Shown: in pieces, positions 1 through 36,686 of the stretch
How positions within the stretch are numbered: the stretch's first letter is position 1
Layout: each line of letters starts with the position of its first letter
Program-made: the position numbers and the translations under genes
NCBI GenBank assembly: GCA_017467845.1
Contig: JAFUKH010000091.1
Coordinates: 1-36,686 of the forward strand
From: Lachnospiraceae bacterium
GTDB lineage: Bacteria; Bacillota; Clostridia; Lachnospirales; Lachnospiraceae
Length of the DNA stretch: 36,686 nucleotides
Direction of reading: 5' to 3'
Notes under the pieces: generated by a model
The model's database searches: none
What the model saw: only the letters and a program-made list of their open reading frames with translations
Told to the model about the DNA's origin: nothing

Positions 1-54
1 TCCGAACAGTCAAAGCTGTAATAGTATAGAAACAAATCCACAGTGCTTAATTAT

Positions 55-60
55 TATAAT
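55..60 (+). promoter_or_regulatory. candidate -10 element for the small holin-like gene
   Basis: A perfect TATAAT hexamer lies about 80 bases upstream of the small plus-strand ORF at 141. No good -35 hexamer is visible 16-18 bases upstream, and there is no TG extension, so this is a weak prediction. If used, transcription would start near 67 and give a leader containing two hairpins. Confidence 0.3.
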
Positions 61-99
61 GGAGTATTCAAAATTTCCCAAGAATTGGGAGAAGGGAGA

Positions 100-135
100 A
101 TAATCCAACTCCTCATTAGAGGATAATTGGATTAT
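100..135 (+). promoter_or_regulatory. leader hairpin enclosing a GAGG motif
   Basis: Bases 100-108 (ATAATCCAA) and 127-135 (TTGGATTAT) form a perfect 9-bp stem. Inside it, CCTC (111-114) pairs with GAGG (119-122) around an ATTA loop. The GAGG is the only Shine-Dalgarno-like motif near the ORF starting at 141, although it sits about 18 bases from the ATG. A second small stem, CCCAA/TTGGG, lies just upstream at about 78-90. Structured leaders that mask the ribosome site are typical of type I toxin mRNAs; that link is inference. Confidence 0.45.
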
Positions 136-140
136 ACGTG

Positions 141-284
141 ATGCGTATGAAAAATGATTTCAATTTTGAAGACTTAATGTCTTTTGGAATGTTCCTCTTA
201 GCACTGCTGACATTCATTTTAACCTTGTTATATGCTACAATGGCCCCTTGGCATCTCCGGCTTTCAAATAAGTCAAAGCCATAA
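141..284 (+). CDS. putative holin-like small hydrophobic peptide (type I toxin-like)
   Basis: This is a 47-residue ORF starting MRMKNDFNFEDLMSFGMF and ending at TAA 284; an alternative ATG lies at 147. It has a short polar N-terminus, one hydrophobic membrane segment (about residues 13-32, with an SFGMFLLALLTFI core) and a short tail ending in NKSKP. This architecture matches the family annotated as putative holin-like toxins (TxpA/Fst-like peptides), which insert into the membrane and are usually silenced by an antisense RNA. The leader folds into hairpins (78-90 and 100-135). No antisense RNA promoter could be identified with confidence. The tail after the membrane segment is longer than in typical members, so the ORF may be slightly degenerate. 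Function is inferred from size and hydropathy only. Confidence 0.5.
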   Translation: MRMKNDFNFEDLMSFGMFLLALLTFILTLLYATMAPWHLRLSNKSKP

Positions 285-694
285 GAAAACACCAATCACC
301 ATAGAATGTCTCCATATCTGTTCTTAGTGTCTCATGTGCATATAATGCATTCATTACACCTAGACTCCAAATGCACGCTTGTAAAATCCAAGCGTGCATT
401 GCATTATCAGCATAAGAGGGTATCATCATTATATAATTCTCTCATCCCCCGTATCATCACATTTTGCCTATGATTACACATATTATTTATTTCTTTCAGG
501 GTATCTGCATATTCTCTAACTCTTGATGCCCCGCTTCTTCAGAAATACGGGGCACTAGAATTATTCCCATCATGCAGTACCCTTTTCCTCCTCTTTTTTC
601 CCTGAAATCATCCTTTTTTTAGATTTTCCAGGGTATACAAAATGTGCAAACTTCCATATACCCCTGCCCCATAAATCTCGCATCATTCCTGTAC
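285..694. other. gene-free region with isolated hairpins
   Basis: No convincing gene is seen between the small peptide and the terminator of the response regulator. The region holds a perfect 12-bp inverted repeat (370-381 with 389-400), a 7-bp stem TGCCCCG/CGGGGCA (527-533 with 548-554), and a bulged stem at 600-633 with a T-rich loop. None is followed by a clear T-tract, so none is called a terminator. From about 570 to 640 the plus strand is strongly pyrimidine-rich. The content may be remnants of an older gene or RNA. Confidence 0.5.
370..400. repeat. perfect 12-bp inverted repeat
   Basis: AATGCACGCTTG at 370-381 is followed, after the 7-base loop TAAAATC, by its exact reverse complement at 389-400. 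There is no T-run on either side, so a standard intrinsic terminator is unlikely. It could be the hairpin of a small RNA or a protein binding site. Confidence 0.7.
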
Positions 695-733
695 AAAAAA
701 GAGACTTCTGGAAGTCAATCCTCCAAAAGCCTC
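695..733 (-). terminator. intrinsic terminator of the response regulator
   Basis: Read on the minus strand, a 14-bp stem (arms 720-733 and 701-714, with a few G-U pairs) closes a 5-base loop and is followed directly by six Ts (695-700). It begins 22 bases after the stop of the response regulator gene at 756 and is a canonical Rho-independent terminator. Confidence 0.88.
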
Positions 734-755
734 GCATCATCAAATATAAAACAGA

Positions 756-1430
756 TTACTCTTCCAGTTTGTACCCCATGCCCCACACGGTCTTAATAAT
801 ATTCCCCTTCTCTCCCATTTTACTGCGGAGTTTCTTTACGTGGGTATCAATGGTTCTTGCATCACCGAAGTAGTCATAATTCCAAACACTGTTCAGAATC
901 TTTTCTCGTGATAATGCAATTCCCTTATTCTCCATGAAGTAGGTAAGTAATTCAAATTCTTTATAGCTTAACTCAATCGGCTGCCCATCAATGGTGACCT
1001 GATGTGCCACTTTGTCGATGATAATGCCTGCGTACTCCAGCGTATCGTCACTATTCCCCTGTCCGCTGCGGCGAAGAATCGCCTCGATGCGTGCTACGAG
1101 GATTTTCGGGCTAAAGGGCTTGGCAATATATTCGTCTACACCCAACTTGAAGCCGGTAAGCTCATCCTGCTCGTCGGTTCTGGCGGTCAGCATGATGATG
1201 GGCACCTGAGAAAAGGCGCGGATTTCTTTACATACCTGCCAGCCATCCATCTTGGGCATCATGACATCCAATACGACAAGTGCAATATCCTTCTCCTTAA
1301 AAAAGGTATCTACCGCCTGTTCACCGTCTCCTGCCTCCAATACGTCATAGCCGCTCTTTGTCAGGAAATCTTTTACAAGCTTTCGCATTCTGCTTTCATC
1401 ATCTACAACTAATACTTTCAATCGTTCCAT
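756..1430 (-). CDS. OmpR/PhoB-family response regulator (orphan)
   Basis: The 224-residue product has an N-terminal receiver domain (about 1-115) and a C-terminal winged-helix DNA-binding domain (about 130-224). The acidic pair is DDE at 10-12, the phospho-acceptor is Asp55 in LVVLDVMMPKMDG, and the signal-relay Lys is in YIAKPF. The output domain ends in the family-typical VWGMGYKLEE. I place the start at the ATG at 1430 (MERLKVL), two codons inside another ATG at 1436; the upstream ribosome site is weak. No histidine kinase is adjacent, so the partner must be elsewhere. The gene lies downstream of thrC and a small membrane protein on the same strand and ends in its own terminator. The target genes cannot be told from the sequence. 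Confidence 0.95.
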   Translation of the reverse strand: MERLKVLVVDDESRMRKLVKDFLTKSGYDVLEAGDGEQAVDTFFKEKDIALVVLDVMMPKMDGWQVCKEIRAFSQVPIIMLTARTDEQDELTGFKLGVDEYIAKPFSPKILVARIEAILRRSGQGNSDDTLEYAGIIIDKVAHQVTIDGQPIELSYKEFELLTYFMENKGIALSREKILNSVWNYDYFGDARTIDTHVKKLRSKMGEKGNIIKTVWGMGYKLEE

Positions 1431-1451
1431 ATACACAACCTACTCTTTCGT

Positions 1452-1485
1452 CTACATAAAGGCATTGTACAACACTTTTATGTAG
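1452..1485. promoter_or_regulatory. inverted repeat upstream of the response regulator
   Basis: CTACATAAA (1452-1460) and TTTATGTAG (1477-1485) form a perfect 9-bp dyad separated by 16 bases in the 60-base gap before the response regulator. No T-tract follows it on the minus strand, so it is more likely an operator or an mRNA hairpin than a terminator. Autoregulation by the response regulator is possible but not shown. Confidence 0.5.
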
Positions 1486-1497
1486 AAATTGTGAAAA

Positions 1498-2037
1498 TTA
1501 CTCGCCGATTTTAAGCTTCAGTTCCTTTTCTCGGATTACCTGCTCACGCTCTGTAAGCTGCTGCTCCCAGGTTGCATAGCGATTTTCCAAGGCGGTCTCA
1601 TAGTTCAGAATATTGGGATTATCGCTGCTTAAAGCCACGTAGAACATAAAGGCAACTGCCATGGCAAGAAGAACATTCAGCGAAATAGAGAAGGTTATTC
1701 CCCATTTACGCTTTGCAATCTCCTCCTTGGTATCCGGTCTGCGGATGTTTTTCACCGTACGTACCGGAATGGGTGTGATGCTCTTGCCCAGCTTGTCCTT
1801 ATGGTTATTCAGGTAGTTCTGGAGATGCTTTAAATAAATAATGCCTACAGGAGTCCTGAATATCTGATCTGCTATGGCCTTTTCATAAATTGTATAGACC
1901 TGCTGCAGCTCTGAATAATTCAACTTTGACTCAATATAATCTACCTGCTTTTTTTCTTTTGTGGCAGTCTTGGCCTCTGCCTGATTTGGAAAAGAGAAGC
2001 CCTCCGCTTCAAATCCCTGCATATTCTGTGTATCCAT
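1498..2037 (-). CDS. single-pass membrane protein with C-terminal coiled coil, unknown function
   Basis: This 179-residue product is not assigned to a family. Residues 1-110 are hydrophilic and charged, with a helical stretch (about 38-90). One transmembrane helix follows at about 112-137 (IT FSISLNVLLAMAVAFMFYV region), and the tail (about 145-179) is rich in E, K, R and Q and looks like a short coiled coil. No signal peptide is seen. The start ATG follows an AGGGGATT ribosome site that overlaps the thrC end, and the 9-base gap to thrC indicates co-transcription. The arrangement would suit a membrane-tethered scaffold or sensor, but no function is claimed. Confidence 0.8.
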   Translation of the reverse strand: MDTQNMQGFEAEGFSFPNQAEAKTATKEKKQVDYIESKLNYSELQQVYTIYEKAIADQIFRTPVGIIYLKHLQNYLNNHKDKLGKSITPIPVRTVKNIRRPDTKEEIAKRKWGITFSISLNVLLAMAVAFMFYVALSSDNPNILNYETALENRYATWEQQLTEREQVIREKELKLKIGE

Positions 2038-2046
2038 AATCCCCTA

Positions 2047-3534
2047 TTACATTCCTAAGAAGTTTCTTACTACGGACTGCATCTCGTTTACTTCACATAC
2101 GTTGTCATGTACAATAGGTGCAGTACGGATTTCTTCGATTGCGTTTGGTACAGTTACATTTGCAATCTTAGAAAGTTCATCTACCAGCTCAAAATCTCCC
2201 TTTGCGCTCTCGCTCTGAAGAAGAGCCTCCATTACGCTTCTGGTGAACTTGAAAGGACTTGCGGTAGAAGCGATGACAGTCTTGGTCTCGTCCTTAGTAT
2301 CCTTTACATATTTCTCATATACTGTTGCCGCTACTGCGGTGTGGGTATCGATAACATAGCCACAGTTTTCATATAATGCATGAATGGTCTCTGCGGTCTC
2401 CGCCTCGGTAGCATAGTTGCCGTAGAAGTCCTGAAGCTGCTCTTTCATATCCTCGGTGATTTCATACTTACCGTTACCGTTTAATGCCGCCATCAGTTCA
2501 GCATTCTTCTCAGCGTCATTGCCGGCAATACGATAGATTAATCTCTCTAAGTTGCTGGAGATTAAGATATCCATAGAAGGAGAGCTGGTCAACATGAACT
2601 CTCTGTTTCTGTCGTAGGTTCCGGTGCTGAAGAAATCATATAATACCTTGTTGTCGTTGGATGCACAAATCAACTTTGCAATAGGAACACCCATATTCTT
2701 AGCATAAAATGCAGCTAAGATATTACCGAAGTTACCGGTAGGTACTACTACATTGATAGACTCGCCGTCCTGAATCTTTTCTTCACTAAGAAGCTTTGCG
2801 TAAGAATATACATAATATACAATCTGAGGAACAAGTCTACCGATATTGATAGAGTTTGCAGATGAGAACTGGAATCCCTTTTCATCCATTTCCTTTGCAA
2901 GTTCCTTATCAGAGAAAATCTTCTTAACGCCGGTCTGTGCATCATCGAAGTTACCATGGATACCAACTACAAGTGTGTTGCTCTCCTTCTGGGTAACCAT
3001 CTGCTTCTCTTGAATAGGGCTTACACCGTTCTTCGGATAGAATACGATGATTCTGGTACCTTCTACGCCTGCAAAGCCTGCAAGTGCAGCCTTTCCGGTA
3101 TCACCGGAGGTAGCGGTTAAGATTACGATCTCATTCTTGATATTGTTCTTCTTTGCAGAAGTGATAAGTAAGTGTGGCAGAATAGATAATGCCATATCCT
3201 TAAATGCAATGGTTGCACCATGGAAAAGCTCTAAGTAATATGCGCCCTTAGCTTCTACAAGGGGAGCGATTACTTCGGTGTCAAACTTGCTGTCATAAGC
3301 TCTTTCGATACAGTTCTTTAACTCTTCTTCGGTAAAGTCAGTTAAGAACAGCTTCATTACTTCATAGGCAACTTCCTTGTAACTCATCTTAGAAAGCTCT
3401 GCCAAGCTCTTGTCCAATGCCGGAATATGGTCCGGTACAAATAAACCGCCGTCATCAGATAATCCCTTTAAAATAGCTGTTGAAGCTTTTACCGGGTTAC
3501 CGCTTTTTCTGGTACTATTGTATAAAACTTCCAT
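2047..3534 (-). CDS. thrC: threonine synthase
   Basis: Threonine synthase is the PLP enzyme that converts O-phospho-L-homoserine to L-threonine and phosphate in the cytoplasm. The 495-residue length fits the long ThrC class (E. coli/yeast type). The N-terminus MEVLYNSTRKSGNPV is the substrate-binding lid typical of that class. The PLP Schiff-base lysine is in HGATIAFKDMALS, the phosphate-binding region is in LTATSGDTGKAALAGF, and VVPTGNFGNILAAFYAK is the conserved core motif. GAGGAGG sits four bases before the ATG, and a strong promoter lies at 3580-3608. The short leader leaves no room for a T-box or riboswitch. It is the first gene of the thrC-membrane protein-response regulator group. Confidence 0.97.
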   Translation of the reverse strand: MEVLYNSTRKSGNPVKASTAILKGLSDDGGLFVPDHIPALDKSLAELSKMSYKEVAYEVMKLFLTDFTEEELKNCIERAYDSKFDTEVIAPLVEAKGAYYLELFHGATIAFKDMALSILPHLLITSAKKNNIKNEIVILTATSGDTGKAALAGFAGVEGTRIIVFYPKNGVSPIQEKQMVTQKESNTLVVGIHGNFDDAQTGVKKIFSDKELAKEMDEKGFQFSSANSINIGRLVPQIVYYVYSYAKLLSEEKIQDGESINVVVPTGNFGNILAAFYAKNMGVPIAKLICASNDNKVLYDFFSTGTYDRNREFMLTSSPSMDILISSNLERLIYRIAGNDAEKNAELMAALNGNGKYEITEDMKEQLQDFYGNYATEAETAETIHALYENCGYVIDTHTAVAATVYEKYVKDTKDETKTVIASTASPFKFTRSVMEALLQSESAKGDFELVDELSKIANVTVPNAIEEIRTAPIVHDNVCEVNEMQSVVRNFLGM

Positions 3535-3579
3535 ATTTTCCTCCTCATGTGTACAACCACATTTTAATATATTAGGTGG

Positions 3580-3608
3580 AGTATACCACAGAAAACACTT
3601 TAGCGCAA
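3580..3608 (-). promoter_or_regulatory. sigma-A-type promoter of thrC
   Basis: On the minus strand, TTGCGC (3603-3608) and TATACT (3580-3585) are separated by exactly 17 bases. The -10 matches consensus at five of six positions. Initiation near 3573 would give a leader of roughly 40 bases ending in GAGGAGG. Confidence 0.75.
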
Positions 3609-3614
3609 TAACTC

Positions 3615-4190
3615 CTAAAAGAAAAACTCATGCCCGCCGTGCTTAAAAAGGAAGGTGAGATGTCTGTCAAACCAGCGCATATTGTCGGAATCTGCACTGG
3701 AACGGGCAGCGAAGTAAAGTGCGCCCTGAGATAAATCCTCCCCCGACAGTGCCCGATTCACCGCCTCAATGGTATCCTCCGACACCTCAACAGTATAATA
3801 TCGTCCGTCCGCAACAGGTGAGAACTGGGTCACCTTTCCGTTTTTCTGAAAAATTACTTCCTCTATGGTGTCCGGGAATTTATCACTCTCCACCCGGTTA
3901 AGTACCACATTGGCTACCAGAATCTTTCCTTCTGTATCCTCTCCACCAGCCTCTGCCTCCACAATTCTAAGAAGCATCTCATACTCTTCCGCAGAAATAT
4001 CACAAGGTAGAATTTCTCTGGTAATAGTTCCGTAATCAATCACCCGCTGCTGAGAGGAAACACTGGTGACAATGCCCAAGGTTTTCTCCCTATTATCAAC
4101 CGTCACCTCCGCCTCTGCCCCATTATATGTAAAAGCTCCAACTAAGAGCAGCTGCATGAGCATGATGATTATAATGCCCTTACGACACAT
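3615..4190 (-). CDS. secreted cell wall hydrolase, SleB/Hydrolase_2 family
   Basis: The product has 191 residues. Residues 1-27 form a signal peptide (MCRKGIIIIMLMQLLLVGAF...GAEA). The C-terminal half (about 68-191) is a SleB-like hydrolase domain: EEYEMLLRIVEAEAGGED carries the conserved catalytic-type glutamate, followed by KILVANVVLNRV, the QFSPVADGRY segment and GALYFAARSS. SleB-type enzymes are lytic transglycosylases acting on spore cortex or vegetative peptidoglycan. The family also includes non-sporulation enzymes, so the role is left general. AGGAGGG precedes the ATG. It is divergent from the AP2-type gene, and the two share a 100-base promoter region with nested palindromes. Confidence 0.88.
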   Translation of the reverse strand: MCRKGIIIIMLMQLLLVGAFTYNGAEAEVTVDNREKTLGIVTSVSSQQRVIDYGTITREILPCDISAEEYEMLLRIVEAEAGGEDTEGKILVANVVLNRVESDKFPDTIEEVIFQKNGKVTQFSPVADGRYYTVEVSEDTIEAVNRALSGEDLSQGALYFAARSSADSDNMRWFDRHLTFLFKHGGHEFFF

Positions 4191-4235
4191 ATTAGTCCCT
4201 CCTAAAAAAACAAACTATGCATACAATATATATAT

Positions 4236-4247
4236 GGGACTTGTCCC
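4236..4247. promoter_or_regulatory. 12-base palindrome in divergent promoter region (candidate operator)
   Basis: GGGAC-TT-GTCCC is a perfect inverted repeat about 11 bases upstream of the plus-strand TATAAT, covering the expected -35 position. It also lies inside the possible minus-strand promoter of the hydrolase. A repressor bound here could affect both genes; the regulator is unknown. Confidence 0.5.
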
Positions 4248-4254
4248 GATTATA

Positions 4255-4263
4255 TGCTATAAT
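4255..4263 (+). promoter_or_regulatory. extended -10 promoter of the AP2-type gene
   Basis: TGC-TATAAT (4255-4263) is a perfect -10 with the TGn extension, which makes a recognisable -35 dispensable. The hexamer is part of a second dyad, GATTATA-TGC-TATAATC (4248-4264), so a TATAAT-like sequence is also present on the minus strand facing the hydrolase gene. An AAGGAG ribosome site follows at about 4279-4284. Confidence 0.7.
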
Positions 4264-4291
4264 CATATAAGGATTTTTTAAGGAGACCAGT

Positions 4292-5083
4292 ATGAACGGA
4301 GTATATACAGCGACCAAAAAAAACGGAGAAACATATTACCGTTCCTCCATTACGTATAAAAGAAAACATATCAGTCTGGGAAGCTACCACAATGAGCTCT
4401 TGGCTCATCTGGCTTATCGTGCTGCCGCAGGTATTCTTTCCCCAGATTCTACGGTCACTATCGAAGATTACCGGGATACCTCTGTTCTGGATTTCGAGAA
4501 GTGGGTCATACTGATTAATTTCCGTGATAATAATATTTATCTTGGGAATCCCATCTATGTAAGACCCAAGTTCTTCCTGTATTATCTCTCACCGGAGCAT
4601 GTCCTGAAATTCGATACTGACGATTTATTCTATTACTCGTCCCACAAGATTATGTGTCGTGGCAATCACTATTTTGTTGCTGACTACGGCATGCAGGTGA
4701 ATATTGCCTCCCGTTACGGTATTAAGAACTACGCCGTTCCCGGCAAGGATTTTGAATTCTTAAACGGAGACTCCTGCGACTTCCGCCGTGAGAATCTTCT
4801 TATTAAGAATACCTACCACGGTGTGCGCACTATTCAAGAGAAAGGTGTCTATAAATATGCTGTGCGCATTCATATCAACGGTTACTTCAAGGTAGGCGTG
4901 TATAGCGACATTACCCACGCAGCCATTGCATATAATAAGGCCGTCGATGTCCTCCATCAAAACGGCCTTAAGAAAAACTATAGTATTAATTATGTGGACT
5001 CCGTATCTCCCAGAGAATATGCTGAAATCTACTCTTCTCTGAAAATCTCCAAAAAGATTTTGGAATACAAGCCATCCACTTAA
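4292..5083 (+). CDS. AP2-domain protein with degenerate HNH-like core
   Basis: The product has 263 residues and no signal peptide or membrane segment. Residues 3-49 (GVYTATKKNGETYYRSSITY...LGSYHNELLAHLAYRAAA) and 177-236 (GVRTIQEKGVYKYAVRIHIN...VGVYSDITHAAIAYNKAV) both resemble AP2 DNA-binding domains: a three-stranded sheet with RxxI/R-I repeats, then an alanine-rich helix. The middle (about 98-176) resembles HNH homing-endonuclease cores: its end, FLNGDSCDFRRENLLI, aligns with the DHINGD...DNRRENL motif, but the catalytic His is absent (FLN instead of DHIN). This suggests a homing endonuclease that lost nuclease activity and was kept as a DNA-binding protein. It has its own strong promoter and no phage genes nearby. 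The AP2 call is from motif reading and moderately sure; the regulatory role is inference. Confidence 0.72.
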   Translation: MNGVYTATKKNGETYYRSSITYKRKHISLGSYHNELLAHLAYRAAAGILSPDSTVTIEDYRDTSVLDFEKWVILINFRDNNIYLGNPIYVRPKFFLYYLSPEHVLKFDTDDLFYYSSHKIMCRGNHYFVADYGMQVNIASRYGIKNYAVPGKDFEFLNGDSCDFRRENLLIKNTYHGVRTIQEKGVYKYAVRIHINGYFKVGVYSDITHAAIAYNKAVDVLHQNGLKKNYSINYVDSVSPREYAEIYSSLKISKKILEYKPST

Positions 5084-5120
5084 GAAGGAGTGTCACTGAG
5101 TGCGTCTATGCCCTCTTAAA

Positions 5121-6212
5121 TTACTTCTCCGAATAATCGATAAAGCTGATGTTCATATTGGTATATCCGGAGATTCCATCCACCATCCCGGTATCAGAGT
5201 ACTGCCACATGGTAAACTGGTATGGATAATCCGGAATATCCTGATGCTGTGAAAGCCATACATCATACTCGGTTAGTCTTGACATATCAATCTCTGCCAC
5301 AAGCCATTCCTTGTCTCCGTAAAGCATGGGCAGGTAGCCTGCTGCTTTAATTGTTTCAAGGAATTTTTTGGTAATGGTTGTCTTATCTGCCTTAGATGCC
5401 ACACGCTCAATTCGGGCGGTATCATTGTCCACATAATCCATTATCATTGCCACCGGATATTCAATATCAAATCCCTGAAGATTCTGAATCACCAGATTCG
5501 CTTCTTCCTCTGCCTCTGCCTCATTGATTGCCTGGGAGAAAAAGTATACCCCAACGTCTAGTCCCGCATCGGAAGCCCGCTTCACATTCTCGGTAAAATA
5601 CTCATCCAAAATAAGCTGACCGCTGCCGTATCCTCTGGCACCGGCACGCACCATAACAAAGTTTATACCATCCTTCTTTACCTTATTGAAATCAATATAT
5701 TCTTCATCCTCCGATACATCAATTCCCACATAAGAAATCTGCTTACTGTCCACATAATATTTCATTCGGTCTGACTGACATACCAGCATGGTAAAATCGT
5801 ATTCATGCTTGGGTAGATAAGGACTAATCAAAACCCACTCTTCTTCACCATCTCTGTTTAATATCTTCGTATGCTTTCCGTCTTCGCTGGGAGCCAGCAC
5901 CTCTACAGTCGCCTTTGGAGCCTCCGTAGGCTTCGGTGTGGCAGTAGGTTCCGGATACAGATCCCAAAAATCAAAGTCTTCCGGGGAAGCATTGGAGTCC
6001 CCAATCAGCTCCTTGGTATCGGGATATCCGTCGTCACTATCTGCCTGACTACTTGCTACGGGCAAAGTTTTATTTCCTCCATCCAGCATATCTGAATTCA
6101 AAAATAACACAAATGCCAATAAAAGGAGCACAAAGCTTACTACAATCACGATTGCAGATACGATACTCGGTGTTAATCCTTCTCTCTCTTCTCTTTCATC
6201 GGGAAGTCTCAT
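5121..6212 (-). CDS. membrane-anchored GH25-like muramidase homologue, catalytic Glu replaced
   Basis: The product has 363 residues. One N-terminal membrane anchor (about 16-38) is followed by an acidic and Pro/Thr-rich linker (about 45-105, with PTATPKPTEAPK) and a GH25 (lysozyme-like, N-acetylmuramidase) domain from about 160 to the end. GH25 hallmarks are GIDVSEDEEYIDFNKVKKDG with Asp165, FVMVRAGARGYGSG, AGLDVGVYFFSQA and the C-terminal YQFTMWQYS. The catalytic DxE pair is altered: the sequence at 259-261 is Asp-Tyr-Val, so the acid/base glutamate is Val261 (codon GTG at 5430-5432). It may be a non-catalytic peptidoglycan binder or work by another residue. The ribosome site is AGGAGGGG. 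It sits 28 bases after rnfB, so it may be read with the rnf operon. Confidence 0.85.
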   Translation of the reverse strand: MRLPDEREEREGLTPSIVSAIVIVVSFVLLLLAFVLFLNSDMLDGGNKTLPVASSQADSDDGYPDTKELIGDSNASPEDFDFWDLYPEPTATPKPTEAPKATVEVLAPSEDGKHTKILNRDGEEEWVLISPYLPKHEYDFTMLVCQSDRMKYYVDSKQISYVGIDVSEDEEYIDFNKVKKDGINFVMVRAGARGYGSGQLILDEYFTENVKRASDAGLDVGVYFFSQAINEAEAEEEANLVIQNLQGFDIEYPVAMIMDYVDNDTARIERVASKADKTTITKKFLETIKAAGYLPMLYGDKEWLVAEIDMSRLTEYDVWLSQHQDIPDYPYQFTMWQYSDTGMVDGISGYTNMNISFIDYSEK

Positions 6213-6240
6213 CCTCGCGCCCCTCCTTTCTAAATCTAGT

Positions 6241-7035
6241 TTACTCTTGTACTATCGCCTTCTTCGGACACTTTTGGATACAGGTTCCGCAGGAAGTACA
6301 TTTCTCATAATCAATAACTGCATGGAAATTCTCCACCTTAATTGCCTCAGACGGACAATTCTTTACACAGATTCCGCAGCCGATACAAGCTACGTCACAA
6401 GCCTTCATCGCTACAGGTCCCTTGTCTGTGGAAGAACATGCCACCTTTACAGTTGCCTTCTTCGGTACTAAGGAAATCAGTTTCTTTGGACATACCGCAA
6501 TACACTTACCGCATGCCTTACATGCTTCCTTATCTACCACAGCCACACCATTCACCACATGAATGGCATCAAAAGGACATACCTTCACACAGGTTCCATA
6601 ACCCAAACATCCACTGTTACATCTCTTAGGACCGCCGTTTGGTACAAATGACAGCATACGGCAATCCTCAGCTCCGGTGTATTCATAATCTGTCTTAGCT
6701 TTCTCACAGTCACCCTGACAGTGTACAAATGCCACCATTGGCTCACTTGCTTCACTGGCAACACCCATGATCTCCGCAATGGCGTTTCCAACCTTTTCAC
6801 CGCCTACCGGACAGGCATTGACAGGAGCCTCACCCGCTACAATCGCTGCAGCAAGACCGGAACAGCCCGCATATCCGCAGCCACCACAGTTATTTCCGGG
6901 AAGAGTGCCTAAAATAGCCTCTTCTCTCTCATCTACTTCTACTTTAAATTTGATACCGGCAATACCAAGGAACAAACCAATAAAAATACCGATGGCTCCT
7001 ACAATACCTGCCGCAATAAGAATTCCTAAAGCCAT
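6241..7035 (-). CDS. rnfB: Rnf complex subunit B (ferredoxin-like electron transfer)
   Basis: RnfB carries electrons from reduced ferredoxin into the Rnf complex. The 264-residue protein starts with one membrane helix (about 5-26). A four-Cys cluster motif follows (GNNCGGCGYAGCSGLAAA...NACPVGG), then a Cys-rich central region (CQGDCEKAKTDY, CRMLSFVPNGGPKRCNSGC), and three or more 4Fe-4S ferredoxin motifs: CLGYGTCVKVCPFDAI, CKACGKCIAVCPKKLI, CIGCGICVKNCPSEAI and CTSCGTCIQKCPKKAI. It is the last rnf gene, 12 bases after rnfA, as in clostridial rnfCDGEAB operons. The N-terminal anchor and cluster content are those of a complete subunit. Confidence 0.97.
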   Translation of the reverse strand: MALGILIAAGIVGAIGIFIGLFLGIAGIKFKVEVDEREEAILGTLPGNNCGGCGYAGCSGLAAAIVAGEAPVNACPVGGEKVGNAIAEIMGVASEASEPMVAFVHCQGDCEKAKTDYEYTGAEDCRMLSFVPNGGPKRCNSGCLGYGTCVKVCPFDAIHVVNGVAVVDKEACKACGKCIAVCPKKLISLVPKKATVKVACSSTDKGPVAMKACDVACIGCGICVKNCPSEAIKVENFHAVIDYEKCTSCGTCIQKCPKKAIVQE

Positions 7036-7047
7036 ATGTGCACCTCC

Positions 7048-7632
7048 TTACAAAAGTCCGGAGAAGCCACAGAAAGCAATTGCCATAAGTCCTGCAGTTA
7101 CCAGAACGATAGGCATGCCCTTGAAGCTTTCAGGAACATCATTGTACTGAATTTTCTCACGAATACCGGCCAAAATAATGATAGAAATCGTAAAACCTGC
7201 GGATGTAGCAAAACCATTCACCACACCAGCCAAAATGCCGTATTCCTTCTGCACATTGGTAAGTGCCACGCCAAGAACCGCACAGTTGGTGGTAATAAGC
7301 GGAAGGTATACACCCAGTGCCTCATACAAAGCCGGAAGTGCCTTACGCAAAAACATTTCTACAAACTGTACCAACGCTGCAATTACTAAAATAAAGCAGA
7401 TTGTCTGGAGATATTCAATGCCTAAAGGTACTAAAAGAAACTTGTACATTACACCCGCAACTGCACTTGCAAGGGTAATAACGAAAATAACGGCCACACC
7501 CATTCCCACTGCGGTGTTGGTCTTTTTAGAAACACCAAGGAAGGGACAGAGTCCTAAAAACTGACTAAGTACTACATTACTTACCAGAGAAGAACTAATT
7601 AAGATAATAAGCAAATCTTTTACAGTTTCCAT
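7048..7632 (-). CDS. rnfA: Rnf complex membrane subunit A
   Basis: RnfA is an integral membrane subunit (homologous to RnfE and NqrE/NqrD) that helps form the ion channel and an intramembrane iron-sulfur site. The 194-residue length is normal. Six hydrophobic helices are visible, and the two conserved half-site motifs are VVLSQFLGLCPFLGVS and LPLITTNCAVLGVAL, each with the Cys implicated in the membrane cluster. The stop of rnfE is directly followed by the rnfA start, so the two are tightly coupled. Confidence 0.97.
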   Translation of the reverse strand: METVKDLLIILISSSLVSNVVLSQFLGLCPFLGVSKKTNTAVGMGVAVIFVITLASAVAGVMYKFLLVPLGIEYLQTICFILVIAALVQFVEMFLRKALPALYEALGVYLPLITTNCAVLGVALTNVQKEYGILAGVVNGFATSAGFTISIIILAGIREKIQYNDVPESFKGMPIVLVTAGLMAIAFCGFSGLL

Positions 7633-8382
7633 TTAATTCTCCTCCTTTACATCTTTTTTATCTAACTCAACTGTTGCTTCCGTAGTGTCATAGAATCGCT
7701 TGCCGCAGCCCTTTTCGCCACAGTTCATACAATCCTCGCTACAACCGGAACCAATCTTGCTGGTGTCCTTTCCCTTCTTAGCCCCACTAATCTTAATATA
7801 GTTTTGAACCGCAGTAAGGGTTGCAAGTACGAAGAACGCACCCGGAGCAAGTACAAAGATACCGATCGGAGTATAGCTTTCCGGCATCACACGATAACCG
7901 AATACCTCACCTACGCCCAGAAGCTCTCTGAAACCACCGATTAAGGTAAGTGCTATGGAGAAACCAAGTCCCATACCCACACCATCAAATAAGGACGGAA
8001 TTGGTGAATTAAAGTATGCATAACTCTCTGCACGGCCTAAAATGATACAGTTTACTACAATCAGCGGAATGTAAACACCCAACGCATCATTTAATGAAGG
8101 CAGATACGCCTTTAATAATAACTCTACCACTGTTACGAAAGATGCAATAATAACGATAAATGCAGGAATACGTACCTTATTCGGAATAATGTTTCTCATA
8201 AGAGAAATAATCATATTACTGAGGGCAAGTACTGCCGCAGTGGTAAGTCCCATGCCCAAACCATTCATTGCAGAAGTGGTAACCGCCAAAGTAGGACACA
8301 TACCCAGCGTTAATACGAAGGTAGGATTCTCTTTGATAATACCGTTTACCAAACGTTCTGTTACATTTGATTTCCCTGCCAT
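7633..8382 (-). CDS. rnfE: Rnf complex membrane subunit E with Cys-rich tail
   Basis: RnfE is the paralogue of RnfA and contributes the second half of the membrane channel and cluster site. The conserved motifs are NPTFVLTLGMCPTLAVTTSA and YIPLIVVNCIILGRAE. The membrane core spans about residues 1-200. Beyond it is a polar tail (about 203-249) carrying four cysteines at 214, 218, 221 and 226 (C-x3-C-x2-C-x4-C), a possible metal or Fe-S ligand set not present in the short RnfE proteins of proteobacteria. It lies one base from rnfG and directly abuts rnfA. Confidence 0.96.
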   Translation of the reverse strand: MAGKSNVTERLVNGIIKENPTFVLTLGMCPTLAVTTSAMNGLGMGLTTAAVLALSNMIISLMRNIIPNKVRIPAFIVIIASFVTVVELLLKAYLPSLNDALGVYIPLIVVNCIILGRAESYAYFNSPIPSLFDGVGMGLGFSIALTLIGGFRELLGVGEVFGYRVMPESYTPIGIFVLAPGAFFVLATLTAVQNYIKISGAKKGKDTSKIGSGCSEDCMNCGEKGCGKRFYDTTEATVELDKKDVKEEN

Positions 8383-8383
8383 A

Positions 8384-9010
8384 CTACCTACCTCCTTCCG
8401 CTAACTCTTCTGTTACAACTCTAACCGCACCATTTACTGCATTTACCACAGCGTCACTGGTAACAGTTGCGCCGGTGATGGCATCAATCTCAGAAGGTGC
8501 TGTACTTCCGTTCTTTGTAACGGTAAATGCTACTGCATCCTTGCCTGCAAACTGAGGTACCAATACCTCTTCCGCATTCATACCAAGACCCGGAGTCTCA
8601 GCGATTTCCAGAATGGATACACCACTTACTTTTGCCTCTGCAGAAATACCTACATAAATAACAATATTGCCGCCGTAGCCTTCCTTCGTGGTAGACTCTA
8701 CTACATATCCCTTTGTAGAACCATCCTGGGCAAGTGCCTTGAAAATCGTTCCGATTTCTACACCGGTATCTTTAAGTTCAGTAGTCAACTGCGCAGTAGG
8801 AATATACCCAGTCTCTTCAAAGGTCACGTCCGTCTCTCCCGGGAATACTGCCGCACAGGCTTCCTGGATTGCCCTCGCTTCCTGAGCCGCAATGGGAGCC
8901 TTGGTAATCTGATAAACAAAGCCCAGAATAAGTCCTGAAATCAAGGTAATTGCAAATAAAATCACCGCATCCTTCAGCATCAAAGAAATGTCTTTATTCT
9001 TATTTTCCAT
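8384..9010 (-). CDS. rnfG: Rnf complex FMN-binding subunit G
   Basis: RnfG holds a covalently bound FMN outside the membrane. After one N-terminal helix (about 10-32) comes an FMN-binding domain; the flavinylation motif is DAITGATVTSDAVVNAV near the C-terminus, where the second Thr of TGATVTS is the expected FMN attachment residue. The start is placed at the ATG at 9010 (MENKNKDISL), preceded by AAAGGTAGG inside the end of rnfD; an upstream GTG at 9019 is possible. The 11-base overlap with rnfD points to translational coupling. Confidence 0.95.
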   Translation of the reverse strand: MENKNKDISLMLKDAVILFAITLISGLILGFVYQITKAPIAAQEARAIQEACAAVFPGETDVTFEETGYIPTAQLTTELKDTGVEIGTIFKALAQDGSTKGYVVESTTKEGYGGNIVIYVGISAEAKVSGVSILEIAETPGLGMNAEEVLVPQFAGKDAVAFTVTKNGSTAPSEIDAITGATVTSDAVVNAVNGAVRVVTEELAEGGR

Positions 9011-9947
9011 TCTTCGCACCTACCTTTCCGCCAAAAGGAACAGGCATTGTGAATTTCTCAATCAAAGGTGTAACAATGTTTCCTAAAATAATTGCATAGG
9101 ATACACCCTCTGCAGATGGTCCGAAAATACGGAAAATACCGGTCATAATACCCAGGAAAATACCAAATACAATCTGTCCCTTGCCGGTAATCGGTCTTGT
9201 TACATAGTCGGTTGCCATAAAGAAAGCACCGAGCATCAGACCACCACCGGATAACTGTGCTGACATATACTGCAGGTCAAATCCCCTGCCACCAAATACA
9301 AGCACAAAAATTGCAAAGGATACAATATAACTTCCCGGAATCTTAAGGTCAATAATCCCTGCCATAATTAGGACACATGCACCGAACACAATGGCAATCA
9401 TACTTGTCTCACCAATGGTTCCGGCAGTCTTACCGATAATCATATCCGTTACGTTTACCACCCCACCGGCCTTTAATGCAGCCAAAGGTGTGGCTCCGGT
9501 ATATGCGTCACAGGTAAAGTCGGTCATCAGTGCCGGGAAGGAAATTAGTAAGAAGCATCTTGCTGCAAGAGCAGGATTCATAAAGTTCTGACCTAAGCCC
9601 CCGAATAACATCTTAACTACTAAAATAGCAAATACGCTACCCATTGCACCAATCCAAAGGGGGGCACTTACCGGCAGATTAAGTGCCAGTAAAAGTCCGG
9701 TTACCACAGCAGATAAATCGCTGATAGTCTGCTTCTTACGGATTAATCCGAATACAAACTCTGTCAGCACTGCTGAGCCCACAGTAATCAGCACATGGAA
9801 CAGTGCACGAATTCCAAAATTATAAATACCAAATCCTGTTGCCGGCATAAGTGCAAGCACCACCATCATCATAATACCGTTGGTGCTCACCTTAGAACGC
9901 ACATGAGGATTGGACGATACTTTGTACATTTTCATTTCTTCACTCAT
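9000..9947 (-). CDS. rnfD: Rnf complex membrane subunit D
   Basis: RnfD (NqrB homologue) is a polytopic membrane subunit carrying covalent FMN and taking part in ion translocation. The 315-residue length is usual. About nine hydrophobic segments are visible. The flavin attachment motif is CDAYTGATPLAALK, matching the S/TGATxL consensus, and GLGQNFMNPALAARCFLL is a conserved family segment. The start ATG has AGGAGG eight bases upstream. It sits 12 bases after rnfC. Confidence 0.97.
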   Translation of the reverse strand: MSEEMKMYKVSSNPHVRSKVSTNGIMMMVVLALMPATGFGIYNFGIRALFHVLITVGSAVLTEFVFGLIRKKQTISDLSAVVTGLLLALNLPVSAPLWIGAMGSVFAILVVKMLFGGLGQNFMNPALAARCFLLISFPALMTDFTCDAYTGATPLAALKAGGVVNVTDMIIGKTAGTIGETSMIAIVFGACVLIMAGIIDLKIPGSYIVSFAIFVLVFGGRGFDLQYMSAQLSGGGLMLGAFFMATDYVTRPITGKGQIVFGIFLGIMTGIFRIFGPSAEGVSYAIILGNIVTPLIEKFTMPVPFGGKVGAKNGK

Positions 9948-9959
9948 CTTCCCATCCTC

Positions 9960-11276
9960 CTACTTTTTCTTCTTCGCCAACTGGATTTTTCTCATGGATT
10001 TAATCTCCTGAGTAAGTGGTCTCTTGGCCGGACACACGAAGCTGCAGCAGCCGCATTCACAGCATTCCATACCATTTAAGGAAAGGAAGCACTCCTCGTC
10101 AAAATGCTCTGCCGCACTTGCGACCTTACTAGGCACAATTCTACCCGGACATACCTCTACGCAACGCCCGCAGTTGATACATGGTCCCGGCTCACTTGCA
10201 GATACCTCGTCATGAGTCAGACATAAAAGTGCAGTAGAAGTCTTGGTAGATGGCACGTCCAAACCAAACATACTAAAGCCCATCATAGGACCGCCACAGA
10301 CAATCTTCTCCGGCTGAGTCTTAAAGCCCCCTGCTTCTTCTACCAGCTGGGCATAGTTCATACCGATTCGAATCTTGAAGTTCTGAGGACTTACAATAGC
10401 ATCACCGGTAACCGTAACCACTCTCTCCATGAGCGGTCTTCCCTCCATTACTGCTCTGTAAATTGCGCAGATAGTATCCACGTTATTTACTACGCAGCCC
10501 GCATCTGCCGGTAACATCTTAGAATTAATCTGTCTGCCGGTAGTTGCATAAATAAGGGTACGCTCTGCACCCTGGGGATACTTGGTTTTTAGGGACTTAA
10601 CCACGATGCGTGGCTCGTCCTTGGTCAGATCTCTTAAAATCTTGATACAATCCGGCTTATTGTCCTCTATCGCAAGAATACCAAGAGCATTGTCAAAAAG
10701 CTTAAGAACAATCTTAAGACCTCCCACAACCTTCTCCGGTTCCTCCATCATACGGCGATAGTCGGATGTGAGATAAGGCTCACACTCTGCACAGTTGGCA
10801 ATTACGTAATCAATCTTCTCCGGCTCCTTTGGAGAAAGCTTGATAAATGTAGGGAAGCCTGCGCCACCCATACCAACAATACCGGCCTCTTTCACTGCGT
10901 TTACAATATCTTCCTTGGTCATCTGCTCCAAAGGCTTTAACGGCTTTAACTCTACTTCCTCGTAAAGTTCATCATTCTCCACGACGATACTCATTACGCT
11001 GTCGCCTGTTACAACTCTTCTTGGTTCGATATTTTTAACGGTACCGGATACCGTAGCATAAATTGGCGCTGATACAAATCCGGTCGCCTCTGCAATCTTC
11101 TGTCCTACAAGAACTCTGTCGCCCTTTGCGACAATTGCCGTTGCAGGAGCTCCAATGTGCTGGGACAGAGGATATACCATGTCCCCTTTAGGCAATACGG
11201 TCTTAATTGGTTTATCCTTAGATAAATCCTTACCATCATATGGGTGTACACCACCAATAAAGGATGCTCTTGCCAT
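9960..11276 (-). CDS. rnfC: Rnf complex NADH-binding subunit C
   Basis: RnfC is the cytoplasmic NAD(H)-binding peripheral subunit. The 438-residue protein has an N-terminal barrel-sandwich/biotinyl-lipoyl-like region (SFIGGVHPYDGKDLSKD... through ATVSGTVKNIEPR), a central NuoF-like FMN/NAD fold (GGAGFPTFIKL; the family PQGAERTLIYA segment), and two C-terminal 4Fe-4S motifs, CINCGRCVEVCP and CCECGCCSFVCP. I set the start at the ATG at 11276 (MARASFIGG): TAGGAG lies six bases before it and homology begins there, whereas the 22 extra codons from 11342 look non-conserved. It heads the rnfCDGEAB order usual in Clostridia. No convincing promoter hexamers were found in the AT-rich 124-base gap to the divergent gene. 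Confidence 0.96.
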   Translation of the reverse strand: MARASFIGGVHPYDGKDLSKDKPIKTVLPKGDMVYPLSQHIGAPATAIVAKGDRVLVGQKIAEATGFVSAPIYATVSGTVKNIEPRRVVTGDSVMSIVVENDELYEEVELKPLKPLEQMTKEDIVNAVKEAGIVGMGGAGFPTFIKLSPKEPEKIDYVIANCAECEPYLTSDYRRMMEEPEKVVGGLKIVLKLFDNALGILAIEDNKPDCIKILRDLTKDEPRIVVKSLKTKYPQGAERTLIYATTGRQINSKMLPADAGCVVNNVDTICAIYRAVMEGRPLMERVVTVTGDAIVSPQNFKIRIGMNYAQLVEEAGGFKTQPEKIVCGGPMMGFSMFGLDVPSTKTSTALLCLTHDEVSASEPGPCINCGRCVEVCPGRIVPSKVASAAEHFDEECFLSLNGMECCECGCCSFVCPAKRPLTQEIKSMRKIQLAKKKK

Positions 11277-11412
11277 ATTTCTCCTACCTTTCTCTAATTG
11301 TTGTGTGTATTTATCTTTTAATTTTACTATTTTTTCAAACAAAATACTACAGATTTTTATGATTTTATGGTACGATTATTAAGAAAAGAATTTTAATGAA
11401 ATGGAGTCAGGT

Positions 11413-12516
11413 ATGAAATCGGTTTGTGCAAAGATTGAGAATTTTGATATCGCTTATCCTTTAGAGCGGCATCTGCCTTTAGATAAAGCACTTTTTCTGG
11501 ATATTGAAACCACAGGCTTCACTGCAAAGGGCGCATATCTTTACTTAATTGGCTGTGCTTTTTACAGCGGTGAGAGCTGGTATATCCGCCAGTGGTTTGC
11601 AGAAAGCTACGAGGACGAAAAGGCAGTGCTTGAGTCGTTTTTTGACTTTGCCAAGGATTATCGCTATTTAATCCATTTTAACGGTAATAATTTCGACCTG
11701 CCGTTTATCACCCAGAAGTGCCAGCTTCTAGACCTTCCCTACAATTTTGATGAGTATGAGGGGCTTGATATTTACAAGCGCATTTCTCCCTATAAATATT
11801 TCTTAAAGTTGCCAAACTGTAAGCAGAAAACTATCGAAGTCTTCCTTGGTCTTGATAGAGAAGATACTTTCAGCGGCGGCGAATTAATTGGTATCTACCA
11901 TGATTATGTAAAGAATCCTACGGAATACGCTCAGGACTGCCTGCTTCTGCACAACTTTGAAGATATAAAGGGCATGCTGGAAATCCTACCGGTACTGGCC
12001 TATTATGACCTGTTCCACAGCGAAGTGAAAGCAAGAAAGGTACAGGCCAACTCTTACAAAGACATCTCCGGAGGCAGGCATCAGGAGCTGTTAATGACGA
12101 TTGTCTTCCCGGTTCCTCTCCCACAGGAAATCTCCTGCGCATGGGGCAACCTTTACTTCAAGGGCAACGGCACCGAGGGCCAGATTCGTGTTCCTATCTA
12201 CGAGGAAGAGTTGAAATACTTCTACTCTAACTACAAGGATTACTACTACCTCCCCGCAGAGGATGTGGCCCTCCATAAATCCGTAGCCAGCTTCGTGGAT
12301 AAGGATCATCGCATCCAGGCCACCAGCGCTACCTGCTACACCAGAAAGTTCTCTTCTTATCTGCCTCAGTGGGATTATGTGATTGAGCCATTCTTTAAGA
12401 GGGAATACAAGAGCAAAGAGCTTTTCTTTGAGGTAACGGACGAGCTCAAGCGTGACAGACCGGCATTTACTAAGTATGCTAATCATATATTGTCTGTTTT
12501 GAAGCAGAACTATTAA
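11413..12516 (+). CDS. YprB-like RNase H-fold exonuclease
   Basis: The 367-residue protein carries an N-terminal RNase_H_2-type (DEDD 3'-5' exonuclease-like) domain (about 25-190). Exo I is LFLDIETTGF with Asp and Glu, Exo II is LIHFNGNNFDLPFI, and the third site is around YAQDCLLLHNFEDI, where a further Asp sits. This matches YprB-like predicted nucleases of Firmicutes. The rest of the protein (about 200-367) is unassigned and ends in a helix rich in lysine. The start is set at the ATG at 11413 because GGAG (11403-11406) lies six bases before it; the ATG at 11401 has no ribosome site. It is transcribed alone, divergent from rnfC and convergent with cheR, with a shared terminator. Confidence 0.82.
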   Translation: MKSVCAKIENFDIAYPLERHLPLDKALFLDIETTGFTAKGAYLYLIGCAFYSGESWYIRQWFAESYEDEKAVLESFFDFAKDYRYLIHFNGNNFDLPFITQKCQLLDLPYNFDEYEGLDIYKRISPYKYFLKLPNCKQKTIEVFLGLDREDTFSGGELIGIYHDYVKNPTEYAQDCLLLHNFEDIKGMLEILPVLAYYDLFHSEVKARKVQANSYKDISGGRHQELLMTIVFPVPLPQEISCAWGNLYFKGNGTEGQIRVPIYEEELKYFYSNYKDYYYLPAEDVALHKSVASFVDKDHRIQATSATCYTRKFSSYLPQWDYVIEPFFKREYKSKELFFEVTDELKRDRPAFTKYANHILSVLKQNY

Positions 12517-12520
12517 AAAT

Positions 12521-12567
12521 AAAAGCTGTGAATTTCTTTCGAAATTCACAGCTTAATTTTTTGTTTT
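12521..12567. terminator. bidirectional intrinsic terminator
   Basis: A perfect 14-bp stem (12523-12536 with 12541-12554, loop TTTC) is followed on the plus strand by AATTTTTTGTTTT and on the minus strand by TTATTTTTAA. It lies seven bases after the exonuclease stop and ends one base before the cheR stop codon region, so it serves both convergent genes. Confidence 0.92.
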
Positions 12568-13342
12568 AAACCTTTTCGTAGAAGAAAGAACTCTTTCTAC
12601 TATACCCAATATCACGGTGATTAATAATCTGTTCGGTACTACCGATGAACAAGAATCCACCCGGTTTTAAATTCTTCTGGAACTTCACGAACACCTCGTC
12701 CTTTGCTTCCTCTGTAAAGTAAATCAATACATTTCTGCACACGATTAAATGACAGTCGGAAGGATAAGTATCCTTTAATAAATTGTGTTCCTTAAACTCT
12801 ACACGAGCCTTGATTTCATCGGAAATCTTGTAGGAAGGACCTACCTGGGTAAAGTATTTCTTCTTAAATTCCTCCGGAACAGAAGCGATACTCTTGGCAT
12901 TATAAAGTCCCACCTTAGCCTTTGCAATAACCTGCTTATCAAGGTCTGTAGCGATAATCTTAATCTGATTCAGTGGTACATGCTTGGAAAGCGCCATAAC
13001 CAAAGAATATGGCTCATCGCCTGTTGAGCAGGCAGCACTCCAAATCTTTAAGTTCTTGCCGAATTTCTGGATTAACTCCGGGAAAATCTGCTCGTCCAAC
13101 ATCTTCCACTGATCAGGATTACGATAGAACTCGGAAACATTGATTGTAATATAATTTACAAATTCCTCAAACAGTTCTTTATCATCCTTCAAACCCTGAA
13201 CGTATTTATCGTATCCTTCGATTTTATGCTTTGCAATCAACGTATCAATGCGTCTCTTCATCTGCTTCTCTTTGTAAGCATTCAAATCAATGGATGTTAA
13301 AGCAAACACTTGCTTTTTAAAGTACTCGTAATCGTATACCAT
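12566..13342 (-). CDS. cheR: CheR-type protein-glutamate O-methyltransferase
   Basis: CheR methylates glutamates of chemoreceptors with S-adenosylmethionine in the cytoplasm. The 258-residue protein has the helical N-terminal CheR domain (about 1-75, VYDYEYFKKQVFALTSIDLNAYK start, basic helix KEKQMKRRIDTLI). The Rossmann methyltransferase domain follows, with the SAM motif IWSAACSTGDEPYSLVMAL, the acidic IIATDLDKQVI and the CRNVLIYF motif. It ends near the standard length with no TPR tail. It lies 18 bases after rpsA on the same strand and before the shared terminator, without other chemotaxis genes, so it appears to be the last gene of a translation-associated unit. Confidence 0.93.
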   Translation of the reverse strand: MVYDYEYFKKQVFALTSIDLNAYKEKQMKRRIDTLIAKHKIEGYDKYVQGLKDDKELFEEFVNYITINVSEFYRNPDQWKMLDEQIFPELIQKFGKNLKIWSAACSTGDEPYSLVMALSKHVPLNQIKIIATDLDKQVIAKAKVGLYNAKSIASVPEEFKKKYFTQVGPSYKISDEIKARVEFKEHNLLKDTYPSDCHLIVCRNVLIYFTEEAKDEVFVKFQKNLKPGGFLFIGSTEQIINHRDIGYSRKSSFFYEKV

Positions 13343-13360
13343 ACCTACTCACCAAGAAAA

Positions 13361-14488
13361 TTATTCAGCATCTTCTGCAATCACTGCATCGATATCTACA
13401 GATGCAACATCTGCATCATCCTCTTCCTTTGCTTCAGGAGCATACATAGCCTTAACACTTAAAGAAATCTTCTTATCTGCTTCGTTGAAATCTACAACCT
13501 TAGCAGTGATTTCATCGCCAACCTTAAGCACGTCTGAAGGCTTCTCAATATGATCCTTAGAAATCTGAGAAACGTGAAGTAATGCATCCACTCCAGCCTC
13601 TAACTCAACGAATGCACCGAAGTCAGTCATTCTTGCAACCTTACCGGTTACTTCCATACCAACTGCGTACTTCTCAGCTGCATCCTTCCAAGGATTAGCA
13701 TCGTCAAACTTTAATGAAAGAGCAATCTTGTTGCCGGTGATTTCCTTAACTAATACGTCAAGCTTATCACCAACCTTAAATACCTTCTTAGGATGCTCAA
13801 CTCTTCCCCAGCTCATCTCTGAAATGTGGAGTAATCCGTCAGCACCGCCTAAATCGATGAATGCACCGAAATCGGTAACATTCTTAACGGTTCCTTCTAC
13901 AACATCGCCTTCTTTAATCTTCTCGAATAATTCCTTCTGAAGCTCAGCCTTCTTAGCTGCAACGAGCTGTCTTCTGTCACCGATATATCTTCTTCTCTTA
14001 GGATTGTACTCAGTAACAACGAACTGGATTTCCTGTCCTGCATACTTAGATAAATCCTTCTCATAGCTGTCTGAAACAAGGCTTGCAGGAATGAAGATTC
14101 TTACTTCGTCAACTACTACGCTTAAGCCACCTTCTAATACCTGTGCAACAGTTGCAGTTAAAACTTCCTTGTTGTTGTATGCTTCTTCGATTCTCTTGTT
14201 TCCTCTGTCAGCTGCAAGACGCTTATAAGTTAATACAACCTGTCCTTCGCCATCGTTTACTTTGAGGACTTTAACCTCCATAGTGTCGCCTACTTTTACA
14301 ACAGTGGTAAGGTCAACGCCAGCTTCGTTAGTATACTCGCTTCTGGTAAGGATACCATCTGACTTATAACCGATGTTTAAGACAATCTCTTCAGGCTTAA
14401 CATCGATAACTGTACCTTCAACTACCTCTCCTGTATGAATAGTCTTTAATGATTCTTCCAACATTTGTTCAAAAGTTAATTCTGACAT
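13361..14488 (-). CDS. rpsA: 30S ribosomal protein S1-like RNA-binding protein
   Basis: The 375-residue protein contains four S1 (OB-fold) repeats: about 17-85 (VVEGTVIDVKPEEIVLNIG), 102-165 (ATVAQVLEGGLSVVVDEVRIFIP), 188-258 (GTVKNVTDFGAFIDLGGADG) and 275-343 (GKVARMTDFGAFVELEAGVD). Repeats three and four have the strongest RNA-binding consensus, with LLHISEMSW and LLHVSQIS. E. coli S1 has six repeats; four is usual in Firmicutes. The end is acidic. GAGGAGG, eight bases before the ATG, lies inside the end of ispH, and the two coding regions overlap by 20 bases in different frames, so translation is probably coupled. In some Clostridia the two are one fused gene. Confidence 0.95.
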   Translation of the reverse strand: MSELTFEQMLEESLKTIHTGEVVEGTVIDVKPEEIVLNIGYKSDGILTRSEYTNEAGVDLTTVVKVGDTMEVKVLKVNDGEGQVVLTYKRLAADRGNKRIEEAYNNKEVLTATVAQVLEGGLSVVVDEVRIFIPASLVSDSYEKDLSKYAGQEIQFVVTEYNPKRRRYIGDRRQLVAAKKAELQKELFEKIKEGDVVEGTVKNVTDFGAFIDLGGADGLLHISEMSWGRVEHPKKVFKVGDKLDVLVKEITGNKIALSLKFDDANPWKDAAEKYAVGMEVTGKVARMTDFGAFVELEAGVDALLHVSQISKDHIEKPSDVLKVGDEITAKVVDFNEADKKISLSVKAMYAPEAKEEDDADVASVDIDAVIAEDAE

Positions 14489-15317
14489 AATTTTGAACCT
14501 CCTCGATTAATTTGTTTGGGGTGGAAGCCCCTGCTGTAATTCCCACTAGTGAGGTAGATTTAGGTAGTTCTAAATGCAAATCATCCAGTGTTTGTATAAA
14601 ATAGGTATTCGCACACTCGCCACTGCATATTTCATACAGCTTTCTTGTATTGGAACTGTGCTTACCTCCTATTACGATCATAACATCTGCCTTAGCTGCA
14701 AGCTCTCTTGCCGCAGTCTGCCTTTCCTCTGTCGCATTGCAGATAGTATTCACGACACTATCATTGTAACCTTTTTTTCGAAAAATTTCAACTATATGTT
14801 GAAATTTATTGTAGTTAAATGTCGTTTGGGAAACTATACAGATTTCTTTACCCTCGGGGGGATTAAAATTTTCTGCCTCTTCCTCTGTCTCCAGCACCTT
14901 TACGGGTCCTTCACACCAGCCTACAATCCCTTCCACCTCCGGGTGTCCCGGATTACCTACAATGATAATATATTTCCCCTCACGGCTGGCTTTACTGACA
15001 ATATTATGGATTCTTTTTACAAAAGGACAAGTAGCATCCACACATTCCACACCACGACTTTCCAGAATGTCATATATCTCCTTTTCTACGCCGTGAGCAC
15101 GAATAATAACCGTCCCCGCTGTAAGAGCCTTCAGTTCCTCTTTATTCTGAATTACCTTAACGCCCTTCTCTTCTATATCCTTCACAACTTCTTCGTTATG
15201 AACAATGGGTCCAAATGTATAAATCGTCTTTCCCGTATCAATCTGTTCATACACCTGGTCAACCGCACGCTTTACACCAAAACAGAATCCCGCACTTTTT
15301 GCAAGTACTACTTCCAT
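14469..15317 (-). CDS. ispH: 4-hydroxy-3-methylbut-2-enyl diphosphate reductase
   Basis: IspH catalyses the last step of the MEP isoprenoid pathway, giving IPP and DMAPP, using a 4Fe-4S cluster. The three cluster cysteines are in AKSAGFCFGVKRAVD (Cys12), DATCPFVKRIH and NTICNATEERQ. Substrate-contacting histidines appear in GPIVHNEEV and IIRAHGVEKE, and the SSNTRKLYEIC and GITAGASTP motifs are present. The length of 282 residues is complete. It overlaps the end of cmk by 10 bases and the start of rpsA by 20, an arrangement that suggests translational coupling across cmk-ispH-rpsA. Confidence 0.97.
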   Translation of the reverse strand: MEVVLAKSAGFCFGVKRAVDQVYEQIDTGKTIYTFGPIVHNEEVVKDIEEKGVKVIQNKEELKALTAGTVIIRAHGVEKEIYDILESRGVECVDATCPFVKRIHNIVSKASREGKYIIIVGNPGHPEVEGIVGWCEGPVKVLETEEEAENFNPPEGKEICIVSQTTFNYNKFQHIVEIFRKKGYNDSVVNTICNATEERQTAARELAAKADVMIVIGGKHSSNTRKLYEICSGECANTYFIQTLDDLHLELPKSTSLVGITAGASTPNKLIEEVQNYVRINF

Positions 15318-15997
15318 GAAACAGAGTTACCCCTTTCTCTTTTTTCCGCTATCTGGATAATGGTATCCACCACTTCCTCGATAGTCATATAGGAGCTGTC
15401 CACAAAAACCGCATCCTCTGCCTGCTTCAACGGAGAATTTTCGCGATTCATATCGCGATAATCGCGGTCCTCAATATCTGCCTGGATTTTTGCCAGGTCG
15501 CACACCTCGCCCTTCGCAGTCAGCTCATCATATCTTCTCTTAGCTCTCACCGCGCTGCTTGCGGTAAGGAAAATCTTGGCATCCGCATCCGGAAGCACAC
15601 AGGTACCGATATCTCTTCCATCCATAATACAGTCACTGGATGCCGCCAGCTTTTTCTGAAGTGCCACAAGCTGTGCACGAACCTCCTTAATCACGCTGAC
15701 TTTCGATGCCGCATTACTTACCTCTTCCTTGCGAAGATGAGCATTTACATTCTCTCCATTTAAGTATACTACCTGTACGCCATCTTCATACTTAATGGTA
15801 ATATCGGCATTTTTACAGTTTTCGATTACCTTTTCTTCATCCTCAATATCAATTCCCATACGCACCATATACAGTGCCATGGCGCGATACATAGCACCGG
15901 TATCCACGTAAATCAATCCTAATCTTTTTGCTACCTGCTTTGCAATTGTACTTTTTCCTGCACCCGCAGGGCCATCTACTGCAATATTAAAGCTCAT
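15308..15997 (-). CDS. cmk: cytidylate kinase
   Basis: Cmk phosphorylates CMP and dCMP with ATP. The 229-residue protein has the P-loop GPAGAGKSTIAKQVAKRLG, the nucleoside-binding DTGAMYRAMAL, the DGRDIGT motif and the lid/catalytic DRDYRDMNRENSPL. The start is placed at the ATG at 15997 (MSFNIAVDGP): GGAGG sits seven bases upstream, and the six extra codons from 16015 are not family-like. It lies 23 bases after the flavoprotein gene. Confidence 0.97.
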   Translation of the reverse strand: MSFNIAVDGPAGAGKSTIAKQVAKRLGLIYVDTGAMYRAMALYMVRMGIDIEDEEKVIENCKNADITIKYEDGVQVVYLNGENVNAHLRKEEVSNAASKVSVIKEVRAQLVALQKKLAASSDCIMDGRDIGTCVLPDADAKIFLTASSAVRAKRRYDELTAKGEVCDLAKIQADIEDRDYRDMNRENSPLKQAEDAVFVDSSYMTIEEVVDTIIQIAEKRERGNSVSWK

Positions 15998-16020
15998 TCT
16001 CTTATCCTCCATCAATCAAT

Positions 16021-17259
16021 TCAACTATCCCTTTGTCCTGCGTTACTACCTGCAAGATATCCCGTTGACCAGGCAATCTGTAAATTATATCCTCCCGTCA
16101 ACGCATCCACATCCAGCACCTCGCCCGCAAAATAAAGTCCGCACAACACCTTTGACTCCATAGTGGACGGATTAACTTCCTTGACGGATACACCGCCCTT
16201 GGTAATAATTGCTTCTTTAAAATCTCTTACTCCATCAATGGTAAGGGGTATATTCTTAATCAGCTCCACAAAGCTCTTTCTCTCTTCTTTGGTAATCTCA
16301 TTCACCTTTTTCTCCGGGTCAATTCCCGAAAGCTTCACCATCACCGGAATAAGCTTAGATGGGAACAGGTGACTTAAGGCGTTACGAAACTGCTTATTTT
16401 TACTCTCTTCAAAATCACGAAGCACACGCTTATCCAGCTGTTCTAAGGTAAGTGCCGGTTTTAAATCCAGATAGCACATGCAATCCCCCTTCGCCTTACT
16501 TACATAATAGCTGCTGGCACTTAAGGCCAGGGGACCACTGATACCGAAATGGGTAATCAGCATTTCACCAAATCCACTGTAAATCTCCTTCTTGCCACAC
16601 TTTAGGGTAAGGCTCACATTCTTAAGAGACACCCCCATAGCTTCCTTACACCAGTCCTCCTTCATATTGAAGGGCACCAGAGAAGGCTTACAATCTACCA
16701 CCTTATGGCCCACTTTCCTGGCAAAACGATAACCATCTCCGGTAGAACCTGTGGACGCATAAGAAATACCACCGGTAGCAATAATCACAGCATCCGCATA
16801 TTCCTTCTTACCATTGGATAATAAGACGCCCATGGCGCGGCTTTCTTCCGTCATCAATTCCTTTACCTCAGTATTTAAACGTATTTCCACGTTACGCTTC
16901 TTTAGCTCTCTCTGAAAAGCAGCAATAACATCGGAAGAATGGTCACTTACCGGAAATACTCTGTCTCCACGCTCCACCTTTAATGGGCATCCTGCCTTTT
17001 CCAAGAAGTCCATCACCATGTTATTATCGTAGGTGTAAAAGGCACTATATAAAAATTTTTCATTGGTCATTACATTGGCAAAAAGATTCTCCATATCCCC
17101 CGCATTGGTTACATTACATCTGCCCTTTCCGGTGATAAACAGCTTCTTTCCCAGCTTCTCATTCTTTTCCAAAAGAAGCACCTTACTGCCTTGGTCAGCC
17201 GCCGCAACAGCCGCCATCATTCCGGCAGCTCCGCCGCCGATTACGATTACTTTCTTCAA
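16021..17259 (-). CDS. NAD(P)/FAD-dependent oxidoreductase, BaiN/HI0933 (YhiN) family
   Basis: The 412-residue protein starts with the FAD dinucleotide fold VIGGGAAGMMAAVAAADQG and a second conserved segment, KKLFITGKGRCNVTNAG, diagnostic of the HI0933/BaiN family. The C-terminal FAD contact motif is TKGGVSVKEVNPSTMESK followed by GLYFAGEVLDVDALTGGYNLQIAWSTG. The family includes BaiN, which reduces bile acid intermediates, but most members are uncharacterised housekeeping-linked flavoproteins, so no bile acid role is claimed. Its position just before cmk-ispH-rpsA is a common clostridial arrangement. It starts two bases after the rpiR-type stop. Confidence 0.92.
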   Translation of the reverse strand: MKKVIVIGGGAAGMMAAVAAADQGSKVLLLEKNEKLGKKLFITGKGRCNVTNAGDMENLFANVMTNEKFLYSAFYTYDNNMVMDFLEKAGCPLKVERGDRVFPVSDHSSDVIAAFQRELKKRNVEIRLNTEVKELMTEESRAMGVLLSNGKKEYADAVIIATGGISYASTGSTGDGYRFARKVGHKVVDCKPSLVPFNMKEDWCKEAMGVSLKNVSLTLKCGKKEIYSGFGEMLITHFGISGPLALSASSYYVSKAKGDCMCYLDLKPALTLEQLDKRVLRDFEESKNKQFRNALSHLFPSKLIPVMVKLSGIDPEKKVNEITKEERKSFVELIKNIPLTIDGVRDFKEAIITKGGVSVKEVNPSTMESKVLCGLYFAGEVLDVDALTGGYNLQIAWSTGYLAGSNAGQRDS

Positions 17260-17261
17260 CT

Positions 17262-18182
17262 TTATTCCTCTTTTCGCAGAGAATAATCCAGCATTGGTTC
17301 ATTATCAATGAAATTAATCTCGTCATTTAAGTATACCTGATAATTGTTCCAGGTGTCCTCCAGCATCTCCAGATTCTTCTTCACCTCTTGAGGACACTTC
17401 AGGCACAGTGCCACTACAAGGGCGTTAATAACACTTAAGGGTGCTACCAGAGAATCCACAATGGACACCATATCGCTTCTCGCAAATAAATTACAGGAAG
17501 AATATAAATTCATGGGTGAATGTGCCGAATCTGTAATGGCAATCACCTTGGCATTCCTATCATTGGCAAATTCCATGGCCTTTAAGGTTCTCATGGAGTA
17601 CCTTGGGAAGCTGATTCCAATAAACAAATCCTCGCTGTCAATGTGAATCATCTGTTCAAAGGTCTCACTGACACTGGTGGTATTAAGGAGCTTAACGCCC
17701 CCGCGAATCATATTCAGGTAAAAGTGCAAAAAAGACGCCAGCGGTTCATTGCTTCTAAGACCCATAATATAAATATTTTTCGCTGCCAAAATCGTATCCA
17801 CAGCGGACTCAAAAGCAGTCGGATCCAGATTCTCCAGCGTATCCTGAAGCTTCTCCATATCAGCAGTAAGTACCGCCGCAAGGATTTCCGACTGAGAGCT
17901 TTTCCCATACTTTGCATCAATCTTCTGCACCGTACTCAGCTTACTCTTTACACACTCCTCCAGAGCCTTCTGAAACTCCGGATACCCCTCATAACCAATA
18001 CCCGCTGCAAAACGCACCACAGTAGATTCACTGATTCCCAGCTCTTCTCCCAGCTTAGCTGCCGTCATAAATACCGCCTGATCATAATGCTCTGTTATAA
18101 AGGTTGCCACTTTTTTGTGGCTCTTACTCATTTTATTAAAACGTTCCTCAATTCTGCTTAAAATATCAAATTGCTTCTCCAT
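17262..18182 (-). CDS. MurR/RpiR-family transcriptional regulator
   Basis: The 306-residue protein has the RpiR helix-turn-helix at about 1-77 (ERFNKMSKSHKKVATFITEHYD, then LGEELGISESTVVRFAAGIGYEGYPEF) and a SIS sugar-isomerase-fold domain at about 125-255 (AAKNIYIMGLRSNEPLASFLHFYL; ISFPRYSMRTLKAMEFA; AITDSAHSPM). Such regulators usually sense phosphosugars. No sugar catabolic gene is adjacent, so its ligand and targets are unknown. It follows tetR by 21 bases and abuts the flavoprotein, suggesting co-transcription with housekeeping genes. Confidence 0.94.
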   Translation of the reverse strand: MEKQFDILSRIEERFNKMSKSHKKVATFITEHYDQAVFMTAAKLGEELGISESTVVRFAAGIGYEGYPEFQKALEECVKSKLSTVQKIDAKYGKSSQSEILAAVLTADMEKLQDTLENLDPTAFESAVDTILAAKNIYIMGLRSNEPLASFLHFYLNMIRGGVKLLNTTSVSETFEQMIHIDSEDLFIGISFPRYSMRTLKAMEFANDRNAKVIAITDSAHSPMNLYSSCNLFARSDMVSIVDSLVAPLSVINALVVALCLKCPQEVKKNLEMLEDTWNNYQVYLNDEINFIDNEPMLDYSLRKEE

Positions 18183-18203
18183 TTGCGTCTCTCCCCAACA
18201 CCT

Positions 18204-18755
18204 TTACATTTTGGTAAAACCGTCGTATGTCTGTTCCAACAACTCTAAGGTCTGCACATTTGATAAGTCATAGTTATTTGTCAAAGTAAGGCATGCAGCA
18301 CCATGGATAAAAATCCACATTTTATTGAAGATATCCTCCGGCTCTTCACAGCCCTGCACTCTGGCAAGATTGATTTCATAGACCACGTTCCCATTATCAC
18401 CGTTTAGGATTTCATACATGCTTCTCTTTCCCATTCCACCGGATAAAAACAGCAGTTCAAAAAGCTTTTTCTCTTCCTTCGCAAAAGAGATATAGGCTAC
18501 TCCCAGATTGGAAAAAGGTCTTTTCCCGGTACGTGGAAACAGGCTGAGATAATCCTGAAAATACTGTACCGCCTTATCATACACCGCATCCCAAAGCTCT
18601 TCCATATTCTTATACACACGGAAAATAGGCTGCGTAGAACACCCAACCTTTGCAGCCACCTTTCTTGCAGTAATATTTTGAAATCCCTCTTCCCTCATCA
18701 TTGCAAAGGAAGTATCCAGAATCATATCAATCGTTACACTTTCCTTACGTGCCAT
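18204..18755 (-). CDS. TetR/AcrR-family transcriptional regulator
   Basis: The 183-residue protein has a TetR N-terminal DNA-binding domain (about 1-55): TIDMILDTSFAMMREEGFQNIT, then the helix-turn-helix ARKVAAKVGCSTQPIFRVYKN. The C-terminal ligand-binding part (60-183) is helical and not assigned. The start is placed at the ATG at 18755 (MARKESVTIDM), preceded by GGGAAGG; the ten extra codons upstream look non-conserved. A strong promoter with a dyad over the -10 lies just upstream, which suggests autorepression. It is the first gene of the unit running to cheR. Confidence 0.9.
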   Translation of the reverse strand: MARKESVTIDMILDTSFAMMREEGFQNITARKVAAKVGCSTQPIFRVYKNMEELWDAVYDKAVQYFQDYLSLFPRTGKRPFSNLGVAYISFAKEEKKLFELLFLSGGMGKRSMYEILNGDNGNVVYEINLARVQGCEEPEDIFNKMWIFIHGAACLTLTNNYDLSNVQTLELLEQTYDGFTKM

Positions 18756-18793
18756 GATTACCTTCCCTTTCTTCACGCCACACAACTATAACA

Positions 18794-18828
18794 CTTGTTA
18801 TTTTACAAGATAACCCTCTTCTTGTCAA
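18794..18828 (-). promoter_or_regulatory. strong sigma-A promoter of tetR with dyad over the -10
   Basis: On the minus strand a consensus TTGACA (18823-18828) and TAAAAT (18800-18805) are separated by exactly 17 bases. A dyad CTTGT-TATTTT-ACAAG (18794-18809) is centred on the -10, the position expected for a TetR-type autorepression operator. The -35 directly follows the T-tract of the terminator of the upstream HD-GYP gene. Confidence 0.82.
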
Positions 18829-18829
18829 G

Positions 18830-18867
18830 AAAAGAGGACTGCCACACTTTGCAGCGCAACTGTCCTC
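18830..18867 (-). terminator. probable terminator of the HD-GYP gene
   Basis: On the minus strand GAGGAC (18862-18867) pairs with GTCCTC (18834-18839), with partial further pairing inside, followed by TTTTC. It lies 12 bases after the stop of the HD-GYP gene. The stem is short and imperfect, so the call is moderate. Confidence 0.6.
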
Positions 18868-18878
18868 CATTATCCATC

Positions 18879-19922
18879 TTATATTCCCTTTGGTAAAAAG
18901 TCCTTCTCTCTCATAGTGTATCTGATATCATCATCAATCATCTGAATCATCACTTCCGCAAATACCGGGTCAAACTGGCTGCCTTTACCGTTTTCCAGTT
19001 CCGAACGCACTACCTCCTGGGGAAGAATGTCACGATAGCTTCTCTTAGAGGTCATGGCATCGTAGGCATCTGCCACACCAATGATACGGGCATACTCCGG
19101 AATGTCCAGTCCCTTTAAGCCATCCGGGTATCCGGTTCCATCAAAACGTTCATGATGCCATCTGGCTCCCACCATAATGTCCGGAATCTGCTGAATGGTT
19201 TTTAAGATATCACTGCCGATTTTGGGATGTTGGCGAATAGCCTCATATTCCTCTTCCGACAGTTTGTCCCGTTTATTAATAATGGTGTCCGGAACACCAA
19301 TCTTACCAATATCATGAAGAAGTCCCATGTGATATATTTCTTTCTGCTCACGCTTGGACATACCGCAACGTCTGGCAATTTCTTTAGAATACATCGCAAC
19401 GCGCAGTGAATGACCATTGGTATACCTATCCTTTGCATCAATGGTACTTGCCAGTGTCTTCATGATTTCTTCAGACAATTGCTCCACCTGGCGTCTTCGG
19501 TCCTCTGCCCTACGGGTCTGCTCTTCTACTTCAAATTGCAAGAATTTCTGCAACCGGGTCAGCTTCAGAATTCTACTCACACGCTGCAGCATTACCTGAC
19601 TGATAATGGGCTTTGTAATAAAGTCCATGGCTCCCAATTCAAAGCAGCGCACTTCATTATCCCTATCTCCGTCTGCCGTAAGCATCACTACAGGAATCTC
19701 TTTCCAAACCGAATCCGCTTTCAGACGACGAATCACTTCAAATCCATTCATTACCGGCATATGAAGATCCAACAGAATCAAATCCGGAATCTGCCTTCTA
19801 AGGTACTCAAATGCAGCCTCTCCGGAATTGACACACTCCACCTGAAAACTTTCCTTCAGCATATCCTTAACGACTTTTAAATTAAATTCCGAATCATCAA
19901 TAACCAAAATTAATTGTCCCAT
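18879..19922 (-). CDS. response regulator with HD-GYP c-di-GMP phosphodiesterase domain
   Basis: The 347-residue protein has a receiver domain (1-120) with acidic pair DD at 9-10, phospho-acceptor Asp52 in LILLDLHMPVMNG and Lys in FITKPI. A charged coiled-coil linker (about 130-155, EEQTRRAEDRRRQVEQL) and an HD-GYP domain (about 155-335) follow. HD-GYP hallmarks are complete: NGHSLRVAMYS, LLHDIGKIGVPD, HPKIGSDIL, HHERFDGTGYPDGLKG and ADAYDAMTSKRSYR. Such proteins hydrolyse cyclic di-GMP in the cytoplasm under control of receiver phosphorylation. No kinase is adjacent. It has its own promoter (19957-19985) and terminator, so it is a one-gene unit. Confidence 0.96.
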   Translation of the reverse strand: MGQLILVIDDSEFNLKVVKDMLKESFQVECVNSGEAAFEYLRRQIPDLILLDLHMPVMNGFEVIRRLKADSVWKEIPVVMLTADGDRDNEVRCFELGAMDFITKPIISQVMLQRVSRILKLTRLQKFLQFEVEEQTRRAEDRRRQVEQLSEEIMKTLASTIDAKDRYTNGHSLRVAMYSKEIARRCGMSKREQKEIYHMGLLHDIGKIGVPDTIINKRDKLSEEEYEAIRQHPKIGSDILKTIQQIPDIMVGARWHHERFDGTGYPDGLKGLDIPEYARIIGVADAYDAMTSKRSYRDILPQEVVRSELENGKGSQFDPVFAEVMIQMIDDDIRYTMREKDFLPKGI

Positions 19923-19956
19923 TGCATACCACCCCAGAAAAAAATATACACAATCT

Positions 19957-19985
19957 ATTTTACACGAAATAGTACTTTAGGGCAA
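19957..19985 (-). promoter_or_regulatory. promoter of the HD-GYP gene
   Basis: On the minus strand TTGCCC (19980-19985) and TAAAAT (19957-19962) are spaced by 17 bases. The -35 begins immediately after the T-run of the tandem terminator behind oadA. The start site would be about 28 bases before the ATG at 19922. Confidence 0.65.
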
Positions 19986-19986
19986 C

Positions 19987-20044
19987 AAAAAAACGCCACT
20001 TTCGCGCATTACTTCGTAACGCGCTCACTGCGGCTTTCGCCGCA
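19987..20044 (-). terminator. second hairpin cluster behind the oadA-type gene
   Basis: On the minus strand there is first a perfect 6-bp hairpin TGCGGC-GAAA-GCCGCA with a GNRA loop (20029-20044). A 9-bp hairpin follows, with arms 20016-20024 and 20004-20012 (one G-U pair) and a GAA loop. GTGGCG and seven Ts come next (19987-19993). The T-run sits about ten bases after the hairpin, so termination is plausible rather than certain. It works in tandem with the terminator at 20056-20091. Confidence 0.55.
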
Positions 20045-20055
20045 TATTCAGAAAT

Positions 20056-20091
20056 AAAAAAACAGGAAAGAACATAAATGCTCTTTCCTGT
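20056..20091 (-). terminator. intrinsic terminator of the decarboxylase operon
   Basis: On the minus strand a perfect 10-bp stem ACAGGAAAGA/TCTTTCCTGT (arms 20082-20091 and 20062-20071) with a 10-base loop is followed by six Ts (20056-20061). It lies 30 bases after the oadA-type stop. An imperfect 20-base inverted repeat flanks it (20039-20058 with 20095-20114, 16 identical positions), so the whole stretch can fold as one long hairpin. Confidence 0.9.
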
Positions 20092-20121
20092 ATCTTTATT
20101 TCCGAATGCGTGGCTCAATGC

Positions 20122-21549
20122 TTACACTGGGTAAGCTCCGTTCTTGCCATCAGCAACTGTCTGGTCAACAGAAGTCTGCTGTGCCTGACGATACTTGAAG
20201 AAGTCCGTAGCAACCTGTGGGAATAAAGCGTATGATAATACGTCTTCATCCTGCTGCTTCCACTCTGCCATCTCAGCTTCTAACTTATCTAACTCGTTAG
20301 GAATAGTATCTGCGAAACGACAGGTAATTCTCTCTTCACCAGGAATAACCTTATCGATAACTTCCTGGCTCATAGGCTTAACGGTCTGACCATATTCACC
20401 ACGAAGAACAGCCTTGGTTTCCTTAGTAGCCATCTTGTATCTCTCACCCATAAGTACGTTAAATACTGCCTGAGTACCAACGATCTGTGAAGAAGGAGTT
20501 ACAAGAGGTGGCTCACCTAAATCCTTACGAACTGCAGGGATTTCCTTTAATACATCATAGTACTTATCTTCTGCGTTCTGCTCCTTTAACTGGCTAACCA
20601 TGTTAGAAAGCATACCACCCGGTACCTGATATAATAAGGTCTTAATATCAACTCCCATAACCTTAGGATTTAAGAGGCCGTTAGCAAGACACTCATCTCT
20701 GTAAGGTCTGAAGTAATCAGCGATTTCTGCAAGTAAGTTCTGGTCAAATCCGGTATCATACTCGGTACCCTTGAAGGTCTCAACCATAACTTCGGTAGCA
20801 GGCTGTGAAGTACCAAGTGCAAACGGGCTCATAGCGGTATCGATTACATCAACACCAGCCTCAACTGCCTTAAGGTAGGTCATACTAGCTACACCTGAGG
20901 TATAGTGAGTATGTAACTGAATAGGAAGCTTGGTTGCGCTCTTCATAGCCGAAATCATCTCAGTTGCCTTATAAGGAACTAAAAGACCTGCCATATCCTT
21001 GATACAAATAGAGTCTGCACCCATCTCCTCAATCTTCTTAGCCATGTCTACCCAGTATTCTAAAGTATAAGCATCACCTAAAGTGTAGGATAATGCAATC
21101 TGAGCATGACCTCTGCCTTCCTGAGCCTTGAACTTGTTGGTAGCATCTACAGCTGCCTGTAAGTTACGAAGGTCATTTAAGCAGTCGAAAATACGGATGA
21201 TATCAATACCGTTAGAGATAGACTTCTGTACGAAGTACTCTACTACGTCATCTGCGTAAGGTCTGTATCCTAAGATATTCTGACCACGGAACAACATCTG
21301 TAACTGTGTATTCTTAAAACCATCACGAATCTTTCTAAGTCTGTCCCATGGATCTTCCTTTAAGAAACGAAGAGAAGCATCAAAGGTAGCACCGCCCCAG
21401 CACTCTACAGAATGATATCCAACCTTATCCATTTTCTCAAGGATAGGAAGCATAAAATCGGTAGGCATTCTGGTAGCAATCAGAGACTGATGAGCATCAC
21501 GTAAGATGGTTTCCGTAATTTTAATCGGTTTTTTAACTGTTTCTGACAT
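20122..21549 (-). CDS. oadA: oxaloacetate decarboxylase / pyruvate carboxylase-type carboxyltransferase subunit
   Basis: The 475-residue protein is the carboxyltransferase of the OadA/PycB type, moving CO2 between oxaloacetate/pyruvate and biotin. The HMGL-like TIM barrel (about 10-290) has ILRDAHQSLIATRM, VECWGGATFDASLRFL, FRGQNILGYRPYADDVV, the Lys-bearing ICIKDMAGLL (the carboxylated lysine region) and the metal site LHTHYTSGVAS. The conserved carboxylase domain (about 300-460) has GGMLSNMVSQLKEQ and TPSSQIVGTQAVFNVL. It stops without the biotinyl domain that ends many OadA proteins; the separate biotin carrier at 22965 must supply it. GGAGG is nine bases before the ATG. A 162-base structured element separates it from oadB. 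Confidence 0.95.
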   Translation of the reverse strand: MSETVKKPIKITETILRDAHQSLIATRMPTDFMLPILEKMDKVGYHSVECWGGATFDASLRFLKEDPWDRLRKIRDGFKNTQLQMLFRGQNILGYRPYADDVVEYFVQKSISNGIDIIRIFDCLNDLRNLQAAVDATNKFKAQEGRGHAQIALSYTLGDAYTLEYWVDMAKKIEEMGADSICIKDMAGLLVPYKATEMISAMKSATKLPIQLHTHYTSGVASMTYLKAVEAGVDVIDTAMSPFALGTSQPATEVMVETFKGTEYDTGFDQNLLAEIADYFRPYRDECLANGLLNPKVMGVDIKTLLYQVPGGMLSNMVSQLKEQNAEDKYYDVLKEIPAVRKDLGEPPLVTPSSQIVGTQAVFNVLMGERYKMATKETKAVLRGEYGQTVKPMSQEVIDKVIPGEERITCRFADTIPNELDKLEAEMAEWKQQDEDVLSYALFPQVATDFFKYRQAQQTSVDQTVADGKNGAYPV

Positions 21550-21571
21550 TTACGATTTCCTCCAAAATAAT

Positions 21572-21601
21572 AATATAAACGATCATCCTAATTGTTTTCA
21601 C
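21572..21601 (-). promoter_or_regulatory. weak candidate promoter before the oadA-type gene
   Basis: On the minus strand GTGAAA (21596-21601) and TATATT (21572-21577) are separated by 18 bases. The -35 overlaps the terminal base of the structured element. This could give the gene expression independent of the rest of the operon. Confidence 0.3.
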
Positions 21602-21762
21602 TTATTCAGAGTCTATTCGCAAAACCGTGCCTCGGGCACTTTCCTTTTGCCGGGGAACCTTTGGTTCCCTTGGCGTACTCGCCATATGAATTTTCATAAA
21701 GATACTCGCTTATGCAAGCATACCTCGCATCTTTATTGAAAATTCGCACGACTCTGAATAAG
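21601..21762. repeat. 162-base multi-hairpin element (structured RNA or folded mobile repeat)
   Basis: A perfect 13-bp inverted repeat (21601-21613 with 21750-21762) encloses four more helices. P5 is GCAAAA/TTTTGC (21619-21624, 21645-21650) capped by GTGCC-TCG-GGCAC (21627-21639). P4 is GGGAACC-TTT-GGTTCCC (21653-21669). P3 is GGCG-TACT-CGCC (21672-21683). P2 pairs 21688-21703 with 21729-21745, 16 bp and one bulge. Only 2-5 bases separate neighbouring helices, so the sequence folds into a compact five-way junction on either strand. It starts seven bases after the oadB stop codon. No terminator T-run, ORF or target duplication is seen. It may be a structured RNA inside the operon transcript or a MITE/REP-like insertion. 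Confidence 0.85.
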
Positions 21763-21769
21763 AAGCCAT

Positions 21770-22921
21770 TTAGAATACTCCAAATATCGCCATGAATGTA
21801 CCAGCTACTACAGCGGTACCGATAACACCTGCTACGTTAGGTCCCATAGCATGCATTAATAAGAAGTTTGTAGGGTCTGTCTCTGCACCAACCTTCTGGG
21901 ATACACGTGCAGCCATAGGTACCGCAGAAACACCTGCAGAACCGATAAGAGGATTAACCTTACCCTTTGTTGCCCAGCACATAGCCTTACCAAAGAGAAC
22001 ACCTGCTGCGGTACCGAATGCGAATGCAATAAGACCAAGCACTACAATCTTAAGTGTATCTGCATTCAGGAATGCTTCTGCGCTGGTGGTAGCACCAACA
22101 GAAGTACCTAAAAGGATAACTACGATGTACATCATTGCATTAGAAGCAGTATCAGTTAACTGTCTTACAACGCCTGACTCTTTGAAAAGGTTACCAAGCA
22201 TTAACATACCTACCAACGGAGCTGTTGTAGGAAGGATTAAGCTTACAACAATAGTAACAACGATAGGGAAAAGAATCTTCTCAAGCTTGGATACAGGACG
22301 AAGCTGACCCATCTTGATTGATCTTTCCTTCTCAGTAGTAAGTAACTTCATAATAGGCGGCTGGATAATAGGAACCAATGACATATAGGAATATGCTGCA
22401 ACTGCGATAGGTCCAAGGAGTGCCGTCTGACTAAGCTTACCTGCAAGGAAGATGGAGGTAGGACCGTCTGCACCACCGATGATGGAGATTGCAGCTGCTG
22501 CCTTATCATTAAATCCAAGCCAGATAGCTCCAAAGTACGCTGCAAAGATACCAAACTGTGCAGCAGCACCAAGTAAGAAGCTCTTAGGGTTTGCAATGAG
22601 GGGACCGAAGTCAGTCATAGCACCTACACCCATGAAAATCAGGGAAGGTAAAATTGCCCACTCATCTAAGAGATAGAAATAATACAGTAAACCGCCTACA
22701 CCATTCGCTGAATCTTCTGCATGAAGCATGATGTCAGGGTAGATGTTTACAAGCAGCATACCAAATGCGATTGGGAGTAAAAGCAGAGGCTCAAACTCCT
22801 TAGCAATCGCTAAATATAGGAAAATACACGCAACAACAATCATAATGTAATTTCCCCAGGTCAGGTTAAAGAACGCTGTCTGGTGAATCAGATTGCTGAA
22901 CGTATCGAAAATGTATTCCAT
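21770..22921 (-). CDS. oadB: Na+-translocating decarboxylase beta subunit
   Basis: The 383-residue polytopic membrane protein is the OadB/MmdB/GcdB beta subunit, which decarboxylates carboxybiotin and exports Na+. About nine or more hydrophobic helices are visible. The functional core [15 protein letters not shown] contains the Asp known to be essential for Na+ and proton transfer in the family, and the second conserved repeat region is [14 protein letters not shown]...[19 protein letters not shown]. The length is somewhat below OadB of enterobacteria but normal for Firmicutes. It lies 43 bases after the biotin carrier gene. Confidence 0.96.
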
Positions 22922-22964
22922 TTGTTGACCTCCTGTTGTACTTACTTCGAAACTTTCGTTCGAA

Positions 22965-23363
22965 CTAGTTTAAAGTAGCAAGTAATGCACCTGCTTCTAC
23001 TGCATCACCAACAGATACGTTGATGCTTGCAACAGTACCATCTTCAGGAGCTACAACAGGAATCTCCATCTTCATAGCTTCAAGGATAACTACAGGCTCG
23101 CCTCTCTTAACTGCCTGTCCAACACTAGCCTCAACCTTAAATACTTTACCAGCTGCGCCTGCTTCAATCTTAACAGAACCAGCTGCACCGCTTGCTGCAG
23201 GAGCAGGTGCTGCTGCAGGAGCCGGAGCTGCCTTAGGAGCTGCTGCTACAGGAGCAGGTGCTGCCTTAGGAGCTGCTGCTACTACAGGAGCGCCGGTAGA
23301 AGCGCCTTCTTCTACTACTACATCATATACGTTTCCATTAACGGTAATGGTATAATTCTTCAT
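22965..23363 (-). CDS. biotin carboxyl carrier protein of the decarboxylase
   Basis: The 132-residue protein has a short N-terminal domain ([20 protein letters not shown]), an Ala/Pro-rich flexible linker (about residues 22-62, repeats of [11 protein letters not shown]) and a C-terminal biotinyl domain whose lysine is in EAMKMEIPV. The biotin swings between the carboxyltransferases and the beta subunit. The start is set at the ATG at 23363: GGAGG lies eight bases upstream, while the ATG two codons earlier is too close to it and the TTG at 23378 overlaps it. It is a separate protein, in keeping with carboxyltransferases that lack biotin domains. Confidence 0.95.
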
Positions 23364-23381
23364 TTTCATTTCCTCCAAATA

Positions 23382-24179
23382 CTATCTTCTTTTACGGATG
23401 CTTCTTACAACAAATCCGTCGGTAGAGGTTGCTCCCTGACTAGCAGCGATAGCTGCCGCAATAACTGCAACCAACTCTAAATCATCAGATACAGATACCT
23501 CAACACTCTCTTCCTTGGTTACAATCTGAGAGATGGTATTGTCAATGCTAACCGCATTGTTTTCATTTGTCTCTTCCTTCTTAGCAAACTTTGCCTGAAT
23601 CTTAGGAATAAAACCGAATAATGAGATGATAAGGCTGATTAAAATAAGTACCAAGAATACAGTACCCATACCAATAATGGTATTTAATCCGGCTCTTGTC
23701 ATTAACTCACCCATGTTGGATTCTTCATTTAATGCTGCAGACTCAAGATACATAAACATATCATTTGAGAAAATCAACTCTGCATTTGCATTCTTTAACT
23801 CACCTTCTACAGGAACGGTTACGATAATGGTCTTATCGTCAATCTCTGCGGTTGCCTCGCCGATGGAAACAATGTTTCCGATAGACTCTTTTGCAGAGTT
23901 AAAAGAAATAATACCGCCGGTTACAGCATTACCTTCTACATTTAATGAGAACTGATTACCTACAACGAATTCGATTTCTTCTGCAGTGTTCTCATCAAAA
24001 TAACCAGCCATAGAATCATCCATAAAGTTCTGGAAGAAAGGAATCACAGATTCAGTAGCAAGACTCTTCGCATAGTCCATCTTCTGCTGCTCATATGTAG
24101 TATATGTCTCCTCGCCTCCACATGCGGTTAATCCAATCATACAGGTAATTGTGCATAATAAAGCAATAATTTTCTTCAT
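23382..24179 (-). CDS. OadG-like gamma subunit with lipoprotein N-terminus
   Basis: The product has 265 residues. A lipoprotein signal (MKKIIALLCTITCMIGLTAC, lipobox LTAC, Cys20) is followed by an extracytoplasmic domain (about 21-160) of unassigned fold. One transmembrane helix (about 170-195, GTVFLVLILISLIISLFGF) and a cytoplasmic tail come next, with a C-terminal OadG/GcdC-like segment (ELVAVIAAAIAASQGATSTDGFVVRSIRKRR). The membrane helix plus basic tail is what classical gamma subunits (about 80-90 residues) consist of; the 150-residue outer domain is an addition. Gamma subunits assemble the carboxyltransferase onto the membrane pump. It lies between the carboxyltransferase and biotin carrier genes, 15 and 18 bases away. 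Confidence 0.85.
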   Translation of the reverse strand: MKKIIALLCTITCMIGLTACGGEETYTTYEQQKMDYAKSLATESVIPFFQNFMDDSMAGYFDENTAEEIEFVVGNQFSLNVEGNAVTGGIISFNSAKESIGNIVSIGEATAEIDDKTIIVTVPVEGELKNANAELIFSNDMFMYLESAALNEESNMGELMTRAGLNTIIGMGTVFLVLILISLIISLFGFIPKIQAKFAKKEETNENNAVSIDNTISQIVTKEESVEVSVSDDLELVAVIAAAIAASQGATSTDGFVVRSIRKRR

Positions 24180-24194
24180 ATTCTAATCACCTTT

Positions 24195-25622
24195 CTAGAT
24201 AGTTCCGTGCTTCTTAGCAGGACGGTCTTCGCACTTGGTATACAGCATTTCGAAAGCACCGATAACATACTTTCTGGTATCTGCTGCATTCACGATCTGG
24301 TCCACATATCCTCTCTTAGCTGCACCTGTTACGCTGGTCTGAAGAGCTGCGTACTCAGCTGCCTTTTCTTTAATAACGTCTGCACCCTGTCCTTCGTACA
24401 TAATCTTAGCTGCAAGATTAGCATCCATAGAACCGATTTCAGCGTTTGGCCATGCCATAACGATATCTGCTCCGATAGCCTTAGAGTTCATAGCTACATA
24501 TGCAGAGCCGTAAGCCTTGCCGATTACAACGTTTACCTTAGGAACGGTAGCGTTAGCAAAAGCATAAGTTAACTTAGCAGCTGCCTTTGCAATACCCTTC
24601 TCTGAGCATACGGTTGCTTCATATCCCTTAACGTTGGTTAAGGTAAGTACAGGAATACCGAAAGCGTCACAGAAGTTAACGAAATCTGCTGCCTTCTCGC
24701 ATCCCTTCTTAGAAAGAACTGCATCAAACTTAGCAGCTACCTTTCCTTCTTCATCATAAACTTCGGTTCTGTTAGCAACACAACCTACAGTAGCACCATT
24801 TAACTTAATGAAACCGGTAACCATATCCTTAGCGTAACCAGCCTTAACTTCGAAGAAGTTATTGTTGTCTGCAAGATAGGTTAATGCGATAGCGGTATCG
24901 CCTACGCAGTTCTCGATTTCAGGAATGATTCTGTTAAGATCATCTGTGCAATCATCGAAGCTATTATCCTCGTTGTTTGCAGGTAAGAAGCTCACAAGAC
25001 CACGAATCTGGGTTAAGATGGTAGCGTCATCAGCTACAACGTCAACAATTCCGCTTTCCTCAGCCTGGAATGCTGCAGATGCGCTGTCACACTTAGCGGT
25101 AGTATTACCTGCTAATGCATTAGGAGCATTTACAAATAATTTTGCATTCTTCTCTTCCATGAATGTGAAGTCGGTAAGGGTTGGGAATAAACCAAGTCCG
25201 CCACCGCAGGTTCCAAAGATTGCAGTAATCTGAGGAATTACACCGGAAGCCAAAGTCTGCTTTAAGTAGATCTCACCAAATGCATTTAATGCATCGGTTG
25301 CCTCCTGTAATCTAAGTCCTGCACTGTCAATAAGACCGATAACAGGTGCACCTGTTTTCATAGCAAGGTCATAGATTTTAGCAATTTTCTTTGCATGCAT
25401 CTCACCAACAGATCCGCCTAATACGGATGCATCCTGGCTGTATACATACACAAGATTGCCATCGATTACTCCGTAGCCGGTAACAACACCGTCAGAAGGA
25501 GTTTCAGTCTGTTTCAGATCAAAATCGGTTGCTCTAGCAGTAACTAATGCGCCGATTTCAACGAAACTGTTTGCATCGAGTAAAGCTTCGATTCTTTGAA
25601 TCGCTTTTGAAGTAGTACTCAT
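24195..25622 (-). CDS. acyl-CoA carboxyltransferase subunit (MmdA/GcdA/PccB-like)
   Basis: The 475-residue protein has the two crotonase-fold halves of biotin-dependent acyl-CoA carboxyltransferases. The N-terminal half contains PSDGVVTGYGVIDGNLVYVYSQD, GGSVGEMHAKKIAKIYDLAMK, APVIGLIDSAGLRLQEA and FGTCGGGLGLFPTLTDF. The C-terminal half contains IKLNGATVGCVANRTE, FCDAFGIPVLTLTNVKGYE, NVVIGKAYGSAYVAMNSKAIGADIVMAWPNAEIGSM. It would act on methylmalonyl-CoA, glutaconyl-CoA or a similar acyl-CoA; the substrate cannot be told by eye. It is about 30 residues shorter than typical MmdA. The start is set at the ATG at 25622 (MSTTSKAI), ten bases after GGAGGG. It is the first gene of the decarboxylase operon. 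Confidence 0.92.
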   Translation of the reverse strand: MSTTSKAIQRIEALLDANSFVEIGALVTARATDFDLKQTETPSDGVVTGYGVIDGNLVYVYSQDASVLGGSVGEMHAKKIAKIYDLAMKTGAPVIGLIDSAGLRLQEATDALNAFGEIYLKQTLASGVIPQITAIFGTCGGGLGLFPTLTDFTFMEEKNAKLFVNAPNALAGNTTAKCDSASAAFQAEESGIVDVVADDATILTQIRGLVSFLPANNEDNSFDDCTDDLNRIIPEIENCVGDTAIALTYLADNNNFFEVKAGYAKDMVTGFIKLNGATVGCVANRTEVYDEEGKVAAKFDAVLSKKGCEKAADFVNFCDAFGIPVLTLTNVKGYEATVCSEKGIAKAAAKLTYAFANATVPKVNVVIGKAYGSAYVAMNSKAIGADIVMAWPNAEIGSMDANLAAKIMYEGQGADVIKEKAAEYAALQTSVTGAAKRGYVDQIVNAADTRKYVIGAFEMLYTKCEDRPAKKHGTI

Positions 25623-25723
25623 GTTCTTTAAGCCCTCCATTTATATTAAAAAAATAAAAACATGATAATGTGAGAAATGTTCGAGAAAGAATTCGCAAAC
25701 TTCCCCATGATTAACACTACAGT

Positions 25724-25732
25724 AGTATAGCA
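25724..25732 (-). promoter_or_regulatory. extended -10 promoter of the decarboxylase operon
   Basis: On the minus strand TGC-TATACT (25724-25732) is a good extended -10 about 100 bases before the carboxyltransferase start. No strong -35 is visible. A short perfect palindrome ACTAC-A-GTAGT (25716-25726) overlaps the -10 and could be an operator. The leader of about 90 bases shows no recognisable riboswitch. Confidence 0.6.
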
Positions 25733-25769
25733 TAAAAAAGTCACCTCGCCTAGAACGAATTACAATTTT

Positions 25770-27062
25770 TTACAGAAAAATCGGCAAAGATTTTTCTCCG
25801 GGCAGAAAGAGCTGTAAAATTTTGTCAATGCACCACTCCAAATCGATACCATCTATGGACTCAGCAAGCACAATTTTTTCCTGAAGGTAGTTTTTCCCAT
25901 CCAGGGAATAGGTTACTTCTCCGATTTCCATGCCTTCCCTTACGGGCGCATGAAGTACCTCCTCAAAACGTATATCCACCTGCCAAGCCTCTCCATTCTT
26001 CACCAAAAGCTGTACCGGCTCCTTTCTCTCCACACGCACATTCACCGTAGCAAGCCCACCAATTTCCTCCGTCTGTCCGTTCAGTACACGAATACTTTCC
26101 GGAAGGCTCCCTGCCACGTCCACACTCTCTGTGGAAAGATAATGGAAATTTTCCGTTCCATAATTATAGAGCTTTTTGGCATCCTCCCACTTGTAATTCT
26201 TATTATAGGGCCAGCCGCAGGCAAGGAGTGCCAGCGTATAGGTTCTTCCCTCGCTCTCAAGTGCCCCTACATAACAGTAACCTGCCTTATTGGTAAAACC
26301 CGTTTTTCCGCTGATGACACCGCTCATCTGCGTACGGAGCGCATTGTGATTATTGCAGTTAAAACTCCTTCCATTTGCGCTAAAGCTGTGACTTGCAGTC
26401 TGGGTGATTGCCAGAAAATCATCTTTTTTCGGTGAATTCAGCACACAGTATGCCATGATTCTCGCCATGTCAGTAGCCGTGGAATGATGTTCCCCCTTAT
26501 CCGAAGTAGCATCCAATCCGTTGGGGGTAATAAAATATGTATCCGTGCAGCCGATTTCTGCAGCCTTGTCAGTCATCGCTTTTGCAAAAGCTGCCATCGC
26601 AAGCTTACTGTCTTCTGTGTTGTAATCTGCAACACTTTTATCCTCGATCTGATTTCCTAACAGCTTCTTGCCCACATGCTCTGCAATGGCGACTGCTGCA
26701 TCGTTGTGAGACTCCAGCATCAAACTGTAAAGTAGGTCCCGAAGAACATACTGCTCTCCCTGCTTCACATACAGCTTTACCTTTGGCATGGTAGACGCAT
26801 AGGCAGAAATATCCACCATTTCATCCAAACTACAGTTTTCCAATGTCAAAATACAAGTCATTATCTTAGTTGTACTTGCCATTGCCATAGGATTTTCTGC
26901 ATTTTTTGCAAAGAGAACTCTCCCGGAATCAGCATCCATAAGCACCGCAGACTGGGCATAAAGAGAGGATGGCTCTTCTGTAGCGTATACCGTTGTACAT
27001 AAGTTGCAACAAATCACGCAAACCAGAATCACCATCCTCCAAAGAATTTTGATTTTTTTCAT
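25770..27062 (-). CDS. D-alanyl-D-alanine carboxypeptidase (DacF/PBP5-type)
   Basis: The 430-residue precursor has a signal peptide (about 1-28, ending TVYA). The serine peptidase S11 domain (about 30-290) carries all three active-site motifs: S63-T-T-K66 (MASTTKIM), S118-H-N120 (ESHNDAAVA) and K253-T-G255 (SGKTGFTNKAG). The C-terminal PBP5-type beta domain (about 300-385) follows, and the last 40 residues include a hydrophobic stretch that could be an amphipathic membrane anchor. The enzyme trims the terminal D-Ala from peptidoglycan pentapeptides outside the cell. A TATAAT lies about 35 bases before the start. The gene is 55 bases after cotH. Confidence 0.95.
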   Translation of the reverse strand: MKKIKILWRMVILVCVICCNLCTTVYATEEPSSLYAQSAVLMDADSGRVLFAKNAENPMAMASTTKIMTCILTLENCSLDEMVDISAYASTMPKVKLYVKQGEQYVLRDLLYSLMLESHNDAAVAIAEHVGKKLLGNQIEDKSVADYNTEDSKLAMAAFAKAMTDKAAEIGCTDTYFITPNGLDATSDKGEHHSTATDMARIMAYCVLNSPKKDDFLAITQTASHSFSANGRSFNCNNHNALRTQMSGVISGKTGFTNKAGYCYVGALESEGRTYTLALLACGWPYNKNYKWEDAKKLYNYGTENFHYLSTESVDVAGSLPESIRVLNGQTEEIGGLATVNVRVERKEPVQLLVKNGEAWQVDIRFEEVLHAPVREGMEIGEVTYSLDGKNYLQEKIVLAESIDGIDLEWCIDKILQLFLPGEKSLPIFL

Positions 27063-27116
27063 ATCTATTCCATCCGCATAAAGATTCCTTAGATTATATG
27101 CAGTAGAATATCTTTT

Positions 27117-29186
27117 TTATTCGTAGAGCGGCACTTCGTCAATGTATTCAATCATCTTAGAAATATGGTCTTGACGCTGCAGAAGAAATGCCCTAATGCA
27201 GCTTGAGGTTCCGTATCCACCTTCCAGCGCGTTCTTAGCATCACCGGTTCCCGGATATCTATCAAAGAACTGCCCAAACAACGGTCCATATACCTCTTCA
27301 AAATACTTCAGTCTGGCCAGTGCTTCGCTCTGCTCAAATTCCTCCCCTGCAAGTCCGCTGAGCCTTTCCTTAAAAGCTTCCCGAAAGTTCTCATTGGTCA
27401 TTGCATACGCAAAGCATAAAACCGCAGGATTACCGGTATTCTTATCTAAAAGGCCATACCTTTGGTAATTATCTTCCTTAATGGTATTGGTTCTTGCATC
27501 ACTACCACCGCTGACACCACCGAATTCCATATCATAGAATACAAAACGCCATTTACCGTCTGCATAAGTACCATCCTTCGTATCACCGACGGTCTTCCAC
27601 ATAGACCAGTTCTTCCCGGGCCAGTCCCACTTATTGTTAATCCAGCTCTGAATAGCATAATAATCCATCAAGGATTCCATATCCACCAGCTCTGCCAATT
27701 CTGCATAATCCGCATCTGCCTTGGCATCCTCATGGGTATCAAAGAATTCCAGAAGCTCTTTGTAATAATAGCTCTCGTCATTCTCTCCCTCCGGAAGGTC
27801 GCCCTCATCCAGCTTATAGCCCAGCTCCAAGCTCTCTGCATCACCCTTATAAAGAACAACCTCTTTGGAATCTACTCCATGCACATCCTCAAAATACTCT
27901 CCCGTATAGTCCTCCTGAAGCACATACAAGCCAAAATATTCTCCATTCAAATATACCACGCAAGGTCTGGAATGCTGGGTATCGCAAGCAGTAGCATCCA
28001 AAAGGCTCTGCCAATAAGTATCATTGAATTTAGAAAGGAATGCACAATTTCCCCCGGCGCGCAGCACCAGCGTCTTATAACTGTCCATCACCTCCCCTTG
28101 ATCGTTGACATAGTCCTCACCAAATACCGCATAACGGAATCTCTTATCTCCATATTCCTCTCTGGCATAAAGTCTAAATCCCTTCTGTACATCCGAGCGG
28201 GAGTAATTCCCCTGAATGCGAATACCGCAATTCTGATTCAAAACTTCACGAGTGCCTTCTGATGTACACTCCAGCATGCTGATACGAACTTCCTTTTCCC
28301 AATCTCTTCCCTTTTGTTTATAGTTAGCATCCAAAGAACGGGCAGTCTCGCCATCGGTTATTTTATTACCTTGCAATTGATAAATATTTTTCGCAATTTC
28401 GAATTTCTTTCCTTTTACGTAGATACCTGTTTCATGGTCATATAAGTCATCATAATCTATGGCAATATTTATTACAGCAAGAGGCATCCCCGCTGCCTCA
28501 CAGCTTTCCTTAATTCCCTGAATATGTTCCTCAATACTGCCAATATAATACACTGCGGATGCTTCTTCCAATGCATTGCCCTCTCCATCCACAGCAGCAA
28601 TACGAAGATAGGTACACTTGTCCACAGCTCCATCCTCCGGTGCTTCCAGATAAGTGGTGAAGCCATTTCCATCCACCTGATTATAGCTTCCTGCAAAAAG
28701 AATAGGATCTACTGCAGCAATTACATTTTCTTCCCCACGCCTATCGGAAATTGCAATGCTTCCTTCATATTTCACCGCTGTTTCACTAGTCGCCGGGTCG
28801 CTGCCATCCATAGTGTAATACACATCTTCGTAACCAGATTCTACGCTTAACTCAAAGCCCTCTTCATAGAAGCCACTTCCTTGGGAAAAAATAAAATTTC
28901 CTATTTGTACCGGACCGGTTACGGACTGAATTTCCTCCAATACCTTCTCTTCCGGTCTTGTGGTCAGCGCATTATGTACCGCACTACCCTCTATGCTTTT
29001 CTCTATCTTTTCCTGCAGCTCTGCCTGTGGTTCCCCTGTTGTATCCACTTGTACAGCAGACTCTACGTAAGATTCCTGCGTACTCTCTACGTCCACCACA
29101 GATGCATCCGACCCCTGCTGTCCGCAACCACTACAGATAAGCACTAGACTCGCTAGTATCAATAATTGTTTCAGATGCTTTTTCAT
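27117..29186 (-). CDS. CotH-family lipoprotein with chitobiase-like N-terminal domain
   Basis: The 689-residue protein has a lipoprotein signal (MKKHLKQLLILASLVLICSGC, lipid Cys21) and a Glu/Ser-rich spacer. A beta domain of the chitobiase/beta-hexosaminidase C-terminal type follows at about 110-200 (QGSGFYEEGFELSVESG, YYTMDGSDPATSETAVKY). The CotH domain covers about 225-680, with RIQGNYSRSDVQKGFRLYA, LRAGGNCAFLSKFNDTYWQ, CVVYLNGEYFGLYVLQE, SWINNKWDWPGKNWSMWK and FVFYDMEFGG. CotH proteins are kinase-fold enzymes; spore coat members phosphorylate coat proteins, whereas surface lipoprotein versions in anaerobes have unknown substrates. The start at 29186 has GGAG eight bases upstream. It is co-directional with the carboxypeptidase, hinting at a cell-envelope role. 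Confidence 0.9.
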   Translation of the reverse strand: MKKHLKQLLILASLVLICSGCGQQGSDASVVDVESTQESYVESAVQVDTTGEPQAELQEKIEKSIEGSAVHNALTTRPEEKVLEEIQSVTGPVQIGNFIFSQGSGFYEEGFELSVESGYEDVYYTMDGSDPATSETAVKYEGSIAISDRRGEENVIAAVDPILFAGSYNQVDGNGFTTYLEAPEDGAVDKCTYLRIAAVDGEGNALEEASAVYYIGSIEEHIQGIKESCEAAGMPLAVINIAIDYDDLYDHETGIYVKGKKFEIAKNIYQLQGNKITDGETARSLDANYKQKGRDWEKEVRISMLECTSEGTREVLNQNCGIRIQGNYSRSDVQKGFRLYAREEYGDKRFRYAVFGEDYVNDQGEVMDSYKTLVLRAGGNCAFLSKFNDTYWQSLLDATACDTQHSRPCVVYLNGEYFGLYVLQEDYTGEYFEDVHGVDSKEVVLYKGDAESLELGYKLDEGDLPEGENDESYYYKELLEFFDTHEDAKADADYAELAELVDMESLMDYYAIQSWINNKWDWPGKNWSMWKTVGDTKDGTYADGKWRFVFYDMEFGGVSGGSDARTNTIKEDNYQRYGLLDKNTGNPAVLCFAYAMTNENFREAFKERLSGLAGEEFEQSEALARLKYFEEVYGPLFGQFFDRYPGTGDAKNALEGGYGTSSCIRAFLLQRQDHISKMIEYIDEVPLYE

Positions 29187-29619
29187 AGTCAGTTCTCCAA
29201 TGTCCAATATTCATTAATGACTACAATTATATCTCAGGCCTTCAATCTAAAAAACCTCCACTATTTCAGCATTATTCCCTCTTTATTTTACATCTCATAG
29301 ATTAGGAGACTTCTATGAATCCCTCCCCATTACCTCACCCGTTCACTATTCCAGAAAAATTGCTCTAAAAAGAGAAAAATTCCACAGAGGCCCCATCTCT
29401 CTCCAAAATCACCCTTTTTTCTACTATTTTTCTTCCAGATGTGCTCCAGAGAACATAAAAAATCACCAAGACCCTAGTTCTCCACAAAAACAGGGTCTCT
29501 ACAAGATTATCAATATTCCAGAGCAACTTATCCCCCAATTATACCTATATTTGAACCTCTCCTTCCCTCCGACGGGGTCTAGGTAAAATTATCTCTCCCT
29601 TGGAGCAACTAAAAGCAAT
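29187..29619. other. 433-base gene-free region
   Basis: No ORF of interest was found. A TATAAT on the minus strand (29226-29231) about 40 bases before cotH may be its -10, but no good -35 accompanies it. A 7-bp stem AGACCCT/AGGGTCT (29469-29475 with 29492-29498) could belong to the PD-(D/E)XK transcript, with a T-run only six bases later on the minus strand. The sequence TCTGGAATA(T/G)TG occurs twice on the minus strand (near 29340 and 29515). The plus strand is pyrimidine-rich throughout. Confidence 0.5.
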
Positions 29620-30396
29620 CTATAAGAAATAATGGTTTATCATAGCTTCTACCATATCCATGTCCAGCGGTTTTTCCTTTGTTTCAAAGGAAGTTAATAA
29701 ACTGATTGAGGGAATAATTCCATGAGAAGTGTATATTTGGAGTTTAGAATGAGCATTTGCCGCATAATCTGGATTATCCATCATACCAAAATGCTCATAA
29801 TAAAATATCTCTCCGGTCACAGGATGAAGAATTGTAAAATCCGGATACATAACTACGGCACCCAAATGAAGTGCACATTCATATCGAAAGGGAATTTTCT
29901 TTGTGTAGAGAAGCGTTGCAATCAGAGATTCTGATTTTGACCGAACGCGTAGCCCAAACGCGGTTTTGTGAATTAAGCTTTCCGGTGCCTTCGGATTCTT
30001 ATCATAAGGTGCCTTCATCCATTCCGCATATCTTTCTGATTGCGGAGAAAAATAGGGTGACAAAATTTCTTGATAGTCCTTGGAAGTTAATAACTGCTCA
30101 GAAGCCAGTTCAGATGAATTATGATGTCTGAGATAGAAGTCGATTGCCCGCATTTCCTGCTGAGCTTCTTCTAGTTGAAGTGTCAAATACTTTTTAACTG
30201 CTAATTGTTCGGCAAGAGTATGTTCTTTCTTCGGAATATATGTTTTGTTTTTACCATCACTCCGATACCATTTACAGCGATTACCATTGTGTGCACAGAT
30301 AATTTTTCCTTCCGGAAGTTGTGCAATCTGCTTCTGCAAAGAATTTGCCTGCACACACAATCGTCGCCTTTCGGCAATCATTCTGTCGTGTAACAT
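29620..30396 (-). CDS. PD-(D/E)XK nuclease-like protein
   Basis: The 258-residue protein has a helical N-terminal half (about 1-110) with coiled-coil character (ERRRLCVQANSLQKQIAQL; LEEAQQEMRAIDFYLRHH) and a C-terminal domain (about 150-258) resembling PD-(D/E)XK nucleases: RVRSKSESLIATLLY with the first acidic residue, then IPFRYECALHLG, YPDFTILHP with PD, and IFYYEHFGMMDN with E-x-F in place of E-x-K. The lysine is missing from its canonical place. The start at 30396 (MLHDRMIAERRR) has GAGGAGG seven bases upstream. It has its own near-consensus promoter and no restriction or phage genes beside it. DNA cleavage is inferred from fold resemblance and is unsure. Confidence 0.65.
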   Translation of the reverse strand: MLHDRMIAERRRLCVQANSLQKQIAQLPEGKIICAHNGNRCKWYRSDGKNKTYIPKKEHTLAEQLAVKKYLTLQLEEAQQEMRAIDFYLRHHNSSELASEQLLTSKDYQEILSPYFSPQSERYAEWMKAPYDKNPKAPESLIHKTAFGLRVRSKSESLIATLLYTKKIPFRYECALHLGAVVMYPDFTILHPVTGEIFYYEHFGMMDNPDYAANAHSKLQIYTSHGIIPSISLLTSFETKEKPLDMDMVEAMINHYFL

Positions 30397-30428
30397 GAAT
30401 ATACCTCCTCTGTACATCTATGAGATAT

Positions 30429-30457
30429 ATTCTATTACACAAACTCAGCAATTTCAA
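30429..30457 (-). promoter_or_regulatory. near-consensus promoter of the PD-(D/E)XK gene
   Basis: On the minus strand TTGAAA (30452-30457) and TAGAAT (30429-30434) are separated by 17 bases, each one mismatch from consensus. The start would lie about 25 bases before the ATG, so the gene is independent of the array that ends at 30487. Confidence 0.78.
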
Positions 30458-30486
30458 GCAATAATATGATTATTTATCGCCTTTTG

Positions 30487-30969
30487 TCAACGTTTTGTCA
30501 ATTCCAAAAGTGCCTCATATTCCCTCAAATACGCGCCCCGCTTCATTTCATCAGTCTCTGCATACTCCTGGTGCCTACCAAATATCTCTACAGCCTCCTT
30601 AAGCGGTATCCATCTGGTCTCTAACCCTGCTTCCGCCTCCCGCTCTGTCAACGCACGAGTCGTCTCAGAAACAACCTCACAGATAAAATAATGACTTACG
30701 AAAAACCACTCCTCATAATACTCATGAATGGTCAGATATTGGCGGATAGGCTTCACTACATATCCGGTTTCTTCCGCCAGCTCACGTGCGCAACATTCTT
30801 CAAGACCTTCGTCTGATTCCAAACCTCCACCCGGGATAAAATACTGGTCGGTATTTACTTCATAGGTTAACAAAATCTTGCCTTCCGAAAGCACAATTCC
30901 TCTGCATGCCACTCTAGTCTTCGTCTGCTCCGCAAAGCGGTTCTCTCCAAGAATCTCTATTGTTTTCAT
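30487..30969 (-). CDS. Nudix hydrolase
   Basis: The 160-residue protein has a complete Nudix box at 48-70: G-x5-E-x7-REL-x-EE-x-GY (GGLESDE...RELAEETGY), which binds Mg and cleaves nucleoside diphosphates linked to another group. A beta region before it (TRVACRGIVLSEGKILLTYEV) and the FIPGGGLE entry are typical. The substrate is unknown. It is the last gene of a dense minus-strand array, ten bases after a GNAT gene. Confidence 0.93.
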   Translation of the reverse strand: MKTIEILGENRFAEQTKTRVACRGIVLSEGKILLTYEVNTDQYFIPGGGLESDEGLEECCARELAEETGYVVKPIRQYLTIHEYYEEWFFVSHYFICEVVSETTRALTEREAEAGLETRWIPLKEAVEIFGRHQEYAETDEMKRGAYLREYEALLELTKR

Positions 30970-30979
30970 ATATAAACTC

Positions 30980-31483
30980 CTACTTCTTTATCCTTACATA
31001 ATACTTATCTTCATTCTCCGATTCTATGTAACCACCGTTATTCAGCATTACATGTAACGAAGCGGGATTATCTTTATTCACCCTCAAGTAGATTTCATCC
31101 TCAGGAACAATATTTCTTGCAATCTGTAACGTCAGCCTCAGTCCTTCTGTTCCATATCCTTTGCCCCGAAATTCCTTTTTGATAAAGTATCCGATATGTC
31201 CCGCGCCGGTTCTCAGCGATTCACACAGGTAATGGCGTATACGAAACTGTCCAACAATATTCTCATCTTCCCAGAGAAACAAAAACGTTTCCGGCACATA
31301 TCCCTCCGGCAGATTCTCTCCTTTCGCAAATGCAATCATCTCCGGCAACGCCCTTTCTTCAAACTCCTCCCGCGAAATGCCATGGTACGGATTAGTCAGT
31401 CCATTCTCATCAACGGGCATATCCCTAACAAATAAGTATTCTTTCTCAATATCTTCATAATTTGCTTCTTTTATGTACAACAT
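30980..31483 (-). CDS. GNAT-family N-acetyltransferase
   Basis: The 167-residue protein has the GNAT fold. The acetyl-CoA pyrophosphate-binding motif is GHIGYFIKKEFRGKGYGTEGL (R-x-x-G-x-G), followed by IYLRVNKDNPASLHVMLNNGG. The substrate is not evident; related proteins modify small amines or protein N-termini. It is three bases from the nucleoside phosphorylase gene. It shares the GHIGY and C-terminal NNGG layout with the GNAT at 36162, so the two may be distant paralogues. Confidence 0.92.
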   Translation of the reverse strand: MLYIKEANYEDIEKEYLFVRDMPVDENGLTNPYHGISREEFEERALPEMIAFAKGENLPEGYVPETFLFLWEDENIVGQFRIRHYLCESLRTGAGHIGYFIKKEFRGKGYGTEGLRLTLQIARNIVPEDEIYLRVNKDNPASLHVMLNNGGYIESENEDKYYVRIKK

Positions 31484-31486
31484 GAA

Positions 31487-32248
31487 TTATATTACCTCTA
31501 CTAGCTTCTTACAAAGCATCACAAGATCATATCGAATTCCCTGACGGCTTCTCCAGCCTCGATTACTCCACTCCTCCTGGGAGACATCATCGCCACCGTA
31601 TATAAGCGCACCGTATGCAAACCCTCGAAACTGTGAAACAGCTATACATCCTGCCTGCTCCATCTCTACAATCTTGGCACCTTCCTCTTTTCTTCTGGCA
31701 ATTCGTTCCGGCGTCTCTCTAAACATAGCATCCGTGGTCCAAGTAATTCCCCGAATATAAGAAATATCATTTTGCTCGAAATACTGAATGATTCTACCTG
31801 TAACTTCTTTATCGGTATAGATATATCTGGATGGCTCTATGTAATGATAGGAAAAGCCTTCATCCCTGATTGCCCCATCTACCACAAGAATCTGACCAAC
31901 CTCAATATTCTTATCCAGAACTCCGCCGCCACCGCAAAACATCACCTTTCGGATACCCATGGCATGAAATAAGTCCAGATTGCCACCGCAGGCAGGACAC
32001 CCTACTGCTCCAAGGGTAATCAGTACATCTGTATCCACAAAGCGATAGATGAACACAGGATTCTCTCCGCCGATTCTTCTTTCCGGTACGATATCTTCTT
32101 CCGCAATTAACTTCTCTATAACCTCCGGAAAGAATGTGATTACCAGCTTATCTGACGTAAACAACTCATCTGCAAACACAGCAGGATTCAGCTTCGCCAC
32201 CTTCACATCATCAAACTCTAGTATTGGATATTTATTTTCTCTCATCAT
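31487..32248 (-). CDS. nucleoside phosphorylase family protein
   Basis: The 253-residue protein resembles the PNP/uridine phosphorylase (PNP_UDP_1) family: VLITLGAVGCPACGGNLDLFHAMGIRKVMFCGGGGVL forms the phosphate/ribose half, and GAKIVEMEQAGCIAVSQFRGFAYGALIYGGDDVS holds the Met-Glu ribose-binding motif and the base-binding Asp. Such enzymes cleave nucleosides with phosphate. I place the start at the ATG at 32248 (the next codon is also ATG) with a GGAAGGAG region upstream inside the methyltransferase end. It is part of the small-enzyme array. Confidence 0.85.
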   Translation of the reverse strand: MMRENKYPILEFDDVKVAKLNPAVFADELFTSDKLVITFFPEVIEKLIAEEDIVPERRIGGENPVFIYRFVDTDVLITLGAVGCPACGGNLDLFHAMGIRKVMFCGGGGVLDKNIEVGQILVVDGAIRDEGFSYHYIEPSRYIYTDKEVTGRIIQYFEQNDISYIRGITWTTDAMFRETPERIARRKEEGAKIVEMEQAGCIAVSQFRGFAYGALIYGGDDVSQEEWSNRGWRSRQGIRYDLVMLCKKLVEVI

Positions 32249-32256
32249 AGAAGTCC

Positions 32257-33045
32257 CTACTCCTTCCTGCAAATATAAAGCAAATGACTGGAAGCTCCAA
32301 GCAGCTCCCTTTTTTCACAGGTCGCCAAATGATATTTTACAAACAAGTCAAACTCCCCATCGGACATAAAAAAGTCGCTCCGTCCCTCTGCAAGTTCCAT
32401 CACACTGTCTGCCGCTGCTGTTGTTATATATTTCACTCCTTTTCCTGTGAAAAGCCCTTCAAATTCCGCAATATCATATCCTGTAAAAAGCTGCTCTGCA
32501 AAATGCTTTACCTTATAATCCTCAGCAAAATTCTCCTCCAGCCCTGCTGCCAGACTTCCATCCAGATAATTGTCAAATAAAATGGCATACACGGATAGAA
32601 ATGCCACAAAAATGACTCCGCCTTTCTTGGTAACTCTGATAGCCTCATCCAATGCCTTCTGTACATCCCACTCCTCATAAAGATGATACATAGGTCCAAA
32701 TACTAATGTCATACCAAATGTGTCATCTTCAAATCTACTTAAATCCAGCGCATCCCCTTGAAAGGCCTGTATATTTTCAAGTCCCTCGCTATTTTGCTTC
32801 AACACTTCCAGATTCCGCTCTACCAGCTCTATGGCTGCCACCTCATATCCCTCTTTTGCCAAAGCAATGGAATATCTTCCCGTACCGGCACCTATTTCCA
32901 GAATTTTATCCCCTTCTTTTACAAACCGGTGTATATAATTCATAGTGGTTAAATACTCCAACTGCCCCTGTCTGCTCCGCCCCAATCGAATATCTTCATT
33001 GATTTCATTGTAAAAACTATTTACTATCTCTACTCGTTTGCTCAT
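32257..33045 (-). CDS. class I SAM-dependent methyltransferase
   Basis: The 262-residue protein has the Rossmann methyltransferase fold: motif I ILEIGAGTGRYSIALA, motif II acidic AIELVERNLEV, motif for the adenine region AFQGDALDLSRF and motif IV TLVFGPMYHLYE. The substrate is unknown and the family is broad. The start is set at the ATG at 33045 (MSKRVEIVNSFYN), with AAGGAG eight bases upstream; 24 bases further up there is an alternative start without support. It follows the small unassigned gene by 27 bases. Confidence 0.92.
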   Translation of the reverse strand: MSKRVEIVNSFYNEINEDIRLGRSRQGQLEYLTTMNYIHRFVKEGDKILEIGAGTGRYSIALAKEGYEVAAIELVERNLEVLKQNSEGLENIQAFQGDALDLSRFEDDTFGMTLVFGPMYHLYEEWDVQKALDEAIRVTKKGGVIFVAFLSVYAILFDNYLDGSLAAGLEENFAEDYKVKHFAEQLFTGYDIAEFEGLFTGKGVKYITTAAADSVMELAEGRSDFFMSDGEFDLFVKYHLATCEKRELLGASSHLLYICRKE

Positions 33046-33072
33046 ATATTTTCTTCTCCTTATGGACATTCC

Positions 33073-33402
33073 CTATTCCAGCCTCTTATAAACGGAAAAC
33101 ACATTATTTTGAATGCAGGAACTTGCCTTAATCACAGCCTCATAATCAATCTCTACAATCGTCTTCAATTCCTCAAACAAAAAGGGCTGAAACCGCGGAT
33201 GCTCTGACATAATCAAAAACGCAGTATTTTCATCAATCCGAACCGCAAGCCCTATATCATCATAAAAAGGTCCCATGTCCGTGGTTATCAGTAGTATCTC
33301 CTCTATCTGCTCCTTCACAAAGAAATACTCTTTCTCTTCCGCTTTTGCTTCCAGTCTTCCATTATTTATACCAATCGTATCTGTACTGTTTATTCTAATC
33401 AT
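33073..33402 (-). CDS. small protein of unknown function
   Basis: This is a 109-residue soluble protein with no family recognised. It starts MIRINSTDTIGINNGRL and contains a likely beta-rich core (EYFFVKEQIEEILLITTDMG; DDIGLAVRIDENTAFLIMSEHP) and a C-terminal helix. The start at 33402 has GAGGG five bases upstream; the TTG at 33414 overlaps that site. It sits between the P-loop kinase and methyltransferase genes in the array. Confidence 0.75.
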   Translation of the reverse strand: MIRINSTDTIGINNGRLEAKAEEKEYFFVKEQIEEILLITTDMGPFYDDIGLAVRIDENTAFLIMSEHPRFQPFLFEELKTIVEIDYEAVIKASSCIQNNVFSVYKRLE

Positions 33403-33437
33403 ATCTTCCCTCAACTCCTTATATCCACGCCAAATAC

Positions 33438-34043
33438 CTACTTCACTCCAAATCGATATTCCTTTTCTTCCTTATCATTTGCCACCAATTGAAACTTCTT
33501 GATAATCATATCTGCAACTTCATTCGGTTCAAGATGTGTGTTATCAAATTTAATATGATTCTCAAACCAAAACTCATCACTGCCTGAGTTCAGTTTATGG
33601 TTTTCTGCACAACGCAAAAGCTCTGATTTGCTCCATTCAACATCTCTTTTCGAGGCTTTCATTTCCATTCGATGAGGCGTCTCATTTCTCTCAAGTCTGG
33701 TTTGAAGGTCTGCACTCAGCTCCACAAAATAGAAGTTTCCTCCGCCGGCCTCAAAGGAATTCGCTAAGTTTGTCAGATACTCCCTTTCCGGCTCCATCTC
33801 AAATGCGCAGACATAAGTGAATATCAAATCTACATTGTGCTTTATTGCCAGCTCAAATGCTTTTTCCCTAAAGATTGCATTAAACTCACGCTGCGCCGGT
33901 GTTGCAAAACCAAATATCTTATCCGATATCTCAATACTATCATGATTCATCATCAGATTATACTTTATTTTATCTCTTAAGCTTTCTGCAACGGTCATCT
34001 TCCCTACCGCCTGCGGTCCACATATTATTATTAGATTTGCCAT
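33438..34043 (-). CDS. P-loop kinase-like protein
   Basis: The 201-residue protein has an N-terminal Walker A motif at about 9-17 (IIICGPQAVGKMTVAESL), in the style of AAA_33/shikimate kinase-like small-molecule kinases. It has a possible Walker B region (DLIFTYVCAFE) and a lid region rich in Arg and Lys (RLERNETPHRMEMKASKRDVEWSK). The substrate is unknown. GGAGG lies nine bases before the ATG. The carboxy end (about 185-201) is charged and not obviously part of the fold. Confidence 0.82.
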   Translation of the reverse strand: MANLIIICGPQAVGKMTVAESLRDKIKYNLMMNHDSIEISDKIFGFATPAQREFNAIFREKAFELAIKHNVDLIFTYVCAFEMEPEREYLTNLANSFEAGGGNFYFVELSADLQTRLERNETPHRMEMKASKRDVEWSKSELLRCAENHKLNSGSDEFWFENHIKFDNTHLEPNEVADMIIKKFQLVANDKEEKEYRFGVK

Positions 34044-34075
34044 ACTGCATTACCTCCGTGATTTCAGCTATTTTT

Positions 34076-34597
34076 CTATATAGGGCACTCAAACAGGTAG
34101 CAAACTTCCTCTTCTTCGCGTCCTCCAATGTTTATCATCCTTTTGTCAACAATCACTCCACCCATATGTTCATAATATCCGCAAGTAGGATTATTTCTTA
34201 AACACCACAGATAAAAACTCGAATGATTGCATTCCGACTTAATAAACGTCATAATTCTTTGCCCCAAACCTTGTCCATGAAAGGATTTTCTAAGATACAA
34301 TCCTTGAATTTCCATTGGTGCATAATCCTCTCGTGCCTTAGACATATCAAATAAACCAATAATCCTATTTTCGTACTCCAACACATACTGATATCCACCT
34401 GTTAGCTGATACATTTTTTCAAAACGATCCATATTTTTCTGCTCATCCAATGCATCCAGATAACTGTCTGCAATCAGACCTCTATATGTTTCCTGCCAAC
34501 AGTGATAGTGGCAAGAACCCATTTCCTTCACATCAGAAGGCTTCGCTTTCCTTATTACCGCATCATTATTCTTCATTTTCCTATGTTCTCTTTCCAT
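34076..34597 (-). CDS. GNAT-family N-acetyltransferase
   Basis: The 173-residue protein has the GNAT core: VIRKAKPSDVKEMGSCHYHCWQETY at the start, then YENRIIGLFDMS, the acetyl-CoA loop LYLRKSFHGQGLGQRIM and LWCLRNNPTCGYYEHMGG near the end. The substrate is unknown. The start at 34597 has only a weak ribosome site; an internal ATG at 34576 (MKNNDAVIRKA) is an alternative with AGGAAA close by. It begins six bases after the transglutaminase-like stop. Confidence 0.9.
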   Translation of the reverse strand: MEREHRKMKNNDAVIRKAKPSDVKEMGSCHYHCWQETYRGLIADSYLDALDEQKNMDRFEKMYQLTGGYQYVLEYENRIIGLFDMSKAREDYAPMEIQGLYLRKSFHGQGLGQRIMTFIKSECNHSSFYLWCLRNNPTCGYYEHMGGVIVDKRMINIGGREEEEVCYLFECPI

Positions 34598-34603
34598 CTT
34601 TCT

Positions 34604-35467
34604 TTACTTTTCTATCCTAATTACCCTCTCTATATTTTTGATTGTTTTTTGTATGCAATCCATTAATTCTGTCAAATAATCGCTTCTGTACTCTTCCGGT
34701 ATGTTTTCGACCTCATACTCTTGACTGTACTGTTCATAATCCCATATATTCTGTGCAACCTTGATTGAAAAACTATAATACTCTTTTCCGTTCTGCATCC
34801 TACAGACAATAGGTGAACAAGCAGTATCTTTGGTATAAACAAATAAATTAACATATAGCTGATAATCCTCTACCTTATTAAGAACCAACAGATAAAAAAC
34901 ACTCACCAATGTATCTTCTGTTTGCCTAATTATATGCTCATGAATCCATGGTGCATAGTATAACCCAGCAAATTCAGGATTCCCCATACTTGATGCGTAC
35001 TCTATCCAATATGCTTCTTCCTTTTTCATTCTCTCTAAAAAATCATTTGCACCAAGCACCTCATATTCTCTGTGTTGGCAATCAAAACCATTCCACTTCC
35101 TATATGGTAATGTTGCATCCACAAGTTTCCATTTTTCCCCATCTCGCACCGCTACACAAATATGATCCTGCGGATTCCCGTAACAATCCTCTTTTAAATA
35201 CGCATATTTTGCCTCATATCCAAGAGCTGTTAATACAGAAACAATTAAATTCGAAAAATCTCCACACGTTCCGGCTCTCATCTCTAAAACATCCAAATCA
35301 CTTCTTTGCAATGGATATAAGGGTGCATTCAGCCTTGTATAGGATACATTCTGGTCAAACCACTTAAATAATTCATGTATGACCACTTCTAATGATTTAT
35401 CATGTAATCCTAACAACTCTATAAATTCCTTTATTCTGGAATCGGTTGGATGTATGTACTTTTCCAT
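34604..35467 (-). CDS. transglutaminase-like (papain-fold) protein
   Basis: The 287-residue protein has a transglutaminase-like core (about 55-125) with the catalytic triad in order: Cys68 in EMRAGTCGDFSNLIV, His102 in NPQDHICVAV and Asp117 in WKLVDATLP. The rest (about 130-287) is unassigned and could be a second domain. No signal peptide is seen, so it is probably cytoplasmic, where family members act as peptidases or crosslinking enzymes. AGGAG lies nine bases before the ATG. The gene is in the array between HAD and GNAT genes. Confidence 0.85.
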   Translation of the reverse strand: MEKYIHPTDSRIKEFIELLGLHDKSLEVVIHELFKWFDQNVSYTRLNAPLYPLQRSDLDVLEMRAGTCGDFSNLIVSVLTALGYEAKYAYLKEDCYGNPQDHICVAVRDGEKWKLVDATLPYRKWNGFDCQHREYEVLGANDFLERMKKEEAYWIEYASSMGNPEFAGLYYAPWIHEHIIRQTEDTLVSVFYLLVLNKVEDYQLYVNLFVYTKDTACSPIVCRMQNGKEYYSFSIKVAQNIWDYEQYSQEYEVENIPEEYRSDYLTELMDCIQKTIKNIERVIRIEK

Positions 35468-35481
35468 TTTTCACTTCTCCT

Positions 35482-36117
35482 CTAAGCGTAGCTTCCGAAT
35501 TCTTCCAGTATGCATTCAAGCTCTGCGAAAGAATTCACTATCGTCCCGCCATACTCTTCATTATCCCGATTAAACAAAACCGGTTGAATCCCCAATTCTG
35601 CTGCCACTTCCAGATTCTTCACACTATTATCAATAAACAGACACTCCTCCGGAGCCCTACCCATTCTATCCAGCGTCAGCTCATATATCCTTTTCTCCGG
35701 CTTACGGCATCTTACATCGCCACTGACAATCTTATCCGAGAAATATTTGTTTAACTGGTAGTACTCCGTAATATAGCTACTCCACTGAGACACATCATTA
35801 GACAAAAGAACAAACTCATACTGCTTATAATACTTTTCTGCGAAAGGAACAAATCCCTTATCCAGCGTCAAATAATTCTCAATATAATCTCTCATATGAT
35901 ACTGTGGATTCTCATATCCCAGCATGGAAAGAAACTCGTCCGAAGTAAATTCTCCCAGCCCTGCCCTGGTAAAAAGCTGTTCTTCTTTAAACTGTCTCTT
36001 TAACCTTTCGTGCTCCGCACTATCAAAATATTTAAATGTATATGGAATAAATTTCCCTTTGCTCTCTTCCAGAATCACACCATACATATCAATCAAAATC
36101 GTAGATATCTTCTTCAT
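35482..36117 (-). CDS. HAD-superfamily hydrolase
   Basis: The 211-residue protein has HAD motifs. Motif I is LIDMYGVIL (Asp10, with Tyr12 in place of the second Asp), motif II is FVLLSNDVSQW, motif III Lys is in CRKPEKRIYEL and motif IV is CLFIDNSVKNLE. A DxYG motif I is seen in haloacid dehalogenase-type members, while phosphatases normally have DxD, so the reaction could differ from a phosphatase. The cap region is alpha-helical (about 18-90). GAGGGG precedes the ATG. It lies 14 bases before the transglutaminase-like gene. Confidence 0.88.
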   Translation of the reverse strand: MKKISTILIDMYGVILEESKGKFIPYTFKYFDSAEHERLKRQFKEEQLFTRAGLGEFTSDEFLSMLGYENPQYHMRDYIENYLTLDKGFVPFAEKYYKQYEFVLLSNDVSQWSSYITEYYQLNKYFSDKIVSGDVRCRKPEKRIYELTLDRMGRAPEECLFIDNSVKNLEVAAELGIQPVLFNRDNEEYGGTIVNSFAELECILEEFGSYA

Positions 36118-36161
36118 ACACTCCCCTCACAATCACCTAATATTCCTGCGCCTCTCCAAAG

Positions 36162-36686
36162 TCACTGTTTCCGAATGACATATCTCTGTACGACCTCCTT
36201 GTAGATATCACTGTAGAATTCTTCCTCTAGCTCCCCACCAGCATTCTGAATTACCTTTGCCGAAGCAATATTCACCTTGTCACAGGTCACAAGCACATCC
36301 CTAATTCCAATGATATTGCACACATTCACCGCTTCTCTTAGCATATCCGTTGCATAATGTTTTTGCCTCTCTGTAGGACGAATACTGTACCCAATATGTC
36401 CACCCTCCGTTCGGAGAAAATCATTCAGCGCCAAGCGAATATTCACCATGCCCACGATGCGATTATCCTCTTCCCTCACGTAAAAGTAAGTCAAAGCCGG
36501 AACCCTAGGCTTTACGATATTCGCGATATCCATATCTGCCAGAACCTTCTGAAGCCAAGCCTCGTAGGTTGCGTCTTCCAGGTAATCATCCAATGCCCCG
36601 CTGCCGTTGACCTCAGAACCATATTGCTTGAATTCATTTATGTATTCGATTGCCTGTTCCTTGTAGTTAATATTTGGAAGTACTAA
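36162..36686 (-). CDS. GNAT-family N-acetyltransferase, 5' end beyond the window
   Basis: The reading frame is open to the right edge of the window, giving at least 174 residues that begin ...LVLPNINYKEQAIEYINEF; the true start is outside. A TTG at 36593 is unlikely to be the start because homologous sequence continues upstream. The acetyl-CoA motif is GHIGYSIRPTERQKHYATDML, where the usual G of R-x-x-G-x-A is His. NIASAKVIQNAGGELEEEFY is the typical end. It is the most upstream visible member of the array, 44 bases before the HAD gene. Confidence 0.88.
   Translation of the reverse strand, partial: LVLPNINYKEQAIEYINEFKQYGSEVNGSGALDDYLEDATYEAWLQKVLADMDIANIVKPRVPALTYFYVREEDNRIVGMVNIRLALNDFLRTEGGHIGYSIRPTERQKHYATDMLREAVNVCNIIGIRDVLVTCDKVNIASAKVIQNAGGELEEEFYSDIYKEVVQRYVIRKQ

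Follow-up and report, generated by a model that had tools for sequence, protein, structure and literature searches.

A probable decayed IS66-type MITE with a Clostridiales-1-like RNA fold in the oadB-oadA spacer of a Lachnospiraceae bacterium

The spacer between oadB and the downstream oadA gene in the DNA analyzed here, a 36,686-nucleotide stretch from a Lachnospiraceae bacterium (contig JAFUKH010000091.1, hereafter the window), contains a folded element of 162 bases. The explanation that we consider best, and probably correct, is that it is a decayed IS66-type MITE with a Clostridiales-1-like RNA module, which is old, probably immobile, and now serves as a cis-acting intercistronic mRNA structure, the role in the mRNA being one that we infer. 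According to this explanation, an IS66-type transposase would have copied the element into the spacer, where we infer it to be co-transcribed between oadB and oadA. Once transcribed, it would form a compact structure without a terminator right past the oadB stop codon. This fold may determine how stable the oadB and oadA segments are or how they are processed, and may separate the translation of the two genes without stopping transcription.

A sequence-only reading of the window had proposed a five-helix fold at 21601-21762, and this architecture, with a 13-bp closing stem and four internal stem-loops, is borne out (Table 1). The minimum free energy of the segment is -63.8 kcal/mol on the plus strand and -70.8 kcal/mol on the minus strand, with z-scores of -8.7 and -9.4, respectively; none of 200 dinucleotide-preserving shuffles equaled its stability on either strand, in keeping with the claim that such pairing does not arise by chance. 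The distance of seven bases from the oadB stop codon and the location inside the oadB/oadA interval were also correctly described. The strand sense, however, has to be reversed, because both genes lie on the minus strand and the relevant RNA is therefore that of the minus strand. Read in this direction, the gCUUGc loop tops the longest hairpin of the element, the sequence past the closing stem is TGAAAACAATTAGG, consistent with the reported absence of a T-run, and the oadA start follows 51 bases beyond the element, with a GGAGG site between. An intrinsic terminator was rejected, as the closing stem, read from the sequence, has no T-run on its 3' side, and a riboswitch was rejected, as no match in the window attains the gathering score of an Rfam family. 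At the tips of the window copy 8 of 10 bases differ from the family sequence GTAAC/GTTAC, all but one of the 25 inner family pairs persist, and neither a direct repeat nor an 8-bp duplication was found when looked for at its ends. Its P4 apical loop is CGA, that of most copies GNA. At the place of its inserted hairpin a similar one is seen in copy L054 (= L003), and certain other copies have different inserted hairpins.

Table 1. Window coordinates of the folded element, its helices and the flanking genes
Feature	Coordinates	Strand	Basis
oadB, sodium ion-translocating decarboxylase beta subunit, upstream gene	21770..22921	-	TIGR01109, 488 bits, over cut-off
Whole element (R1 model span)	21599..21764	-	R1 127.2 bits, E 5.4e-26; the window copy is one of the ten sequences from which R1 was built
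P1 5' arm = left terminal inverted repeat, still paired, with altered outer bases	21750..21762	-	fold
P2, long variable hairpin, gCUUGc cap, loop 21715-21718	21688..21745	-	fold
P3, short hairpin TGGCG-AGTA-CGCCA	21671..21684	-	fold + ten-sequence alignment
Extra inserted hairpin GGGAACC-AAA-GGTTCCC	21653..21669	-	copy comparison
P4, GCAAAA-GGAAA-GTGCC-CGA-GGCAC-GG-TTTTGC, conserved internal loop	21619..21650	-	fold + alignment
P1 3' arm = right terminal inverted repeat	21601..21613	-	fold
oadA, oxaloacetate decarboxylase alpha subunit, downstream gene	20122..21549	-	NF008985, 735 bits, over cut-off

The element is one of a large dispersed family. Searches by BLASTN and by covariance model had been proposed along with the fold. 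The former located 5 places in the own genome and, counting that genome, gave matches in 5 of 61; the latter, with a model (R1) built from ten copies including that of the window, gave matches at E<=0.001 in 37 of the 61 genomes examined in the genus, again counting the own (among the matches listed, with the best 50 or fewer candidates per genome scored). In the own genome (G000) R1 was far more sensitive than BLASTN, with at least 50 matches, and at least 46 were found in a sister species (G006; one contig, 4.08 Mb). Across the order, where the best 10 or fewer candidates per genome were scored, R1 matches at E<=1e-6 occur in 26 of 295 genomes, own included, belonging to 15 of 129 genera. 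Kineothrix sp. MSJ-39, found by pattern, has 10 R1 matches; the pattern scan of genome contigs was strict and gave one locus only. From 105 R1 matches we listed 100 copies, leaving out four opposite-strand duplicates and the partial match L110:2097. Of these, 82 (length 130-180, two excluded by name) were used for the alignment and for the covariation, loop and tip-age counts, and 98 for the gene-context count; the loci L030, L033, L036, L038-L040 and L042 were left out.

This family is, or was, mobile. Its intact termini read GTAACTATTCAGAG...CTCTGAATAGTTAC, and the outer tips GTAAC..GTTAC are intact (at most one of ten bases changed) in 30 of the 100 copies. Among these 30 the adjacent 8-mers agree at 7-8 positions in 13, perfectly in 6, and the 8-bp target-site duplication of an IS66-type MITE is thus present at the family level; such agreement (>=7/8) is seen in 2 of the 70 remaining copies and at a rate of 0.0011 when flanks of different copies are paired. 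A candidate partner was located at two places in G006, where matches to the end GTAACTATTCAGA and to the IS66 transposase domain PF03050 coincided. These are two identical 1,817-bp IS66-family elements with ends GTAACTATTCAGC and TCTGAATAGTTAC, near-identical to those of the family, and perfect 8-bp duplications, ATTTTTAT and GTTTTTTT; each encodes one 485-aa IS66-family transposase (NF033517, 263 bits against a cut-off of 180; PF03050 over cut-off). Hence, at the family level, the ends are those of a transposase-coding IS66 element: GTAACTATTCAG.. occurs both in the copies and in the two G006 elements. The terminal sequence is common to the two groups, with 1 base of the first 13 differing at one end, and both make 8-bp target duplications; in contrast to the insertion sequence, the folded element has no transposase gene, and short-word BLASTN of the G006 insertion sequence against the 100 copies gave 3 hits, all at its ends, and found no similarity to its body. 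G006 has four PF03050 matches, of which two bear the family ends, a third has no convincing ends around it, and the fourth is a fragment below cut-off; no PF03050 match or IS66 transposase was found in G000 (own assembly, 86% complete) or G035. A second subfamily with a related core comprises L028, L032, L035, L037 and L041; four of the five have the ends GTAACAGTTCAG..CTGAACTGTTAC, with perfect 8-bp duplications at L032 and L035 and 7/8 agreement at L028 and L037, and the ends of L041 were not matched. The window copy itself is probably old, decayed and immobile, and, judged from these sequences, would have been brought in by an IS66-type transposase.

The same locus in relatives gives a view of the insertion site. 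The oadB-oadA spacer measures 220 nt in the window, or 58 nt without the 162-nt element. It measures 28-61 nt in 10 of the 28 relatives with a readable spacer (56 nt in G009), a twenty-ninth, G075, stopping at a contig edge; and R1 finds the element in 1 of 29 oadB-oadA loci, that of G008, where the match is weak (30.4 bits). The spacer lengths and the near-absence of the element are therefore consistent with an insertion within the lineage of the window.

The oadB-oadA spacers of several other relatives contain different folded inserts. In those of L167 (G022), L176 (G008) and L150 (G071) the insert is framed by GCTGTGCA..TGCACAGC and forms long hairpins whose sequences differ while the pairing is kept; in G022 it is present as two near-identical tandem copies. 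The 30.4-bit R1 match in G008 is the only one among these three, and BLASTN in 6 genomes found the GCTGTGCA-type insert only in G022, with a 30-base piece in G008, so that it was not seen as a high-copy repeat there. A second hairpin array is found in the window just past the oadA gene (19993-20116, minus strand), with a GCCAC/GTGGC closing stem and three hairpins inside. A run of seven Ts follows it, which makes it terminator-like, and in general layout it resembles the element. It gives a weak R1 match (30 bits, E 7.7e-4) and no RF01699 match at E<=10.

The fold of the family is conserved. In a MAFFT alignment of the 82 copies, the 28 pairs that were predicted on both strands show standard pairing in 92.2% of cells, and a search for compensatory changes, likewise proposed at the outset, found double changes in 27 of these 28 tested pairs. 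The double-change cells number 529, against a mean of 145 and a maximum of 176 in 500 shuffles in which the relatedness of the copies remains, and pairing falls to 34-40% when the partners are slid by 1-2 columns. The initial alignment, of ten sequences, had for 28 of 47 predicted pairs at least one sequence changed on both sides with the pair kept; within the P4 apical stem, as many as 6 of the 10 sequences were changed on both sides of a given pair. When the copies are grouped by the state of their tips, 25 inner pairs are kept at 93.5% in tip-intact (n=26), 93.1% in intermediate (n=21) and 91.7% in tip-degraded copies (n=35), with per-side change rates of 0.30-0.33 across the three classes; the fold therefore outlasts the transposon ends. 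The sequence-only reading had held that homology to a known IS fragment with conservation of terminal repeats alone would speak against a structured RNA; instead, the inner fold covaries beyond the controls. It had also posed a structured RNA and a folded MITE/REP-like repeat as alternatives. Given a mobile family with such covariation, each of the two is supported, and it is their mutual exclusion that falls.

Several features point to one strand. In the sense strand of the 82 copies GU pairs outnumber AC combinations by 66 to 29 (p 0.0002 taking the copies as independent). Of these copies, 62 of 82 have a GNA triloop on P4 and none has the reverse-complement type, TNC; the P2 region has GCTTGC in 58 of 82 and its reverse complement, GCAAGC, in 9. 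Both gCUUGc and GNA loops are stabilizing. Gene contexts, assigned by a simple longest-ORF rule, lean the same way: among 98 copies, tandem contexts are sense in 40 cases and antisense in 18 (p 0.005, the copies not being independent). A co-directional downstream gene is found in 67 of 94 cases, and as this count is inflated by divergent contexts we set it aside as the main test in favor of the clean figure of 40:18. Of the 40 sense-tandem copies, 25 have their end 10-60 bases ahead of the next called start. A stop codon adjoins the 5' end of the copy in 22 of 51 cases and the 3' end in 12 of 27, with no dependence on orientation in this MITE family. From the GU excess, the loop types and the tandem sense bias, the sequences support the sense-strand RNA as the active form.

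Comparison with Rfam, a further check proposed for the element, had a mixed outcome: at gathering scores no family was found in the window, and in E-value mode Clostridiales-1 RNA (RF01699) was. The match to the window copy (21607-21756, minus strand) scores 23.7 bits (E 0.0024) against a gathering score of 48, and runs end to end over model positions 1-166 of 166 in one orientation. The element resembles the model consensus in the long GCUUGC-loop hairpin, the AUGAGC...GCGAAU helix and the closing stem. It differs in that RF01699 copies of G006 such as L187 have one more hairpin, placed between the GCGAAU helix (P4) and the closing stem, which the window copy lacks; the window copy in turn has P3 and the inserted hairpin, and its family has GTAAC ends and 8-bp duplications. 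Among ten copies with the same ends, from 7 loci chosen partly for known RF01699 matches over the cut-off, 3 pass it in Rfam's own mode (L088, 58.8; L092:2001, 55.9; L097:11888, 54.5). E-value scans of 19 loci gave an RF01699 match in 11, all under the cut-off, and none at E<=1 in the other 8. In the reverse direction, at E<=1, R1 picks up 10 out of 20 G006 loci with RF01699; as it finds L187 and misses L197 at an equal RF01699 score, speed filters matter here. Of 12 chosen genomes, 10 have RF01699 matches at E<=1, over cut-off in 6, and so does 1 of 14 control genomes, where they are not over cut-off (both among the matches listed); G006 alone has at least 88. On this sequence evidence the element family is a divergent branch of one superfamily with RF01699, and by the curated score the window copy is no formal member of the latter.

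The RF01699 copies, too, behave as repeats. Ten complete copies in G006 have the ends TGATGYCRGGGTCAAAAG, flanked by an exact 5-bp repeat in 6, a 6-base repeat in 2 and none in 2 (the flanks being AT-rich, with no chance level assigned). Such ends and repeats look like those of a transposition system other than the IS66-type one. No autonomous partner of the 5-bp-repeat type was recognized in the ORF lists of 8 G006 places, and no ends were recognized on other RF01699 copies. Over 60 fetched loci the tandem contexts are sense in 33 and antisense in 10 cases (p 0.0006). At the 5' end, 31 of 39 chances show a stop codon no more than 16 nt away; at the 3' end 4 of 15 do. With 50 of the 60 loci aligned, double-change cells number 234, against at most 87 in shuffles, while GU over AC (26 vs 16) is not significant (p 0.16). 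This set and the element-family set share genomes and are not fully independent. More tentatively, and with somewhat less than even confidence, we propose that Clostridiales-1 RNA is the body of a set of MITEs, and no ordinary sRNA gene: one conserved module would have been joined to ends from two or more transposition systems that are unrelated to each other (one IS66-type, with 8-bp duplications, the other with 5-bp ones) and kept preferentially in sense between operon genes, as a mobile cis-acting mRNA structure for the host operon. Elsewhere in G006, RF01699 matches at L213, L225, L226 and L256 overlap or stand head to tail, some of them being short. The stretch with two family copies at L097 also has a TwoAYGGAY RNA, another motif of the 2010 list (RF01731, 104.5 bits; L097:7091-7253, minus strand).

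What the element does at its present site is the point on which explanations diverge. By analogy with the REP, ERIC, Correia/NEMIS and bcr repeats, which are therefore the basis for favoring it, a part in intercistronic stability or processing together with insulation appears most likely. The main rival to any role in the mRNA is that of a harmless passenger. In its pure form, a selfish MITE whose self-folding, terminator-free copies are kept because they are least harmful in operons would do nothing for the decarboxylase genes. The many copies, the target duplications and an autonomous-type partner are all as this would have it, as is the short spacer at the site in 10 of 28 relatives, and the sense bias could reflect purging of harmful antisense inserts. 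Yet pairing of 91.7% at the inner positions of tip-degraded copies, and a related core with other ends in the RF01699 copies, are more than harmlessness alone predicts, and we regard a purely selfish element as rather unlikely, while taking it seriously. Several observations also weigh against the explanation that we prefer: 1) the window copy lacks intact tips and a duplication, has CGA instead of GNA in P4 and reaches just 23.7 bits with RF01699; 2) the GU excess is not significant in the RF01699 set, and a short spacer suffices in 10 of 28 relatives; 3) stop-codon adjacency in the family is independent of orientation, 8 of 19 loci give no RF01699 match, and G000 and G035 have no IS66 transposase.

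Two further readings seem improbable to us. Pairing might be kept up in the DNA itself, through template switching or through hairpin correction of one arm by the other, with no selection on RNA; long hairpins with freely drifting arms, such as P2, are what quasi-palindrome correction would yield, and covariation by itself cannot separate this from RNA selection. The asymmetries between strands do so to a degree: GU exceeds AC by 66 to 29 (26 to 16, and not significant, in RF01699 copies), the loops are of one-strand types (GCTTGC in 58/82, GNA in 62/82), and the copies are biased in orientation, all of which speaks against upkeep in the DNA and leaves it little credence. Just as low do we rate a free-standing sRNA or ribozyme that happens to be mobile and, cut out or separately transcribed, acts in trans. 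Rfam gives RF01699 the type 'Gene; sRNA', and the table of Weinberg et al. 2010 lists Clostridiales-1 as probably an RNA, with 'n' for cis-regulatory (PMC2864571); dozens of diverged copies in G000 and in G006, the sense bias in tandem genes, and the 25 of 40 sense-tandem copies ending 10-60 bases ahead of the next called start are at odds with such a gene.

MITEs with folded transcripts are already known, as is Clostridiales-1 RNA. For the bcr1-bcr18 repeats of the Bacillus cereus group, PMC3446304 describes locations in UTRs and operon spacers; these are repeats of which bcr1-3 are MITE-like and bcr10 and bcr18 have a conserved secondary structure, as does our element; 51% and 40% of bcr repeats are in transcripts in two B. 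cereus strains, and bcr3 correlates with the mRNA decay rate. These repeats belong to other organisms, and we liken them by description and not by sequence. ERIC and Correia/NEMIS, as summarized in PMC2229807 and PMC10969869, are MITEs whose transcripts fold and either change mRNA stability or undergo RNase cleavage: in Yersinia, the effect of ERIC on the stability of the upstream transcript varies with its orientation, and RNase III acts on Correia/NEMIS transcripts. Here too the likeness is one of description, and most of them are, according to a 2007 review, long stem-loops closed end to end, whereas the element is built of four to five helices that show compensatory changes. For REP palindromes, a role as mRNA stabilizers has been proposed (PMC3733652).

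As far as the literature searched shows, the connection of a MITE with Clostridiales-1 RNA, the related module with at least two kinds of ends, and the sense bias appear to be new. Mobility of Clostridiales-1 RNA was not found in that literature, most subscription journals lying outside it, and nothing useful was found there on IS66 end features or on MITEs and RNase III. An orphan Rfam family thereby gains a physical explanation, its copies being repeated in the genomes examined and part of them having transposon ends, and RF01699 matches should not be taken as single sRNA genes. The family would also offer a case of a transposon-borne RNA fold kept past the loss of mobility, with dozens of insertions in one genome. 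The conversion of a mobile element to an mRNA element thus becomes testable in Lachnospirales, with the family ends and duplications as a handle on insertion age.

Some individual loci deserve mention in their own right. A truncated copy without its 5' half (L113:1972-2053) lies about 35 bases ahead of an ORF starting MAIKIALAGNPNCGKTTLFN, which by eye is FeoB-like. At distances of about 50 to 700 bases from element copies or R1 matches we encountered a 6S RNA (L178:1799-1982), a small SRP RNA (L043:2813-2912) and a TPP riboswitch (L180:1671-1776).
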